Assembly (NCBI GenBank): GCA_016928155.1
Contig: JAFGLG010000015.1
Coordinates: 1 to 47,071, forward strand
Source of the DNA: Candidatus Woesearchaeota archaeon
GTDB taxonomy: Archaea; Nanobdellota; Nanobdellia; Woesearchaeales; JAFGLG01
Length of the DNA: 47,071 nt
Direction: 5' to 3'
The notes under the pieces were generated by a model. It was given only the letters and a program-made list of their open reading frames with translations, did not search any database and was not told the DNA's origin. The position numbers and the translations under genes were made by a program. Position 1 is the stretch's first letter, and the number at the start of each line of letters is the position of its first letter. Below, piece by piece: positions 1 to 47,071 of this stretch.

Positions 1-3000
1 CAGATTCATATGTGCTGTCCCAACTGACATTGGCAGCAATCGTCGCATTCTCATCAACACAGACAACAAAAGTCACAGTATCAGACTTATTATAAGTGTC
101 ATCTGAGGGCTCTACCACACCAAACACAGGAGCATCAGTATCAATAATAGTATTAGCGAGTGTCTTATTGACATTGCTCACATCTGTATCATTGATATTT
201 CCATCATGATCAACAGTATGGATTGTGATCTCATAATACGCATCAGGCATCAACCCGGTCAAGTTATAATAATTGACTGGAGCAGACAAGTTAGCCACCC
301 AACTACCATTAATAAAGATTACAGTACCATTAAAGTCAGCATCAGCAGGATTACTCCAATTCCAATAGATGCTCGAATTAGTCTGACTTGGAGACATCAG
401 ATTACTGACAGAACTTGGTGGAACAATATCAGGATTCTCCAAAGTCTTATTGGTATCATTCACACCAGTTGTATTCACATTACCCACATGATCAATGGTA
501 TATATAGTAATGGTATGATTGGTATCAGGAGTCAAACCAGTTTTATTATAATAGTTTACAGGAACAGAAAGATTTATCTCCCAAACATTGTCGATATATA
601 TCATAGTACTATTAAAATCCAAATCAATTGGATTAACCCAATTCCAGAAAATACTCGTATTCGTCTGACTTGGAGACCCAAGATTCAAAACAGATCCTGG
701 CGGAATCTCATCAGCAAGCTCCTGGACTGTAAAATTTGTAAAAGTGATATTCCAATTCCCATATTCATCAGTAGCATTGAAACTGATATTATAAACACCA
801 ATCCAAGTAGTATTAGTAAAGATATACTCATAGCACCACTCAGTACCATTGTACTCGAGGATTGCCTGTTCATGTGTGCTGTCCCAGGTGATGTTCGCTG
901 TGACAGTGGAGTTCTCACTTACGCACACGATCACATGAACACTGTCAGACTGATTGAATACATCATCATTCGGTTCAACAAGGCTGAATAGTGGAGGAAA
1001 CATATCCCCGACAGTGAAGACAGCGGTCTCTGAATCATTCACATTGCTTGCATTGTCTGTGGCTATGATTCTTATTGTGTATATATCTATGCTTGTTGTG
1101 TTGGTGAATACTCCTCCCCATAGTCCAGATGTTGCATTGTAGGAAAGATTGATCATTTCATAGGTTGGACCCCAACTCACATTGGCAACCACTATGCCCA
1201 TATTATCATAATAGGCATCAGTCACATTTGCTGATATGTACACAGAATCATTTATATCATAATTTGCTCCATCAGGGTTTACATCAGGCACGCTTGGTGC
1301 TGTCACATCATTTACTGTGAAATTTGCATGAGTCACATTCCAGTTTCCGTTGCCGTCAGTCGCATTGTAGGTAATGTTATACTGTCCGAGTGCGTATGTC
1401 TGGCTGAATATTGCAGCATAATACCAATCTGTTCCATTATGGCTCAGGCTTATCTTCTGCTGGCTCCCATTTGGATAATCTAATGTTGCTGAGACTGTGG
1501 CGCTTTCATCTATTGATACCAGGAAGAGCACATCATCGCTCTGATTGTACTCTCCGCTTGGTCTTGTCTCTGATTCATTGAATACAGGTGCATCATGGTC
1601 TGGCGAAGTGCCGGTCCTGACTGTATCGATCACCCAGGTTGTGTTTATGTTGCCTGAATGGTCAGCAGTGAGTATTGAAATAGTATAATCAGTATTGTTT
1701 ATCAGCCCGCTGAAATTCACTGAATTGACAGGTGTATTTAGGTTTGCCTGCCATATCCAATTAAGGTATATTATTGTATGGTTGAAGTCGACATCCGGTG
1801 GGTTTGTCCATGTCCAATATATCCAGCTGGTTCCGATAGAGGGAGCATTGAGATTTGTGACAGTTCCTGGTGGATAAGGGTCATAGAGGCTGTTGACATA
1901 GAACCAGCTTCCCTCGCTGTCGTTCATGTTTCCATTCATGTCTTGTGAATATATTTTATACGTGTAATTGCCAGGGATATATGAGGGAGTTGTATTGAAC
2001 ACATAATACCATATATTGCTGTTGTTGCTCATTGTATAATTCTTGACAGTCCCATTGGCAAATATTACTTCAACCAATGTGAAATTTATCCGATGATCAT
2101 CAGTTATGTTTGCTGTCAGGTTTGTGTATTGCGTCTGGTTGATGAGATATGGCACTGACCAAACTGAAACCACACTTGGTGGGGTATAGTCAGCTATTGT
2201 CCCTGTCCTTGCTGTATTGATCACCCAGGTTGTGTTGACATTCCCATCATGGTCAACTGTGAGTATTGCTATGGTGTAGTCTGTGTTGTTGAGCAGTCCT
2301 GTTATGTTGACTGAATGTACTGGTGTGTATAAGTTTGCTTGCCACATCCAGTTAACATATATCATGGTATGGTTGAAGTCAGCGTCAGAAGGATTGGTCC
2401 AGTTCCATCGTATCCAGCTTGTGCCTATGCTTGTTGCATGGAGATTGGTGATAGTTCCGGGTGGGCTGTTATTTGAGATGTCATTCACATAAAACCAGCC
2501 CCATTCGCTGTCATTGACATTCCCCACCCGATCATATGCATATATCCTGTAGGTATAATTTCCAGGCAGATGATCCTCAGTTGTATTGAACACATAATAC
2601 CATATGTTTGAGTTGTTGCTCAGGGTATAATTCTTTACAGTCCCATTGGCAAAGCTTACTTCAACAAGAGTGAAATTGATCCCTGATTCGTCTGTTATGT
2701 TTGCTGTCAGGTTTGTGTATTGCGTCTGGTTGATGATATATGGATTTGACCAGACAGAAAGCACAGATGGGGCCTCATGGTCGCCCATTGTATTGTTGAC
2801 TGTGAAATAAGCATCTGATGCATCACAGCTGGAATCATAGGGATCATATGCACAGACCCTGATGAGCGATTGCATATTGTCATTCGCTGTTGTGGTGTCC
2901 CACAATAAGCTTCGAGTTGAGTTGCTGAGCCCGCCCTGTATGAGATAGAAGTTTGATCCGCCGTCAGGTGATTGGTAGACATTGAATGTCAGGCTGTCTT

Positions 3001-5149
3001 CATTTATGTCTGATGCATTCCAGTGTATTGTCTGCAATCCACCCCAGTCTTCGCCTCCGTTCGGCACAGTGACTGTGACATTCGGGGGTGCATTTACATG
3101 GAAATATGACCTGGTTATCTCTGCACTTCCAGGAGAGGAATAGATGACAAGTGTCCATTGCCCGAATATTGCTGTTAAATTGAGCAGATAATCGTCTTGC
3201 GCCTGACCGCCTGCATCTACATTTATTGTCGGGCTTGTCCTCTGGACTGTGGCATTCGGGTCTATCCATTGGAAGAATACCTTTCCTGTGCCCTGCAGGC
3301 CATACGCTTCTGCATAGACCCTCTCGTTCCTTTTATAGTACTGGTCAACGTTTGTCCTTCCTGAATCATTGAATACGAGCATGTAGTATGCTGTTGTGTT
3401 GTCCATCACGAGGTCGGAATGGTCTGGATCAAGTGAGGATGTCGCCTGTATATAAGTAAGTTCAGATGTGCCGTCTGTTGCATCAGATGGCACTGAGAGC
3501 TTAACATAGATGTTCTTGGATTCCCCATATGGACCGATTGGTCCTGTGTCTATCATGGAGTCAGAATTTGTGTCTGTGAGCTCTGTTATCTTATCCTCTT
3601 CATAGAATGTCGCTGTCCAGCCGAGTGTCCCTGTCCAGTTCAGGTTTAAGATATCAGACTCATTGTAAGAGTTTGTCACATTGTGCCTGTAGTAGATATA
3701 TGAGCCCACGCCTGCTTTTCCGCTCTCATTCTTCTGTATCTGGATCCTTTCATCTATTGTGGCCTTGTCTTGGACATTTGCATGTATCGACAGGTTGCTG
3801 GAGAAGTTTGCATAGATTGTGAATGTGTTGGATGTGGATAGATCAGCACCTGAAGGCACTTCAACAACTAACAGGAAGTCCTTGCTCTCTCCTGAGCTTA
3901 GGTTGCCGAAATCTGCGATCCCGTCGCTGTCTGTATCATCTATCTCTGTTCCGTTAGGATATCTCAGGGCATAGTTCCAGTCTGATGTCTGCTTGACTGC
4001 AACTTCAACCACATCTGGGTCATTCAGGTTCATGACTGTATGGGTATAGGTTATGCTTGCTCCGCTCGAGATCAAATAATCATGCTGGTTAAGGAGTATG
4101 AGTGTGCCTATTGTTGTTATGTCTTCTACTGTGTCATAGAGAGATGGGGTGATGCTGGATGTTGCTTTGATTGTTGTGTCATCGCTTATGCCATTGTCCT
4201 CATCGGCTGGGATTGTGAAATTTACATATATTGTCTTGGTCTCTCCTGCATTCATTATCAGATCCGCTTTGCCGTCAAGGTCTGAATCAGTGAGTTCATT
4301 CCATGAATCATCATATATTGTCACATTCCATCCTGCTCTTGTTCCTATCGCTTCTATGTCGATTGTATCGATATCATTCCCGAAGTTTGTCACATTATGG
4401 ATATAAGTTATTGTTGTATTGGCCTTTGCTCCCTTGTTCTGGCTTGCTTCTATGTCTACTCCAGCATACCGGCTTGATATGTTTCCGGCATTGTCTTCCA
4501 CTGCTGACGGAAGGTTTGTTCCTTTTCTTCCTGATGATATGTGGAATCTCAATGGGGTTCCGCTTGTGGCGCCTAAATCCTCCCACTTGTAGCTCACCTC
4601 AACCTGAAGCCCGTCTGCACTGCATGGATCAAATGTCGCATCATTGACTTCATTTGTCACTCCGCCTGGCATTGAATATCCATCTCCCATTATCATATCC
4701 GGTGTGCCTCCTGTTGGCGCATAATCATGCAGGCTATCGACGCATTTCTTGTTCTGTCCGTCGAATTCTATCCTTGCAACTTTGTCTGTTGAGTTCATGT
4801 ATCCATCATTGTCAAGGTCCATATAGACCAGGAACTGGGCTACATTGTTGCTTCCGGCATTTCTCTTGAAATAGTAGAATACATGAGTTGAGTTCCATGT
4901 GTATGCCCATTTTATCATATCCTTGTCTGCTGACTGTATTGTTGGGTAGTCAAGATCACCCATTGCTTCTATGAGGTCTATGACATAATTTTCAGGATAC
5001 CCGAGTATCCCGGACCAGTCTGACAAGTCTCCATCAATCACAATGGTTTTCTGTGCAGGAGGTTGTGAGCAGACAACAGTGGCCAGAGCTGTTGCTAAGA
5101 TGATCATGGTCAGTATGATGCTCATTCCTCTAGCTCTTCTTCTCTTCAT
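1..5149 (-). CDS. Giant secreted multi-domain surface protein (3' end outside window)
   Basis: The reading frame stays open from the ATG at 5149 to the window edge, giving at least 1,716 residues. The start MKRRRARG is followed by a hydrophobic stretch to about residue 26 and a Cys at 27, so it is a signal peptide, possibly with a lipobox. A domain opening with IDGDLSDW (about residues 34-210) resembles CBM9/DOMON-like sugar- or haem-binding modules. Three CARDB/NEW-like beta domains of about 115 residues follow (about nt 4440-3480), then an Ig-like domain with a PNGGEDW motif, then alternating Ig-like and fibronectin-III-like modules to the edge. Asn-X-Ser/Thr sequons are very frequent, which suits an N-glycosylated cell-surface protein. 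Function is probably adhesion or host contact; this is inference. No cell-wall anchor can be judged because the C terminus is missing. Confidence 0.85.
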   Translation of the reverse strand, partial: MKRRRARGMSIILTMIILATALATVVCSQPPAQKTIVIDGDLSDWSGILGYPENYVIDLIEAMGDLDYPTIQSADKDMIKWAYTWNSTHVFYYFKRNAGSNNVAQFLVYMDLDNDGYMNSTDKVARIEFDGQNKKCVDSLHDYAPTGGTPDMIMGDGYSMPGGVTNEVNDATFDPCSADGLQVEVSYKWEDLGATSGTPLRFHISSGRKGTNLPSAVEDNAGNISSRYAGVDIEASQNKGAKANTTITYIHNVTNFGNDIDTIDIEAIGTRAGWNVTIYDDSWNELTDSDLDGKADLIMNAGETKTIYVNFTIPADEDNGISDDTTIKATSSITPSLYDTVEDITTIGTLILLNQHDYLISSGASITYTHTVMNLNDPDVVEVAVKQTSDWNYALRYPNGTEIDDTDSDGIADFGNLSSGESKDFLLVVEVPSGADLSTSNTFTIYANFSSNLSIHANVQDKATIDERIQIQKNESGKAGVGSYIYYRHNVTNSYNESDILNLNWTGTLGWTATFYEEDKITELTDTNSDSMIDTGPIGPYGESKNIYVKLSVPSDATDGTSELTYIQATSSLDPDHSDLVMDNTTAYYMLVFNDSGRTNVDQYYKRNERVYAEAYGLQGTGKVFFQWIDPNATVQRTSPTINVDAGGQAQDDYLLNLTAIFGQWTLVIYSSPGSAEITRSYFHVNAPPNVTVTVPNGGEDWGGLQTIHWNASDINEDSLTFNVYQSPDGGSNFYLIQGGLSNSTRSLLWDTTTANDNMQSLIRVCAYDPYDSSCDASDAYFTVNNTMGDHEAPSVLSVWSNPYIINQTQYTNLTANITDESGINFTLVEVSFANGTVKNYTLSNNSNIWYYVFNTTEDHLPGNYTYRIYAYDRVGNVNDSEWGWFYVNDISNNSPPGTITNLHATSIGTSWIRWNWTNPSDADFNHTMIYVNWMWQANLYTPVHSVNITGLLNNTDYTIAILTVDHDGNVNTTWVINTARTGTIADYTPPSVVSVWSVPYLINQTQYTNLTANITDDHRINFTLVEVIFANGTVKNYTMSNNSNIWYYVFNTTPSYIPGNYTYKIYSQDMNGNMNDSEGSWFYVNSLYDPYPPGTVTNLNAPSIGTSWIYWTWTNPPDVDFNHTIIYLNWIWQANLNTPVNSVNFSGLINNTDYTISILTADHSGNINTTWVIDTVRTGTSPDHDAPVFNESETRPSGEYNQSDDVLFLVSIDESATVSATLDYPNGSQQKISLSHNGTDWYYAAIFSQTYALGQYNITYNATDGNGNWNVTHANFTVNDVTAPSVPDVNPDGANYDINDSVYISANVTDAYYDNMGIVVANVSWGPTYEMINLSYNATSGLWGGVFTNTTSIDIYTIRIIATDNASNVNDSETAVFTVGDMFPPLFSLVEPNDDVFNQSDSVHVIVCVSENSTVTANITWDSTHEQAILEYNGTEWCYEYIFTNTTWIGVYNISFNATDEYGNWNITFTNFTVQELADEIPPGSVLNLGSPSQTNTSIFWNWVNPIDLDFNSTMIYIDNVWEINLSVPVNYYNKTGLTPDTNHTITIYTIDHVGNVNTTGVNDTNKTLENPDIVPPSSVSNLMSPSQTNSSIYWNWSNPADADFNGTVIFINGSWVANLSAPVNYYNLTGLMPDAYYEITIHTVDHDGNINDTDVSNVNKTLANTIIDTDAPVFGVVEPSDDTYNKSDTVTFVVCVDENATIAANVSWDSTYES
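1610..2790 (-). repeat. 591-bp tandem duplication inside the giant surface gene
   Basis: Two copies of an Ig-like plus FN3-like module pair lie head to tail. The same string is found at 2111-2120 and 2702-2711, an offset of 591 bases or exactly 197 codons. The FN3 half is repeated around 1620-1890 and 2210-2470. Copies differ mostly by point changes, so the duplication is recent compared with the more diverged modules at 1-1600. Confidence 0.75.
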
Positions 5150-5306
5150 TTTCCTTCAACAGGTCTCCGACTAATTCCTTATCATCTGCAGAACCCTTCT
5201 CCAGGTACTCCTGAACAAGCTCTTTGAGAGAAATTCCTCTAATTGCAGCTATGATCCTGAGCTTTTTATGAAGCTCATCCGGCAATTTGATGTTGATATT
5301 TGTCAT
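5130..5306 (-). CDS. Small ribbon-helix-helix (CopG/Arc-like) DNA-binding protein
   Basis: This 58-residue protein starts MTNINIKLPDELHKKLRIIA and continues with a turn and a second helix (ISLKELVQEYLEKG), the beta-strand/helix/helix pattern of the MetJ/Arc/CopG fold used by antitoxins and small repressors. The tail is charged. Its last 20 bases overlap the start of the giant surface gene in another frame, so the two are almost certainly co-transcribed and possibly translationally coupled. No toxin gene is adjacent, so a role as autoregulator of the adhesin operon seems more likely than a toxin-antitoxin pair; that is inference. Upstream is an AT-rich stretch of about 155 bases with promoter-like sequence and no gene. 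Confidence 0.75.
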   Translation of the reverse strand: MTNINIKLPDELHKKLRIIAAIRGISLKELVQEYLEKGSADDKELVGDLLKENEEKKS

Positions 5307-5461
5307 TCAATTTCCTTTTAAATAATCAATAATTAAGATTAAATTAGTTAATAATAATTTATAAATATTGTCAAACAATAATTTATTTCAGTATTGAAAT
5401 TATATCAGAATCCAAAAATCGATAAAAAATTTGGGATGAGCCAAGAATTAAGAAAAATCAC

Positions 5462-5776
5462 TCATTTATACACAAATCTTGAGAATTTCTTGCACCGCAG
5501 GCAATAATATATCAGCTTTCCCTTTTTTGTCCTGACTCTGCAGTTTGCTCCTGGCATCATGAATCCATAGCAGTGCTTGCAGAATTTCCGTTTATGTACA
5601 GAGGGAATCTTGACCTTGTATCTCATTGATATCCTGCGTGCAAGCCCCACATACCTGTCTGAAAGCTTTGGATCATATGAGAAGATCTTGGCAGCCTCTC
5701 TAAACAGCGCATTTATCCTTTCTGATGCGATTTTCTTCAGTTTTTCTGTATGTCCCTTGGCCCTGAGCTTCTTCAT
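5462..5776 (-). CDS. rnp4: Ribonuclease P protein component 4 (Rpp21/Rpr2 family)
   Basis: At 104 residues it has the normal length of archaeal Rpp21. The N-terminal half is helical and basic (RINALFREAAKIF, ARRISMRYKVKIP), and the C-terminal half holds the zinc ribbon FCKHCYGFMMPG...YYCLRCKKF with two CxxC pairs. In the family this subunit pairs with Rpp29 on the specificity domain of RNase P RNA and helps mature tRNA 5' ends. A good Shine-Dalgarno (AAGGTG) lies before the ATG. It is divergent from the coiled-coil gene at 5860. Confidence 0.93.
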   Translation of the reverse strand: MKKLRAKGHTEKLKKIASERINALFREAAKIFSYDPKLSDRYVGLARRISMRYKVKIPSVHKRKFCKHCYGFMMPGANCRVRTKKGKLIYYCLRCKKFSRFVYK

Positions 5777-5859
5777 ATCTATGACACCTTATTTATGCTT
5801 ATAAATAATTATCGTTCAACAGGTAAATATTTAAAAAGAGGTTTGGATGTTGCACAATT

Positions 5860-7170
5860 ATGGGGATATTTGATTTCATAAGGGCTCTTTTTTCGAGGAA
5901 GAAAAAGGCTGATGTCACAATAGCTGGACTGCCATCCTGGTTCAATGAGCGCTCATCTGGGATTATTGATGCATCGATTGATTTGCAGAAAGACATTATC
6001 TCTGATATTAAGGATAAGAGGCAGGAACTGAAGGAACTGACCAAGGAGATTGAATCAGCTGATATTGACCAGCTGAACATCCCGCAGAATGCCAAGGCGA
6101 TGCTTTCCGATAACAAGAAGAATTATCTTATTGGTCTCAGGAATTTCCAGACAAAGCTTGATTTCCTTGATGATCTTGATTTCTCTGCCGGCAATTTCAT
6201 GAGCCTGAAAGATTCTGCAGAGAAGCTTGCTGCTCTCCTGGAGCAGTTCGGCGAGGCGACAGGAAAGCCTCATTATGTCCTGACCCAGTTTTTTGGGGAT
6301 ATCATGAAGAGGACTGCCACGCTCATTGCAGGGATAAGCTCTGCTCAGGATAAGTGGATCAGGGAATTCACAGATAACGAGAAAGTCATTCTTGCGCTGA
6401 GGATTTCATCCCAGATAAGGACCCTGCAGAAGAACAGGAAGCTTCTGGCAAAGGCACAGGCAGATATCGGGGACAAGAGGCAGCAGATTGCCCAGATGGC
6501 AGTCAGCAGGGAGAAGGTTAAGGGAGATATCGAGAGGTTTTTCTCAAATCCTAATTATGTGTCATTGAAGAGATCTAAGGACAGGATTCAGGAAATAGAT
6601 TCGCAAATCAAGCAGCTTGATCAGAGGCTTTTCGAGAAGATGGATCCATTGGAGAAGGCTCTGAAGAAATATTCCAGGATGCATCCTGATCCTCAGAAGG
6701 TCAGGCTTGCAGAATGCTACCTGGAGAACAGGCTCGAAGCCCTCGGCAATGATTTCAGGCTCCATATACTTTCTATTGCAGAGGATATAAGGGAGATGTG
6801 CAGCCAGGATAAGCTTGACATTGATGATAAGAAGAAAGAGAGGATTCTCCTGGCGATCAGCCAGCTTGATTCCGGGTTCCTGACAGGGATCCTGAAATCC
6901 TTCAATTCGCTGTCAAAGGAGAAGCTTGATCTCCAGGAGAGCATCAGCAGGAATCAGGCAATGAAGGACCTAAAGGAGTTGGAATACAGGCTTGAGCATG
7001 TGGAACAGCGTTCAGGGCTTTTTGAGCAGGATATCGGGAAGCTGGAGAAATCCGTGGAGAGCCTTGATCAGGATAACCTGGTCGGTTTGATAAGGGAGAA
7101 TGTGAGGAAGCTCCTGAAGACTGACCTCGTGATCGGATCAGACAGCAGCAGTTCATCAGGGCAGGGATGA
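5860..7170 (+). CDS. Coiled-coil protein of unknown function
   Basis: This 436-residue protein is almost wholly alpha-helical, with long heptad-rich stretches (about 40-75, 185-260 and 350-415) and no membrane segment or enzyme motif. The first residues MGIFDFIRALFSRKKK form an amphipathic, basic helix that could bind membrane. The tail is Ser/Gly rich. A TATA-like AATATTTAAAAAG lies about 30 bases upstream of the ATG, suggesting a leaderless mRNA. Its stop overlaps the next start by four bases (ATGA), so it heads an operon with the PUA-like protein, the RecJ-like nuclease and a membrane protein. I do not recognise a family. A structural or scaffold role in the RNA/DNA metabolism suggested by the neighbours is only a guess. 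Confidence 0.8.
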   Translation: MGIFDFIRALFSRKKKADVTIAGLPSWFNERSSGIIDASIDLQKDIISDIKDKRQELKELTKEIESADIDQLNIPQNAKAMLSDNKKNYLIGLRNFQTKLDFLDDLDFSAGNFMSLKDSAEKLAALLEQFGEATGKPHYVLTQFFGDIMKRTATLIAGISSAQDKWIREFTDNEKVILALRISSQIRTLQKNRKLLAKAQADIGDKRQQIAQMAVSREKVKGDIERFFSNPNYVSLKRSKDRIQEIDSQIKQLDQRLFEKMDPLEKALKKYSRMHPDPQKVRLAECYLENRLEALGNDFRLHILSIAEDIREMCSQDKLDIDDKKKERILLAISQLDSGFLTGILKSFNSLSKEKLDLQESISRNQAMKDLKELEYRLEHVEQRSGLFEQDIGKLEKSVESLDQDNLVGLIRENVRKLLKTDLVIGSDSSSSSGQG

Positions 7171-7697
7171 AGATGGCGCAGGAGAAAGATGCAGGCAAGG
7201 CATTTGCTGATTTTGTGAGATCATTTGATGCGCAGGTCCCGGAGCATGTTGTCATAGACGATGAGTTCTACAGGAAGGATGAAAGGCTCATGCAGATATC
7301 AGATTCGGTCTCTGGGAGGATTAACAGGAATCCGAGCTCTGTTTCTCTTTATTATGGAAGGTATGATAAGCGCCGAGGGCTGTTCACTCCTGGTTTCCCC
7401 TTGCTTGAGATGCTTGCAGGGAACCAGGGAGGGATGAGCCGGAAACAGAGGATCATGGTGAATGAGAAAGGTGAGTGGCTGTTCTTATGCAAGAGGAACA
7501 TCCTTGAATCATCTATATTGAATGCTGATCATGTGAGGGATCTCCTGTCAGACAAGGGCGTCTGCGGCAAGGATTTCTTTGTTGTCAACCGCCATGACGA
7601 GTTGCTGGGCATGGGGGTTATCACGCTCAACAGGGGCAGTATTGTGGTGAAGAACAGGATTGACAGGGGCAATTTCCTGAGGAGGGAGAGGAGATGA
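7167..7697 (+). CDS. PUA-like domain protein, possibly NIP7-related RNA-binding protein
   Basis: The protein has 176 residues. The C-terminal stretch GKDFFVVNRHDELLGMGVITLNRGSIVVKNRIDRGNFLRRE has the pattern of a PUA domain (strand, Gly turn, 'G.G', basic tail). The middle part KGEWLFLCKRNILESSI resembles the pre-PUA half of archaeal NIP7-like ribosome-biogenesis proteins. The RNA-binding assignment rests on pattern recognition only. Both ends overlap neighbours by four bases, a sign of tight translational coupling with the coiled-coil gene and the RecJ-like nuclease. Confidence 0.55.
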   Translation: MKMAQEKDAGKAFADFVRSFDAQVPEHVVIDDEFYRKDERLMQISDSVSGRINRNPSSVSLYYGRYDKRRGLFTPGFPLLEMLAGNQGGMSRKQRIMVNEKGEWLFLCKRNILESSILNADHVRDLLSDKGVCGKDFFVVNRHDELLGMGVITLNRGSIVVKNRIDRGNFLRRERR

Positions 7698-9238
7698 ATC
7701 TGCTTTTCAGCGACATCAGGTCAGCTTCTCCTGGTTCATATGCTGCTGTCTGCAGGGTCATCTCTGTCAGGAAGGCGAAGATAGGCCAGTTTCTGACCCT
7801 TAATGACGGGACCGCTGACCAGGTTTTCCTTATTTTCCAGAATTCCGGACTTCCTTTGGCTGATCTTGCGCCTGATGAGGTTGTCTCTATAGATTTCAGG
7901 ATTGAGAGGCAGGCAAGCCGTGATAATTTCCCGATCCTTAAGTCAGTCAAGAGGTTTGAGGGCATTGACAGGCAGAATGCTCTTGATATCATATTGTCAA
8001 ATTCCTCTGCGATGTTCACTCCCCTCAGCCCGGATTTCTTGGTCAGTTCGCCTGTCCTTGACAGGCTAAGGGATAAGTTCTCTTCTGCAGCTTCTCTCAT
8101 CCTGAAGTCCGTCAGCGAGAACAGGAAGATCATCATACGTCATCATGGTGATAATGACGGCTATTGTGCTGCTTTTGCTCTCGAGAAAGTGATTATCCCG
8201 ATGATAAAAAAGGCCCATCCCTCTCATGCTTTCAGGTATTATAAGCGGAGTGCTTGCAGGACACCTTTTCTTGACTATTCTGATGCGACAAGGGAGCTGT
8301 CTTATGCCACCGACGACATGGCATTCGGGGCAAAGGAGCCGCTGCTGATTGTTGTCGATAATGGTAGCTCTTCTGAGGATGTGCTTTCTCTCAGGAAGCT
8401 GAGGATATCTGGTTTCAGGCTGATTGTTGTCGACCATCATTTCCCTGCAGACCTCCAGAGGAAGAACAGGGTCATCATAGATGACCTTGTTGATGTCCAC
8501 ATCAATCCGCATCTGGCAGGAGGCAGCAACGACCTGACTGCTGGCATGCTCTGTGCAGAGTTGTCAAGGTTCATCGATCCGGAAGCCAGGGAGCAGGAGG
8601 TCCTGGCAGCGATGTCAGGCATAACTGACAAGTCTTCAGGCCAGGAACAGCAGTCTTATCTTGATCTTTGCAGACGGATCGGATATGATTATGATTTTCT
8701 TGCTGATCTCTCGATGTGCGTTGATTTTGAGGCCTTTTTCTCCAGATCTTTTGATGCAAGGGGGTTCATAGATGTCCTGCTTGGCCTTGATAGGGAGAAG
8801 AAGGGGGAGATCATCAGGATGCTGATCCCTGAGATACTCAGTGCCCATGTGATGAGAGTGAAGGTCCTGTCAGAGAACATGGAGAAAAAGATTTGGGGTG
8901 GGAATGCGCTCTGCACTATCGATCTTGACAGGACACTCCCGAACAATTCTTATCCTGCTTCAGGAAAATCAGTGGGCCTTTTGTTTGATTCCCTGAAGGG
9001 GTCTCATGATATTCTTGTAGTGCTTGGCCTGAGGTCTGATGGCATCACTTTCAGGATGACAAGGATGGAAAGGTTCAACCTGAACATCTTCATCGAGGAG
9101 CTCACTGAGAGGTTCCCTTACAGCAATATCGAAGGTGGCGGGCATGAGAATGCAGGCTCCATCAGGTTCATCCCTGCTGATAGGGATAGGATTGCCGATT
9201 TTGTTCTGGAGAGGATGGAGGCTTTGCTCAATGCTTGA
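7694..9238 (+). CDS. RecJ-like DHH-family phosphoesterase/exonuclease with N-terminal OB fold
   Basis: Of 514 residues, roughly 1-95 form an OB-fold-like nucleic-acid-binding domain (VCRVISVRKAKIGQFLTLND). The DHH core follows: motif I HGDNDGY, motif II VVDNGS, motif III VVDHHFP, then GITDKSSG as the later metal-binding motif. The DHHA1 domain ends with GGGHENAGSIRF. All metal-binding Asp/His positions look intact, so it should be an active Mn-dependent nuclease or oligonucleotide phosphatase. Archaeal homologues include the GINS-associated nuclease and RNA-active RecJ proteins. Its neighbour with a PUA-like domain leans towards RNA or replication-repair work, but the substrate cannot be read from sequence. 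Confidence 0.88.
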   Translation: MNLLFSDIRSASPGSYAAVCRVISVRKAKIGQFLTLNDGTADQVFLIFQNSGLPLADLAPDEVVSIDFRIERQASRDNFPILKSVKRFEGIDRQNALDIILSNSSAMFTPLSPDFLVSSPVLDRLRDKFSSAASLILKSVSENRKIIIRHHGDNDGYCAAFALEKVIIPMIKKAHPSHAFRYYKRSACRTPFLDYSDATRELSYATDDMAFGAKEPLLIVVDNGSSSEDVLSLRKLRISGFRLIVVDHHFPADLQRKNRVIIDDLVDVHINPHLAGGSNDLTAGMLCAELSRFIDPEAREQEVLAAMSGITDKSSGQEQQSYLDLCRRIGYDYDFLADLSMCVDFEAFFSRSFDARGFIDVLLGLDREKKGEIIRMLIPEILSAHVMRVKVLSENMEKKIWGGNALCTIDLDRTLPNNSYPASGKSVGLLFDSLKGSHDILVVLGLRSDGITFRMTRMERFNLNIFIEELTERFPYSNIEGGGHENAGSIRFIPADRDRIADFVLERMEALLNA

Positions 9239-9743
9239 CCCGGATTTTGCCTTGATATCATTTGTTGTATTCCTGGGCGCTTGGGCAGGCGCCCTGATAC
9301 CTTTCGCGAGCCCTGATGAGCTGAGGATTGGGAGGGATTATTTTATCTTCGCGAGAAATATTCTTTTTGCTGCAGTGATCCCTTTTGGGGTTTATCATTT
9401 CCTTTTGCATTTTTTCATGCCCGGTGCTCTCTGGATCGCCCTGCCTTTGTTAGGTCTTGTCATTTTTTCTGTTTCTCATTTCATCCGGTTCAATGGTTAT
9501 TTCTCCTCTTTCCTGTTAGGCGCTGTCGTCTATCTTTCATATGGCTCATGGACCTTTATCATGGCAGCTTCAGTGGTCACGCTTGCATTAATGCTTCAGT
9601 CTACCTGCTCGATGCTGGATATTGTGAAGAAAGACAGGATAGATGCCTCACCTCTGAGGGTTGTCATCCACGTATCTTTGGAAGGGCTCCCTTTTTTTGT
9701 GTGCCTTCTATTCTACCATTGCTCATTCCTCAGTTTTATATAG
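9231..9743 (+). CDS. Small integral membrane protein, unknown
   Basis: Starting at the ATG at 9231, inside the last codons of the RecJ-like gene (8-base overlap), gives 170 residues with about five hydrophobic segments (FALISFVVFLGAWAGALIPF, ILFAAVIPFGVYHFLLHFF, LWIALPLLGLVIFSV, FLLGAVVYLSYG, LPFFVCLLFYH). A longer in-frame start at 9135 exists, but it would overlap the nuclease by over 100 bases and adds no recognisable domain. No catalytic motif is seen. Its 3' end runs 31 bases into the convergent carS gene. Confidence 0.7.
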   Translation: MLDPDFALISFVVFLGAWAGALIPFASPDELRIGRDYFIFARNILFAAVIPFGVYHFLLHFFMPGALWIALPLLGLVIFSVSHFIRFNGYFSSFLLGAVVYLSYGSWTFIMAASVVTLALMLQSTCSMLDIVKKDRIDASPLRVVIHVSLEGLPFFVCLLFYHCSFLSFI

Positions 9744-10258
9744 AACCCCATCTTGGTTGACAGGACGCTGAGTATTGGTGAAGACAGCAGTATTATGGTT
9801 GCCACACCTGCAGATGGGACATAGGATATCGCAAAAAGCAGTCCGCTGATTGAGAAATCTATCTGGTCAAATGGCATCCATGGCTTGCCTGGCTGGACAT
9901 CTATCCTTCTCTTGATGAAGCTCTTCAGCGCATCTCCGAACAAGGCGCCGCATCCGAGGAGGTAGCCGAGGCTCAGAGCAGTTGTGAGGTCATAATTTAT
10001 CAGGCTGAATGCCCTGAATGCATCATATTTGGTGTAGAGCAGGTACTGTATCAGGCAGATCAGGACACTTGCAGCTATGCCAAAGACCAGCCCTCTTATG
10101 GTCTTGTGGTCGCCGAGCATTCTTTTGCTTTCTATTTTTAAATAAAAATCAAGCGGATAATCCCATTTCGGGAACAGCTTTGCTGCAAATACCGGTGTCA
10201 TGTTCGCAAAATATGCCGGAAGGAAGAAATAAAGTGATTTCAGTATCAGCATTATCAT
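9713..10258 (-). CDS. carS: CDP-archaeol synthase (CarS)
   Basis: The 181-residue, roughly five-TM protein carries the CarS/DUF46 signatures: LFPKWDYPLD, DHKTIRG and GDALKSFIKRRIDVQPGKPWMPFDQ. CarS moves CMP from CTP onto unsaturated archaetidic acid, the entry step to all polar ether phospholipids, at the cytoplasmic face of the membrane. It is the last gene of a four-gene minus-strand operon and starts one base after the archaetidylserine synthase stop region. GAGGTT just upstream acts as Shine-Dalgarno. Two in-frame ATGs (10258, 10252) are possible starts. Confidence 0.95.
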   Translation of the reverse strand: MIMLILKSLYFFLPAYFANMTPVFAAKLFPKWDYPLDFYLKIESKRMLGDHKTIRGLVFGIAASVLICLIQYLLYTKYDAFRAFSLINYDLTTALSLGYLLGCGALFGDALKSFIKRRIDVQPGKPWMPFDQIDFSISGLLFAISYVPSAGVATIILLSSPILSVLSTKMGFYIKLRNEQW

Positions 10259-10259
10259 T

Positions 10260-10775
10260 TTACAACCTCATTTTCTTGATCTTTATCGGCAGGAGCATTG
10301 TTATAGAAAATATCATGAAAATATATAACATCAGATATACAGGAAACTGTGGTATCAATGTCAGCAAGGCTATTACAACTGCTCCTAGAGGTATTGGTGT
10401 ACCGATGAAATAATCCTTTATCCCCATCACATTGAATCTTGCCAGTCTTATCAGGCCTGATAGCACATATAGCATGTAGATGACGCATGCAGCGAGGCTG
10501 CTGTTCATCATGTATCCTATCATGGCTGGTGCAATGCCGAATGAGATGAGGTCTGCGAGTGAATCAAGCTCTTTGCCTGATGGATTGCTTATCTTCAGCA
10601 TTCGTGCAGCTGTTCCGTCTAGATAGTCGAAGCATGCTGCGATGAGTATGCATATTGCTGCATATGCCAGCATGCTGTTGATTGCAAAATATATTGATAT
10701 TAGCCCTGATGATGCATTGGCTATAGTTAGGATGTTAGGGAGGTTCACCATCTCTTTCAGTTTGATGATTTTCAT
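10260..10775 (-). CDS. pssA: Archaetidylserine synthase (CDP-alcohol phosphatidyltransferase)
   Basis: The protein has 171 residues and five to six TM helices. The full CDP-alcohol phosphatidyltransferase motif D-x2-DG-x2-AR-x8-G-x3-D-x3-D is present (D50, D53, G54, A57, R58, G67, D71, D75), with the last Asp as catalytic base. PssA subfamily features are the start NLPNILTIANASSG and the sequence SLADLISFGIAPA. It would replace CMP in CDP-archaeol with L-serine. Position between the decarboxylase and carS supports serine rather than glycerol or inositol as acceptor. Confidence 0.92.
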   Translation of the reverse strand: MKIIKLKEMVNLPNILTIANASSGLISIYFAINSMLAYAAICILIAACFDYLDGTAARMLKISNPSGKELDSLADLISFGIAPAMIGYMMNSSLAACVIYMLYVLSGLIRLARFNVMGIKDYFIGTPIPLGAVVIALLTLIPQFPVYLMLYIFMIFSITMLLPIKIKKMRL

Positions 10776-10781
10776 TTCTGA

Positions 10782-11435
10782 TCATCCTATTGTTGCAATG
10801 ATGTCAAGGCCTGCTTTTACTTTTTGCCCTTTCCTTACTTTGATATTCAGTTTTTTGCCGTTTATCATGTCTGGGAACACAAGCACTGCCTGGCTTCCAA
10901 GATTTATCCTGCCGAATATCTCACCCTGCATTGCATTCTTCCCGGGCTGTGCATTGCAGACTATATTCCGTGCCAGGAATCCGGCTATCTGCACGACTTT
11001 TATCTTGGATCTCCCTGTTTTTATGATGATTTCGTTCTTCTCATTCTCTAGTGAGTTCTTCAGGTTGTTGACTACCAGGAATTTCCCTGTCTTGTATTTG
11101 ATAGATTCCACTCTCCCGCTGATGGGGTATCTGTTGATATGCACATCAAGGGGACTCATGAATATGCTGACCATGTATCCTTTTCCTCTGCCGATTATGT
11201 CTGATACCATGAGTTCTATCTTGCCTAGGTATTTCTTCTTGAGCCTGAGCCTCTCCTGCCCGTCAAGCCTGAGGATGCTTATCACTTTCCCGTCTGCAGG
11301 GGCGAGAAGATGCTCTCCTCTGTTGATTCTTCTTTTTGGGTTCCTGTTGAAGAAAGCGAGGAAAATCCTCCAGAGCATGAAGACTGAAGCGGTGATCAGC
11401 GCCATTGCTACAAGTATAAGGATTGCTGTTTTCAT
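10782..11435 (-). CDS. asd: Archaetidylserine decarboxylase (phosphatidylserine decarboxylase family)
   Basis: An N-terminal membrane segment (about residues 3-28) precedes a PSD domain with PADGKV, the conserved FMSPLDVHINRYP (D97, H99) and the self-cleavage site INLGSQAVLVFP, where G180-S181 would be cut to form the pyruvoyl group. LGSQ differs from the more usual GSS, GST or GSR, but the Gly-Ser is kept. The 217-residue length fits the short archaeal type. It makes archaetidylethanolamine from archaetidylserine. The ATG overlaps the stop of the DUF212 gene by four bases. Confidence 0.9.
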   Translation of the reverse strand: MKTAILILVAMALITASVFMLWRIFLAFFNRNPKRRINRGEHLLAPADGKVISILRLDGQERLRLKKKYLGKIELMVSDIIGRGKGYMVSIFMSPLDVHINRYPISGRVESIKYKTGKFLVVNNLKNSLENEKNEIIIKTGRSKIKVVQIAGFLARNIVCNAQPGKNAMQGEIFGRINLGSQAVLVFPDMINGKKLNIKVRKGQKVKAGLDIIATIG

Positions 11436-11863
11436 AATGCCAACCCGATCATTATTGTTGAGACAGCTCCCACGATGAATCCGGCGAATGCCTCGACTCC
11501 CCTGTGTCCTATTGTCTCCCTGAACTGCTTGAATCCCTTGTTGAGGATGTTCAGGAATGTGGAGTGCTTCCCTATCTCATATTTTGCCACTATGCTTTCA
11601 TGCACAATGTATATCACCATCACCATTGTGGCAATGAAAAGTGGCGAAAAGCCCTGGTCAAGATATACTGACAGCACCAATGCTGTGCCTATCGCAACAT
11701 GCTGGCTTGGCATCCCGCCTGATCTGATGAGGCTCAGGATGCTGAGTCTTTTTGTTTTCATGAAATCTGTGAAGATCTTTATGAGGCCTGCAAAAATATA
11801 TGCAGTTATGCATGAAAGGAATATCTTGCTTGATAGAAGCGCATTGATGCCATATTCTGCCAT
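11432..11863 (-). CDS. DUF212 (YuiD-like, divergent PAP2) membrane phosphatase-like protein
   Basis: The 143-residue protein has a SGGMPSQHVA motif and later KHSTFLNIL and GHRGVEAFAGFIVG, the pattern of the DUF212/YuiD family, which is related to acid phosphatase and vanadium haloperoxidase. It has about four membrane segments. The start at 11863 is chosen because GGGAG lies about 10 bases upstream and a TATA-like TTTATATAATA lies just before it; an in-frame ATG at 11908 would add 15 poorly conserved residues. As first gene of the ether-lipid operon it may dephosphorylate a lipid or isoprenoid phosphate, but no activity is proven for the family. Confidence 0.85.
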   Translation of the reverse strand: MAEYGINALLSSKIFLSCITAYIFAGLIKIFTDFMKTKRLSILSLIRSGGMPSQHVAIGTALVLSVYLDQGFSPLFIATMVMVIYIVHESIVAKYEIGKHSTFLNILNKGFKQFRETIGHRGVEAFAGFIVGAVSTIMIGLAL

Positions 11864-11994
11864 GTTTGTAAGCTCCCATATATTATATAAATTTGTTTCC
11901 TTTGGCATTGAAATACAACAAATTTTATAAATTACTTACTTTAATACCCAGATAGGATTTATAAAGGCTGAAATCAGGATATTTGCTGTTTCAG

Positions 11995-12081
11995 GCCCGA
12001 TTAGCTCAGCGGTTAGAGCGCGTGGCTGTTATCCGTAAGGAAAGATACCACGAGGTCGCAGGTTCAAATCCCGCATCGGGC
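11995..12081 (+). tRNA. tRNA-Asn (GTT) with 15-nt anticodon-loop intron
   Basis: The seven-base acceptor arms pair perfectly (GCCCGAT/ATCGGGC). The D arm is GCTC/GAGC, the anticodon stem CGTGG/CCACG, and the loop reads CTGTTA before an insert. The intron is 12032-12046, at canonical position 37/38, leaving a normal 72-nt tRNA. The T arm has TTCAAAT with one A-C mismatch in its stem. A TATA-like TTTATAAAG lies about 35 bases upstream. Confidence 0.93.
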
Positions 12082-12084
12082 GTT

Positions 12085-12109
12085 GGCTTTAAAGATAAGC
12101 TTTAAAGCC
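12085..12109. other. Perfect 10-bp palindrome between the two tRNA genes
   Basis: GGCTTTAAAG and CTTTAAAGCC are separated by ATAAG. It fills most of the 38-base spacer. It could be a terminator or processing hairpin for tRNA-Asn. Its left TTTAAAG sits about 29 bases before tRNA-Ile, so it may also serve as that gene's TATA box. Confidence 0.55.
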
Positions 12110-12119
12110 GATCAATCAT

Positions 12120-12240
12120 GGGCCCGTAGCTTAGTCTGGCTGGAGCGTACGACTGATATCGCAATTGGCAGATATCGTAAGGTCCCGAGTTCAAATGCCT
12201 GGCTGCGAGAGTAGTCATGCTGGATGTCTCGGCGGGCCCA
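12120..12240 (+). tRNA. tRNA-Ile (GAT) with two introns, one in the T loop
   Basis: Acceptor GGGCCCG pairs with CGGGCCC at 12233-12239. The anticodon stem TACGA/TCGTA closes loop CTGATA-A once the 15-nt intron 12159-12173 (position 37/38) is removed. The T stem CCGAG (12185-12189) pairs with CTCGG (12228-12232), but 31 nt (12196-12226) interrupt the T loop at position 59/60. Around it a bulge-helix-bulge can be drawn: T stem, then TTCA paired with TGGA, three-base bulges AAT and TGT, then a short intron helix. Cutting each bulge after its second base restores the T loop TTCAAAT and a standard archaeal tRNA-Ile. Confidence 0.92.
12196..12226 (+). other. Non-canonical tRNA intron (T loop, 59/60)
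   Basis: The 31-nt insert lies between TTCAAA (54-59) and T60. The flanking bases form a near-ideal BHB: 4-bp central helix TTCA/TGGA and two 3-nt bulges on opposite strands. Introns at this site are known from Thermoproteales and a few other archaea, and need a splicing endonuclease tolerant of non-anticodon sites. Confidence 0.85.
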
Positions 12241-12242
12241 TT
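12226..12242 (+). repeat. attL-like direct repeat (tRNA-Ile 3' exon)
   Basis: A 17-base exact copy of 13231-13247. Its left edge falls one base before the T-loop intron's 3' splice site, so it is essentially the 3' exon of the tRNA. Confidence 0.8.
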
Positions 12243-12529
12243 CATTCTTCTACCACTCTTGACTCTGGTCGACAACACAAAACACAAGAATTCAATGATT
12301 ACAGAGCTTCTAATAGCAATATTCAAAATAGTAAATCAGCTCAATCCAGTGTACTTAATGAGCTTCTACAGCAAAAACATGCGCATGATTCTGCAATCAG
12401 GTTCAATTTTGTTGAGGAGTTCTTGATGTCGACTAAGCTTATATATCTCTCAATAAAATGAAAAGAATCTTAAAAATTATTAAAAGTCTCTCTTGTTAAA
12501 ACTTGGGTGTTGATTGATAACTCTGATAA

Positions 12530-13057
12530 TCAATAGCAACCCCAACCCTCATACCAGTTACACTCACACCAGCCTTCATAACCATAAGGATTATCAGAAT
12601 ATTGTGAAGCCGTACTGTCACAGATCATTTCCTCCATTTCACAGCCAAAACGAGTTTCACAACTCCAAGAAAAACTCGATGTCCAAAATCCAGGCATCCA
12701 ATATTGGTGCTTCCTCTCATTCGGTTCGGGGTCACCTTCCATCCAATAATGATGGCTTTCACACTCGCACAGGCCCTCTTCTGTAGCACCCTCGTCTTCA
12801 TCGGGATCCCATCCATCCCAATGCCAGCAAGCTTCAGGATCATTCCTTCCCTCTTCAGTATCACAATAATCTGTTTCAGCTAAAAACTGCTCCTCTACTT
12901 CAGTTAATTTACCGATGAGATCATCCCTAACTACTGATTCAGAAGTTGATAAAAAATAACTTTGTGCAGGCCCCTTTCCTATCATAAGTACAACCAATGA
13001 GACAATCGCCACAATAGATACAATTGCTAAATAAGCGAAATTTCCTTTATCTTCCAT
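12530..13057 (-). CDS. Membrane-anchored Cys/Trp-rich small protein, possibly pilin-like
   Basis: The start at 13057 (MEDKGNFAYLAIVSIVAIVSLVVLM) is chosen for the GAGGTG Shine-Dalgarno eight bases upstream; an in-frame start at 13102 has no such site. The 175-residue protein has one N-terminal membrane helix preceded by a short charged segment ending KG, like archaeal class III signal peptides of pilins, then an acidic ectodomain with ten Cys and about a dozen Trp, including CECE, CECN and YWMPGFW. Several disulfides or metal binding are plausible. I do not recognise the family. It is the only clear gene in the putative integrated element. Confidence 0.65.
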   Translation of the reverse strand: MEDKGNFAYLAIVSIVAIVSLVVLMIGKGPAQSYFLSTSESVVRDDLIGKLTEVEEQFLAETDYCDTEEGRNDPEACWHWDGWDPDEDEGATEEGLCECESHHYWMEGDPEPNERKHQYWMPGFWTSSFSWSCETRFGCEMEEMICDSTASQYSDNPYGYEGWCECNWYEGWGCY

Positions 13058-13230
13058 TTTACACCTCTTTAAGGTTTTTAAAAATTGATTTATAATAGAC
13101 ATTATTTATTTGTATATATATATATAATTTTGTATGAAAAACAAGAAATCAATCAATTCAAGTCTGGAAGTTCACTTAGTTTACAAGTATATAACCTTAA
13201 CGCAAAACACAATGTCCTTGAAAAGTCAAA

Positions 13231-13247
13231 GTCTCGGCGGGCCCATT
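13231..13247 (+). repeat. attR-like direct repeat
   Basis: Exact 17-base copy of the tRNA-Ile 3' end without the rest of the tRNA. Just upstream is AGTCAAAG, which resembles the intron-free T arm AGTTCAAA. Confidence 0.8.
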
Positions 13248-13362
13248 TCATACTCAAATCTTAGTAAAAGTATGACATTATCATATGAAAATAAATCCTT
13301 CTCAAGACTATATTTTTAAATATCTATATATTTATAAATAGACCATTTACTTCTATTTGTTT

Positions 13363-14256
13363 ATGGATATAAGGAACGTGCAGAAGACAGGCAATATGTT
13401 CTATATTTACCTACCGACTGCCTGGTGCAAGCAGCATGATATCTCGTCAGAATCAAAGCTCACATTGAATGTCAATAATGATGGCACTATCCTTTTGTCT
13501 CCGACAATGGGGAAGAAGAAGGAGCGCCATATTGAGCTCAAGGTTGATGAGGACAATCAGTCTGTCATCCATAAGCTGCTGGTCGCCTGCTATATAAACC
13601 CGGCAGATTCTTTCCAGATAACTTTGAGCAAGGAGCTTGATTACAAGACCCTCCTTGACCAGAAGCGTCTGGTCGCGGTCGAGATGGTGGAGCTCGACGG
13701 CAGGAAGATTATCTGCGAATCGAGCATAAGCATTGACGAGCCCTCTTCTCTTCTCAAGACCATGGTCAACAAGGTAAGGAATCTCATCAATGTCATTCTG
13801 AAGAACTACAACGAGGCCCTGATCGAACGGTATGAGGAGGAGATCGACAGGAGCAGGCTTCTCATCGACAAGTCAGTCATAAACATCTTCACCTTCAACA
13901 AGACCTCTAAGCTGAAACCTGTCGACATCCATTTCATCTCCAACATGTCAAGGTCGCTGGAGAGGTTTGTGGATCATCTGATTGTCGTCGATAAGTCAGA
14001 GAAGAAGCTCTTCATGGAGCTCAAGGAGATCATCGAGACCCTGAAGGTGCTGCTTGACAATTTTGAGAAGCTTAACTACACTGAAGCGATAGGCTTCCTG
14101 AAAAAAGTCGATAAGACCTCAGTGGCCCAGGTCAAGAGCATCCAGGATTATCATAAGAGGAGGATCAGGGGCCATCTTGTGAATGTGGCTGAGATCCTGA
14201 TGGACTGGGCCATCACCAAGGAGATTGAATCCCAGGAAGATAATATTAATCACTGA
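13363..14256 (+). CDS. AbrB-PhoU domain phosphate-uptake-type regulator
   Basis: Residues 1-50 form a SpoVT/AbrB-like DNA-binding domain (MDIRNVQKTGNMFYIYLPTAWCKQHDI). The remainder is a helical PhoU-like region with two related bundles (LLKTMVNKVRNLINVILKNYNEALIERYEEEIDRSR and ISNMSRSLERFVDHLIV). This fusion is common in archaea, where it is annotated as a phosphate-uptake regulator. The ATG at 13363 is favoured over the TTG at 13357 because a TATA box (ATATTTATAAATA, 13327-13339) lies about 29 bases before it, implying a leaderless mRNA. No Pst transporter is present in the window, so the regulated target is unknown. Confidence 0.85.
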   Translation: MDIRNVQKTGNMFYIYLPTAWCKQHDISSESKLTLNVNNDGTILLSPTMGKKKERHIELKVDEDNQSVIHKLLVACYINPADSFQITLSKELDYKTLLDQKRLVAVEMVELDGRKIICESSISIDEPSSLLKTMVNKVRNLINVILKNYNEALIERYEEEIDRSRLLIDKSVINIFTFNKTSKLKPVDIHFISNMSRSLERFVDHLIVVDKSEKKLFMELKEIIETLKVLLDNFEKLNYTEAIGFLKKVDKTSVAQVKSIQDYHKRRIRGHLVNVAEILMDWAITKEIESQEDNINH

Positions 14257-14373
14257 TGAGTGCAAAATAATCATTTCAGCCGATATACGATGAAGTCCCA
14301 AAAATTTAAAAAGGATTTGCCTACCCTGTAGATGGTAATTTGGGGGTATAGCACACAAGGAGCGTGTTTCGCA

Positions 14374-14703
14374 ATGGACCATATACTTAATGACATTCGG
14401 AAATCAGAGGATAATGCAAAGAAGATTATTGAAGATGCATTGAAAGAGAAGGAGAAGATCATCTCTAAGGCAAGGGCAGATGCGATTGATATCATCAAGG
14501 AGAATGACAGGCGCATGTCCAGGGAGAGGGATGATGAGATAAAGGAATACAGGAAATCAATCCTTGCCAAGCAGAAAGAGGTCACAGAGAAAGGCAGGAA
14601 GAAGACCCGTGATATTGAGAAGTCTTCCGGGAAGAATGTCGATAGGACGAAGAAGCTCCTGCTCCAGGAATTTCATGGTTTTATAGAACAAGAGATGATG
14701 TAG
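14374..14703 (+). CDS. atpH: A-type ATP synthase subunit H (peripheral stalk)
   Basis: From the ATG at 14374 the product is 109 residues of continuous coiled coil (IRKSEDNAKKIIEDALKEKEKIISKARADAIDIIKEND). AAGGAG 11 bases upstream fixes this start rather than the earlier GTG at 14332. Subunit H pairs with E to form the peripheral stalks. It opens the atpHIKECFAB-carbonic anhydrase-atpD operon. An AT-rich promoter-like ATTTAAAAAG lies near 14303. Confidence 0.88.
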   Translation: MDHILNDIRKSEDNAKKIIEDALKEKEKIISKARADAIDIIKENDRRMSRERDDEIKEYRKSILAKQKEVTEKGRKKTRDIEKSSGKNVDRTKKLLLQEFHGFIEQEMM

Positions 14704-16569
14704 ATGTTCAAGGCTTTACGCATGTCAAAGGTGACGATAATCGGTCACAAGGACCACCTCCCTTCTGTGCTGAATGTGCTTCACCGGATGAAGGTCTTCC
14801 ATATTGTCGAGCAGAGGAAGGAAGGCATCGATATCGGCAAGCCTTTGGAGTATGGTGAGAGGCTTTCTGAGATACTTATCAAGCTGAGGTCTGTGGCCTC
14901 TTATCTGGGCATCGATCTCAGTGAGAACGGGATTGAGGATCTCAAGGATGAGAAGCTGGATTATTACAAGCTTGGCAATCTCAGCAAGAAGCTGTATCTC
15001 ATTGTCACAGACAAGGTCAATGAGAAGAAGGCCGCAGAAGACAAGATAAAGTCCCAGAGGATAAGGCTCCATCAGCTCAAGATCCTGAACTGCCTCGGCC
15101 TTGATCCTATCGATGTCAGGGAGAGCTTAAATTATGATTATTTCATCGGCTACCCCCAGGAGTTCAAGAAGTTCGAGGAGCTCTTGACAGAGAGGTTCAA
15201 GGATATCTATATGAAGAAAGGTATCCTCAATAGGGGATCCTATTTTGGGATATTTGCGCCTAAGCATCTCTCTCAGGACATCCAGAATTTCCTGAATGAG
15301 TTCTCTTTTGTTTATCAGGAGTTCAGGGAGATATCGGATATCCGGGATGAGACCCATAAAGCTCTGAAGGACATCAACAGCGATCTTTCAGAGATTGAGA
15401 AGCAGAGGGATTCAATTGAGTTTGAGCTCCATGATCTAGGCAGGAAGTGGAAGAAGTTCATCTTGTTCAATGAGACTCTTGTCTCACAGGAGGCAGAGAA
15501 GGCAGAGGCCCCTCTCAGGTTGGGGACCACAGATGAGACTTTTATTGCCACAGGATGGATTCCGGCATGGAAACTCACCAAGACAGTCAGGGCTCTTGAG
15601 GATTGCGCAGATAATCGGCTTTTCATAGAGACCCACAAGGTGGACAAGCATGATGATGTGCCTATAGAGCTGCAGAATCCCAAGGTGGTGAAGCCATTCG
15701 AGTTCTTCATGGACCTGTACACCCTGCCGCAGTATTATGAGCTTGATCCGTCTTTCCTTTTCTTCCTTACATTCCCTTTCTTCTTCGGCTTCATGCTAGG
15801 TGATATCGGCTACGGGATCACGACTCTTGTGCTCTTCATCGCCCTGAGGGCCATGATGAAGGATGGCAGGCGCCTGATAGACGCCCTGATCTTCTCATCC
15901 CTGTCCACGATCTTCTTCGGTGCGCTGTTCGGCGAGTTCTTCGGTGCAGAGGTTGTCATGGGCTATGAGCTTCCTCATGTGCTCAGCAGGATGCATCAGA
16001 TAAATGAGCTCCTGTATGTCTCTGTCATGCTTGGATTCCTGCATCTGAACCTTGGCCTCTTGATCGGTTTCATAAATGAGTGCAAGCATCATGGATTGAA
16101 GACAGCGGTTCTTGAGAAAGGGAGCTGGTGGATTCTTCAGCTTTCAGTCATCGTCCTTGCACTGTCATACTTGAAGCTTATCCCCCTGATGCCCTTGGTG
16201 GGTTATGTCATGCTTGCTCTCTCTGCCGTGATGCTTTATGCTGGCGAAGGTGCTAGGGGCTTGATTGAGATGCCGGCCATATTTTCCAACATGTTCTCCT
16301 ATGCCAGGCTTATGGCTATCGGCGTTGCTTCAGCTTCATTGGCTATTGTTGTCAATGATTTCTCTTTCAGGATGTTCCATGGCGGCATCATCTCCATCAT
16401 CGGTGGTATATTGATACTTTTGCTTGGGCATTCCATCAATATTGGGTTGGGCATACTTGGCCCTTTCCTTCATTCGCTCAGGCTGCATTATGTTGAGTTT
16501 TTTTCGAAGTTTTATCACGGCGGAGGCCTCAGGTTCATGCCTTTCGGTGGCAAGAAGGAGGAGGCTTGA
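14704..16569 (+). CDS. atpI: A-type ATP synthase subunit I (a-type membrane stator)
   Basis: The 621-residue protein has a cytoplasmic coiled-coil N-terminal half and about seven to eight C-terminal membrane helices. The essential membrane Arg lies in MFSYARLMAIGVA, and the family signature FFFGFMLGDIGYGI is present. It forms the ion half-channels against the K ring. The ATG directly follows the atpH stop (TAG ATG). Confidence 0.96.
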   Translation: MFKALRMSKVTIIGHKDHLPSVLNVLHRMKVFHIVEQRKEGIDIGKPLEYGERLSEILIKLRSVASYLGIDLSENGIEDLKDEKLDYYKLGNLSKKLYLIVTDKVNEKKAAEDKIKSQRIRLHQLKILNCLGLDPIDVRESLNYDYFIGYPQEFKKFEELLTERFKDIYMKKGILNRGSYFGIFAPKHLSQDIQNFLNEFSFVYQEFREISDIRDETHKALKDINSDLSEIEKQRDSIEFELHDLGRKWKKFILFNETLVSQEAEKAEAPLRLGTTDETFIATGWIPAWKLTKTVRALEDCADNRLFIETHKVDKHDDVPIELQNPKVVKPFEFFMDLYTLPQYYELDPSFLFFLTFPFFFGFMLGDIGYGITTLVLFIALRAMMKDGRRLIDALIFSSLSTIFFGALFGEFFGAEVVMGYELPHVLSRMHQINELLYVSVMLGFLHLNLGLLIGFINECKHHGLKTAVLEKGSWWILQLSVIVLALSYLKLIPLMPLVGYVMLALSAVMLYAGEGARGLIEMPAIFSNMFSYARLMAIGVASASLAIVVNDFSFRMFHGGIISIIGGILILLLGHSINIGLGILGPFLHSLRLHYVEFFSKFYHGGGLRFMPFGGKKEEA

Positions 16570-16610
16570 GCCTCAAGCAGGATAGAAAAACAGAATACGG
16601 AGGTAAAAAA

Positions 16611-16841
16611 ATGGTAGTTGATATGGGAACTGGTGTTATTGCATTGAGCGCAGCAGTGGCGATCGGTTTGAGTGCTTTTGCAGCAGCTTATGCAGAGAAG
16701 ACAATCGGCGCCGCAGCAGTGGGTGCAATGGCTGAGAAGGAATCTCTTTTCGGTAAGGGCCTTATCCTGACAGTCATTCCAGAGACGATCGTCATCTTCG
16801 GTCTGGTGGTTGCCATACTGATAATTGGGATGGCAGGTTAA
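16611..16841 (+). CDS. atpK: A-type ATP synthase subunit K (proteolipid rotor ring)
   Basis: The start at 16611 has GGAGGT eight bases upstream; an in-frame TTG at 16566 would overlap atpI and add a charged, non-conserved leader. The 76-residue product is one hairpin of two membrane helices, with the ion-binding Glu in PETIVIFGLV of helix 2. TM1 is unusually Ala/Gly rich and has no Gln, which may argue against sodium binding, but specificity cannot be settled by reading. Confidence 0.95.
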   Translation: MVVDMGTGVIALSAAVAIGLSAFAAAYAEKTIGAAAVGAMAEKESLFGKGLILTVIPETIVIFGLVVAILIIGMAG

Positions 16842-16868
16842 TAACCATTCCTTGGTTCGGTGGATACT

Positions 16869-17414
16869 ATGGGATTGGAGAAGGTGAAGAAGGATATCTT
16901 GGAGAAGGCCAAGAAGAGGGCGCAGGATATCCTTAAGGATGCAGAGAAGGAGGCGGAAGCCATCAGGCAGAAGGCCAGGTCTGACGTCATGGATTCCAGG
17001 AGGAGGTCGAAGCAGGAGGTGCTCAAGGTCTGTGAAATCATGGAGAAGAAGGAGCTCTCTTCTGCGGAGTTTGACTCCAAGAAGGATTACCTTGACAAGA
17101 AGAAGGAGATGATCGACCTGGTCTTTGCAGAGGCCATGGCAGAGCTGGCTGCATTGAAGGGGAAGGAACGCAAAGATATCCTGCAGAAGCTGATAGACAG
17201 GGCGAAGAAGAAGGTGGATATCGGAAGGATATACGCGAACAAGGACGACCTGAAGCTGATCAGCGGTTTTGACACAGAGGAGAGGAAGATCGACGGCGGC
17301 ATCATTGTCGAGGACAGGGAAGGCAATGTCACGATAGACCTCACTTTTGAAACACTGCTCGCTGATGTTCAGGAGAGGAACATCCAGAAGATGGCTCAGA
17401 GCCTGTTCAGCTAA
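16869..17414 (+). CDS. atpE: A-type ATP synthase subunit E (peripheral stalk)
   Basis: The protein has 181 residues: an N-terminal basic coiled coil (KVKKDILEKAKKRAQDILKDAEKEAEAIRQKA) and a C-terminal globular domain ending GGIIVEDREGNVTIDLTFETLLADVQE, the classic subunit E signature. The ATG at 16869 has GGTGGA six bases upstream; a GTG at 16860 is possible. It forms the stalk heterodimer with AtpH. Confidence 0.93.
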   Translation: MGLEKVKKDILEKAKKRAQDILKDAEKEAEAIRQKARSDVMDSRRRSKQEVLKVCEIMEKKELSSAEFDSKKDYLDKKKEMIDLVFAEAMAELAALKGKERKDILQKLIDRAKKKVDIGRIYANKDDLKLISGFDTEERKIDGGIIVEDREGNVTIDLTFETLLADVQERNIQKMAQSLFS

Positions 17415-17415
17415 G

Positions 17416-18480
17416 ATGGCAAAGATAAAGCTCAGCACTTATCCGTACACTTATGTGAGGGTTGTCGCTATGCGCAGCAAGCTCCTTTCTAAGGATGATT
17501 ATCATAAGCTGGTGAGGATGAAGCTGGGTGAGATTGCCAGGTACCTGCAGGAATCCGAATACAAGCGGGAGATTGATGAGCTTGGTATAAAATTCTCCGG
17601 TGCTTTTCTGCTTGAGCTTGCGATACATAGGAATCTTATCAGGAATTTCCAGAAGCTGAGGCGGATCTCGAATGTGTCCAGCAACGAGCTTCTGCTCTTG
17701 ATAGACAACTATCTGGTCAGGAGCGACATCTGGAATATCAAGACTGTCCTCAGGGCAAAGTTCACAGGCATCTCTGAAGCAGAGCTCCTGAATATCATCC
17801 TGCCGATAGGAAAGTTATCAGAGGAACACCTGATATCCCTTTTCAGGAAGGACTCTGTTGAGGAGATAATTAAGTCTGTTGATTTCATCAAGTTCAAGGC
17901 CATTAAGCCTGCACTGGATTATTTCAGGGAGAAGAAGAGCTTCTTGGAGATAGAGAATTTTTTGGATAAGTATTATTACTCCCAGATCATCGCTTTTGCT
18001 CAGAAGATCCCTAAGGAGGGGGAGCTTTTCAGGGAATTCCTCATGAATGAGATATTTATCCAGAACACCATCACTGTACTGAGGATGAAGAGGTCTAATA
18101 TAAAGCCTGAAGATATAAGGAATTTCATCATCATGACTGGAGAGAGGTCATTTGACCGTCCGATAGAGAAGTTGTTGAGGTCTGAGAATTTTGAGGAGAT
18201 GATATCTGGCCTTGAGAAGTCCAAGTTCGGCAATTATATCAAGGAAGGGTTGAGGATGTATAAGGAGAAGATGACGCTTGTCTATCTTGAGGCTGATTTC
18301 ATGAAGTATCTGCTCAAGAGATCCGCTCTCTTACTGCACCAGAACCCGCTCAGTGCATCGGTGATCTTGGGCTACATGATGGCTAAGGAAATAGAGGTCA
18401 AGAATATTGGCACAATCATCAAGGGGAAGGAGCTCGGATTGAGCGATGAGTTTGTGGAGAATTCATTGGTGATTGCATAA
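17416..18480 (+). CDS. atpC: A-type ATP synthase subunit C (central stalk, V-type d homologue)
   Basis: The ATG at 17416, just after the atpE stop, gives 354 residues, the normal length. Features are YPYTYVRVVAMRSKLL at the N terminus, LLLLIDNYLVRSDIWNIKTVLRAKF in the middle and GYMMAKEIEVKNIGTIIKGKELGLS near the end. Subunit C couples the K ring to the D/F central shaft. An 85-base spacer, unusual in this tight operon, separates it from atpF. Confidence 0.94.
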   Translation: MAKIKLSTYPYTYVRVVAMRSKLLSKDDYHKLVRMKLGEIARYLQESEYKREIDELGIKFSGAFLLELAIHRNLIRNFQKLRRISNVSSNELLLLIDNYLVRSDIWNIKTVLRAKFTGISEAELLNIILPIGKLSEEHLISLFRKDSVEEIIKSVDFIKFKAIKPALDYFREKKSFLEIENFLDKYYYSQIIAFAQKIPKEGELFREFLMNEIFIQNTITVLRMKRSNIKPEDIRNFIIMTGERSFDRPIEKLLRSENFEEMISGLEKSKFGNYIKEGLRMYKEKMTLVYLEADFMKYLLKRSALLLHQNPLSASVILGYMMAKEIEVKNIGTIIKGKELGLSDEFVENSLVIA

Positions 18481-18565
18481 GCAGCAGGGATGTATATGGC
18501 GATATATAGAACAGGGATGTGCATGGTATACGGCGGGATATATATTATGATCCTAGGGTGATTAT
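18481..18565 (+). other. Intra-operon spacer with imperfect repeat and possible internal promoter
   Basis: CAGGGATGTATATGG and CAGGGATGTGCATGG are near copies about 30 bases apart, each followed by GATATATA-type sequence. The second GATATATATTATG lies some 20 bases before the atpF GTG and could act as an internal TATA box. AGGGTG just before the GTG is the Shine-Dalgarno. Confidence 0.4.
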
Positions 18566-18871
18566 GTGGAGCTGAATGTTGTCGGAGGTTCGGATTTTGT
18601 ATTGGGTTTCCAGCTCTCTGGTATCCAGAAGACCTTTGAGGTCGATGATAGGCAGAAGTGCCTGGATACCATCAACAGTGTGATGGCTGACCCGAATGCA
18701 GGCATACTGATACTTGACGACAAGATATTCCAGTCATTGGCTCCGCATGAGAAAGAGAGGGTTGAGAGGTCTGTCAAGCCGGTTGTGTTGACTCTGTCCA
18801 CGTCGACAGGCCAGGATGCGATGAGGAAGATGATATTGAAATCAATAGGTGTTGATCTATGGAAAGAATGA
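18566..18871 (+). CDS. atpF: A-type ATP synthase subunit F
   Basis: The 101-residue protein has the small Rossmann-like fold expected of subunit F ([33 protein letters not shown]). It starts at GTG: the overlapping ATG at 18564 is in a frame that stops after three codons, and AGGGTG lies at the right distance. The family binds the D subunit in the rotor shaft. Confidence 0.93.
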
Positions 18872-18900
18872 AAAAATCTAAATCAGAAGAAGGCAAAGAT

Positions 18901-20631
18901 ATGGGGATTCTTTATAGGATTGCTGGTCCTGTTGTTGTGGCCAAAGGCCTCAATGCGAGGATGTATGATGTGGTCCGTGTCGGTGACGAGGCCCTTATGG
19001 GTGAAGTCATCCAGATTGACAAGGAGCACACCACTATCCAGGTCTATGAGGATACCTCAGGGATCAAGCCAGGTGAGCCTGTCAGGAACACAGGCAGGCC
19101 CCTTTCCATTGAGCTCGGTCCCGGTCTTCTCACCATGATATACGATGGTATTCAGCGTCCTCTTAAGTTTCTGAGGGACAAGATGGGGGATTACATCCTG
19201 AGAGGCGTGGACGCTCCTGGCCTTGATGAGGCCAAGAAGTGGAAGTTCAAGGCTCTTGTGAAGAAAGGAGACAAGGTAGAGCAGGGTGATGTCATAGGTG
19301 AAGTGCAGGAGACAGAGACTATTGTCCATAGCATCATGGTGCCATACGGCAAGAGCGGCAAGATTGACTCCATCAAGTCCGGGGATTTCAATGTTAACGA
19401 GGCTGTTGGGACACTTGACGACGGCACTGAGCTTTTCCTTAAGCAGTACTGGCCTGTGAGGGTTCCGAGGTACAGTAGGCAGAAGCTTTCCCCAGGCATG
19501 CCCCTGATTACTGGCCAGAGGATCTTTGATGGTCTTTTTCCTCTTGCAAAAGGCGGCGCAGCTGCCATCCCCGGCCCTTTTGGTGCAGGGAAGACAGTAT
19601 CCCAGCAGCAGCTTGCAAAGTGGTGCGACGCTGATATCATTGTATATGTAGGATGCGGCGAGAGAGGCAATGAGATGACTGAGGTATTGACAGAATTCCC
19701 CGAGCTCATCGATCCTAAGACAGGCAAGCCCCTTATGAACAGGACTGTCCTTATCGCTAACACATCAAATATGCCTGTCGCTGCAAGAGAGGCTTCCATC
19801 TATACAGGCATCACGATTGCAGAGTATTATAGGGACATGGGGTATGATGTGGCTTTGATGGCTGATTCCACCTCGAGATGGGCTGAAGCCATGAGGGAGA
19901 TCTCATCGAGGCTTGAGGAGATGCCTGGTGAGGAGGGTTATCCGGCTTATCTGTCGACAAAGCTCTCTGAGTTCTATGAGAGGGCTGGAGTCGTTTCCCC
20001 GTTAGGCAAAGGCCTGGACAATGGCTCTGTGACTGTCATCGGCGCTGTCAGTCCTCCTGGAGGGGATTTTTCAGAGCCTGTCACGCAGAACACGCTCAGG
20101 GTCACCAAGACTTTCTGGGCTCTTGATGCCAAGCTCGCACAGAGGCGTCATTTCCCGTCCATAAACTGGCTCAATTCGTATTCGCTGTATATGGATACAC
20201 TGGCGCCGTGGTTCGCTGAGAACGTTGCCTCTGACTGGAAGCATAATGTGGATAAGATAAGGGCCATACTTCAGGAAGAGGAAAAGCTCATGGAGATTGT
20301 CCAGCTTGTCGGTTCTGATGCTCTGCCTGCCAGGCAGCAGCTGACCCTTGAGGTCGCGAGGCTGATAAGGGAATTCCTGCTCCAGCAGAACGCTTACCAC
20401 GAGGTCGATACTTATTCAGAGCTCAAGAAGACATACACCCTGATGAGGATCATCCTGCATTATTCAAAGATGGCTAATGTAGCCCTTGATAATGGCGCGA
20501 GGGTCCAGCAGCTTCTGGAGATAAAGTCAAAGGACATGATAGCGAATGCTAAGTTCGACAAGGATTATAAGAAGGTCCTTGACGATGTCCAGAAGGAGAT
20601 GGACAAGGAATTCGACAAGATTTACAGGTGA
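18901..20631 (+). CDS. atpA: A-type ATP synthase catalytic subunit A
   Basis: The protein shows Walker [13 protein letters not shown], Walker-B-like [14 protein letters not shown], catalytic [15 protein letters not shown], and the A-subunit-specific bulge domain (about residues 110-190). The start [14 protein letters not shown] aligns with the usual A-subunit N terminus and gives 576 residues. An in-frame ATG at 18859 would add 14 charged residues and overlap atpF. It hydrolyses or makes ATP in the A3B3 head. Confidence 0.97.
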
Positions 20632-20639
20632 TTATGATG

Positions 20640-22070
20640 ATGAAGGAATATAAGACGATTTCGAGGATTGCGGGGCCGCTGGTCTTTGTGAAGAAGACTG
20701 ACCCTGTCGGTTACAATGATCTTGTGAGGATTGCTCTGCCGGGCGGTGTCATGAAGAGCGGTCAGGTGCTGGATACCAGCGAGGATACTGTTGTTGTCCA
20801 GGTGTTCGAAGGAACTTCAGGTATCGACAGGAGCTCATCGATAAAGTTCCTCGGCGAGAACATAAAGCTGAATGTCTCTGATGACATGCTGGGAAGGATC
20901 CTTTCCGGATCCGGCAAGCCCATAGATGGAGGGCCGGCAATAATCCCGGAGAAGAAGCTGGATATCATCGGGGCTGCCATCAACCCTGAAGCCAGGAAGA
21001 GTCCGGCTGATTTCTTCCAGACAGGCATCTCCACCATTGATGCCATGAACACGCTGGTCAGGGGCCAGAAGCTCCCAATTTTCTCAGGCTCTGGTCTGCC
21101 TCACAACAAGATTGCCTTGCAGATTGCGAGGCAGGCGAAGGTCATCGGCCAGGGTGAGGAGTTTGTCGTCATCTTCGCCGCAATGGGCATCACGAATGAA
21201 GAGGCTCAGTTTTTCATCAAGGATTTTGAGGAGACCGGGGCTCTTGAGAGGTCTGTTGTCTTCCTGAATCTCGCGAATGATCCTGCTGTCGAGAGGATTA
21301 TCACCCCGAGGATGGCCTTGACTGCTGCAGAGTATTTTGCTTTTGAGAAGGACAAGCATGTCCTTGTCGTATTGACAGATCTCACAAATTATTGTGAATC
21401 ACTGAGGGAGATTGGCGCTGCCAGGGAAGAGATCCCAGGAAGGAGGGGTTATCCTGGATATATGTATACTGATCTCGCCATGCTTTACGAGAGGGCGGGT
21501 ATGATCAAGGGCAAGAAAGGCTCCATCACTCAGATCCCTATCCTGACCATGATTGGTGATGACATAACTCATCCCATCCCTGACCTTACAGGATATATAA
21601 CCGAAGGCCAGATTGTGCTTAACAGGGAGCTCCACAGGAAAGGCATCTATCCGCCGATTGATGTTCTCCCGTCATTGTCAAGGCTGATGAACAGCGGCAT
21701 AGGCAAGAGCAAGACAAGGGAGGATCATAAGCAGGTGTCTGACCAGCTGTATGCCAACTACGCAGAGGGGAGGGATCTGAGAGGCCTTGTAGCGATTGTC
21801 GGCGAGGAAGCCTTGTCTGCGAGGGATAAGCGGCTGCTTAATTTTGCGAAGATCTTTGAAGAGAGGTTCGTGACACAGGGCAACAGGGAAGACAGGCAGA
21901 TCACTGAAACCCTTTCGCTTGGCTGGGAGCTTCTTGGCACTATCCCTGAGAACGAGCTCACAAGGATAAGCCCTGAGATGAAGAAGAAGTTCTATAAGCC
22001 TATCGCTGCTGATGTCGAAGAGGTCAAGGAGAAGCAGGGGAAGGACGCGGGGGATAAGGGGGAGGAGTGA
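20640..22070 (+). CDS. atpB: A-type ATP synthase regulatory subunit B
   Basis: This is a non-catalytic homologue of AtpA: the P loop is replaced by [18 protein letters not shown], as in all B subunits. [20 protein letters not shown] and [19 protein letters not shown] are family signatures. Three ATGs (20634, 20637, 20640) follow AGGTGA; 20640 gives the best spacing. The C terminus carries an extra charged tail ([18 protein letters not shown]). Confidence 0.97.
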
Positions 22071-22076
22071 TGATCC

Positions 22077-22727
22077 ATGAAGGACGCTAAGAGTTTATTG
22101 AATGATTTGATTGAAGGCAACATTGGTTTTTCAGCCAGGGAAGGTGATAAGCTTTCTGACCTGCAGTCTGGCCAGTCTCCTTTCATGACTTTGGTGATGT
22201 GCAGCGATTCGCGTGTCAGCTCAGCTTTCTGTGGCATGGACACCACCAATAATTTTTTCATAATAAGGAATATTGGGAATCAGGTCAGCACTTCTCCTGG
22301 CTCTGTTGATTATGGTGTGCTTCATCTCCATACGCCGATCCTTATGATCCTTGGCCACTCAGGCTGTGGTGCTGTCAAGGCATCCCTTTCAGATTACTCT
22401 GAGGAGACAGCTGAGATAAAAGCAGAGCTTGACACTTTGCAGGGCCCTGTGAAGGATACAAAGGATGTATCTGACAGCGGGAAGAGGAATTGCCTCTGCA
22501 TCCAGAAGAATGTCGACAATCAGATAGCCTTCTGCCTAGATAGATACAGGAAGCTTGTCGATGAGGGGAAGCTTGTCATTATAGGTGCATTCTATGATTT
22601 CCATAATAAGATGTCTGATGAGCTGGGCAGGTTTTATGTGATGAATGTCAATGGGAAGACTGATGCAGACAGTATAAATGCCTTGGATATTTTTGAGATT
22701 GGGCACTTCAAGAGGTTTGAGGTCTGA
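22077..22727 (+). CDS. Beta-class carbonic anhydrase
   Basis: The 216-residue protein has C42-x-D44-x-R46 in VMCSDSRV and H94-x2-C97 in GHSGCGAV, the three zinc ligands and Asp-Arg dyad of beta carbonic anhydrases. It interconverts CO2 and bicarbonate plus a proton in the cytoplasm. It sits between atpB and atpD in the same direction, six bases after atpB and four before atpD, with GGAG before its start. It must therefore be on the ATP synthase transcript, an arrangement I do not know from standard archaeal atp operons. Confidence 0.93.
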   Translation: MKDAKSLLNDLIEGNIGFSAREGDKLSDLQSGQSPFMTLVMCSDSRVSSAFCGMDTTNNFFIIRNIGNQVSTSPGSVDYGVLHLHTPILMILGHSGCGAVKASLSDYSEETAEIKAELDTLQGPVKDTKDVSDSGKRNCLCIQKNVDNQIAFCLDRYRKLVDEGKLVIIGAFYDFHNKMSDELGRFYVMNVNGKTDADSINALDIFEIGHFKRFEV

Positions 22728-22731
22728 TTAT

Positions 22732-23343
22732 ATGGATGTCAAGCCGACAAGATCAGAGCTGATGAAGGTCAAGAACCAGATTAAGCTGGCAAAATCAGGC
22801 TATAATCTGCTCAAGAAGAAGAGGGATGGCCTCATCCTGGATTTCTTTGAGATCCTGAAGAAGGCTAAGGACATCAGGAAGTCCCTTGTCGACAGCTATG
22901 TGACTGCCCTCGACATGATTAACCGGGCCAGGGTTCTTGAATCTGACCTCAAGATCCGCTCCATCGCTCTTGCTATCAGGGACAAGCCGTCCATAGAGCT
23001 GGAGACCAAGAATATAATGGGTGTCGTTGTACCGAAGATAAAATCAGATTCGCTCCAGAAATCTTTCTTCGAGAGAGGTTATGGTGTCTACACCTCGTCT
23101 AGTGTTGATGAGGCCACAGCCGCTTATGAGATCGTTGTTGAGAAGATCATCACTGCTGCTGAGGTGGAGACTGCAATGAAAAAGCTCCTTCAGGAGATCG
23201 AGAAGACCAAGAGGAGAGTCAATGCCCTGGAATTCAATGTCATACCAAAGCTTGTGGCCCAGAAGGCCTTCATCACACTGCGCCTTGAGGAGATGGAAAG
23301 GGAGAACACTTTCAGGATGAAGCGCATCAAGGCCAAATCTTGA
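22732..23343 (+). CDS. atpD: A-type ATP synthase subunit D (central shaft)
   Basis: The ATG at 22732 gives 203 residues that start with the subunit D signature VKPTRSELMKVKNQIKLAKSGYNLLKKKRDGL and end in a long helix (KKLLQEIEKTKRRVNALEFNVIPKL). The antiparallel coiled coil turns inside the A3B3 head. It is the last gene of the operon. No subunit G follows. Confidence 0.95.
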   Translation: MDVKPTRSELMKVKNQIKLAKSGYNLLKKKRDGLILDFFEILKKAKDIRKSLVDSYVTALDMINRARVLESDLKIRSIALAIRDKPSIELETKNIMGVVVPKIKSDSLQKSFFERGYGVYTSSSVDEATAAYEIVVEKIITAAEVETAMKKLLQEIEKTKRRVNALEFNVIPKLVAQKAFITLRLEEMERENTFRMKRIKAKS

Positions 23344-23388
23344 CAATAGTTTTTATATATTTCTTGATAAACCCCCCCCGGAATAAGG

Positions 23389-23931
23389 GTGCTTGATCTG
23401 GGTTGTGGGGATAATAAGGTATCCGGGGCCATAGGTCTTGATAGGAACGACTGTCTGAAGGATGTCGATGTATTGGTTGAGTTTAAGAATAGGGATTATA
23501 TTCCTTTAAGAGATGATTCTTTTGATGAAATCCATTTGAGGCACTTTGTTGAACATGTGCCTGACATTGCATGGCTCATGAGTGAAATCCACCATGTCAG
23601 GAAGAATGGTGCTAAAGTTTATCTCTCTTTTCCACATTATAGTTCCAGGGGGTCTTATAGTGATGTGACACATATTCATCATCTTTCTTCCCGTGCATTT
23701 GAGCACTTTGATCCAGAAACAGGATTTGGTCAGTCATACGGGTATTATACACATTTTGGGAGGTATTTTCCTTTCAGGACAGAGATTATAAGCTTAAGTT
23801 CTAACAGGTATGCTGCTTTGGTTGCAGAACCGCTGTTGAAGGTTCTTGGTAGGAACAATTTTGAGAGGATTACTTCAAGATTTGTTCCTATCAACCAGGT
23901 CGACCTTGAGCTTAGGATCCTCAAGCAATAA
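23389..23931 (+). CDS. SAM-dependent methyltransferase (class I, type 11 like)
   Basis: The product begins directly with SAM motif I (MLDLGCGDNKVSGAIGLDR) from a GTG codon, followed by the acidic loop and motif IV region DDSFDEIHLRHFVEHV and SEIHHVRKNGAKVYLSFPHYS. At 180 residues it lacks the usual leading helix, but a stop 21 bases upstream in frame rules out a longer form. TTTTTATATAT about 35 bases upstream is a likely promoter. The substrate is unknown. The gene is richer in A and T than the atp operon before it, which may mean transfer. A run of eight C precedes it. Confidence 0.75.
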   Translation: MLDLGCGDNKVSGAIGLDRNDCLKDVDVLVEFKNRDYIPLRDDSFDEIHLRHFVEHVPDIAWLMSEIHHVRKNGAKVYLSFPHYSSRGSYSDVTHIHHLSSRAFEHFDPETGFGQSYGYYTHFGRYFPFRTEIISLSSNRYAALVAEPLLKVLGRNNFERITSRFVPINQVDLELRILKQ

Positions 23932-23951
23932 GCACTGGACATTCTCACAAA

Positions 23952-23963
23952 ACCTATATAAAT
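23952..23963 (+). promoter_or_regulatory. TATA box of the Hel308 C-terminal fragment
   Basis: CCTATATAAATC is centred about 27 bases before the ATG at 23985, so transcription would begin at or next to the start codon. Confidence 0.6.
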
Positions 23964-23984
23964 CCTTCATCCCGATTCATTCTC

Positions 23985-25520
23985 ATGGCATCGAATCAGT
24001 CAAACCCTGTCATTGATCTCGCACTGGAGACCATCAGGATGGGCAAGCAGGCTCTCGTCTTCGTAAACACCCGACCGAGTGCTGAGAAGACTGCGGAAGA
24101 TATATCCAAGAAGCTTAAGGATGATGAAAAGGCTATCCTGCTGGCCGAAAAGGCATTGAAGGCGCTGCAGAAGCCTACAAGGCAATGTGAACGCCTCTCA
24201 AACATAATGAGGAAGGCCATCGCATTCCATCATGCAGGCCTCCATCCGAAACAGAGAGAGCTGATTGAAGACAGTTTCAAGGCAGGTGATGTCAGGATCA
24301 TCTGCTGTACCCCGACACTTGCGCAGGGCGTTGATCTTCCTGCATTCCGCTCGATAATAAGAGACCTTAAGCGTTATGGAGGCCCTTGGGGTTTGAGTTA
24401 TATCCCTGTCCTTGAGTATGAGCAGATGGCCGGCCGTGCCGGACGTCCTAAATTTGATGAGTATGGTGAAGCTATCATCATTGCTGGTTCTGAGGGTGAA
24501 AAAGAGGAGATCTATGATAGGTATATCTGTGGTGAGCCTGAAGACATCTACTCAAAGCTCGCTGTCGAGCCAGTGCTTCGCACTTATCTGTTGAGCCTGA
24601 TATCATCTAATTTTGTCAATAGCAAGAAGCAGATCATGGATTTTTTTGAGAAGACTTACTGGGCCTATCAGTACAGGGATATGGATCGTATGGATGTCAT
24701 CATCAGCAAGATGCTTGATCTTCTGGAGGATTGGGAGTTCATCATATCAGAGGGCGATGATTTTGTGAGCGCTGACAAGGTCGATGACAGGGGATATCGC
24801 GCAACTCTGGTCGGCAATAGGGTTGCGGAGCTTTATCTGGATCCGCTGACAGCCCATATGCTGATTGAATCACTGAGGACAGCTGCTTCAAAGCGTTTTT
24901 CTGATTTCTCTTTCCTTCATATGATATCAAGCACCTTGGAGATACGCCCGCCCCTGAGGGTTAAGTCAAAGGAGTTTGATATGGTCCAGTCCCGGTTCCT
25001 CAAGTATGAGGATCAGCTTATAGCAGAGGAGCCTTCTTCTTTTGATCCTGATTATGGTCAGTTCATCAGTACTGTCAAGACAGCCCTGTTCTTTGTTGGT
25101 TGGATTGATGAGCTTGATGAAGAGGCTCTTCTTGAGCAGTTTGATATCCGGCCTGGCGAGATCAGGTCAAAGCTTGATATCGCTGACTGGCTGCTGTATT
25201 CTTCAGAGGAGCTGGCCAAGCTTATGCAGTTCAGGGAGCTGTTTGGCCACCTCATGAAACTCCGGCTGAGGGTAAAGCACGGCATCAGGGAGGAGCTTCT
25301 TAATCTAGTCAGGTTCAGGGGCATTGGCAGGGTCAGGGCCAGGATCCTGTTCAGGAATGGTATCAGGGATGTTGCTGAGATAAGGAGGGCTGATTTGTCT
25401 ACCTTATCATCTTTGGTTGGGCGCAGGACCGCTGAATCATTGAAAGAGCAGGTCGGCCAGAAGCTTGAACCTGTCAGATCTGGAAAGCGCAGGGGCCAGA
25501 AGAGTGTCAGGGATTACTGA
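23985..25520 (+). CDS. Hel308/Ski2-type DNA helicase, C-terminal part only (RecA2 onward)
   Basis: The 511 residues cover the second RecA domain (ALVFVNTRPSAEKTA; AFHHAGLHPKQRELIEDSFKAGDVRIICCTPTLAQGVDLP; EYEQMAGRAGRPKFDEYGEA, motifs IV-VI), the winged helix, ratchet and a C-terminal helix-hairpin-helix (LVRFRGIGRVRARILFRNGI). Full Hel308 has about 700-750 residues. Here the whole first RecA domain with Walker A, DEAH-type Walker B and motif III is absent. The break falls at the RecA1/RecA2 linker, and the fragment has its own TATA box, so it looks like one half of a split gene rather than a random truncation. It cannot hydrolyse ATP alone. Confidence 0.88.
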   Translation: MASNQSNPVIDLALETIRMGKQALVFVNTRPSAEKTAEDISKKLKDDEKAILLAEKALKALQKPTRQCERLSNIMRKAIAFHHAGLHPKQRELIEDSFKAGDVRIICCTPTLAQGVDLPAFRSIIRDLKRYGGPWGLSYIPVLEYEQMAGRAGRPKFDEYGEAIIIAGSEGEKEEIYDRYICGEPEDIYSKLAVEPVLRTYLLSLISSNFVNSKKQIMDFFEKTYWAYQYRDMDRMDVIISKMLDLLEDWEFIISEGDDFVSADKVDDRGYRATLVGNRVAELYLDPLTAHMLIESLRTAASKRFSDFSFLHMISSTLEIRPPLRVKSKEFDMVQSRFLKYEDQLIAEEPSSFDPDYGQFISTVKTALFFVGWIDELDEEALLEQFDIRPGEIRSKLDIADWLLYSSEELAKLMQFRELFGHLMKLRLRVKHGIREELLNLVRFRGIGRVRARILFRNGIRDVAEIRRADLSTLSSLVGRRTAESLKEQVGQKLEPVRSGKRRGQKSVRDY

Positions 25521-27123
25521 GAAGGTCTTTATGTGCACATGACTTGATCTCATTGGCCACTGTATATGCTGAACTGCTCACTTCGAGATATGCTCTCTCT
25601 TCTTTGAGGTCCTCTCTCCTGTGGATTACTGTGTCGAGGACAAATGCTCTTGGCATGAGTCTTCTCCCGTCCGGGGTCTTCCTGTTATGTGCTTTTGTCA
25701 GATTGTGTACTCCTGGGCCGCTGAGTACAGGGTGCACTATCAATGGGATGAGCTGGCAGCCCACTATCCCGCTTATTGAGTCAACAGCCGCACCATATGT
25801 GCTTGCCGTGTCGATTATGTCATCAGTGACTATCCCTGTCCTCCCGATGAGGAGCCTGTCAATCATTGTCTTTTCTTCTGGTGTGTATTGGGTCTTGTCG
25901 AATTGGCCATCGCCCTTATACTGGAGAAGGTAGGATATCCTTGCTCCCTCCACCACATTGAACTCCTTTCTTGTCTTGTCCATCATGACAATGAGGCCGT
26001 CATAGCCATATCCCTTGTTGTACATCGCTATTGCCAGCTCTGTTGCAGCTGCCTCGCTGTTCAGGTCAGGCCCGATGACAAGCATCCTGTTGAACAATGA
26101 TTTGTATCTGTGGGATAGTCCGTCCACAAGCGATTCTATTCCTGAAAGGCTCCTGAATTCTATCCCTCTACTGGTGAAGTGCCGCCCTACCAAGGGTGAA
26201 TGCGCAGCAACTGTTATTATCCGTTTCACTCCGTACATGGCCATTATTTCGGCATCTGCCTCTGTAAGACATACTTCGTGCCTGAGCCTTTCATTTTTTT
26301 GTTTCTCTTTTTCATCTCCCTGGAAATCATGCGGCCTGTCGCTCCTTCCGAATGCATAATACAGCGGCACAACTGTGATTGATGCTGCACGAAGCTTTCT
26401 GAGGTATTTTACAGTGAAGATCTGCTGGAATATCTCGCTCATTGGTGATTCCCGGTCCAAGCCGTTCATCAGTATTGTTTCCATAGAATGCTTGGCACCC
26501 CTCCAGGATACATTGCCGATCCTCTCCCTGATATCTGAGCTGATGCTGTTCCATGCCTGGGAGTCTAGGCTCTGCTTCAGCCTGGAGCTTATTGCATAGA
26601 TGTCCCAGTCCTCAAGGAGCTTGCCAACTATCCAGCCCATGTTTCTCCTTGCATTCTTGTTCCATTGGCGGGTTATCCCTTCAAGATACCTTACGAACTC
26701 GTCATGCACCTTTGGATCAGATAGCCTGTATTCCCCATTTTCCAGGATGGGATACACCCCCTGTCTTAGTTTGTCTTTGAGGAATCCCAGGATTCTTGGG
26801 GCAACAAATTGCTCTGGCCTGTGGGTGACTGCATTGTTTGGGGTATATAATGAGAATACTGTGCTTTGAGGGAGGACATTCATTATATCATCTAGTGCAA
26901 TCCTCCCTTCGATATCCGGATAGGGGTCCGGGATTCTTGCAGATTCGAACGATGACTTGTCAAAGGCTCTTATGCCTTTTATGTTTTCTGAGAAATGCAG
27001 GGTTTCCATTTCCAGGAACCTTACTCTTGGGGCGAGGTCTGTGTTCAGGAGATGTGAATAGACCTCTTTCCCTACATGGGAAGCTGATTGGTTCCATGTA
27101 AGCACCACATTATCGATTGCCAT
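25507..27123 (-). CDS. PRPP-synthetase-like phosphoribosyltransferase with extra N-terminal domain
   Basis: The protein has 538 residues. The C-terminal half resembles ribose-phosphate pyrophosphokinase: VPLYYAFGRSDRP (ATP-binding strand and loop), ITVAAHSPLVGRHF, VIGPDLNSEAAATELA, and the PRPP loop GIVTDDIIDTASTYGAA. The insertion after RSDRP (HDFQGDEKEKQKNERL) is unusual. About 230 N-terminal residues have no PRPP-synthetase counterpart, and normal enzymes are only about 285-320 residues. It may make PRPP, bind it as a regulator, or be a divergent paralogue. The 3' end overlaps the helicase by 14 bases. Confidence 0.7.
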   Translation of the reverse strand: MAIDNVVLTWNQSASHVGKEVYSHLLNTDLAPRVRFLEMETLHFSENIKGIRAFDKSSFESARIPDPYPDIEGRIALDDIMNVLPQSTVFSLYTPNNAVTHRPEQFVAPRILGFLKDKLRQGVYPILENGEYRLSDPKVHDEFVRYLEGITRQWNKNARRNMGWIVGKLLEDWDIYAISSRLKQSLDSQAWNSISSDIRERIGNVSWRGAKHSMETILMNGLDRESPMSEIFQQIFTVKYLRKLRAASITVVPLYYAFGRSDRPHDFQGDEKEKQKNERLRHEVCLTEADAEIMAMYGVKRIITVAAHSPLVGRHFTSRGIEFRSLSGIESLVDGLSHRYKSLFNRMLVIGPDLNSEAAATELAIAMYNKGYGYDGLIVMMDKTRKEFNVVEGARISYLLQYKGDGQFDKTQYTPEEKTMIDRLLIGRTGIVTDDIIDTASTYGAAVDSISGIVGCQLIPLIVHPVLSGPGVHNLTKAHNRKTPDGRRLMPRAFVLDTVIHRREDLKEERAYLEVSSSAYTVANEIKSCAHKDLLSNP

Positions 27124-27224
27124 TTTCCCCTTTGTTGCACAGGAAGATGCCTGAAGTTAAAATAATTTCTGTATTCCAGGATATAGGACAGATATGCAGT
27201 GGCGCAGATTCAGATTTTATGGTA

Positions 27225-28505
27225 TCAGCTTTTCTTCACTGATACATTGTTAAATCTTATCGGCCCGCTGTAGAACCCGGCTATTGATTCAGGCTGCCCC
27301 ATGCGATCTATATTGTTCATGAGATTTATCATTGACGAGGATATGGACATGTTTGATATGGGGTGTTTGATATGGCCGTTCTCTATGTAGAATCCCTTGT
27401 CTGCCTCTACTGAGAAGTCTGTGGTTATCGGGTCTGAGTTATGGGCCCCGAGTATGGACGTGACATAGACACCCTTGTCGACTCCTGAGAATATGTCCTT
27501 CTTCTTGGGGATATCCAGCACTATGTTGTTGAATATCACTCCTGATTTTGCTGCGCTCCCTGTTGATTCCTTGCCAAGAAATTTTCCTATATTGTGGTCG
27601 AATAGGAAGTTCTTGACAACACCCTTCTCGACAAGCTGGATTTTGCGGGTGGGTGTTCCTTCATAGTCGAATCTTTCTGACCTGAATCCCCAGTCTAGCG
27701 TACCGTCATTTGAGAGGTTTAGCTTTCTGGAAAAGACCTGCTCCCCGAGCTTCCTGGTGAGTGTTGAATGTTTGCTCTCCACATTAGTGCCGAGGAAGCT
27801 TGGCAGCATCGCATACTCGCAGAGGTAATACAGCACCTTGGGTGACAATATCAGTGTGTCCGCATCTGTGCCAAGTTTTCTGCTCTTTGCTGACATCTCA
27901 GCTGTTTCCTTTAGTCTTTTGCACATCGGTTGTGCATCGAATATCCTTCTTGCTGAATTGAAGTCCCAGTGGCTGAACATCTTGCCTTTCGATTTGTATG
28001 ACACTGACACATTGATTGAGAATTTGGTGTCTTTCTGGGTTTTTTCGACCCCGTTTGAGTTTGCTGCTGAGAATTCTGTGTCTGTGCTCACTATATCAGC
28101 ATTCTCGACTTTTATCATCGGTGATTTCAGGTCTTTGAGTATGCCTTCTCCTGTCTCCAGGAAGAAGTCCTCAGACTGTTCTGCTGTATTGGAGTCATAT
28201 ATCTTGACGTCTGTTTCTTTTGGGTCTTCTGGAAGCCCATAGAAATAATCCAGGCTGTTCGTCACCTTGGCCATCTTGAGGGCTCTGTCCAGCAGGCCGG
28301 AATCAGGGTAGTTAGAATAGGAAACACCCATCTTTTTTCCCAGGAAGACCTTCAGTATGTAGGCTTTCTGCTCCATGCTGCTCATGGTGTGGATGCTGTT
28401 GTCCATGAGCTTCAGGTTGTTTGATCTGATTATGTATGAGTTCAGCTGTGCATGGTCAGCTTTCCGTGTCGCCTTGTTTATGATTTTTCTGAAGTAATTA
28501 TCCAT
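27225..28505 (-). CDS. pmbA: TldE/PmbA-like subunit of TldD/TldE metalloprotease
   Basis: The 426-residue protein has the family pattern with TLDWGFRSERFDYEGTPTRKIQLVEKGVVKNFLFD and NIVLD, and no HExxxH motif, as expected for the non-catalytic TldE partner. It forms a heterodimer with TldD, which degrades unfolded peptides or matures modified peptides. The neighbouring tldD gene supports the assignment. The 78-base spacer to tldD contains a short tandem repeat with ATTAATTATCATC at 28528-28560. Confidence 0.9.
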   Translation of the reverse strand: MDNYFRKIINKATRKADHAQLNSYIIRSNNLKLMDNSIHTMSSMEQKAYILKVFLGKKMGVSYSNYPDSGLLDRALKMAKVTNSLDYFYGLPEDPKETDVKIYDSNTAEQSEDFFLETGEGILKDLKSPMIKVENADIVSTDTEFSAANSNGVEKTQKDTKFSINVSVSYKSKGKMFSHWDFNSARRIFDAQPMCKRLKETAEMSAKSRKLGTDADTLILSPKVLYYLCEYAMLPSFLGTNVESKHSTLTRKLGEQVFSRKLNLSNDGTLDWGFRSERFDYEGTPTRKIQLVEKGVVKNFLFDHNIGKFLGKESTGSAAKSGVIFNNIVLDIPKKKDIFSGVDKGVYVTSILGAHNSDPITTDFSVEADKGFYIENGHIKHPISNMSISSSMINLMNNIDRMGQPESIAGFYSGPIRFNNVSVKKS

Positions 28506-28583
28506 TATGCCTGCCTTGTATTATAATCATCATTAATTATCATCATCATTAATTATCATCGCGGATATTCTTATTTATCCTGA

Positions 28584-29960
28584 CTATGCCTCATTCTTCC
28601 CTATTATCCTTGCGTTCTTTATCAGCATCTTGGGATTGGCCCCGTCAACAGGGATTATCTGGCCGAGCTTCTGGCAGTAGCCGGGATCTGATTCCTCATA
28701 GCTGTTGCCTATGGCCTTGATGCTCTTGAGTATCTTCATGAGGTTGCCTGAGAATGACAATTCTCTGAGCGGTCCAGTTATCTCGCCGTTCTTTACAAGA
28801 TACCCTTGTTTCGCTCCGAATTCGAATGTTCCTTCTGCGGAATTCACCTGTCCTCCTTTCTGGCCAAGCACGAATATTCCGTTCTTCAGGTCTTCTATGA
28901 GCTCCTCATCTGTATAGTCTTTCTTGCCAATGTACATATTGCTCATCCTCGGGATGGGGAAGAAGCCGGCTTCCTCTGCCCTCCCGTTTCCAGTCGGTGA
29001 TTCGCAGAGGATGGCTGCTGTCTCCCTGGAATGCAGGAAATTGCGGAGCACCCCGTTGCTTATCACCTTTGTCTTCTGGCTCGGCACTCCCTCGTCGTCA
29101 TAGAAATAGCTGCCGAATCCTCCTTCTATGCTTGGATCATCGTATACATTGAGGATCTCTGTTCCTAATTTCTTGTTTATCTTGTTGGCGAGGATGGAAT
29201 CCTTTTTGATGACATGGTCTGCTTCGATGCTGTGCCCGAGGGCTTCATGTATGAAAAGCCCTGCCAGCGCCCCGTCGATGACCACATTTGCATTCTGTGT
29301 CTTGGGGCTCTTTGCGGTCAGGAGCTCCAATGCGCGGTCACAGCATTTCTGTATGGCCTCGGGGTATCCCCTTAGAACCTCAAAACCGCCCAGCCGGGCT
29401 ATCCCATCATGGGAATCCACTGTCCTCATGCCGTCAGATGCGACAATGAATATGCCTGCATCTATATAGTTCAGCCTCTGCTGTATGAAGCTCCCTTCAG
29501 AATTGGCGAATTCGCTGTAAAGATTTTTTTCTGTGTAGTAAAGGTCAGATGACTTTATTTTGCGGTCAAAATCAAGAGCCTTTATCGAGCCCTCCAATAT
29601 GAGGTTCTTCTTTTCAGATAGTGATATGTTTACAGGATCGACTCTCATTCTGGTCTTCTTGAAGTCCTTTATGGGCTTTATCTGGGCCATGATTATCTCC
29701 CTTTCGGTCTTCTTGCTCATGGCTTTTGCTATCTTGAGCGCTTTTATCACATTCTCCTCCATTTTATCAAGATTGTCGAAGCTTGTGAAGCCCCATGCAT
29801 TTCCATAGAGGACCCTTATTGAATACTGCTTGACGCTCCCATTGTCTATGTCTTTTACAGTCTCGCCGCTCAGGTTTATTGAGGTGCTGTCAAGCGTAGT
29901 GTGCCTGAAATCCCAGTACTTGACTTTATCCTCTTTTTCAAGAAATTTGAACAGGGCCAT
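28584..29960 (-). CDS. tldD: TldD metalloprotease
   Basis: The 458-residue protein has the zinc motif H238-E-A-L-G-H243 within GLFIHEALGHSIEAD, then GTEILNVYDDPSIEGGFGSYFYDDEG and a C-terminal GNSYEESDPGYCQKLGQ, where the Cys completes the site in the family. It is the catalytic half of the TldD/TldE protease. The palindromic TATA box TTTATAAA (29985-29992) lies 28 bases upstream, so the mRNA is probably leaderless. Confidence 0.93.
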   Translation of the reverse strand: MALFKFLEKEDKVKYWDFRHTTLDSTSINLSGETVKDIDNGSVKQYSIRVLYGNAWGFTSFDNLDKMEENVIKALKIAKAMSKKTEREIIMAQIKPIKDFKKTRMRVDPVNISLSEKKNLILEGSIKALDFDRKIKSSDLYYTEKNLYSEFANSEGSFIQQRLNYIDAGIFIVASDGMRTVDSHDGIARLGGFEVLRGYPEAIQKCCDRALELLTAKSPKTQNANVVIDGALAGLFIHEALGHSIEADHVIKKDSILANKINKKLGTEILNVYDDPSIEGGFGSYFYDDEGVPSQKTKVISNGVLRNFLHSRETAAILCESPTGNGRAEEAGFFPIPRMSNMYIGKKDYTDEELIEDLKNGIFVLGQKGGQVNSAEGTFEFGAKQGYLVKNGEITGPLRELSFSGNLMKILKSIKAIGNSYEESDPGYCQKLGQIIPVDGANPKMLIKNARIIGKNEA

Positions 29961-29984
29961 CTAAAGCCTATTTTGGGTTTCACA

Positions 29985-29992
29985 TTTATAAA
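29985..29992. promoter_or_regulatory. Palindromic TATA box shared by tldD and a divergent small ORF
   Basis: TTTATAAA is its own reverse complement. It is about 28 bases from the tldD ATG (29960, minus) and about 30 from the ATG at 30019 (plus), correct for leaderless starts both ways. Confidence 0.5.
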
Positions 29993-30018
29993 GTTGATGC
30001 CGTGTTTCCATTTTATTG

Positions 30019-30171
30019 ATGATCATCCAAATGGAAATCAATAAAAAGGATGAGGGGATAGTAGTGTCAAAAAAATCCAAAAAAGGTGATTCCATGAAAC
30101 AGAAGAAGAAATCAACGACCCAGAAGGGCAAGAAGAAGAAGTTCGGGAGCATGATTGCTAATAAGAGTTAG
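30019..30171 (+). CDS. Small lysine-rich protein (50 aa), hypothetical
   Basis: This frame reads MIIQMEINKKDEGIVVSKKSKKGDSMKQKKKSTTQ and ends in KGKKKKFGSMIANKS. About a third of residues are Lys, typical of small nucleic-acid-binding or ribosome-associated proteins. A TATA box at the right distance and the position in an otherwise empty 240-base gap support it. A start at 30031 gives 46 residues. No family recognised. Confidence 0.45.
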   Translation: MIIQMEINKKDEGIVVSKKSKKGDSMKQKKKSTTQKGKKKKFGSMIANKS

Positions 30172-30199
30172 ATTATTGATAAGTGTTTATCAGGCATAT

Positions 30200-32209
30200 T
30201 CAAGGATTTATTAATATATTTTTTTTGTCTATGACAGGCATTATCAGTTTGAAAGTAGTGCCCTCCCTGAGTTCTGAGATTAGGCTTACCTCTCCGCAGG
30301 ACGCATCCACAAATTTCTTGAGGTCATAGAGCCCCAATCCTCTCATCCTGTCTCCGGTTTCTGGCTTCCTGGAATAGAACCTGTTGAATGCCCTTGATGC
30401 CGCTTCAGGGGTCATCCCGGGCCCATTATCACTCACTTCGATTACCAGGCATTTCTCTATGTCATAATTGGCTCCGGCTTCGGCAAGCTTTTCAGATTGT
30501 GCTCTTAATAGATCCCCTTCTCTTGCTGTCAGGGTCATCCTTGCTTTGTTATCCATCTCATACTGGGAATTCCTGGCAAGCTCCATGAGGACAATGTCCA
30601 CAAATTTTTTTGGATCGATGTATAGTATAGGATCATGTCTTAGATCGCATTCAAGTGATCCGCCCGGCCAGTGGATCTTATATTTTTGCTCGAATTCCCT
30701 GACAATGTCGCTGAGAGTGCATTCACTTGGGACATAGCCTCTATGGAGAGTTTCTGTCAGCTGACTGAGGATCCCGGAGATTGTCTGCAGCTGCCTTATC
30801 ACGACCTCAGGGGACTCTGCAAGCTTTGTGATATGCTCAGCCAGTGTAGCATCTTGTGCAAGCAGTTCCCTGAGGGAGGGATTTACCAGTATGAACCTCT
30901 CAAGCCTCTTCTTGGAATTGAGTGTGGAATGCCTGATGATATCGAGATATGTCCTGAGGTTATGGCCCAGCCCGCTGGCAACATCATCGGTCCTCATCCT
31001 GCTGTTGATCTCTGATTCTGCAAGGGACCTGTAGACTGCTTCAGTCACATCATCGAATCTTATGAGGAATTTTGTGGCTGGTCCGAAAAGCGCGCCGACA
31101 GGGGATACAGATATGTCATATATGACATCCCTGCTGCCGATGGTCATGGCTTGGTTCGGCAGGAAGTATCTCTCCTCCTGGCCGGTCACTACTGAGGTTA
31201 TTCCGCCGATCGCAGATGAGAAGATCTTCAGGCCGCGTATGTCCATTCTCCGGGGACATTCATCTGCCCCGATTGCCCTTGACAGTACAGGGTTTACACG
31301 CTCAAGCCTGTAGTCGGCGTCGATGACAGCTATCCCTGCTGCCTCGCTGTCGACAATTGCCTCATTGAGGGATTTCCAGTAATGGATCTCTTCCATCTGT
31401 TCGGCCCATAGCAATGGCAGTGTTAGGAGATTGGCGAGCCTCTCTCCGTCAGCAAGCTTCTGTTCAGTGATCCCTTTGGTGCCGGCTCTCGGGTCCCTGT
31501 CCATCGGTGCATCGACAGTGATGACTGCTATAGCTTTACCATGCATGAGTACAGGGATGCATACTGCTGGCACATAAGACTCTGGGGTCGGATAAAGCTG
31601 CTTGAATTCTTCAGGTGTTACATAGACCTCATTCTCAGGTGTGAGGAAACCGTGAGATGCCGCTTTATTGTATTGGAGTTCCTGTTGCTCATAGTAGTCC
31701 GGACTGAAGATGCCTGCCTCCACCATCTGGTCAAGGAAACCGCCTGGCGAAGGGTCATAATATGACTGGAATGCCCTTCCTGTCGATATTGCGATAAAGA
31801 GCTCATTCTTGTCTTCTGGATCTATATTGCAGAACTCAGTCTTCTGGTATCTTACTATATTCTGCACTATGGCATCTGTCTCAGGGGTCAGCCCGACTGC
31901 GCTGCATGTTACTATCTGGTCTGAATCCAGGTCAAAGAATTTTCCGGGCGTGTATGTCTTGCCCTCCTGTCGTCTTATCATGAGGTTTGCAATGTTCATC
32001 CTCATGAGCTTCCCGACGCTTTTGAGCACAGTTGTGATGAAGTTCTCCATGAATCTCTCATCAATCTTCATGCCCGCGAAATCTTGGTGTATGCCTGAAT
32101 AGGTCTCGAGTATGTCCTGTGAATCAATCAGCCTCTGCTCTGTTTCAGCCAATATTGCTTCAAGCTCTTTTATTCTGTTGTCTGGGCTGGGGTTTATTGT
32201 ATTTTCCAT
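30200..32209 (-). CDS. Sensor histidine kinase (GAF-PAS-like-HisKA-HATPase), soluble
   Basis: A coiled coil (IKELEAILAETEQRLIDSQ) is followed by a GAF-like domain (about 60-270, ending VPAVCIPVLMHGKAIAVITVDAP), a PAS-like segment (NEAIVDSEAAGIAVIDADYRLERVNPVLSRAIG), the phosphorylation helix SGLGHNLRTYLDIIRHS with its His, and an ATPase domain with N box ELARNSQYEM, G1 EVSDNGPGM, F box FNRFYSRK and G2 MRGLGLYDLKKF. No membrane segments, so a cytoplasmic signal is sensed. The ATG at 32209 is preferred; a TTG at 32224 is possible. It ends an apparent two-gene operon after the receiver/HD-GYP gene, its likely partner. Confidence 0.9.
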   Translation of the reverse strand: MENTINPSPDNRIKELEAILAETEQRLIDSQDILETYSGIHQDFAGMKIDERFMENFITTVLKSVGKLMRMNIANLMIRRQEGKTYTPGKFFDLDSDQIVTCSAVGLTPETDAIVQNIVRYQKTEFCNIDPEDKNELFIAISTGRAFQSYYDPSPGGFLDQMVEAGIFSPDYYEQQELQYNKAASHGFLTPENEVYVTPEEFKQLYPTPESYVPAVCIPVLMHGKAIAVITVDAPMDRDPRAGTKGITEQKLADGERLANLLTLPLLWAEQMEEIHYWKSLNEAIVDSEAAGIAVIDADYRLERVNPVLSRAIGADECPRRMDIRGLKIFSSAIGGITSVVTGQEERYFLPNQAMTIGSRDVIYDISVSPVGALFGPATKFLIRFDDVTEAVYRSLAESEINSRMRTDDVASGLGHNLRTYLDIIRHSTLNSKKRLERFILVNPSLRELLAQDATLAEHITKLAESPEVVIRQLQTISGILSQLTETLHRGYVPSECTLSDIVREFEQKYKIHWPGGSLECDLRHDPILYIDPKKFVDIVLMELARNSQYEMDNKARMTLTAREGDLLRAQSEKLAEAGANYDIEKCLVIEVSDNGPGMTPEAASRAFNRFYSRKPETGDRMRGLGLYDLKKFVDASCGEVSLISELREGTTFKLIMPVIDKKNILINP

Positions 32210-32247
32210 TTTGATTGGATTCAAGGGCCTATCCTGGATGTTTGTCC

Positions 32248-34089
32248 TTATATTGCAGTGTGTTCTTGTATTATCTTGTCTATCAGGGGATAATCCTCCA
32301 GTATGTGGTCATCATCCCCGTAATTTGGATCCTGTTCTTTGAGTCTCATTTTTTCCTGGTATAAGGATTCATAGTCTAGTTTCAGCCATTTCCCAAGCCT
32401 GTGTCTGATGAAGGGTCTTATGATTTCCGGATCGAATTGATGGCCGGCATTTTTTGCCAGTTCATTGACTACCCATCTTATCGGCATTGGTTTTTTGTAG
32501 ACTCTCCTGCTCACCATTGCATCATAGGAATCGGCTATGAATGCTATCCTTGATGGGAGTGGGATGTCAGTGCCTCTCTTTTCTCCGGGATAGGAAGGGA
32601 AATCCACATCTTCAGTCCTTCCATCCCATCTCTCATGATGATGCCTGACTCCCTCAGCTATGTGGAAATACAGGTGGCCATTAGGGAGCATCTTTTTGTT
32701 GCTTTCATTCCAGATGATTTCATAGCCCTCTATCGGATGTCCCTTCATTTTGCTGTACTCTTCGTCTGTGAGCTTGTCATTTTTGTTGAGGATCTCGTGG
32801 TGTATTTTGGCTTTGCCGCAGTCGCTCATTCCTGATGTCCATTCAATGATGTAACCCTCCTCGAGGGTTATATCGAACTCGTCCCTCAGTTCTTCGCGTG
32901 CCATGCCGTATCTGTCCGGATCCTCGTACATAGCCCTCAATAGGTCTGCTATTTCTTTTGCCCTTTCCTTTTGCCTGAACACATGTTTCTTTGTATCTCC
33001 GCCTGCTGTCTGCAGGCCTGCGAAATCGAGCGTGTCGATCAGGTTGGCGAGTATTGATTGTGATGCGAACAGTGTTACATAGAAATTGTACAGTTGGCTC
33101 AGTCCTGTCATCAGTGCATCTCTCATCCCATTCATCAGAACAAGATTGGCTTCGTCAAAACCATATTCCCTGCCGGGCTCATCAGATTCTTTCCTGATTA
33201 CATAGAAAGCCCCTCTTGCCACGCCTCCGAATATTAACGGCACACCGATGATGGATTTTGCGCCCATCTGGATGAACATGTCCTCTATCTCACCTGTATA
33301 TGCGGACACATCCTCGATAATTATGGAGGTCGCATTAGGTAATATCCTCCTTAATGTCCCTGAATCTGAATCAAGCATCTCATTTGGGTTTATCCTGTGC
33401 TCGGGATATAGCTGTCTGATGCTCATATTGCCGTTTGCCATCTCTTGGAAAGGTTCTCGCGGCATTGTCACACGGGCATCTTGCGCATCCATTGCAGAGA
33501 TGCAGGCAGTTGCCACAGTCTCCAGAAGCAGCTCAAGCTTTGGACCCTTGAATGCGATGCCTTTGGTCATGTCCTGTATGTGTTTGTACATGTCGATTAG
33601 CGTGTTTATTTGCTTCCACATTATTCTGTCTTCCAGTAGGGTGGCTATGCGGTTGAAGATATCTTCTTCGCTATCCTCATTTTTTGAGAAATAATCATCT
33701 GCCCCCCGCCTTTCGAGCTTGATCCCTCTCTTGTAGTTCTCATAGGCCGTGTATAGCACAAGCTTGACTCTTTCCTTTTTTAGACCGAGCTGGATTGCTG
33801 CATCGAGCACTCTTTCCCCTGCTGTTGCGCTGTCTGTTTCAGAAGGGAGGTTTATATCGCTGAAGATCAGATCGAGGCTTGTGTTTTGTTCGGATATCAC
33901 CTCTTTTGCCTGTGTTTCTGTTGATGCCTCCAGTATGTTCCTTCTTTGGTAGCCCTCAAGCACAAATGACTCTATGAGCTCTCTCCTTTCATCCGGATTG
34001 TCCTCTACAATGAGTATCCTGGAATATTGTTTTACCATCCTTTCCAGGTTGACGCCTTCATATCTTTTCATTCCTTGTTCAAAATCCAA
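32248..34089 (-). CDS. Response regulator: receiver + GAF-like + degenerate HD-GYP domain
   Basis: The receiver has acidic pair E29/D30, phospho-acceptor D78 (FSDINLP), T116 and K138. Residues 180-355 are GAF-like (SIIGVPLIFGGVARGAFYVIRK). The rest matches HD-GYP: H371, SDCGK at 424-428 where HDxGK is usual, KGHPIEGYEI with H453, H486-H487-E, W490-D-G, SYP in place of GYP, and D522 in IADSYDAMVSRRVYKKP. Thus the first ligand of the HD pair is Ser. HD-GYP enzymes degrade cyclic di-GMP in bacteria and are rare in archaea. A TTG start at 34089 is used because AGGTGG lies just upstream; ATG 34071 is the alternative. Confidence 0.85.
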   Translation of the reverse strand: MDFEQGMKRYEGVNLERMVKQYSRILIVEDNPDERRELIESFVLEGYQRRNILEASTETQAKEVISEQNTSLDLIFSDINLPSETDSATAGERVLDAAIQLGLKKERVKLVLYTAYENYKRGIKLERRGADDYFSKNEDSEEDIFNRIATLLEDRIMWKQINTLIDMYKHIQDMTKGIAFKGPKLELLLETVATACISAMDAQDARVTMPREPFQEMANGNMSIRQLYPEHRINPNEMLDSDSGTLRRILPNATSIIIEDVSAYTGEIEDMFIQMGAKSIIGVPLIFGGVARGAFYVIRKESDEPGREYGFDEANLVLMNGMRDALMTGLSQLYNFYVTLFASQSILANLIDTLDFAGLQTAGGDTKKHVFRQKERAKEIADLLRAMYEDPDRYGMAREELRDEFDITLEEGYIIEWTSGMSDCGKAKIHHEILNKNDKLTDEEYSKMKGHPIEGYEIIWNESNKKMLPNGHLYFHIAEGVRHHHERWDGRTEDVDFPSYPGEKRGTDIPLPSRIAFIADSYDAMVSRRVYKKPMPIRWVVNELAKNAGHQFDPEIIRPFIRHRLGKWLKLDYESLYQEKMRLKEQDPNYGDDDHILEDYPLIDKIIQEHTAI

Positions 34090-34326
34090 AATACCACCTG
34101 AAATTCCAACAGATATTGGGTCTTTCTTATTTTATTTATATTTTCCCACACTGGATTCCTGACTGATATGGGACAAAATGTTGGGCAAAATGTGGAAAAT
34201 ACCGCAGGATGGAGCTTTTATGCTTCAGATTAAGTGGGTCATTTTAATTGTTTTTGGTATCCCCGGATAGGATTACAATAGTTATGGTAGAGCCATAACT
34301 TTGGTTGGTAATCCGGATTGGTGATC
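34090..34326 (-). other. Intergenic region with nested inverted repeat
   Basis: No gene is seen. At 34270-34314 an outer stem GGATTAC/GTAATCC (7 bp) encloses an inner stem AGTTATGG/CCATAACT (8 bp, loop TAGAG). It lies just after the MFS gene stop (minus strand) and could be its terminator, or a leader element of the receiver/HD-GYP gene. Confidence 0.55.
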
Positions 34327-35628
34327 TCAATTGATGGCCTTGTCTTCAAGGATGAAGAAGAAGGGTATCACTATCAGTTCTGCGATTATTGAGAGCACTA
34401 TTATGAAGGATATGCTGAATATTGATGCCAGTATCCCTCCGATTACCGGCCCCAGGAGCGAGCCGATCCCTGTGAATGTGTCGAAATATGCGAGGTATTC
34501 TGCCCTGTTATGCTCAGGCACATAATCGAACATGAGGAGATATCCCATCATGTCAAATCCTCCTATTCCTGATCCCATGACTATGTTGGCTACAACAATT
34601 AGTATCGGATCCTTGGCTATTGCATATCCGACAAGCCCCAGTGTCGTCAGGACTGCCCCGTAGATGAAGCATGTTTTCCTGCCCAGCCTGGCCTGCGCCT
34701 TCTCCCATATCCTCTCTGTGAAGAGCTTTGACAGCACCATGACAGCGACAGTCAGTGCCAGGAAGCTGTTTGACGCTCCCAGGTCCTTGACTATGTAGAT
34801 GCTCAGGAACCCGAGGGTTATTGTGCTTGCGAGCGACCAGAAGAAAACGAGCAGAGTGAACTGCCTGAGAGCTTTCTGTTTGGAGAAATAATGCCTGAGC
34901 AGCACAAAGGTGTTGCTTTCGACCAGTCTTTTCTTGGTTGATTCGTAGGCGTCCTTCACTCTTCCCAGCGATGCTATTATCATTATCATACAGAGGAAGC
35001 CGAGTAGGAAGAGGAATTGGATGCCCATGAATCTGAGGAGCAGGCTTGCAGAGACCGATGCGATGAATGAGAAGGTGTAATGTATCAGATGCAGGTTTCC
35101 CACTATGTTGGCTCTGTTTTTTTTCTTTGTCATCTCATAGAACCATGCATCCCAGGTCGGCGCGCTCATTGAGAAAACGAGACCCTGCCCTACGACGAGG
35201 ATGAAGAACAGGTGTATTGATCTCGTGTTTATCATCGGCAGGAATAGGAGCCCCCAGAAGAAGATGCCTAGCAGTACGAATATCTTCCTTCTTTTCATTT
35301 TGTCTGAGAGGTGCGCAAACACGATGCTGAAGAGCATTGTGCTGAACTCTCTCAGGCCTGTCATTATCCCTATCAGGCTCTTCATGAATCCGAGCTCATA
35401 GGCAAAAAGTGTTATGAAAGGGTCGATGAGAGAGACTGCGAATGAAAGGAATGCCTGGCCTGAGTAGATGTACCTGAAATTCTTGGTTGGTTCCCGTCTG
35501 TTTTTTTCTGCATCCGCAGGGTACTCAGCTGGACCTGCTGGGCTGTTTCGTCTGGTGAGATGGTCATATTTATGGTACTTGTAATAGCTATGATATCCTC
35601 TTTTCAGAAAATGTGGCTTTTTTAACAT
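34327..35628 (-). CDS. Major facilitator superfamily transporter
   Basis: The 433-residue protein has about 50 cytoplasmic residues (Lys/Tyr/His rich) and then about 11-12 membrane helices. MFS marks are the loop 2-3 motif FAHLSDKMKRRKIFVL (a variant of GxxxDrxGrrk) and the equivalent between helices 8 and 9 (WEKAQARLGRKTCF). Substrate unknown; such permeases often export drugs or metabolites. A TATA-like ATATTTAAAAAG about 29 bases upstream implies a leaderless mRNA. Confidence 0.85.
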   Translation of the reverse strand: MLKKPHFLKRGYHSYYKYHKYDHLTRRNSPAGPAEYPADAEKNRREPTKNFRYIYSGQAFLSFAVSLIDPFITLFAYELGFMKSLIGIMTGLREFSTMLFSIVFAHLSDKMKRRKIFVLLGIFFWGLLFLPMINTRSIHLFFILVVGQGLVFSMSAPTWDAWFYEMTKKKNRANIVGNLHLIHYTFSFIASVSASLLLRFMGIQFLFLLGFLCMIMIIASLGRVKDAYESTKKRLVESNTFVLLRHYFSKQKALRQFTLLVFFWSLASTITLGFLSIYIVKDLGASNSFLALTVAVMVLSKLFTERIWEKAQARLGRKTCFIYGAVLTTLGLVGYAIAKDPILIVVANIVMGSGIGGFDMMGYLLMFDYVPEHNRAEYLAYFDTFTGIGSLLGPVIGGILASIFSISFIIVLSIIAELIVIPFFFILEDKAIN

Positions 35629-35719
35629 ATATATTAAATAAGCATAGTCACTTTTTAAATATTGCTGTTTCGGGTGTTATTGGTATTATTCCAGTTATCC
35701 CTGTTATTACAATTATTAG

Positions 35720-35779
35720 GGTATTAGGATTTAAGGTATTAGGATTAAAGGTATCAGGATTTAATGTATTAGGATTAAA
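35720..35779. repeat. 15-bp tandem repeat, four units
   Basis: Units of the form GGTATTAGGATTTAA occupy 35720-35734, 35735-35749, 35750-35764 and 35765-35779, each with one to three changes. They lie between the MFS gene start and the pseudouridine synthase stop. Confidence 0.85.
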
Positions 35780-35790
35780 GGCCCTTATGG

Positions 35791-36528
35791 TTATTTATTT
35801 TGTTGTTTCTTATTTATAGCTTCGTTTCTTGACAGCTTCATCAGGTCTTGTACCTCTTTTGTTGTGAGATATCTTGTCTGTCCTGGCTTGATATCGAGTG
35901 CCAATGGACCTATCTTCACTCTCTTCAGGCCGAGGACCTCATAATCTAGCTGCTTGAATATCCTCCTGACGATCCTGTTCATGCCCTCGTGGAGCTCTAT
36001 GCTGATCTCACTTTGGGTGTCAAGATAAGATAGCTTGTCAGGCTTCACCTTTTTTTCCATTATTACTATGCCCCGGTTGATTCTCTGGAAATCCTGTCCT
36101 GTGAGGTCCCTGTCGAGCTTAGCATGATATTCCTTCTTCAGCTCATATCTCGGATGCATTATCCTGTTCGCGAAATCCCCGTCATTTGTCAATAGGAGCA
36201 GCCCCTCGGTGTTGTAGTCCAGCCTGCCGATCGGGAATATCCTCTCTTTTGTCCTGATGAGGTCTGTTATCGTCTTCTTGTCTCTCTCAGCTTTGCCTTT
36301 TGCGAGTGTCACAAGATATCCTTTTGGTTTATTGAGCATCATGTATGTCTTTCTCGGAGCAGATAGGTCCTTTCCCTCGACGGTTATCCTGTCATGATCC
36401 TTGTCTGCCTTGTCTCCGAGCTTGATGGGCTTCCCATTGACAAGAACCTTCCCTCTCCCTATTAGCTCCTCAGCCTTTCTCCTTGAGCAATAGCCGAAAT
36501 TCGAGATTATTTTCTGTATCCTCTCCAT
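35791..36528 (-). CDS. RsuA/RluB-type pseudouridine synthase
   Basis: From the ATG at 36528 the protein has 245 residues: an S4 domain (QKIISNFGYCSRRKAEELIGRGKVLVNGKPI) and a catalytic domain with the Asp motif IFPIGRLDYNTEGLLLLTNDG and HEGMNRIVRRIF. This family modifies rRNA in bacteria and is uncommon in archaea, which normally use Cbf5 with guide RNAs, TruD and Pus10. Bacterial origin by transfer is likely. The start is chosen at the S4 domain; an open extension to 36696 overlaps the divergent gene and carries no domain. A TATA box shared with that gene lies 28 bases away. Confidence 0.93.
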   Translation of the reverse strand: MERIQKIISNFGYCSRRKAEELIGRGKVLVNGKPIKLGDKADKDHDRITVEGKDLSAPRKTYMMLNKPKGYLVTLAKGKAERDKKTITDLIRTKERIFPIGRLDYNTEGLLLLTNDGDFANRIMHPRYELKKEYHAKLDRDLTGQDFQRINRGIVIMEKKVKPDKLSYLDTQSEISIELHEGMNRIVRRIFKQLDYEVLGLKRVKIGPLALDIKPGQTRYLTTKEVQDLMKLSRNEAINKKQQNK

Positions 36529-36549
36529 GATTTGATGATTGACCATCAA

Positions 36550-36563
36550 ATATTTAAATATAT
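36550..36563. promoter_or_regulatory. Symmetric TATA region between divergent leaderless genes
   Basis: ATATTTAAATATAT is near palindromic. Its centre is about 28 bases from the ATG at 36528 (minus) and about 28 from the ATG at 36584 (plus). Confidence 0.55.
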
Positions 36564-36583
36564 TCAAAACAAGACACCTTCTG

Positions 36584-37297
36584 ATGAAAGGCGGCAGGTC
36601 AGGGAAAGGCACAGCAGAAGCTCGGACAGAGAGCGCGGGATATGCCGCAGTCCTGACCGGCGACGGCTCTGTCACATTCAGGAACCCGTTCTTCAATGAG
36701 ACTTATCACTCTGCTTCTGGTGCAGTTGAGGAGAGCATGAAGAAGTTCGTGGAGCCTTCGAACATCCCGGACATCATAAAGACCGCTGACAGGATATCCA
36801 TTCTTGATGTATGCTTCGGTCTGGGTTATAATTCCTGCGCTGCTATTGATTTCATCCGGAACCATAATGAGGACATATCAATAGATATTGTCGGGCTTGA
36901 GAATGATCCCTTCCTGAAGAATATTGTTGGGTTGATCTATCCGCATCTGAAGCATTATCATCTCATCAGGGAGCTCTTTGCATCAAAGGACTGCATGATC
37001 AGGAAGGATAATATCTCTATCAGGATTGTATGGGGCGATGCTTTGAAGACCATCAAGAGCGTGAGGGGCATTTTTGACACTTGCTTCCTTGACCCTTTCT
37101 CTCCGAAAGTGTGCCCTCATCTCTGGAGCAAAGAGTTCCTCTCGGACATATCAGGGATGATGAAGAAGGGCGGAGTCCTTACAACTTATTCTTGCGCGGG
37201 TTCAGTCAGGAAGAATCTTGTCTCAGCCGGCTTCAAGGTCAGGGATGGCCCTTGCATCGGCAGGAGAGCTCCCAGCACCATCGCTGTTAAGCTTTGA
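36584..37297 (+). CDS. MnmC-like (DUF752) methyltransferase
   Basis: The 237-residue protein has FRNPFFNETYHSASGAVEESMKKFVEP, the MnmC/DUF752 entry motif, then the SAM site ISILDVCFGLGYNSCAAI, the acidic loop VGLENDP, WGDALKTI and FLDPFSPKVCPHLWSKEF as catalytic motif, closing with GGVLTTYSCAGSVRKNLVSAGF. In bacteria this domain methylates 5-aminomethyl-uridine at tRNA wobble position 34. The archaeal stand-alone form lacks the oxidase half. The start is set by a TATA box 28 bases upstream; an earlier TTG at 36539 is unlikely. Confidence 0.85.
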   Translation: MKGGRSGKGTAEARTESAGYAAVLTGDGSVTFRNPFFNETYHSASGAVEESMKKFVEPSNIPDIIKTADRISILDVCFGLGYNSCAAIDFIRNHNEDISIDIVGLENDPFLKNIVGLIYPHLKHYHLIRELFASKDCMIRKDNISIRIVWGDALKTIKSVRGIFDTCFLDPFSPKVCPHLWSKEFLSDISGMMKKGGVLTTYSCAGSVRKNLVSAGFKVRDGPCIGRRAPSTIAVKL

Positions 37298-37360
37298 GAT
37301 TCAGCGCAAATATAAATCCAGGCAGATATATTTTTATATGGCGTCCCCTTATGGTGTTCC

Positions 37361-38272
37361 ATGGAGCCAAAAAGGGTTGTCTATGGGAAACCCCCGATTA
37401 AGGATCTTCTTAAGCAGGGATACTCCCTTGTTGACATGCATACGCATACAAGATATTCTGACGGCCTGACCCCGTTGCATATATCTCTGAAGACAGCTGC
37501 GAAGAAAGGCATAGGGATCTCAATAACTGATCATCAGAACATAAGGGCATATAGGATGCTTAAGAATTATAGGTTCCAGAATCTTATCATTCCAGGTATA
37601 GAGATAAATACTGTTGAAGGCCCGCATATATTGCTGTATTTCTATGATGCAAAAGAGCTGGCTGAATATTTTGATAGGCATATCAGGAAAAATATCGGCA
37701 AGAATCCTAATGGGAGGACAAATATCAGTCTGATGCAGGTATTGCAGACTTCAGCCCCATATAATTGTCTCAGTTTTATTGCCCATCCTGCATCGCCGAT
37801 ATCCACTGATTTCCGGATATATCTGAAGAATAATCCAAATGTTCCTGATCTGATTGATGGCTACGAGGCGATTGGCGGTGCTCTGCCAAAACACTATATC
37901 AAATGCTCCATGAAGATGGCAGATAACTCCGGAAAATGCTTTGTCGGAGGCAGTGATGCCCACAATAAATCTGAGATCAGTAATGTGATTACTTATTCGT
38001 ACGCTGATGATGTTGAATCTTTCTTGAACAATATCAGGAAGAGGCAGAACTATGTTATGGGCAGGACCTGCAGGATAACACACAGGGTCAAGACCACGTT
38101 CAGCTATATCCGACATGTACGCTATATGGGTACGACTCTTGGCAGCTTCAAGATCTTATATGACAATCAGATGAATTATCATGTCAAGCCCATGCTTGGT
38201 AGGGGCATCAGTTATGCTTACACCCATATCAGGGACGCTCCTCAGAAGATAAGGGAGAAGATTAATCTGTAG
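37361..38272 (+). CDS. PHP-domain metal-dependent phosphoesterase
   Basis: The 303-residue protein contains the four PHP motifs: VDMHTHTRYSDG, ISITDHQN, GIEINTVEGPHILLYFYD and FIAHPASP, plus GGSDAHNKSEI as the last metal site. About 80 residues after the PHP barrel form a basic C-terminal extension. Family members hydrolyse nucleotide or sugar phosphates with three metal ions. Substrate unknown. GATATATTTTTATATGG about 30 bases upstream is a TATA box. Confidence 0.85.
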   Translation: MEPKRVVYGKPPIKDLLKQGYSLVDMHTHTRYSDGLTPLHISLKTAAKKGIGISITDHQNIRAYRMLKNYRFQNLIIPGIEINTVEGPHILLYFYDAKELAEYFDRHIRKNIGKNPNGRTNISLMQVLQTSAPYNCLSFIAHPASPISTDFRIYLKNNPNVPDLIDGYEAIGGALPKHYIKCSMKMADNSGKCFVGGSDAHNKSEISNVITYSYADDVESFLNNIRKRQNYVMGRTCRITHRVKTTFSYIRHVRYMGTTLGSFKILYDNQMNYHVKPMLGRGISYAYTHIRDAPQKIREKINL

Positions 38273-38292
38273 ACGGATCTGTAATATCCGCA

Positions 38293-40221
38293 TCATTTAT
38301 TCTGCGATCTGTAGAATTCTTTTATCATATCAATGGTGCTTGCTTCATCTGGCGCCCTGTCGTCTCGCAGCCTGACAATGCGTGGGAACCTGAGGGCATA
38401 TCCTGAGCTGTATGTCGGGCTCTTCTGTATCTCTTCATAATTGATCTCGATGACGATCTGCGGCTGTACCTGTACGCTCCTTCCTTTTTCAGATATCACC
38501 AGCGGCCTCAGCAGTTCTGTCATCTGGTTGAATGTCACTCCCTCTTCATCCTCTTTCTCCTTGAATCCTGTGCCCACTTTTCCGATCTCGAGGAAATTCC
38601 CGTTCTCATCGGTCACAGCGATTGAGAAGCTGGTGAACCATCCGCTCCGCTTCCCTTCTCCCCATTCAGCCCCTACCACGACCACATCGAGTGATTCCAT
38701 GACAGGTTTCAGCTTCAGCCATCCTTCGACCCTGGAACCCGGCTGGTATATCGCATCTATCTTCTTGATCATGATGCCTTCATTGCCTGCATCAAGCGAT
38801 GAATGGTAGAACCTCTCGGCTTCCTTGATGTCTGATGTGACAAGCTGTTCTGCGAGCTTGATCCTTCTCTCGGCAGGGTTCTTGAATATCTTCTCCAGCC
38901 TCTTGCGCCTCTCGAGGAATGGGTATTTTATGAAGCTTTTCCCGTCGGCAAATATCAGGTCGAATATGTTCAGTTCCACTGGGAACTTCTTTGCCATCTC
39001 TTCTATGTTGTGCTTCCTCTTGATCCTCTGCGATATGCTCTGGAAGGGCAGGTATTTCTTTGTCTTCGGGTCATAGCCCACTGCTTCGCAGTCAAGGATG
39101 TATGATTCTGAATCGATGTGCTTTTCGACGAGCTCAGCGACTTCCTTGAACTGCTTTGTGACATTCTCAAGCCGTCTCGTGAATATCTCGACCCCGCCTT
39201 CGGATTTGTGTATCTGCATCCTGAATCCGTCATACTTGTATTCGAGGACTGCTGGGCTTCCTGCTCTGCTGAATCCTGTCTCCACATCGCTGGTCTTCTG
39301 TGCAAGCATCACCTTTATCGGCGTCCCTGCCTGGAGGACTATGTTCTTCAGGCTCTGGATCCCCTCTGACATCGCTACTTTTGCCACAAGCGCATAGTCA
39401 TTTGAGACGCTGTGTGCCTCTTCGACAAAACATACCAGGGCATTGTATACATCTCGTGCCGTCTGTTCGTCTGGCGTGATTATGAATTCCTTCTCGTCTA
39501 GATCCGCATCCTCAAGCTCATCCTTGCTCTTGATCTTTATGATCTTCTTTTCTGTCTCTCCTTTCTCCTTTGATATATCAAATTTTGTGTCGAGTTCGTT
39601 GCCGCATTCCAGGCATCTTGGCGTGTTGGGCATCCATTTGTCGCATTTTTCGCATCTGTGGAATATCCCGACAGCTTTTGGCATATATGCCCACACTATC
39701 GCATCCCTTATCGAGCCGTCCCCGACCCCGACCCTGAGCTCCTGGAGCACTGTCCTCACTATATACCTGGCCTCCAGGGGCGTTGCGCTTGTGAGCAGCT
39801 CTGCTATCAGCTTTACCTTGATGTCGACTGATCCGCTCCCCTCAACTGAGCTCAGTTTCCTTAAGTTGCTGAAAACCTTGAGCACAGTCAGTTCCTTCTG
39901 GAACAATGTTGCCTGTCTCTTCTTCTTGACTAGCTCTTCTGCCACAAGCCCGAGATCTCCCCTTATCTTCCACCTGTCCTCGACCTGCTCAATCTGGATT
40001 CCGGTGCTTATGCTTATTGCCTTGAGTATGAGCTTTGATGCGACCCCTATCTTTGTGGAGTCCCATGATGGGAAGACTTTTCCCTGCAGAAGCAGTATGG
40101 TCTGTTTTATGTCCTGCATGCCTGATTTCTTGAGAACTTGGCTCACATGGTATGTCTTGTCAAGCCTTTTTGGCGTCGATTCAAGCTTTGCATATACCTG
40201 CGCGAGGTCTTTGTATAGCAT
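38293..40221 (-). CDS. lig: ATP-dependent DNA ligase with zinc-ribbon insertion
   Basis: The protein has 642 residues. The N-terminal DNA-binding domain (about 1-180 and 250-300; QELRVGVGDGSIRDAIVWAY) is followed by the nucleotidyltransferase core with adenylated K329 in EYKYDGFRMQI, FTRRLENVT, YILDCEAVGYD, GNEGIMIKK and WLKLKP, and an OB fold. Between the two parts of the DNA-binding domain sit about 65 extra residues with C190-x2-C193 and C203-x2-C206, a zinc ribbon, then an acidic/basic linker. Typical archaeal ligases have about 550-600 residues without it. The enzyme seals nicks in replication and repair. Confidence 0.95.
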   Translation of the reverse strand: MLYKDLAQVYAKLESTPKRLDKTYHVSQVLKKSGMQDIKQTILLLQGKVFPSWDSTKIGVASKLILKAISISTGIQIEQVEDRWKIRGDLGLVAEELVKKKRQATLFQKELTVLKVFSNLRKLSSVEGSGSVDIKVKLIAELLTSATPLEARYIVRTVLQELRVGVGDGSIRDAIVWAYMPKAVGIFHRCEKCDKWMPNTPRCLECGNELDTKFDISKEKGETEKKIIKIKSKDELEDADLDEKEFIITPDEQTARDVYNALVCFVEEAHSVSNDYALVAKVAMSEGIQSLKNIVLQAGTPIKVMLAQKTSDVETGFSRAGSPAVLEYKYDGFRMQIHKSEGGVEIFTRRLENVTKQFKEVAELVEKHIDSESYILDCEAVGYDPKTKKYLPFQSISQRIKRKHNIEEMAKKFPVELNIFDLIFADGKSFIKYPFLERRKRLEKIFKNPAERRIKLAEQLVTSDIKEAERFYHSSLDAGNEGIMIKKIDAIYQPGSRVEGWLKLKPVMESLDVVVVGAEWGEGKRSGWFTSFSIAVTDENGNFLEIGKVGTGFKEKEDEEGVTFNQMTELLRPLVISEKGRSVQVQPQIVIEINYEEIQKSPTYSSGYALRFPRIVRLRDDRAPDEASTIDMIKEFYRSQNK

Positions 40222-40254
40222 GTTCTGTTGAATCTCTTATCTTCTTAAAAATGT

Positions 40255-40314
40255 TGCTGAAATCCCAGCTAAAATCCCAGCTAAAATCCCTGCTGAAATC
40301 CCTGCTGAAATCTT
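40255..40314. repeat. 12-bp tandem repeat, five units, upstream of DNA ligase
   Basis: Units alternate between TGCTGAAATCCC and AGCTAAAATCCC at 40255-40266, 40267-40278, 40279-40290, 40291-40302 and 40303-40314. The array lies 34 bases before the ligase start, where a promoter would be, and about 90 bases before the nitroreductase. Confidence 0.85.
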
Positions 40315-40400
40315 CGCCATATGATTTATGCAGGCCTTATAGGCTCTCCTCTGGAAAAACACGCAAAAGATTTAAATATCGCCCCATATTTAAAGTGGGT

Positions 40401-41144
40401 ATGCAGGAGATGGAAAAAGCATATCCTCTGATTGAACTCATCAAGACCAGGCGTTCTATTAGGAAGTACCAGGATAGGATGGTTGAATGGGACAAGATTG
40501 TTGAGGTCCTTGATGCTGGAAGGTATGCCCCTTCTGCCGGTAATCTTCAGAACTGGAAATTCATTGTCGTGACTGATGAAGGCAGCAGGAAAGCTCTTGC
40601 TGAAGCTTCTATGCAGCAGTATTGGATGGAGCAGGCACCTGTCCATATTGTGGTCTGTGGTCTTTCCCATCACGCTGTGAGATTCTATGGAATCAGGGGT
40701 GACAAGCTCTATACTATCCAGAACAATGCGGCTGCAGCCATGAATATGCTGCTTATGGCCCATGCTCTTGGCTTAGGCGCTTGCTGGGTGGGCGCTTTTG
40801 ATGAGGATAGAGTCAAATCAATTCTCAATATCTATGAATATGCCAGGCCTCATATCATCATAACATTGGGTTATCCTGATGAGGAAGTGCCTGTCCCTGA
40901 AAGGGAGCCCATTTATAAGAATTTCTTCATGAACAGGTATGATGCAAGGATTAAGGATATCGACGCTGTCATGAGGGATGTATCGAAGGTCATCTGGGGC
41001 CGTGCATCCAGGGCAAAAAAGGCAACGATCAAGAGTTCGAAGAAGCTCGGCACCAAGATAAAGGAATCGATTTTCGGCAGGAAGAAGTCTGATTTTGAGA
41101 GATATACCGACGAGCAGCAGGATCCTAAGAACAGATGGATATAG
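40401..41144 (+). CDS. Nitroreductase-family FMN oxidoreductase
   Basis: The 247-residue protein has IKTRRSIRKYQDRMVEWDKIVEVLDAGRYAPSAGNLQNWKFIVV (FMN-binding start), AAAAMNMLLMAHALGLGACWVGAF and IITLGYPDE, all standard nitroreductase features. The last 60 residues are a strongly basic extension (RASRAKKATIKSSKKLGTKIKESIFGRKK) that is not part of the fold and could bind nucleic acid or membrane. A TATA-like GATTTAAATAT about 27 bases upstream favours the ATG at 40401. Substrate unknown. Confidence 0.88.
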   Translation: MQEMEKAYPLIELIKTRRSIRKYQDRMVEWDKIVEVLDAGRYAPSAGNLQNWKFIVVTDEGSRKALAEASMQQYWMEQAPVHIVVCGLSHHAVRFYGIRGDKLYTIQNNAAAAMNMLLMAHALGLGACWVGAFDEDRVKSILNIYEYARPHIIITLGYPDEEVPVPEREPIYKNFFMNRYDARIKDIDAVMRDVSKVIWGRASRAKKATIKSSKKLGTKIKESIFGRKKSDFERYTDEQQDPKNRWI

Positions 41145-41190
41145 ATTAGAAGGGATAAGTTAGATTATTTTTGGATAATGTCATTATTTC

Positions 41191-42381
41191 TTATTGTCTG
41201 ATTTTCTTCATATAATCAGCCAATCGATTATATGCATCCTCAAGCACATGCGGTTCTGGCAGGAATACGACTCTGAAGTGCTTTGTGCCTTCTTTCTGCC
41301 CGAATCCTGATCCATATACCATCATGACATGCTTATCCATCAGGAATCCCTCGACAAACTCCCTGTCAGGCACTGGGACATCTATCTTCGGGAATGCATA
41401 GAATGCTCCTTTTGGTTTTACGCAGCTTATCCCGTCTATCTCATTCAGCATCTTGTATGTTATCTGCGCCCGTTCTTTCAGTTTCTTGTTGACCAGAGGC
41501 AGATGATCCTGCGGGCCTTCAAGCGCAGGTTTTATCGCCAGCTGTGTCGGATGCACCGGGCATAGCCTTGCTCTCAGGACCCTGAACACTGCATTCTTGT
41601 ATTCCTGCATCTGCTGCTGCGGGTCGTGGAAGACCAGCCAGCCGGCTCTCCAGCCTGGGCACAGGTATGATTTGGATAGCCCATTCATGGCCACCACCGG
41701 GGCATCCTTGGTCAGTGATGCCATAGGATAGAAAGGCATGTCATCATACACCATCTTGCTGTATATCTCGTCTGCAAAGACAACAAGTTTGTTCTCGGCA
41801 GCTATGTCAAGAACTGCTTTGAGGTTCTTCTTTGAATAGACCCCGCCTGTAGGATTGTTAGGATTTATGACAACTATTGCCTGTGTCTTGTCATTCACAT
41901 TTTTCCTTATGTCCCCAACGTCAGGCATCCAGCTGTTCTCTTCATCCAGGTCATAGAAATTGCATTCTGCATCATTGTAGCTGGCTGCTGCTGTGTACAT
42001 CGGGTACACTGGCCTCGGCAGCAGTATGTTCTCTCCTGGATTGAGCAGGCATCCGAGTGCAAATGTGATCCCCTCACTGAGTCCGTTGGTCACAGCTATA
42101 TCATCAGTGGAGACATCACACCTATGGTCTCTTGAAGCCTCTTTCTTGATGGCGTCAAGTGCCTCAGGTATTCCCGTTGCATATGAATAGCTGCCTGTAT
42201 CTGCTAGGCCTTTCTTGACTGCTTCCTGCATGTGCATCGGTATTGAGAAATCGAATTTCATCGGATCCCCTATATTGAGAGGCAGTACTTTTATGCCTTT
42301 CTTCTCTAGCTGTCGTGATTTCTCGACTATCTCTCTTATTGCGTAATGTATCTTCTCTGTCCTTTTTGAGGGTATTATCAT
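41191..42381 (-). CDS. Class I aminotransferase (alanine/aspartate aminotransferase-like)
   Basis: The 396-residue PLP enzyme shows PLNIGDP, YSYATGIPEALDAI, NGLSEGITFALG, VINPNNPTGGVYSK, FADEIYSKMVYDD and the PLP lysine in MNGLSKSYLCPGWRAGW, with the C-terminal Arg in FRVVFLPEP. It most resembles AlaT-type enzymes that couple pyruvate/alanine with glutamate. The ATG at 42381 sits about 29 bases from AATATTATAAAC; an in-frame ATG at 42393 is also possible. Confidence 0.92.
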   Translation of the reverse strand: MIIPSKRTEKIHYAIREIVEKSRQLEKKGIKVLPLNIGDPMKFDFSIPMHMQEAVKKGLADTGSYSYATGIPEALDAIKKEASRDHRCDVSTDDIAVTNGLSEGITFALGCLLNPGENILLPRPVYPMYTAAASYNDAECNFYDLDEENSWMPDVGDIRKNVNDKTQAIVVINPNNPTGGVYSKKNLKAVLDIAAENKLVVFADEIYSKMVYDDMPFYPMASLTKDAPVVAMNGLSKSYLCPGWRAGWLVFHDPQQQMQEYKNAVFRVLRARLCPVHPTQLAIKPALEGPQDHLPLVNKKLKERAQITYKMLNEIDGISCVKPKGAFYAFPKIDVPVPDREFVEGFLMDKHVMMVYGSGFGQKEGTKHFRVVFLPEPHVLEDAYNRLADYMKKIRQ

Positions 42382-42481
42382 TTTGCATATCATGCCTTGT
42401 GCTGGTTTATAATATTTTTGTTCTTGAGCGCCTGCCCAATTGCCTTGTTTAGTCGCAGCTTAAATATCTGGCAGTTCACGC

Positions 42482-42581
42482 CCAATTCGCTCTGCGAATT
42501 GGATATTATCTCTCTTGCCTGTCAGATTTTTCCTCAAGTTAGAAAGCAGGGCAAAGAATCATCAGGACAGGTACAGGTTCT
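42482..42581 (+). ncRNA. Candidate structured RNA or repeat element, copy 1
   Basis: A perfect 9-bp hairpin (CCAATTCGC-TCT-GCGAATTGG, 42482-42502) is followed about 45 bases later by the core 42549-42573 (GGGCAAAGAATCA...AGGACAGGTA). A near copy of this arrangement lies at 45156-45276. CCTGTC (42519-42524) can also pair with GACAGG (42566-42571). Orientation is assumed from the tail. Confidence 0.4.
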
Positions 42582-42608
42582 CAGTTGACATTTTGGTTAG
42601 AATTGATT

Positions 42609-42645
42609 AAAAAAAGAAAAAAACTCCATTGCCGAGGCAATGGAG
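42609..42645 (-). terminator. Intrinsic-type terminator of ftsZ
   Basis: Read on the minus strand, CTCCATTGCC pairs with GGCAATGGAG (10 bp, two-base loop) and is followed by a 15-base, almost pure T run (complement of 42609-42623). It lies about 80 bases after the ftsZ stop. Confidence 0.75.
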
Positions 42646-42652
42646 GTGATTA

Positions 42653-42719
42653 TTTGCCTTCATTAGTTAAAGGGTTGGGGGTGGTTAAAAAATGAAGGCA
42701 AAGAATTCAGCATGAATTC
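42653..42719 (-). other. Second and third hairpins in the ftsZ 3' region
   Basis: TTTGCCTTCATT (42653-42664) pairs perfectly over 12 bp with AATGAAGGCAAA (42691-42702), with a 26-base loop containing GGGTTGGGGGTGG. Next to it GAATTC-AGCAT-GAATTC (42703-42719) forms another palindrome next to the stop codon. Confidence 0.65.
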
Positions 42720-42722
42720 GCC

Positions 42723-43793
42723 TCACCTTAGGATGTCGATCCCGAGCATGTTGCTCATTTCTGCGCTCATTGCCTTGCCGTATCCTTTCGAGTCCTTGCC
42801 GAGGATCCATGGGCTGTTGACTCCTGTGATGATTGTCATCACTGTCAGTTTCCCTTTCATGTTCTCGGATACCCTTGCTCCCCAGATGACGTTTGCGTCT
42901 GGGTCCATTGACTCGGTCACTAGCTCTCCTACCCTTGCTATCTCGTCGAGGGTCAGGTCTGGTCCTCCAGCGACGTGGATGATCGCTCCTGTTGCACCCT
43001 CATAGTTGATGTCAAGCAATGGGTTCTGCAATGCGCCCTTTACTGCTTCTTCGACCTTGTTGTTAGTGTCAGATGCACCGACTCCGATGGCTGCTACTCC
43101 GCCGTCTGTCATGATTGCCTTAACATCTGCATAGTCAAGGTTGACAAGGCTTGGTATTGCGATTGTCTCGACAATCCCCTTGATCATTGTTGCGATCAGC
43201 TCGTTTGCGACTGCGAATGCCTGCTGTACCGGCAGGTTTCCTGCGATTGCCACGAGTCTGTTGTTGTCGATGACGATGACTGTGTCGCACACATTCCTCA
43301 GCTGCTGCAGACCGAACTCTGCCTTGTCCACTCTTGCTCTCTCTATCTTGAATGGCATTGTGACTGTTCCGATCACGATGGCGCCGATGGATTTTGCGAT
43401 TGAGCCTATGACTGGCGCTGCTCCTGTGCCTGTTCCTCCGCCCATTCCTGCGCAGACAAATACCATGTCTGACAGCTGTAGTGATTCCTTCAGGCTCTGG
43501 ATGCTCTCTTTTGCAGCCTCTGCTCCCTTTTCAGGGAATCCGCCGCAGCCTAATCCTCTTGTAAGGTCCCTTCCGAGAAGGAATTTCTTGTCAGCTTCTG
43601 TTATATTGAGATGCTGCTGGTCAGTATTGCAGGCGATTATCTCTGCACCCTTGATTCCTTTCTTATAGAGCCAGTTGACCATGTTGTTTCCTGCACCGCC
43701 TACTCCGATAACTTTGATGTTTGCCTGTCCAGGCTCCATCTGTACTTCATTTCTTTTCTGTGCTTCCAATGCATCTTTTACGATGAAATCCAT
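42723..43793 (-). CDS. ftsZ: Cell-division protein FtsZ
   Basis: The 356-residue protein has IKVIGVGGAGNNMVNWL, the GTP signature CAGMGGGTGTGAAP, the T7 synergy loop region NLDYADVKAIM with catalytic Asp, and GRDLTRGLGCGG, an archaeal-type variant. The short N-terminal tail (about 22 residues) and a C terminus ending LGIDILR resemble archaeal FtsZ1. It polymerises with GTP into the division ring. GGGGGAT before the ATG is the Shine-Dalgarno, and a hairpin (CTGCC/GGCAG) lies in the predicted leader. Confidence 0.97.
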   Translation of the reverse strand: MDFIVKDALEAQKRNEVQMEPGQANIKVIGVGGAGNNMVNWLYKKGIKGAEIIACNTDQQHLNITEADKKFLLGRDLTRGLGCGGFPEKGAEAAKESIQSLKESLQLSDMVFVCAGMGGGTGTGAAPVIGSIAKSIGAIVIGTVTMPFKIERARVDKAEFGLQQLRNVCDTVIVIDNNRLVAIAGNLPVQQAFAVANELIATMIKGIVETIAIPSLVNLDYADVKAIMTDGGVAAIGVGASDTNNKVEEAVKGALQNPLLDINYEGATGAIIHVAGGPDLTLDEIARVGELVTESMDPDANVIWGARVSENMKGKLTVMTIITGVNSPWILGKDSKGYGKAMSAEMSNMLGIDILR

Positions 43794-44299
43794 CTGTCCA
43801 TCCCCCTTTTGTTTTTTTGCCTGCCATCAAAGGCAGCGTTGATATACCTCTCATATCTCTGCTTTGGCCCGGATCAAACCCGAACACGATTCGGACCGAA
43901 AACTATAAATACAGGTATACTAATTACACTACCAAGAAACAGCAGTTGCATACGCCAATATGTGACTGCATTCAGGGGACTATCTTTTATCGCCAAATTA
44001 CCCCAAAAACACCAAAACATTGAGTTTTCCGCCAAAAAAACTCAAAATTTCTTTCTTTTAATAAAAAACAATAGTTATTATTCTATTTAAACCTTATATA
44101 AATACTTTTTGCTGTTAAAATATATAGTTTCCAGTATTATATTAGTATACGAATCTGGATATTAGGGGAAGTTATACCACATTAAGTAACTACTAAAAAG
44201 TAGTGTTATCACAGGTTTGGGACGAAATCTTACATATGAAAGAAATTTAGGCAAGATTCAGGACAAAGTTATATATAGGAAATCTGGATTGGGACTATC
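43794..44299. other. 506-base intergenic region between ftsZ and dphB
   Basis: No gene is supported. Besides the ftsZ promoter it has a plus-strand TATA-like TTATATAAAT at 44094-44103, a hairpin ACTACT-AAAA-AGTAGT near 44189-44204, and the dphB TATA box TTATATATAGG at 44269-44279, about 27 bases before the dphB ATG. The stretch 44130-44260 could hold a short RNA, but there is no direct sign beyond the promoter-like site and hairpin. Confidence 0.5.
43880..43910 (-). promoter_or_regulatory. ftsZ promoter with palindromic operator-like site
   Basis: ATTTATAGTT (43901-43910, minus) is the likely TATA box. TTCGG-T-CCGAA (43889-43899), a perfect 5-bp inverted repeat, lies between it and the expected start point near 43880, a typical place for a repressor. 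The 5' leader would be about 85 bases. Confidence 0.45.
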
Positions 44300-45058
44300 A
44301 TGACACTCTATATTATAGGTCTTGGACTTTATGATGAACAGGATATCACAGTCAGGGGCTTTGGCCTTGCTAAGCAATGCGATGAGGTCTTTCTTGAGAA
44401 TTACACCTCAAAGATGATCTGTTCAATTGATAGGCTTTCTGAAGTCTATGGCAGGAGGGTAAGGCCTGCTTTCAGGCAGAAGCTTGAGAACACAGATGAA
44501 TTGATTGATCTTGCCAGGACAAAGAAGGTTGCCCTGCTGATAATGGGTGACCCTTTCTCTGCAACAACCCATATTGATCTTATCATGCGCGCAAGGAAGA
44601 AAGGTGTTGAGGTCAAGGTCATCCATAATGCCTCAGTCTTGAATGCTGTCGGTGCAACAGGTCTTCAGCTCTACAAGTTCGGCAGGACAACGAGCATCCC
44701 TTTCCCCGACGACAACCCGGATGCAGAGGCATATTATGATATCGTGAAGGCAAACCAGTCTATCGACGCCCATACCCTGATACTGCTCGATCTCAATCCT
44801 GATGACGACAGGTTCATGACTGTGAATGATGCGATAAGGAATCTTCAGAAGATAGAATTGAAGCGCAATGAGAAGGTCTTCAGGGGCGATACCCTGTGCA
44901 TCGGTTGCGCCAGATTGGGTTGGACAGAGCAGAAGATAGTGTTTGGCAAGGCAAGTGATCTGTTGAAGGAGGATTTCGGCGCTCCCCCACATTGCCTCAT
45001 TATCCCCAGCAAGCTTCATTTTGCAGAAGAGGAGTTCTTGCAGCAGTTTAGGCGATGA
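44300..45058 (+). CDS. dphB: Diphthine synthase (DphB/Dph5)
   Basis: The 252-residue tetrapyrrole-methylase-fold protein starts MTLYIIGLGLYDEQDITVRG and has FLENYTSKM, LLIMGDPFSATTHIDL, VIHNASVLNAVGATGLQLYKFGRTTSIPF and HTLILLDLNP, all diagnostic of Dph5. It trimethylates the modified His of elongation factor 2 on the way to diphthamide. Leaderless start from the TATA box about 27 bases upstream. Confidence 0.97.
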   Translation: MTLYIIGLGLYDEQDITVRGFGLAKQCDEVFLENYTSKMICSIDRLSEVYGRRVRPAFRQKLENTDELIDLARTKKVALLIMGDPFSATTHIDLIMRARKKGVEVKVIHNASVLNAVGATGLQLYKFGRTTSIPFPDDNPDAEAYYDIVKANQSIDAHTLILLDLNPDDDRFMTVNDAIRNLQKIELKRNEKVFRGDTLCIGCARLGWTEQKIVFGKASDLLKEDFGAPPHCLIIPSKLHFAEEEFLQQFRR

Positions 45059-45405
45059 TTATATAAAAACACATATAGGTGAGAGGATATTCTTCACTAA
45101 GACTCTGCATCTACGCCAAGCTGTATCTGTTGACAGAAAATCCAAGAGGTCCGGACCAGATTTGCTTCGCAAATCTGGATAAGAAATGTTCTTTCCGTTG
45201 GATTTTCCCGCAATTGGGAGGAAAAGGGCAAAGGATCAAAAAGGACAGGTAGAAAAACAGGACAAGTCTGGTTCTGATTTTATATGAAGGCCTGGCAACA
45301 GTCTCTATGCATAATTAGCAGAGATTATAAGCAGAAATAATATTGGGACCCTGGATATAACCTACAAGAAAGATTTATAAAAGCTCAATATTCATTCTGA
45401 CCCGC
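45059..45405. other. Gene-free spacer between dphB and tRNA-Gln
   Basis: It holds the second copy of the hairpin/tail element (45136-45276) and the tRNA-Gln TATA box (GATTTATAAAAG, 45372-45383). No coding frame is seen. Confidence 0.6.
45136..45276 (+). ncRNA. Candidate structured RNA or repeat element, copy 2
   Basis: An outer stem GAAAATCCAA (45136-45145) / TTGGATTTTC (45198-45207), 10 perfect pairs, encloses an inner hairpin CCAGATTTGC-TTC-GCAAATCTGG (45156-45178). The core GGGCAAAGGATCA...AGGACAGGTA (45226-45251) matches 42549-42573 with few changes, and GGTTCT follows in both copies. Confidence 0.45.
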
Positions 45406-45478
45406 AGCCCCGTGGTGTAGCTGGCCAATCATAGCGCACTTTGGATGCGTTGACCGCGGTTCGAATCCGCGCGGGGCT
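45406..45478 (+). tRNA. tRNA-Gln (TTG)
   Basis: Acceptor AGCCCCG/CGGGGCT pairs perfectly. Anticodon stem GCGCA/TGCGT closes loop CTTTGGA with anticodon TTG. T arm is CGCGG-TTCGAAT-CCGCG. No intron. A TATA box lies about 28 bases upstream. Confidence 0.94.
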
Positions 45479-45492
45479 ATCGAATAAAGTGA

Positions 45493-45546
45493 GATAGACC
45501 TGTGCGGTCCGCAAATCAAAGATTTGCACTACCGAGCGGGGCTATC
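45493..45546 (+). other. Long hairpin 1 downstream of tRNA-Gln
   Basis: GATAG...CGGT pairs with ACCG...CTATC, with an inner 7-bp stem GCAAATC-AAA-GATTTGC (45511-45527). The 3' arm repeats 11 bases of the tRNA-Gln end (GCGGGGCTATC, 45471-45481 and 45536-45546). Confidence 0.6.
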
Positions 45547-45547
45547 A

Positions 45548-45575
45548 AAAGGATTGAACATAAGTGAAATCCTTT
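45548..45575. other. Hairpin between the twin long hairpins
   Basis: AAAGGATT (45548-45555) pairs perfectly with AATCCTTT (45568-45575) around a 12-base loop. It may act as a bidirectional terminator for tRNA-Gln and the convergent antiporter gene. Confidence 0.5.
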
Positions 45576-45577
45576 AA

Positions 45578-45627
45578 AGCCACGCGAGGTCCGGAAACCG
45601 TTTAGGTTTCCACTACCGGCGTGGGCT
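45578..45627 (+). other. Long hairpin 2 downstream of tRNA-Gln
   Basis: AGCC-ACGC pairs with GCGT-GGGCT, and an inner stem GGAAACC-GTTTA-GGTTTCC (45593-45611) sits between GGTCC and ACTACC, the same flanks as hairpin 1. It touches the 3' end of the antiporter gene. Confidence 0.55.
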
Positions 45628-46840
45628 ATTTATCATATCTCTTATGGATTTTTCTGAGGATCAGCTCGCTTGGTGATGTGAATTTTCCATTTTCGATCAG
45701 GGGTATCAGGATTGATGTTGCAAGCACGCTGAAGAATATCCCGCCGATCACTATGTTTGCGAACCTGACATCTGCCTGCACAACAGCAAGCAGGACAATT
45801 GGTGTAAGGCCTTTTGCTGCCATGGCTTCTATTAGATAAAGCTGTTTTTTTGTCAATTCTTCATTTGAGACTATCCTGTAGATGAATGATCTTATGGTAT
45901 AGGCGATCAGGAAGAAGCCTAATCCGATAAGGAGATAGACCCATTGGGTGAAATCCACAAGGATTCCCAGATAGACGAAAAGGAATGTCCTTATCAGGAA
46001 GCTTATGTCCCTGAAGAAGCTTTTTGTCGAGATGTCAAGCATTGCTGTCTGGCCTTTCTGTTCCTTGTACATCAGCCTGCTCCATAATGCCACATTCCCC
46101 ATGATGATTGAGAATGAGAATACAGTTATGACTCCGTTTGCTTTTATGTATTCAGCGAATGCATACAGCAGTACAAGTATTGCCATTGTTGCTATTGGTG
46201 CGCTGCTGTAATCCCCCACATATTTCAGTGTGAAGGCCCAGATGATTGCCGCAGCAAGTCCGACTCCGAAGCTGAGGAACAGGTAGCTGCTCAGGCTTGA
46301 GATTATCTGGTTCGTGGTCATGTTGGCGAAATTAATGATCGTCATGACCCCCACGATGACTAATGTGTCTACAACAGCACCTTCTATCTGGATCTGCGCC
46401 TCTGCTTTCTCGCTTACTTTAAGTATGTCCAGGAGGCTGTTGACTATCGTCCCGTCAATCACACAGAACAGTGCGCCGAGTGATAGGGCGAATGCCCAGC
46501 TGAACCCGACAAAATATGCTATGGCGCCGAGTGCTGCTGTTATGAATATGAAATTGAGGAGGGATGACAGGAAGGCGTATTTCATTGTTGAGAATATCGC
46601 CCTGATCTTTATTGGCAGTGCTCCGTAGAACACAACATATATCAGGCTGAATGTTATGAGGAAGTTGAGTATCGGATTCTCCTTGTCGATGCTTGAGGTC
46701 AGGCCGAAGAAGGTGAGCACTGCACCGAATATTATGAGGATGAGTGCATCAGGAATCTTTGTCTTCTTGAAGCTGTACTGGGAGACAAGACCCAGTATTA
46801 TTGTGATGCCGACAATGAAAAGACCGGATATCAGACTCAT
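45626..46840 (-). CDS. Cation/proton antiporter (CPA family, NhaP/NhaK-like)
   Basis: The 404-residue protein has about 12-13 membrane helices. GALFCVIDGTIVNSLLDIL stands where CPA1 proteins have the TDP motif, keeping the Asp, and IQIEGAVVDTLVIVGV replaces the ND motif with VD, so one carboxylate of the ion site is kept in each. Other family marks are FFRDISFLIRTFLFVYLGILVDF. Substitution of the usual neighbours may change ion preference or stoichiometry. There is no C-terminal regulatory domain. Confidence 0.88.
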   Translation of the reverse strand: MSLISGLFIVGITIILGLVSQYSFKKTKIPDALILIIFGAVLTFFGLTSSIDKENPILNFLITFSLIYVVFYGALPIKIRAIFSTMKYAFLSSLLNFIFITAALGAIAYFVGFSWAFALSLGALFCVIDGTIVNSLLDILKVSEKAEAQIQIEGAVVDTLVIVGVMTIINFANMTTNQIISSLSSYLFLSFGVGLAAAIIWAFTLKYVGDYSSAPIATMAILVLLYAFAEYIKANGVITVFSFSIIMGNVALWSRLMYKEQKGQTAMLDISTKSFFRDISFLIRTFLFVYLGILVDFTQWVYLLIGLGFFLIAYTIRSFIYRIVSNEELTKKQLYLIEAMAAKGLTPIVLLAVVQADVRFANIVIGGIFFSVLATSILIPLIENGKFTSPSELILRKIHKRYDK

Positions 46841-47071
46841 GCTTCACCTCTTGATTCATTTTGAGGAAAGTGTTTTATAAATGTTTTTATGGAAAAACTT
46901 CTGCATTGATAGTATTGGTGTAGATTGACGATGATCCTTTGTGAACCAGAAAATGTTATTGAAAATGACGCTTGTCATTTTCAGGGGTTTAATACCCCCG
47001 TCATTCGGGGAGTCATTTCCAATTCCAAACCATGAGATTTCGCCACTCATCAGAGTTGGCTGTTTACTGCG
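46841..47071. other. Intergenic region with a cluster of overlapping hairpins
   Basis: GAAAATGAC-GCTT-GTCATTTTC (46961-46982), GGGGT-TTAAT-ACCCC (46984-46998) and CCCCG-TCATT-CGGGG (46996-47010) follow each other. The second and third share bases and exclude each other. GTCATT occurs three times (46974, 47000, 47012). No gene is supported; the region could be a mobile-element end, a repetitive palindrome or a leader of the antiporter. Confidence 0.5.

What the first reader, a model, noticed from the sequence alone, without database searches (positions are those of the whole stretch)
12120..12240. tRNA-Ile with a second, T-loop intron that forms a clean bulge-helix-bulge
Besides the 15-nt intron at 37/38, 31 nt interrupt the T loop at 59/60. 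The flanks give a T stem, a 4-bp helix TTCA/TGGA and two 3-nt bulges, and cleavage at the usual bulge positions restores a normal tRNA. Such introns are known mainly from Thermoproteales; in a DPANN-like genome they would imply a broad-specificity splicing endonuclease.
Basis: partly seen in the sequence, partly recalled or inferred. Interest (0 to 1): 0.75.

Follow-up and report, generated by a model that had tools for sequence, protein, structure and literature searches.

The report
Archaeal tRNA-Ile gene with T-loop intron
A transfer-RNA gene in an uncultured Woesearchaeales archaeon is interrupted twice, once at the usual place and once inside the T loop, and about half of the tRNA genes recognised in this genome carry the same unusual T-loop interruption although the genome encodes only the simplest form of the intron-cutting enzyme.

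Summary
Window 12120-12240(+) is tRNA-Ile(GAT) with a 15-nt intron at 37/38 (12159-12173) and a 31-nt intron at 59/60 (12196-12226). The T-loop intron forms a strict bulge-helix-bulge (3-4-3) between the T stem and an inner hairpin. Removing both introns gives a 75-nt tRNA that ARAGORN calls tRNA-Ile(gat); it matches an intronless orthologue at 72/75 bases.
This is not an isolated oddity: 18 of about 35 tRNA genes recognised in this genome carry 59/60 introns, and such introns occur in many families of the order Woesearchaeales and in other orders of its class. The motif sits in the expected register in 51 of 59 cases (1.7 expected). No broad-specificity endonuclease is implied: the genome holds one 174-aa single-domain (alpha-type) EndA; no second subunit and no Crenarchaea-type loop were found. 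RtcB is present. Position 59/60 is already known in archaea. What is unusual is the pile-up of introns at a non-canonical position, mostly with the canonical motif, beside an alpha-only enzyme. Splicing itself is inferred; no RNA data were available.

The parts
12120..12240 (+). tRNA-Ile(GAT) gene with two introns (121 nt unspliced, 75 nt spliced)
   Evidence: Sequence; covariance model R1 hit 76 bits, E 1e-16 (the gene is one of the model's 11 training sequences); ARAGORN on the spliced sequence
12120..12158 (+). exon 1: acceptor 5' strand, D arm, anticodon stem 5' strand, positions 32-37 with anticodon GAT
   Evidence: intronless orthologue in G058 identical but for position 17
12159..12173 (+). 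15-nt intron at canonical position 37/38
   Evidence: ARAGORN reports i(40,15); absent from the G058 orthologue
12174..12195 (+). exon 2: position 38 to A59 (T stem 5' strand CCGAG 12185-12189, TTCAAA 12190-12195)
12196..12226 (+). 31-nt intron at 59/60 in the T loop
   Evidence: absent from G058 and 14 other orthologues, present in 7 other tRNA-Ile(GAT) orthologues
12190..12193 (+). TTCA (54-57), exon strand of the 4-bp central helix of the BHB
   Evidence: Pairs with TGGA 12221-12224; register test
12194..12196 (+). 5' bulge AAT; predicted cut after A59 (12195/12196)
   Evidence: BHB geometry (inference from motif)
12197..12220 (+). inner hairpin of the intron (GCCTGGCT...AGTCATGC)
   Evidence: Fold; relative G039 has a 12-bp inner hairpin of different sequence
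12221..12224 (+). TGGA, intron strand of the central helix
12225..12227 (+). 3' bulge TGT; predicted cut 12226/12227
   Evidence: BHB geometry (inference from motif)
12227..12240 (+). exon 3: T60, T stem 3' strand CTCGG, acceptor 3' strand CGGGCCC, A73
11995..12082 (+). neighbouring tRNA-Asn(GTT) with its own 15-nt intron at 37/38 and an intact T loop

Best explanation
This is a functional tRNA-Ile(GAT) gene whose transcript is spliced twice. At the T loop the precursor folds as T stem, 3-nt bulge, 4-bp helix between exon UUCA(54-57) and intron UGGA, 3-nt bulge, and inner hairpin. The genome's single alpha-type EndA, inferred to act as a homotetramer, cuts after A59 and before U60. RtcB joins the exons and probably circularises the 31-nt intron. 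Because the T loop UUCRA is nearly universal, the same exon strand can serve in almost any tRNA, so introns ending YGRA-NG could spread to many isoacceptors without a change of enzyme. Shown: sequence anatomy, register, co-variation at position 57, intronless orthologues, genome-wide recurrence, single EndA, RtcB. Inferred: actual cleavage and ligation, EndA quaternary structure, spread by copying.
For: The spliced product is a normal tRNA-Ile and equals the intronless orthologue at 72/75 sites. 18 T-loop-interrupted tRNA genes in this genome; ARAGORN gives no call for 14 of the unspliced forms, and in 12 of those 14 removing only the T-loop insert yields a tRNA call, 9 of them with the anticodon read by hand. 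Without requiring the central helix, 51 of 59 interrupted tRNAs have all 4 pairs exactly in the BHB register, 0 of 59 one base to either side, 1.7 expected from shuffled introns (max 6 in 300); base 57 co-varies with its intron partner (A-T 32, G-C 17, G-T 3). Acceptor and T-stem pairs were required by that finder, so only central and inner helices count as tests. Inner 3 bp in register: 25 of 57 full against 3.3 expected. T-loop introns occur in at least 8 tRNA-Ile(GAT) orthologues of different genera, plus Lys, Asp, Ala, Arg, Glu, Pro and Leu/Ser-type genes of relatives. One EndA gene of 174 aa, no beta subunit, RtcB E 6.6e-165. EndA lies on contig C17 with four T-loop-intron tRNAs (Arg TCT, Cys, Gly, Gln), so the pairing is not a binning artefact.
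Against: No RNA evidence of splicing. Four of the 18 T-loop introns (Lys, Leu GAG, Glu CTC, Val TAC) have only 3 of 4 central pairs, and the window gene's own 37/38 intron also has 3 of 4, so some tolerance beyond the strict motif may be needed. The alpha4 assembly is inferred from domain architecture. Loci from relatives were partly chosen with a model that contains the BHB helix, which inflates their share of perfect motifs.
Confidence: 0.9

Rival explanations
1. The gene is a pseudogene inactivated by an insertion in the T loop, and Ile AUC/AUU codons are read by another tRNA.
For: Standard finders miss it; ARAGORN calls a GAT anticodon elsewhere, in class-II gene L168.
Against: No second type-I tRNA-Ile(GAT) in a 99.7%-complete genome; all stems intact; insert has BHB geometry with 0.04% chance in shuffles; the same position is interrupted in orthologues with unrelated, self-complementary inner hairpins; 17 other tRNA genes would also be dead.
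Confidence: 0.03
2. The T-loop introns are removed by a broad-specificity endonuclease, from an undetected second subunit or an unrecognised loop in the alpha enzyme, as in Crenarchaeota, N. equitans or ARMAN.
For: Literature links non-canonical introns to (alpha-beta)2, epsilon2 and loop-bearing enzymes (PMC4033280); some introns here have imperfect central helices; the closest solved relative is the N. equitans catalytic subunit, which works with a beta subunit.
Against: Family, protein and beta-subunit profile searches of the genome return only the one gene. The stretch before LSLxEALYL, where the crenarchaeal loop appears to sit, is about one residue longer than in M. jannaschii, whereas that loop is 15-18 residues. 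Most introns are strict BHBs that do not need a broad enzyme.
Confidence: 0.12
3. The tRNA is a split or permuted gene rather than one with an internal intron.
For: Split tRNAs exist in this phylum (N. equitans; PMC4033280).
Against: All three exons are contiguous, in order and on one strand within 121 nt, with no need for trans-splicing.
Confidence: 0.01

Closest known systems
Non-canonical BHB tRNA introns of Thermoproteales (Pyrobaculum, Thermofilum)
   Same: BHB introns outside 37/38, several per gene, many tRNAs affected, similar introns in different isoacceptors of one genome; 59/60 is among listed archaeal positions (PMC4090602, PMC8450103).
   Different: Here the non-canonical introns are concentrated at 59/60 with mostly strict 3-4-3 motifs, and the enzyme is alpha-only without the crenarchaeal loop.
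Multi-intron tRNA genes of ARMAN-1/-2 (Micrarchaeota) with epsilon2 endonuclease
   Same: DPANN-type archaea with non-canonical tRNA introns (PMC4033280).
   Different: EndA here is one catalytic domain of 174 aa, not a three-unit epsilon protein.
tRNA introns and split tRNAs of Nanoarchaeum equitans
   Same: Same broad phylum; closest solved EndA sequence is its catalytic subunit 3iey_A.
   Different: N. equitans uses an (alpha-beta)2 enzyme and split genes; neither was seen here.
Multi-intron tRNAs of Atabeyarchaeia and Freyarchaeia (Asgard)
   Same: Recently reported genomes in which most tRNA genes hold introns, often at non-canonical positions (PMC11291895).
   Different: Different lineage; intron positions and endonuclease type there were not compared.

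Membership tests
Archaeal BHB tRNA intron (strict hBHBh') | 4-bp central helix flanked by two 3-nt bulges on opposite strands | tested here: met
   TTCA/TGGA with AAT and TGT; register test over 59 genes
Archaeal BHB tRNA intron (strict hBHBh') | helix on both outer sides (exon helix and intron helix) | tested here: met
   T stem 5 bp and inner hairpin 7 of 8 bp
Archaeal BHB tRNA intron (strict hBHBh') | removal yields a normal tRNA | tested here: met
   ARAGORN tRNA-Ile(gat); 72/75 identity to intronless orthologue
Archaeal BHB tRNA intron (strict hBHBh') | excised by EndA and exons ligated in vivo | not testable with these tools
   EndA and RtcB genes present; no RNA data
Non-canonical intron position 59/60 | insert lies between tRNA positions 59 and 60 | tested here: met
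   Coordinates; position listed in PMC4090602
Broad-specificity EndA ((alpha-beta)2 or epsilon2) | second structural subunit or three-unit polypeptide | tested here: not met
   One 174-aa gene only; beta profile hits only the same gene, below its cut-off
Broad-specificity EndA ((alpha-beta)2 or epsilon2) | CSL or ASL loop with conserved Lys | tested here: not met
   No loop-sized insertion in alignments to 1a79 and the A. fulgidus entries; the A. pernix CSL region itself was not aligned residue by residue
alpha4-type EndA | single-domain catalytic subunit, about 170-180 aa, Tyr/His/Lys triad | tested here: met
   Full-length alignment to M. jannaschii 1a79 (7-174 to 6-171, E 7.5e-31); NCBIfam endA above cut-off; triad read by eye
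alpha4-type EndA | homotetramer in solution | not testable with these tools
   Not tested

The most novel reading that the evidence does not exclude
Woesearchaeales are a lineage in which T-loop introns multiplied across roughly half of the recognised tRNA genes without any broad-specificity endonuclease. If so, the accepted coupling of EndA type to intron position is really a coupling to motif strictness, and the conserved TTCRA T loop acts as a ready-made landing site for introns that copy between isoacceptors.
Probability: 0.55. Interest if true: 0.65.

Novelty: new variant of a known kind. Interest (0 to 1): 0.5.

Why it matters
Reviews tie non-canonical tRNA introns to endonucleases with relaxed specificity. 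A large, mostly uncultured archaeal order with many introns at one non-canonical position but an alpha-only enzyme separates 'unusual position' from 'unusual motif' and can be tested with one recombinant protein. It also has a practical side: 14 of the 18 unspliced genes get no ARAGORN call and Rfam misses many of them, so tRNA counts and completeness estimates for DPANN genomes made with such tools may be too low.

Tried and rejected
A first pattern for one intron 3' end (TGGATGTC) gave 23 genomes, of which only about 7-8 hits sit inside tRNAs; the rest are chance. A second pattern (YGAAAGTC) matched 242 of 338 genomes; hand-summing its table for the first 60 genomes (one per family) gives about 128 matches against about 46 for the reversed control, so it is enriched but noisy and no per-genome count was taken from it. 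Named genome contigs fetched with EndA held no tRNA that my finder recognised. One apparent T-loop intron of 74 nt in L033, one of 61 nt in L190 (tandem tRNA copies) and a short one in L198 were discarded as artefacts. Chance was rejected for the window gene; pseudogene and split-gene readings were rejected as set out under rivals. Intron similarity between isoacceptors: high in one relative (Pro and Tyr introns of G099, 83% identical outside the ends, a pair picked after the fact) but low in this genome (best 61%; mean between unrelated genomes 44%), so spread by copying is only a lead here.

Full report
What is there. The stretch 12120-12240(+) reads GGGCCCG TA GCTT AGTCTGGCTG GAGC G TACGA CTGATA [TCGCAATTGGCAGAT] A TCGTA AGGTC CCGAG TTCAAA [TGCCTGGCTGCGAGAGTAGTCATGCTGGATG] T CTCGG CGGGCCC A (coordinates asserted). 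The bracketed parts are a 15-nt intron at 37/38 and a 31-nt intron at 59/60. ARAGORN and Rfam at gathering threshold find only the neighbouring tRNA-Asn and a distant tRNA-Gln in the window. Removing the second insert, or both, gives an ARAGORN call of tRNA-Ile with anticodon GAT.

Is it a bulge-helix-bulge? The T stem is followed by TTCA pairing with TGGA, with AAT and TGT as 3-nt bulges and an inner hairpin with 7 of 8 pairs. Shuffling the intron gives the 4-bp helix in register in 3.1% of trials, and that together with an equally good inner helix in 0.04%. The fold of the whole gene has z = -2.95, with the T stem and the inner hairpin formed; the energy model leaves the 4-bp helix open, as expected for a short helix between two bulges. 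The 37/38 intron has a weaker central helix, 3 of 4 pairs by eye.

Empty site. The best DNA matches among same-order genomes include orthologues without a T-loop intron. The one in G058 lacks both introns and is identical to the predicted spliced product at 72 of 75 bases; two of the three differences are one compensatory T-stem pair (A-T to C-G). This fixes the exon boundaries independently of the motif. Among the tRNA-Ile(GAT) genes I could parse, 8 genomes including this one have a T-loop intron and 15 lack it; the sample was chosen by similarity, so the ratio is not a frequency. Three tRNA-Ile genes with a TAT anticodon (G039, G109, G093) also carry one.

Genome-wide. RF00005 found 20 tRNAs above threshold in the genome plus weak partial hits, several of which ended at an interrupted T loop. 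I built a covariance model, R1, from 11 genes with T-loop introns; the window gene is one of them, so its own score is not independent. Searching the genome with R1 and parsing the hits gave 18 genes with 59/60 introns out of about 35 recognised: Ile GAT, Arg TCT, Arg GCG, Cys GCA, Asp GTC, Lys TTT, Ala TGC, Ala GGC, His GTG, Pro TGG, Gly TCC, Glu TTC, Glu CTC, Leu GAG, Gln CTG, Val TAC, and two class-II genes (isotypes read by hand, since ARAGORN misnames a few that hold further introns). A nineteenth parse, in L033, was discarded. In 14 of the 18 the central helix has 4 of 4 pairs, in four it has 3.

Register test. A finder that asks only for acceptor pairs, T-stem pairs and conserved T-loop and D-arm letters, with no demand on the intron, found 59 interrupted T loops among 114 distinct tRNAs in all loci held. 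The exon bases 54-57 pair fully with the intron in 51 of 59 at the offset a 3-nt bulge demands, in 0 of 59 one base to either side, and in 1.7 on average (max 6) when introns are shuffled. The partner of base 57 follows it: A57 with T in 32, G57 with C in 17 and with T in 3. Loci from relatives were largely fetched with R1, which contains this helix, so their proportion of perfect motifs is inflated; the sharp register and the co-variation are less exposed to that. Counts of acceptor, T-stem and central pairs on the model's own alignment are partly true by construction. Most introns end in GAAAG, GGATG or GAATG before T60.

Relatives. EndA relatives with titles place the genome in or near Woesearchaeales. 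R1 hits in other families of the order are T-loop-interrupted tRNAs for Lys, Asp, Ala, Arg, Glu and Ile, and a pattern search adds Glu, Pro, a class-II gene and initiator Met. Other orders of the class also have them (Lys in G381, Ala in G355, G371 and G386). In relative G099 the T-loop introns of Pro and Tyr tRNAs are 83% identical outside the constrained ends, which hints at copying between isoacceptors, as described for Thermoproteales (cited in PMC4033280 and PMC4090602). In the window's own genome no such pair stands out, apart from two near-duplicate class-II genes.

Enzymes. The genome has one EndA: 174 aa, single catalytic domain, full-length alignment to the M. jannaschii enzyme (1a79) and best sequence match to the N. 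equitans catalytic subunit (3iey_A). Searches with the protein at E up to 10 and with a beta-subunit profile return only that gene. Compared with the M. jannaschii and A. fulgidus enzymes it has no insertion of the size of the crenarchaeal loop, 15-18 residues. RtcB is present. EndA lies on contig C17, as do the Arg TCT, Cys, Gly TCC and Gln CTG genes with T-loop introns, so they belong to the same genome.

How it most likely works. EndA recognises the strict BHB and cuts after A59 and before U60; RtcB joins the exons. Shown here: the anatomy, the register, the empty sites, the recurrence and the gene content. Inferred: the cleavage itself, ligation, circular intron, homotetramer, order of the two splicing events. 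Reviews state that alpha4 and alpha'2 enzymes take canonical BHB motifs only and that (alpha-beta)2 and epsilon2 enzymes also take relaxed ones (PMC6379350, PMC4033280). The four T-loop introns and the window's own 37/38 intron with 3 of 4 central pairs leave room for some relaxation.

Novelty. Position 59/60, multiple introns per tRNA and many introns per genome are all known in archaea (PMC4090602, PMC8450103, PMC11291895). I found no paper in the held library that describes T-loop introns in Woesearchaeales; most subscription papers are not held, so this is weak evidence of absence. The unusual element is the combination of a pile-up at one non-canonical position, mostly strict motifs, and an alpha-only endonuclease.

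Noticed in passing
L170 (G000 C5:166300-166413) and L168 (G000 C7:104248-104362); L045 (G000 C7:30146): Class-II tRNA-like genes (long variable arm, G73, Ser-like body) with anticodons GAA (Phe) and GAT (Ile), two of them near-duplicates sharing the same T-loop intron and flanks TTTAGGCAAT...CCTAAAACC. If charged by SerRS they would misread Phe or Ile codons; they may equally be pseudogenes. L168 has an A-C mismatch in the anticodon stem and L045 a mismatch in the T stem.
   Followed up: partly
L037 (G000 C7:188271-188399): Looks like tRNA-Ile with anticodon TAT, with an extra insert in the D loop besides the anticodon-loop intron; it would read AUA without a modified CAT tRNA.
   Followed up: no
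L169 (G000 C4:134-277), L171 (G000 C17:693-843), L041 (G000 C11:48625-48742): Apparent additional introns in the D loop or near 25/26 in Glu CTC, Gln CTG and Ser GGA genes; the first two would then have three introns each.
   Followed up: no
window 2-5149 (-): Open frame of more than 1700 aa with a signal-like start and repeated Asn/Thr-rich beta-type segments, running off the window: probably a large surface protein.
   Followed up: no
window 14332-22070 (+): Apparent archaeal A/V-type ATPase operon, read from ORF sequences only.
   Followed up: no
L264 and L266 (G099): T-loop introns of Pro and Tyr tRNAs in relative G099 are 83% identical outside the ends, a hint of intron copying between isoacceptors.
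   Followed up: partly
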